Of a DNA stretch of 6,808 nt, positions 1 through 6,808 are shown piece after piece. The notes under the pieces are model-generated. The model saw only the letters and a program-made list of their open reading frames with translations, searched no databases and was not told the DNA's origin. Location of the stretch: NCBI GenBank assembly GCA_017411235.1, contig JAFPMR010000200.1, positions 1 to 6,808 of the forward strand, read 5' to 3'. The translations under genes were made by a program, and so were the position numbers. The DNA comes from Bacilli bacterium. GTDB lineage: Bacteria > Bacillota_I > Bacilli_A > RF39 > UBA660. Within the stretch, counting starts at the first letter, position 1. Every line of letters starts with the position of its first letter.

Positions 1-1
1 A

Positions 2-271
2 CCTGTTACATTTGTTGTAACTCCAGACAAAGGATATGTAATTGGAGTTATTAAAGTAACAGATGTTGATGGTAACGTTATTACATTTACTAAAGATGAA
101 TTAAAAGGTAATACATTTACAATGCCTACAGCAGATGTAACAATTGAAGTAGAATTCTTAGTAGAAAATGCTAAAACAGCAGATATAGCTATAACATTTA
201 TAGCTATAGTCGCTGGCTTTGCAGGAATAATGTATTTAACAAATAAAAAGAAATTAAAAGGAGTAGCATAA
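2..271 (+). CDS. C-terminal end of a membrane-anchored surface protein (InlB-like domain), 5' partial
   Basis: This is the last 89 codons of a gene that begins upstream of the window; the frame is open from base 2 to a TAA. The visible protein starts inside the same C-terminal domain found in the three following genes: a beta-rich module with GYVIGV, KVTD.DGN and FTMPTADVTIEVEF motifs, resembling the divergent InlB B-repeat family of Gram-positive surface proteins. It is followed by NAKTAD, a hydrophobic helix of about 18 residues, and a basic NKKKLK tail. It is a close paralogue of the gene at 1852-3300: the last 33 residues match except for one Gly/Glu change. I infer a single-pass anchor holding a large ectodomain outside the cell. 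The ectodomain is off-window, so its ligand and overall length are unknown. Confidence 0.9.
   Translation, partial: PVTFVVTPDKGYVIGVIKVTDVDGNVITFTKDELKGNTFTMPTADVTIEVEFLVENAKTADIAITFIAIVAGFAGIMYLTNKKKLKGVA
122..222 (+). repeat. 101-base block identical to 3151-3251
   Basis: These 101 bases are identical to 3151-3251, with mismatches immediately on either side. The block codes for the end of the InlB-like domain, the NAKTAD motif and most of the transmembrane helix. The preceding coding sequence (2-121) differs from its counterpart at many, mostly synonymous, positions. The contrast suggests recent exchange or duplication rather than protein-level selection alone. Confidence 0.9.
184..208 (+). 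repeat. Perfect inverted repeat within transmembrane-coding region
   Basis: The 10-base palindrome TATAGCTATA occurs at 184-193 and again at 199-208, separated by ACATT, so the segment can fold into a 10-bp stem. It encodes the repeated Ile-Ala-Ile of the membrane helix. The same arrangement recurs at 3213-3237, while the gene at 330-1745 keeps only one copy (1658-1667). It may simply reflect the repeated codons. Confidence 0.7.
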
Positions 272-283
272 GCTACTTTTTTT
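262..283 (+). terminator. Intrinsic terminator overlapping the stop codon of the first gene
   Basis: The stem AGTAGC (262-267) pairs with GCTACT (272-277) around the four-base loop ATAA, and the T-run spans 277-283. The TAA stop (269-271) lies in the loop and the last sense codons form the 5' arm. It separates this gene from the next one. Confidence 0.85.
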
Positions 284-324
284 ATTTTCTTAATTGTGTT
301 AAACTTATAGTAAGAAAGTAGGAG
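284..324 (+). promoter_or_regulatory. Candidate promoter region and RBS of the gene at 330
   Basis: Only about 45 bases separate the upstream T-run from the start codon, so any promoter must lie here. The best -10-like hexamer is TATAGT (306-311); an alternative is TG-T-TAAACT (297-305). No convincing -35 is visible, and its expected place runs into the terminator T-run. The ribosome binding site AGGAG (320-324) is clear, five bases before the ATG. The spacer has the same length as the one before the gene at 3359 and shares 46 of 58 positions with it. Confidence 0.35.
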
Positions 325-329
325 ATTAA

Positions 330-359
330 ATGAAGAAAAAACTTTACTTATTATTTGGT
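330..359 (+). repeat. 30-base 5' coding block identical to 1852-1881
   Basis: The first ten codons of paralogues 1 and 2 are identical at the nucleotide level. The rest of the signal peptide remains similar, and then the sequences diverge. This conserved 5' end, together with the conserved 3' ends, brackets the variable ectodomain. Confidence 0.9.
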
Positions 360-1745
360 CTAGTAATGTCATTGCTACTAGTAGGAATAGTAAAAGCCGA
401 AGGACCATACTTACTAGATTTTGAAACAGAACAAAAAGAACTATACGCAGGAGAAAATATACCATATAAAGATGGCTATCTAACATTTGATACGGATGAC
501 GATGATAATACGTATATTACAATGTATGATAGAACTGGAAATGTACTAAAAACTAAAAAATTAAGTAATAAAGAAGTACTACATGCCAGAGCAAAAGATA
601 ATGATATTTATATTATATACATGAAAAATGATAGCGGAAGTTCATTCTTAAGTCTTTTAGATGAAGATTTAGAAATAAAAGAAACTAAAGAATTAGGAGA
701 TGACTGGGGCTATAATTATGATTGCTACGTAAGAGATGGTGTAGAATATATTCGTATAACAGAAGATGAAGTATCTGTAGTAATAAATTATGGTCACTAT
801 TCTATTACAGCACTATTCACAAATAGAGATCTAACAAAAGATTTTGAAGAAAAAGAAATATCAGGAAAAAAAGAACTAAAAAAATATTATCCAGAATACT
901 ATGGAGCTTCAGTTGCATATGATATGTTAGATGAAAGTGTAAGACTTTTAAACTACAAAGATGGTTACTTAGCTGTCGAAGGATATGATTATTCTGCTTG
1001 CCCAGAATATGCTACTCCAAATAATCAAGATGGCCAAGTAACACATTGTTATAAACGAGTTATAGAATTAATAGATGTAGAAGAAGAAGAGGTATTGTGG
1101 AAAAAATACTTAGATAATTATGATGAAATCTACGAAGTAAGAATCTTAAATCAATATGTATCTACAGTTGTAGAATCATCTAATCAAACATCTATACTAA
1201 TCTATGATTTTGAAGGTAATTTAGTTCAAACTATTAAATCAAATAAGAATAGTTATTATTATAGATTACTAGAAACAAATAATGGATTCATAGTAGCTAA
1301 AACAACTTGTGAAGAGGTACTAGAACCTAGCGACCCAATTATTAATCATCAAGGCGGTGGAATGCGTCCGTGTTCAGCAAATCACGAAGTTTACTATCTA
1401 AACAAAAAGATAGATACAATAGTAACATCAGGAAAAGGTAAAGTAGAAGTAGCATCAGAACAAAGACCTGGTGAACCAGTAACATTTACAGTAATACCAG
1501 ATGAAGGATATGTAATTGGTGTTATCAAAGTAACTGATGCTAATGGTAATGTTATTACATTCACTAAAGATGAATTAAAAGGTAATACATTTACAATGCC
1601 AACAGCAGATGTAACTATTGAAGTAGAGTTCCTAGTAGAGAATGCTAAAACAGCAGATATAGCTATAGCATTATTACTAATACTAGCAGTACTATCTGCA
1701 ATAGTAATAGTAATAAATAAAAGAAAAATAATAGAATTAGAGTAG
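330..1745 (+). CDS. Membrane-anchored surface protein, propeller-like ectodomain plus InlB-like domain (paralogue 1)
   Basis: A 471-residue protein I do not recognise as a named family. Residues 1-23 form a type I signal peptide, with likely cleavage after VKA. Residues 24 to about 360 are an extracellular region where a strand-turn motif of hydrophobic, D/N, acidic and Gly/Leu residues recurs near 65, 109, 163, 247 and 291 (for example MYDRTGN and IYDFEGN), as in beta-propeller blades; the fold is inferred. C224/C240 and C327/C348 have counterparts in the next gene and could form disulfides. Residues 361-436 resemble the divergent InlB B-repeat. NAKTAD (438-443) precedes a membrane helix (about 444-462) and the tail NKRKIIELE. 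The ATG at 330 is preceded by AGGAG and begins the signal peptide. Adhesion, binding or sensing roles are possible; none is shown. The membrane helix differs from that of paralogue 2, although the N-termini match closely. Confidence 0.88.
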   Translation: MKKKLYLLFGLVMSLLLVGIVKAEGPYLLDFETEQKELYAGENIPYKDGYLTFDTDDDDNTYITMYDRTGNVLKTKKLSNKEVLHARAKDNDIYIIYMKNDSGSSFLSLLDEDLEIKETKELGDDWGYNYDCYVRDGVEYIRITEDEVSVVINYGHYSITALFTNRDLTKDFEEKEISGKKELKKYYPEYYGASVAYDMLDESVRLLNYKDGYLAVEGYDYSACPEYATPNNQDGQVTHCYKRVIELIDVEEEEVLWKKYLDNYDEIYEVRILNQYVSTVVESSNQTSILIYDFEGNLVQTIKSNKNSYYYRLLETNNGFIVAKTTCEEVLEPSDPIINHQGGGMRPCSANHEVYYLNKKIDTIVTSGKGKVEVASEQRPGEPVTFTVIPDEGYVIGVIKVTDANGNVITFTKDELKGNTFTMPTADVTIEVEFLVENAKTADIAIALLLILAVLSAIVIVINKRKIIELE

Positions 1746-1763
1746 TTTAACTACTCTTTTTTT
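1739..1763 (+). terminator. Intrinsic terminator overlapping the stop codon of paralogue 1
   Basis: GAGTAGT (1740-1746) pairs with ACTACTC (1750-1756) around a three-base TTA loop, with an extra A-T pair at 1739/1757, followed by a T-run at 1757-1763. The TAG stop (1743-1745) is part of the 5' arm. Confidence 0.88.
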
Positions 1764-1797
1764 ATGTAATATTTTGTAAACACATCGATTTCACATG

Positions 1798-1844
1798 TTT
1801 AAAAACTAACACCGAAGTGTTAAAATCTAAATATAGAGAGTAGG
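1798..1844 (+). promoter_or_regulatory. Candidate promoter and RBS of paralogue 2
   Basis: TTTAAA (1798-1803) is 17 bases from TAAAAT (1821-1826), matching the -35 and -10 consensus at four and five of six positions. A second -10-like hexamer, TATAGA (1832-1837), lacks a matching -35. The ribosome binding site AGTAGGT (1839-1845) has one mismatch to AGGAGGT. The leader before this gene is longer than, and unrelated to, the spacers before the other two paralogues. Confidence 0.4.
1807..1822. repeat. 16-base palindrome TAACAC-CGAA-GTGTTA, possible operator
   Basis: Two perfect 6-base arms flank CGAA. The palindrome sits between the candidate -35 and -10 hexamers of paralogue 2 and overlaps the first bases of the -10. 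No T-run follows, so it does not look like a terminator. This position suits a repressor operator. If transcription starts further upstream, it could instead form an RNA hairpin. Confidence 0.5.
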
Positions 1845-1851
1845 TAATAAA

Positions 1852-3300
1852 ATGAAGAAAAAACTTTACTTATTATTTGGTTTATTATTATCATTACTAC
1901 TAGTTGGAGTAGTAAATGCTAAAGGACCATATTATTTAGATTGGGAAACAGAAGAACAAGACAGATATGAAGTGCTCGGAAATATGCCATATAATGGAGG
2001 TTATCTAACAGTAGATCGAGATATTAGAGTATATACCCTTAAAACATATGATAAAACAGGAAAAGAATTAAAATCTAAAAAATTATTAGATTGTGATTTA
2101 GCTGATATTACAACATATGAAGACAAAATAATTACTGTCCTTGAAAACAATGACGGTTTGTTTATTCAAATACTTAACTCAGATTTAGAAGTTGAAAAAG
2201 AAAAAGAAATAACATCATTTGGTGTGAAATATTTCATCAGACTTGCTCATACAGCTATCTATGTAGATGCAAATAAAATAGCTATACCAACAAATGAAGG
2301 TATTGCAATTTATAATTATGACTTAGATCTAGAAGAAACAAAAGAACCAACAGACAAAAATATCAAAAAATACTTTCCTGATTATGCCAAAGGGGTTACT
2401 TTGTTAAAAGAGTATAACGATGGAAATACTTATGAAACAACTGCTTTAGGATATACAGACGGATATTCTGCTATAGCAGTATATGAAGATTTTCATACAT
2501 GTGCAAATTTTGTTTCACCATCAAATCCAGAAGGTACTGAATTAGTCCAACCTCTATTTGATGAAGATTGTGGAGAATACTCATTAAGATTACTAAATGA
2601 TGATGGAGAAAAGGAATGGTCAGTTAAAGTTCCTTCAGGAGAAGAAATTCAAGAAATAGAATTCTTAAATGGTCATATTGCTGCAATATCATATTCAAAA
2701 GTTTTAACAAAAATATATATCTATGATATGAATGGAGAATTATTACAAACTATTAGATCATCATTAGCATTTTCATCCTTAAGAAAAACAAACTATGGCT
2801 TTATAGTAACTCAAAATACTTGTGGATATCTTCATAGAGCTATCTTCAATGGAGAAATGGAAGAACCTGTAGGACCTGGAGGACAAAGATCAAAAGAAAG
2901 AATATCAGCTCAACCAGTAACTTACTGTGAAGGAAATCATCAAGTATATTATTTTAATAAAGAAATCAAAGCTGTCGTTACTGAAGGAAAAGGAAACGTA
3001 GAAGTAGCTAAAGAACAAAGACCTGGAGAACCAGTAACATTCGTTGTAACACCAGATGAAGGATATGTAATCGGTGTTATCAAAGTAACAGATGTTAATG
3101 GTAATGTTATTACATTTACTAAAAATGATTTAAATGGTAATACATTTACTATGCCTACAGCAGATGTAACAATTGAAGTAGAATTCTTAGTAGAAAATGC
3201 TAAAACAGCAGATATAGCTATAACATTTATAGCTATAGTCGCTGGCTTTGCTGGAATAATGTATTTAACAAATAAAAAGAAACTAAAAGAAGTAGCATAG
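1852..3300 (+). CDS. Membrane-anchored surface protein, propeller-like ectodomain plus InlB-like domain (paralogue 2)
   Basis: A 482-residue paralogue of the preceding gene. The first 30 bases are identical to those at 330-359. The signal peptide runs to about residue 23 (VNA, then KGP). The ectodomain (24 to about 370) carries the blade-like motif near 65, 107, 153, 247 and 290 (TYDKTGK, ILNSDLE, IYNYDLD, LLNDDGE, IYDMNGE). Cys pairs C217/C240 and C324/C359 align with those of paralogue 1, although the loop between the second pair is longer and unrelated. The InlB-like domain spans 371-447, NAKTAD 449-454 and the membrane helix about 455-472, with the tail NKKKLKEVA. The 3' end and downstream spacer match the partial gene at the window start, not paralogue 1, so the gene looks mosaic: its N-terminus resembles one neighbour and its C-terminus another. 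I infer an anchored exported protein; the ligand is unknown. Confidence 0.88.
   Translation: MKKKLYLLFGLLLSLLLVGVVNAKGPYYLDWETEEQDRYEVLGNMPYNGGYLTVDRDIRVYTLKTYDKTGKELKSKKLLDCDLADITTYEDKIITVLENNDGLFIQILNSDLEVEKEKEITSFGVKYFIRLAHTAIYVDANKIAIPTNEGIAIYNYDLDLEETKEPTDKNIKKYFPDYAKGVTLLKEYNDGNTYETTALGYTDGYSAIAVYEDFHTCANFVSPSNPEGTELVQPLFDEDCGEYSLRLLNDDGEKEWSVKVPSGEEIQEIEFLNGHIAAISYSKVLTKIYIYDMNGELLQTIRSSLAFSSLRKTNYGFIVTQNTCGYLHRAIFNGEMEEPVGPGGQRSKERISAQPVTYCEGNHQVYYFNKEIKAVVTEGKGNVEVAKEQRPGEPVTFVVTPDEGYVIGVIKVTDVNGNVITFTKNDLNGNTFTMPTADVTIEVEFLVENAKTADIAITFIAIVAGFAGIMYLTNKKKLKEVA
3151..3251 (+). repeat. 101-base block identical to 122-222
   Basis: This is the second copy of the identical block, in the 3' part of paralogue 2. 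It contains the same TATAGCTATA inverted repeat (3213-3237). Past one mismatch at 3252, a further 30 bases also match the first copy, and the similarity continues through the terminator into the spacer. Confidence 0.9.
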
Positions 3301-3312
3301 GCTACTTTTTTT
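3290..3312 (+). terminator. Intrinsic terminator overlapping the stop codon of paralogue 2
   Basis: AAGTAGC (3290-3296) pairs with GCTACTT (3301-3307) around the loop ATAG, with a T-run at 3306-3312. The TAG stop (3298-3300) occupies the loop. It is nearly identical to the terminator at 262-283. Confidence 0.88.
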
Positions 3313-3352
3313 ATTATCTTAATTGTGATAGAATTACTATAGGAAAGTAGGA
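3313..3352 (+). promoter_or_regulatory. Candidate promoter region and RBS of paralogue 3
   Basis: Two overlapping -10 candidates are visible: the extended form TG-A-TAGAAT (3326-3334), and TACTAT (3335-3340), which lines up with TATAGT before the gene at 330. No good -35 is present; the expected position overlaps the terminator T-run. The ribosome binding site AGGA (3349-3352) lies six bases before the ATG. The alignment with the spacer at 272-329 is gap-free. Confidence 0.35.
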
Positions 3353-3358
3353 AAGTTT

Positions 3359-4918
3359 ATGAAGAATAAATTATTATTTATCTTATTACTATTTATATCT
3401 TTTATAGGATATGTTAATGCTAAACCCGTAGAAAGTTTAGTACAAAGATGGGAAAAAACTTCTCAAACAATAAAAAGAGTAGATAATCTAGGTGATAGTT
3501 ATCTTGTCTTTAGTGAAAACAAAATAACTAAGTACTATAAAAACAAAACCAATGACATAGTAGAAAGAGAATTCGATTCATCTTCTTACTATCAGTTAGC
3601 ATTTGATGGTGAAAATATTTATTTATTTGTAAGCAGTGGATATAGTGCTAATAAATTCATGATACTAGATAAAAATCTAAATACTAAAAACTCTATGGAA
3701 TTAGATTTTGCTAACCTAACTTATTTTAATGTTGAAAACGGAACATATAAAATATTCTATCAAAATTCCGACAATTACGATTACACATTAATATATAAGC
3801 AATATAATTCAAAACTAGAATTAATAGATGAAAAAGAATTCCCAGTTGCTAATTTTGTACATTATAGAGGAAGTCAAAATGGTGCTATCTACTTTAATAC
3901 TTATGATAATAAAACATATAGATTTAATGGATCATTCCAAGAAGTATCGGCATCATCTATTCCTTTAAATCTTCCAATGGATGGTCTATGGAATAATAGA
4001 AGCGAAATCAATAATGACGAGCAAATAGATAGTCAAATATATGATAGAATATATGCTACTGAAACATTATCTAATCCAAGTGCAGAACTATTCCTTGAAG
4101 TAAAAAAAGATGGCGAAAATTATGTAGCATTATTCTATGAATCATTTAGTTCAGCGAATTCACATAGCTTTAAAATACCAGTTTATAGATCAACACTAAA
4201 ATACTTTGATAAAAATTTAAATGTAAAATGGAAAGTAGATTTACCTGAAGAAGCTACAGACGAAGGTATATGTGGTTCTACCAATAGAAGAACTCTATTA
4301 GATGTTTATGAAGGAAATATAGTACTTGCTTCTAATAGAAAAAATAAACAATTCTTAAAAGTATTTGATTCTAATGGAAAAGTCCTAAAAGACTTAAGTG
4401 AGGATATAGCAGCTTCTCCAAAACATGCTCCAATAGCTCTAAGTATTGAAGAAGACAATCTATTTATTGTTTATCAAGAAGGATACATGGAATGCATGTC
4501 AAAAAATGAAAACAATAACAAAATAATGCCAACATTCTTAGCAGATACATTAGAAGATAGACCTTCAGCATATATTTACTACTATGAAAGTAGATACAAG
4601 ATAGACACTGTAGTAACAGAAGGAAAAGGATCTATTAAAATAGAAAGCAGTAGTGCTGATAAAAATGAACCAGTAGAAGTTATTATTACACCAGATGAAG
4701 GCTATATACTTGGTGTAGTAAGAGTAATAGATGCAAATGGTAACGTATTAACATTTACTGATAATAAATTCACAATGCCATCATCTGATGTAACAATTGA
4801 AGTAGAATTCCTAGTAGCCAATGCTAATACAACAGATGTAGCTATAATGGTAGCTGTAGTATTATCAGCATTCGCTTTAATAATGCTAATAATAAGTAAA
4901 AAAGCAATAAAAGAGTAG
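3359..4918 (+). CDS. Membrane-anchored surface protein, propeller-like ectodomain plus InlB-like domain (paralogue 3, divergent)
   Basis: A 519-residue protein, the most divergent and longest complete family member. The signal peptide has likely cleavage after YVNA (residue 21). The ectodomain (22 to about 412) shares little direct sequence with paralogues 1 and 2 but repeats the same strand-turn motif near 59, 102, 148, 187, 282 and 335 (ILDKNLN, YFDKNLN, VFDSNGK), consistent with a propeller-like fold. Only two cysteines are present (C305, C379), so the conserved pairs of the others are not kept. The InlB-like domain (415-486) is recognisable by TPDEGY, GVVRVIDANGN and FTMPSSDVTIEVEF, and lacks about five residues before FTMP. 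The anchor motif reads NANTTD (488-493), then a helix to about 512 and the tail SKKAIKE. It is last in the array and probably diverged earlier, or under different selection. Function is unknown beyond a likely surface location. Confidence 0.87.
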   Translation: MKNKLLFILLLFISFIGYVNAKPVESLVQRWEKTSQTIKRVDNLGDSYLVFSENKITKYYKNKTNDIVEREFDSSSYYQLAFDGENIYLFVSSGYSANKFMILDKNLNTKNSMELDFANLTYFNVENGTYKIFYQNSDNYDYTLIYKQYNSKLELIDEKEFPVANFVHYRGSQNGAIYFNTYDNKTYRFNGSFQEVSASSIPLNLPMDGLWNNRSEINNDEQIDSQIYDRIYATETLSNPSAELFLEVKKDGENYVALFYESFSSANSHSFKIPVYRSTLKYFDKNLNVKWKVDLPEEATDEGICGSTNRRTLLDVYEGNIVLASNRKNKQFLKVFDSNGKVLKDLSEDIAASPKHAPIALSIEEDNLFIVYQEGYMECMSKNENNNKIMPTFLADTLEDRPSAYIYYYESRYKIDTVVTEGKGSIKIESSSADKNEPVEVIITPDEGYILGVVRVIDANGNVLTFTDNKFTMPSSDVTIEVEFLVANANTTDVAIMVAVVLSAFALIMLIISKKAIKE

Positions 4919-4937
4919 ACAGAAAGTCTACTTTTTT
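4914..4937 (+). terminator. Intrinsic terminator overlapping the stop codon of paralogue 3
   Basis: AGTAGAC (4914-4920) pairs with GTCTACT (4926-4932) around the loop AGAAA, followed by a T-run at 4932-4937. The TAG stop (4916-4918) is inside the 5' arm. The AGTAG/CTACT core is shared with the other terminators of the array. Confidence 0.88.
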
Positions 4938-4972
4938 AATTGTAAAATCTTTACATACAGAAAATCACTTAT

Positions 4973-5003
4973 TTAACACTATTGAAGTAAACTAAACTAT
5001 AAT
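4973..5003 (+). promoter_or_regulatory. Upstream candidate promoter (P1) of the HD gene
   Basis: TTAACA (4973-4978, five of six to consensus) and a perfect TATAAT (4998-5003) are separated by 19 bases, longer than the usual 17. Transcripts from here would carry the inverted repeat at 5017-5039 in a leader of roughly 60 bases. Confidence 0.4.
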
Positions 5004-5016
5004 GTATCTATAGGGT

Positions 5017-5039
5017 ATTGCATTTCTTTGTTGTGCAAT
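5017..5039. repeat. Inverted repeat ATTGCA-N11-TGCAAT across promoter P2, possible operator
   Basis: ATTGCA (5017-5022) and TGCAAT (5034-5039) form perfect 6-base arms separated by 11 bases, covering the -35 and spacer of P2. A third related element, ATGCAA (5046-5051), begins at the end of the -10. Three half-sites around one promoter suggest a regulator-binding region, though in RNA from P1 the arms could also pair. Confidence 0.45.
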
Positions 5040-5047
5040 GATATAAT
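5018..5047 (+). promoter_or_regulatory. Downstream candidate promoter (P2) of the HD gene, extended -10
   Basis: TTGCAT (5018-5023) is 18 bases from a perfect TATAAT (5042-5047), which is preceded by TG at 5039-5040 as an extended -10. The predicted start near 5054 would leave a leader of only about 15 bases containing the ribosome binding site. Confidence 0.6.
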
Positions 5048-5057
5048 GCAAAAGTTC

Positions 5058-5065
5058 GAGGTGAT
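5058..5065 (+). promoter_or_regulatory. Strong ribosome binding site of the HD gene
   Basis: GAGGTGAT is a long match to the 16S 3' end. Its GAGG core is seven bases before the ATG at 5069, and this fixes the start: the other ATG at 5064 lies inside the site and in another frame. Confidence 0.8.
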
Positions 5066-5068
5066 GAA

Positions 5069-5563
5069 ATGCTAAAAATAGATACATTCGAATCATATAC
5101 CAAAGATATAACAAATAATGATCATTTTAAGAAACTTAAAAATGAATTACATCATGGTATCTCCAGATATGAACATAGTATGCGTGTAGCTCGTTGGACT
5201 TATAAAATCTGTAATCTATTTAAATTTGATAACACAGAAGAAGTAACAAGAGCAGCTCTATTACACGATTTTTATATAAATGATGACTTAGAAACTAATG
5301 GTGGACCAAAAGCTCTAGTAGAACATCCAAGAGTAGCATTACAAAATAGTAAAAAATATTTTGCAATCAATGATATTCAAGAAGACGTAATCGTTCATCA
5401 CATGTTCCCATGTAATCTAAAACTTCCTGAATCAAAAGAAGCCTTCTTAGTATCATTAGTAGATAAAGGAGTATCTACATTTGAAATGTTAAGATTTAAA
5501 GCTCCTTTATATGCTTCTATCTATTTATTATTTATGTTCGAACTAATAAAAATATCAAGATAA
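5069..5563 (+). CDS. HD-superfamily metal-dependent hydrolase (uncharacterised)
   Basis: A 164-residue soluble protein with no signal peptide, so probably cytoplasmic. The HD pattern is clear: H36 in RYEHSMRVA, H66-D67 in ALLHDF, H86 in EHP, H110-H111 in VHHMFP, and D132 in LVDK. The extra histidines between HD and the last Asp resemble the ligand set of binuclear HD enzymes. HD proteins are generally metal-dependent phosphohydrolases acting on nucleotides or phosphoesters; the substrate here cannot be read from the sequence. There is no GYP motif, and no RelA, kinase or PAS region. The C-terminal part (about 146-162) is hydrophobic and may complete the helical fold or form a membrane-facing helix. 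It stands alone between two terminators with its own promoters, so it is not cotranscribed with the surface genes by this evidence. It is confidently an HD protein, but the precise subfamily is uncertain. Confidence 0.9.
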   Translation: MLKIDTFESYTKDITNNDHFKKLKNELHHGISRYEHSMRVARWTYKICNLFKFDNTEEVTRAALLHDFYINDDLETNGGPKALVEHPRVALQNSKKYFAINDIQEDVIVHHMFPCNLKLPESKEAFLVSLVDKGVSTFEMLRFKAPLYASIYLLFMFELIKISR

Positions 5564-5580
5564 TCTCTTGATATTTTTTT
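5548..5580 (+). terminator. Intrinsic terminator overlapping the stop codon of the HD gene
   Basis: AATATCAAGA (5551-5560), extended by AAA on the 5' side, pairs with TCTTGATATT (5566-5575) plus TTT. The loop TAATC holds the TAA stop (5561-5563). The T-run is 5574-5580. The 5' arm encodes the last residues (KISR). Confidence 0.9.
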
Positions 5581-5588
5581 ATTTATTT

Positions 5589-5617
5589 TTGACGAAATAA
5601 CAGATAAATAATATAAT
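5589..5617 (+). promoter_or_regulatory. Near-consensus housekeeping promoter of the LRR-transglutaminase gene
   Basis: TTGACG (5589-5594) and TATAAT (5612-5617) are separated by exactly 17 bases, the best promoter in the window, placed just after the preceding T-run. The expected start is near 5624, about 20 bases before the ATG. This suggests strong sigma-A-type expression. Confidence 0.8.
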
Positions 5618-5630
5618 AACACCCTATGAA

Positions 5631-5637
5631 AAGGGGG
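5631..5637 (+). promoter_or_regulatory. Ribosome binding site of the LRR-transglutaminase gene
   Basis: AAGGGGG lies six bases before the ATG at 5644 and supports that start. It is purine-rich but differs from the AGGAGG consensus by its run of G. Confidence 0.65.
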
Positions 5638-5643
5638 ATTATT

Positions 5644-6808
5644 ATGAAAAAGCATAAAGGAGCTAAAACAATAGTAGCTACTTTATTATTGTGTGGAGCT
5701 TTAACAGTAGCTCAAAATGCTTATACTTCAAGCTTAACACCATATACTAAAGAAGATATAGCTAATACTAAAGCTTATGTAACAACACTAGAAGAACTAC
5801 AAACTACTGAAGAATTAAACTTTAGTAATCAAGAACTATTATCATACTTTAATAGTTCCTTAGATTCCCCATTAACTTTAGAAAAAGCAAGACAAATTAC
5901 TAAGTTAGAAATTGATTGCGAATTAAATAATCCTGATCTTAGTGACTTAAAATACTTTACTAACTTACAAGAACTTAAAATAACCAATGCTAATATAGAT
6001 TTAAAAGACTTAGAATATAATCAATCATTAAAAGAACTAACTATCATAGCATCTAAAATAACTAATACTAATCATCTACCTAATAGTATTACTAGTTTAA
6101 CTATATTCTATAGTACTGTAGAAGATGACTTATTATATCTACCATATCATTTAGAATCATTATCTTTATACCAAGCAGGATTTACTAACATAAAACCTAA
6201 AGGCACAGAAGACTTATTCTATGTTCATATAGATAGTAACTTATGTAAGGTAGATTTATCATTCTTAAAAGACTGTCCTAAACTATTTGATGTAACTATT
6301 AAGACCTGTCCTAACATAGTTCATCCAGAAGTCTTAGCACAGTTACCAAAACTATGTACAGTTCACTTAGATGATTATGCACCAGTTTGGTTAGATCATA
6401 ATACTTTAAAAGATATAAAAAAATTAGATGCTGAAGAATATCTAACTAGTGAAGTAGAATACTTAGATAAACTAGCATTTGAATTAGTACCAGATCCTAA
6501 TGTAGATGATCTAACTAAAATAAAAGCAATATCTAACTATATAATCAAACAATTAAACTATTCAGTAGATATCATTGAAGAAACTGATAGATACGATGAA
6601 GTATCTAAAGTATTAAATGAATATCCTTTAAGATATGCTCTTAATCTAAATGATGACTATGAAGAAGTATGTATAAACTATGCTTGTCTATTCCAAGCTC
6701 TAGCTAATAGAGTTGGTCTAGATAGTACTCAATTAATGAGTAATGGTCATACATGGAATCAAATAGGAGATAAGTATATTGACTTAACATCTTTAGATGG
6801 AGCAGTCT
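5644..6808 (+). CDS. Secreted leucine-rich repeat protein with transglutaminase-like domain, 3' partial
   Basis: The frame is open for 388 codons to the window end, so the C-terminus and any anchor are missing. Residues 1 to about 23-26 form a signal peptide (MKKHKGAK followed by a hydrophobic core). About eight leucine-rich repeats follow, with LxxLxI-type cores starting near 85, 108, 129, 149, 170, 191, 214 and 237, spaced 20-23 residues. A helical linker (about 243-285) leads to a transglutaminase/protease-like domain. DDLTKIKAISNYI (288-300) matches the usual entry helix, C343 in EVCINYA is the expected nucleophile, H369 in GHTWN the histidine, and D380 in YIDLTS the acid. In this superfamily the triad supports peptide-bond hydrolysis or amide crosslinking; which applies here is unknown. 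It has its own strong promoter. LRR arrays usually mediate binding, so this is plausibly a surface or secreted enzyme directed to a partner. Confidence 0.88.
   Translation, partial: MKKHKGAKTIVATLLLCGALTVAQNAYTSSLTPYTKEDIANTKAYVTTLEELQTTEELNFSNQELLSYFNSSLDSPLTLEKARQITKLEIDCELNNPDLSDLKYFTNLQELKITNANIDLKDLEYNQSLKELTIIASKITNTNHLPNSITSLTIFYSTVEDDLLYLPYHLESLSLYQAGFTNIKPKGTEDLFYVHIDSNLCKVDLSFLKDCPKLFDVTIKTCPNIVHPEVLAQLPKLCTVHLDDYAPVWLDHNTLKDIKKLDAEEYLTSEVEYLDKLAFELVPDPNVDDLTKIKAISNYIIKQLNYSVDIIEETDRYDEVSKVLNEYPLRYALNLNDDYEEVCINYACLFQALANRVGLDSTQLMSNGHTWNQIGDKYIDLTSLDGAV

Follow-up and report, generated by a model that had tools for sequence, protein, structure and literature searches.

The window analysed here is a whole contig of 6,808 nucleotides (G+C content 28.4%), and it carries four adjacent genes on the forward strand, g1 to g4, the first of which is cut at the left contig edge (Table 1). 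Each of g2, g3 and g4 has its own start, a ribosome-binding-like sequence and a terminator-like hairpin, and their signal peptides (N-terminal hydrophobic leaders) were recognised by eye only. The terminator scan listed 8 candidates on all strands of the window, compared with 1.4 ± 1.1 in shuffled sequences. A preliminary description of this DNA, made from the sequence alone, had assigned every gene its own terminator, which held for g1, g2 and g3, where hairpins were found on the forward strand, but the hairpin at the end of g4 was listed on the reverse strand only. Promoter-like sites numbered 26 in the window relative to 44.5 in shuffles, and none was listed in the spacers before g2 or g4. 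Downstream of the array, positions 5069-5563 encode an HD-domain protein of 164 aa (PF01966, 28.8 bits), and this is followed by a secreted-looking gene (5626-6807, open) with weak leucine-rich repeat (LRR)-like and transglutaminase-like matches, which is preceded by a near-consensus promoter at 5589-5617.

Table 1. Positions of array genes and their parts in the window
Feature	Position	Strand	Remarks
g1	2..271	+	5' open; last 89 residues of a paralogue, covering its InlB part, NAKTADIAI, membrane helix and basic tail
g2	330..1745	+	471 aa; signal peptide, ectodomain, InlB B-repeat, NAKTADIAI, membrane helix
g2 Cys-bracketed loop 1	999..1049	+	Residues 224-240; loop alignment
g2 Cys-bracketed loop 2	1308..1373	+	Residues 327-348; loop alignment
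g3	1852..3300	+	482 aa; architecture as g2; propeller model
g3 Cys-bracketed loop 1	2500..2571	+	Residues 217-240; loop alignment; pLDDT <50 at 228-235
g3 Cys-bracketed loop 2	2821..2928	+	Residues 324-359; loop alignment; pLDDT <50 at 329-353
g3 divergent InlB B-repeat (PF18998)	2974..3186	+	Residues 375-445; Pfam
g3 anchor motif NAKTADIAI	3196..3222	+	Residues 449-457
g4	3359..4918	+	519 aa; most diverged member; propeller model; motif NANTTDVAI
Terminator-like hairpin over g1 stop	255..284	+	Terminator scan
Terminator-like hairpin over g2 stop	1739..1757	+	Terminator scan
Terminator-like hairpin over g3 stop	3284..3313	+	Near-copy of the hairpin after g1
Hairpin at g4 end	4914..4932	.	Scan lists - strand only; T run after the hairpin on + strand (by eye)

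Open reading frames, Pfam and BLASTP agreed in describing four adjacent paralogues on the forward strand that share an InlB-like domain, an anchor motif, a membrane helix and a basic tail. The PF18998 model scored 33.2, 28.2 and 23.7 bits in g2, g3 and g4, respectively, above its gathering cut-off of 23.6, and 20.8 bits, under that cut-off, in the truncated g1. By BLASTP, g3 was 43% identical to g2 over 503 columns spanning the whole length (E 7e-104), and the best piece shared with g4 was 37% identical over 218 columns on the C-terminal side (E 5e-34), likenesses that lie well beyond chance. Between g2 and g3, amino acid identity was 80% for residues 1-25 and 82% for the InlB part, compared with 37% for the ectodomain and 57% for the last 42 residues, and pairs involving g4 reached 21-24% in the ectodomain and 56-57% in the InlB part. 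The middle regions are thus as strongly different as first described, and the observation of four paralogues with conserved ends and diverged ectodomains was confirmed. A complete version of g1 probably exists, since its 89 residues are identical to the end of P0003, a protein of 486 aa on a different contig.

A protein search with g3 (7996 candidates scored) returned 54 homologues, 39 of which were covered over at least 93% of the query and four (P0051-P0054) over only 16%. For 18 of the 54, the longest contig was equal in size to that of other matches, in seven groups of 2 to 4 (sizes of the shared contigs 31713, 27598, 11988, 8209, 6166, 6143 and 3559), and these contig sizes suggest further arrays. 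Matches at E 1e-10, many of them confined to the C-terminal part, were present in 13 of 193 genomes sampled from the family of Candidatus Coprovivens excrementavium (G001; Coprovivens is listed by NCBI under Bacilli incertae sedis), and tandem sets of two, five and two genes were found in the relatives G001, G029 and G155, respectively. Searching contigs with the g3 sequence alone gave no locus; a profile search with the alignment gave 24 loci, with a full-length match only in locus L001. Phage records held no match at E 1e-5, and among viral contigs one locus matched, over the C-terminal part only. The proposal that these are surface proteins multiplied by duplication, alike at their ends and divergent in their ectodomains, is supported, and similar arrays occur in related uncultured Bacilli.

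The family was without a name in the libraries searched, in line with the earlier failure to recognise the architecture as a named system. Neither PHROGs (five proteins, E 0.001) nor Rfam gave a match. NCBIfam gave no useful name for g1 to g4; it matched type IX sorting domains weakly, and one of those models, TIGR04183, exceeded its cut-off in g2 (24.2 relative to 23 bits), yet no stretch passes singly. This reading was dropped on two grounds: the matching stretches fall on predicted propeller strands, and type IX secretion is a Bacteroidota system. Those portions of the literature that the search reached contained no description of the propeller family, which does not prove its absence from print. 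Likeness to other PF18998 proteins consists of one B-repeat next to the anchor, over the Pfam cut-off in g2 to g4. In internalins, leucine-rich repeats stand in front of the B-repeats, whereas g3 and g4 have a predicted propeller there; no LRR model was among the Pfam matches up to E 1 in g1 to g4, and the LRR-like match (E 0.027, under its cut-off) belongs to the separate downstream gene (5626-6807).

Structure prediction gave a propeller for both g3 (mean pLDDT 83.7, pTM 0.77) and g4 (mean pLDDT 77.3, pTM 0.72), and structure comparison of the two models returned propeller matches. The two proteins are accordingly modelled as one fold class, a predicted beta-propeller, and unrelated ectodomain folds, which would have weakened the idea of diversification, were not what the two modelled members gave. 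Likeness to BamB and to the secreted YxaL propellers is one of fold only, with no sequence relation to the family found (no BamB up to E 1 in a profile search of PDB sequences), and to our knowledge neither BamB nor YxaL has a wall anchor, a B-repeat or Cys-bracketed loops.

Two loops of g3, at residues 214-240 and 323-359, showed the greatest length variation in an alignment of 43 rows, at 3-50 (s.d. 10.6) and 3-82 residues (s.d. 20.3), respectively (next loop, s.d. 7.5). At least two cysteines were present in 39 and 40 of the 43 rows, respectively, and other ectodomain loops contained cysteine in no more than 2 rows. In g4 and its two nearest relatives, two loops carry a single Cys each, with no bracket. 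The loops coincide with low-confidence stretches of the g3 model (228-235 and 329-353) and the strand order would place each of them between strands two and three of its blade, hence both on one face. We read them as putative disulfide-clamped display loops, a feature that is new here. Among 32 Coprovivens proteins of 463 residues each, the first loop was enriched in variable sites (7/10 vs 76/325, p 0.003), and the second was not clearly so (8/18; mean entropy 0.119 vs 0.167 in the ectodomain). The propellers could instead be wall-associated structural or enzymatic parts (a BamB-like scaffold, or lyase-like) whose loops merely tolerate insertions. We consider this possible but doubtful, as display accords better with loops bracketed by Cys and with copies multiplied in arrays, and as the profile search matched no solved protein below E 0.14.

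The anchor motif N-x-x-T, a further new finding, had its N and T in all 43 rows, A (22 rows) or P (21 rows) at position 2, and D at position 6 in 39 rows; the window genes belong to the group in which A replaces P. They resemble class B sortase substrates in signal peptide, N-x-x-T, helix and basic tail, and in the presence of a class B sortase in relatives, and differ from them in having N-A-x-T instead of N-P-x-T, the classical class B motif being NPQTN. The A in place of P recalls the LAXTG of class E sortases. No sortase gene is seen in the window, and sortase matches were obtained in 6 of 6 checked genomes with family hits. As a test, co-occurrence was uninformative (p 0.37), because sortases are common anyway: 173 of the 193 genomes of the G001 family carry sortase genes, as do 13 of the 13 with a family hit. 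In genome G002, where possible incompleteness of metagenome-assembled genomes bears on the count, only one sortase match was found, of class B, and its family proteins bear NPDTKD and NPETID; G001 also has a class B sortase. Linkage to the wall at N-A-x-T would most likely be carried out by a class B-like sortase, and the motif makes sortase specificity directly testable. In G001, a sortase of another class directly adjoins a pilin-like protein that has an anchor end of its own (L045:126-1893).

The suggestion that the repertoire could vary between strains gained no support for the window array, and one comparison speaks against fast variation: P0001 from another assembly, the only near-identical homologue of g3, differs from it at 5 of 482 residues (99% identical). 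In the 32 Coprovivens proteins, the per-site variability of the ectodomain did not significantly exceed that of the C-terminal part (83/335 vs 18/105, p 0.11). Nor was an excess over a neighbouring gene shown, because the nearest database clusters of the lipid kinase flanking the Coprovivens locus also stood at 82-88% (six clusters, among the 120 of 178 matches listed); for the same reason, the Coprovivens set may span several species.

Nucleotide identity between g1 and g3 climbed along the tail (81%, 91% and 98%), as did the use of equal codons among equal residues towards the 3' end (3/7, 28/34 and 36/38), and the likeness continued through the terminator and into the spacer. In a breakpoint test on 46 sites (12 sites grouping g2 with g3 left out), sites grouping g1 with g2 and g1 with g3 numbered 6 and 7, respectively, before codon 40, and 0 and 33 after it (permutation p 0.004), a signal to which altered constraint at the membrane helix could contribute; all 9 g2+g3 sites in the first part of the test speak for no simple history. 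Among relatives, the ends were 97% and 95% identical in the G001 tandem pair (ectodomain 30%), 84% and 90% in G029 a/b (ectodomain 32%) and 57% and 86% in the G155 pair (ectodomain 37%); in pairs with gene e of G029, the ends were not shared far more than the ectodomain.

The corresponding Coprovivens set comprised 37 proteins (L001 together with 36 entries selected by length from the 41 in P0060-P0100), whose C-terminal part fell into two block alleles (24 and 13 proteins). On the ectodomain tree these alleles require 8 changes, of which starred branches force 6 or more, compared with a shuffled mean of 10.8, and 24 to 28 of 500 shuffles were as low as observed. Both alleles occur with both states of another block (16, 8, 8 and 5 proteins). 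Differences between L001 and P0081 were found at 5/358 ectodomain and 14/105 C-terminal positions (p 1.9e-6), and those between L001 and P0071 numbered 61 in the ectodomain and 1 in the C-terminal part (p 1.0e-6), both pairs being the best of all same-length pairs and the p values uncorrected. Chimaeric metagenome assembly can create mosaics; a single assembly error is disfavoured because the clusters represent as many as 59 sequences each (P0081). In P0039, the ectodomain did not align with the family and a 35-residue InlB stretch is identical to g2, apparently a reuse of the anchor end.

Plain duplication and divergence, in which purifying selection for anchoring preserved the C-terminal end and no exchange took place, would account for the greater family-wide conservation of the InlB and anchor parts, and is also compatible with the Coprovivens lipid kinase having its nearest relatives, among the matches listed, at only 82-88%. 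We nevertheless regard it as unlikely: it does not predict same-codon use in g1 and g3 that climbs to the 3' end, likeness that passes through the terminator, the opposite difference patterns of L001 with P0081 and P0071 (uncorrected p values), or the occurrence of two linked blocks in every one of their four combinations. Recombination appears rather to join anchor ends with different outer parts, both in the window and among the 37 Coprovivens homologues, which is likewise new here.

From the observed gene order, domains, motif, arrays in relatives and mosaic 3' ends, we favour, with a probability of roughly 0.6, wall-anchored propeller display proteins that arose by duplication, divergence of the outer parts and exchange of anchors. 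At least four proteins of one unnamed family would each be exported by a signal peptide, then cleaved and linked to the wall at N-A-x-T. The predicted propeller at the tip, bearing the two cysteine-clamped variable loops, would stand on an InlB-type stalk domain. Tandem duplication would enlarge the array while the outer parts diverge, and the 3' ends (InlB, motif, helix and terminator) would be swapped between copies by recombination; the loops may bind a ligand or adhere, under selection for diversity. Conserved borders, variable middles and mosaic 3' ends would also be expected of antigenic-variation cassettes, with silent donors and one expressed copy, but such a system is very improbable here, g2, g3 and g4 being complete ORFs with expression signals and leaders of their own, none of which looks silent.

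A different kind of promoter was found in relatives. In G029 (contig C25, L060:3133-11514), five tandem anchored-protein genes, four of which gave C-terminal matches to the family profile, are each preceded by TTGACA, a G tract of 8-10 and TATAAT, with spacers of 15-20. Neisseria PorA is reported to undergo phase variation through a poly-G promoter (PMC3639595). The poly-G in the promoter spacer of all five G029 array genes is alike, and these promoters are likely to be switched by slippage; the window differs in having no poly-G promoter (longest G run, 5). No such sites were found in G001 or G002, nor upstream of the other family copies inspected. G8 followed by TATAAT within 4 bases (overlapping matches counted) occurred in 26 of 193 genomes, compared with 2 of 193, once each, in the reversed control. 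When TTGACA was also required, sites were present in 69 of 385 genomes sampled from the order, which we take to be that named RF39 (maximum 35 per genome, in G214; reversed control 0). Tract length was 7 to 16 over 61 sites in the loci retrieved, and spacers were 15 to 20 in the 45 of these whose -35 element had 5 or 6 matching bases. Several assemblies begin at a poly-G tract, and two-colour sequencing can produce G runs; such an artefact would hardly place poly-G at a fixed promoter spacing in one orientation. A literature search for RF39 and phase variation found nothing.

Hydrophobic N-termini were encoded by 32 of 43 ORFs at poly-G sites vs 38 of 88 background ORFs (p 0.0008), the latter from nine loci with the G029 array included. 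More tentatively, wall-anchored display arrays might be a contingency system in this order of uncultured gut Bacilli. Outer parts with N-A/P-x-T anchors (for one family, propellers that carry a pair of disulfide-clamped variable loops) would recombine between anchor ends; in part of the order, slippage of poly-G tracts, which set the -35/-10 spacing, would switch these and other exported genes, and the window would represent a recombining branch without the poly-G switch. If so, surface variation in these little-known gut Bacilli would be explained by a widespread promoter switch together with an unnamed family of display propellers bearing clamped variable loops, and the poly-G promoters make phase variation in uncultured Bacilli testable from long reads alone. 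In loci L064-L120, from the order of G001, the ORFs downstream of poly-G promoters were often exported-looking, and some were pilin-like.
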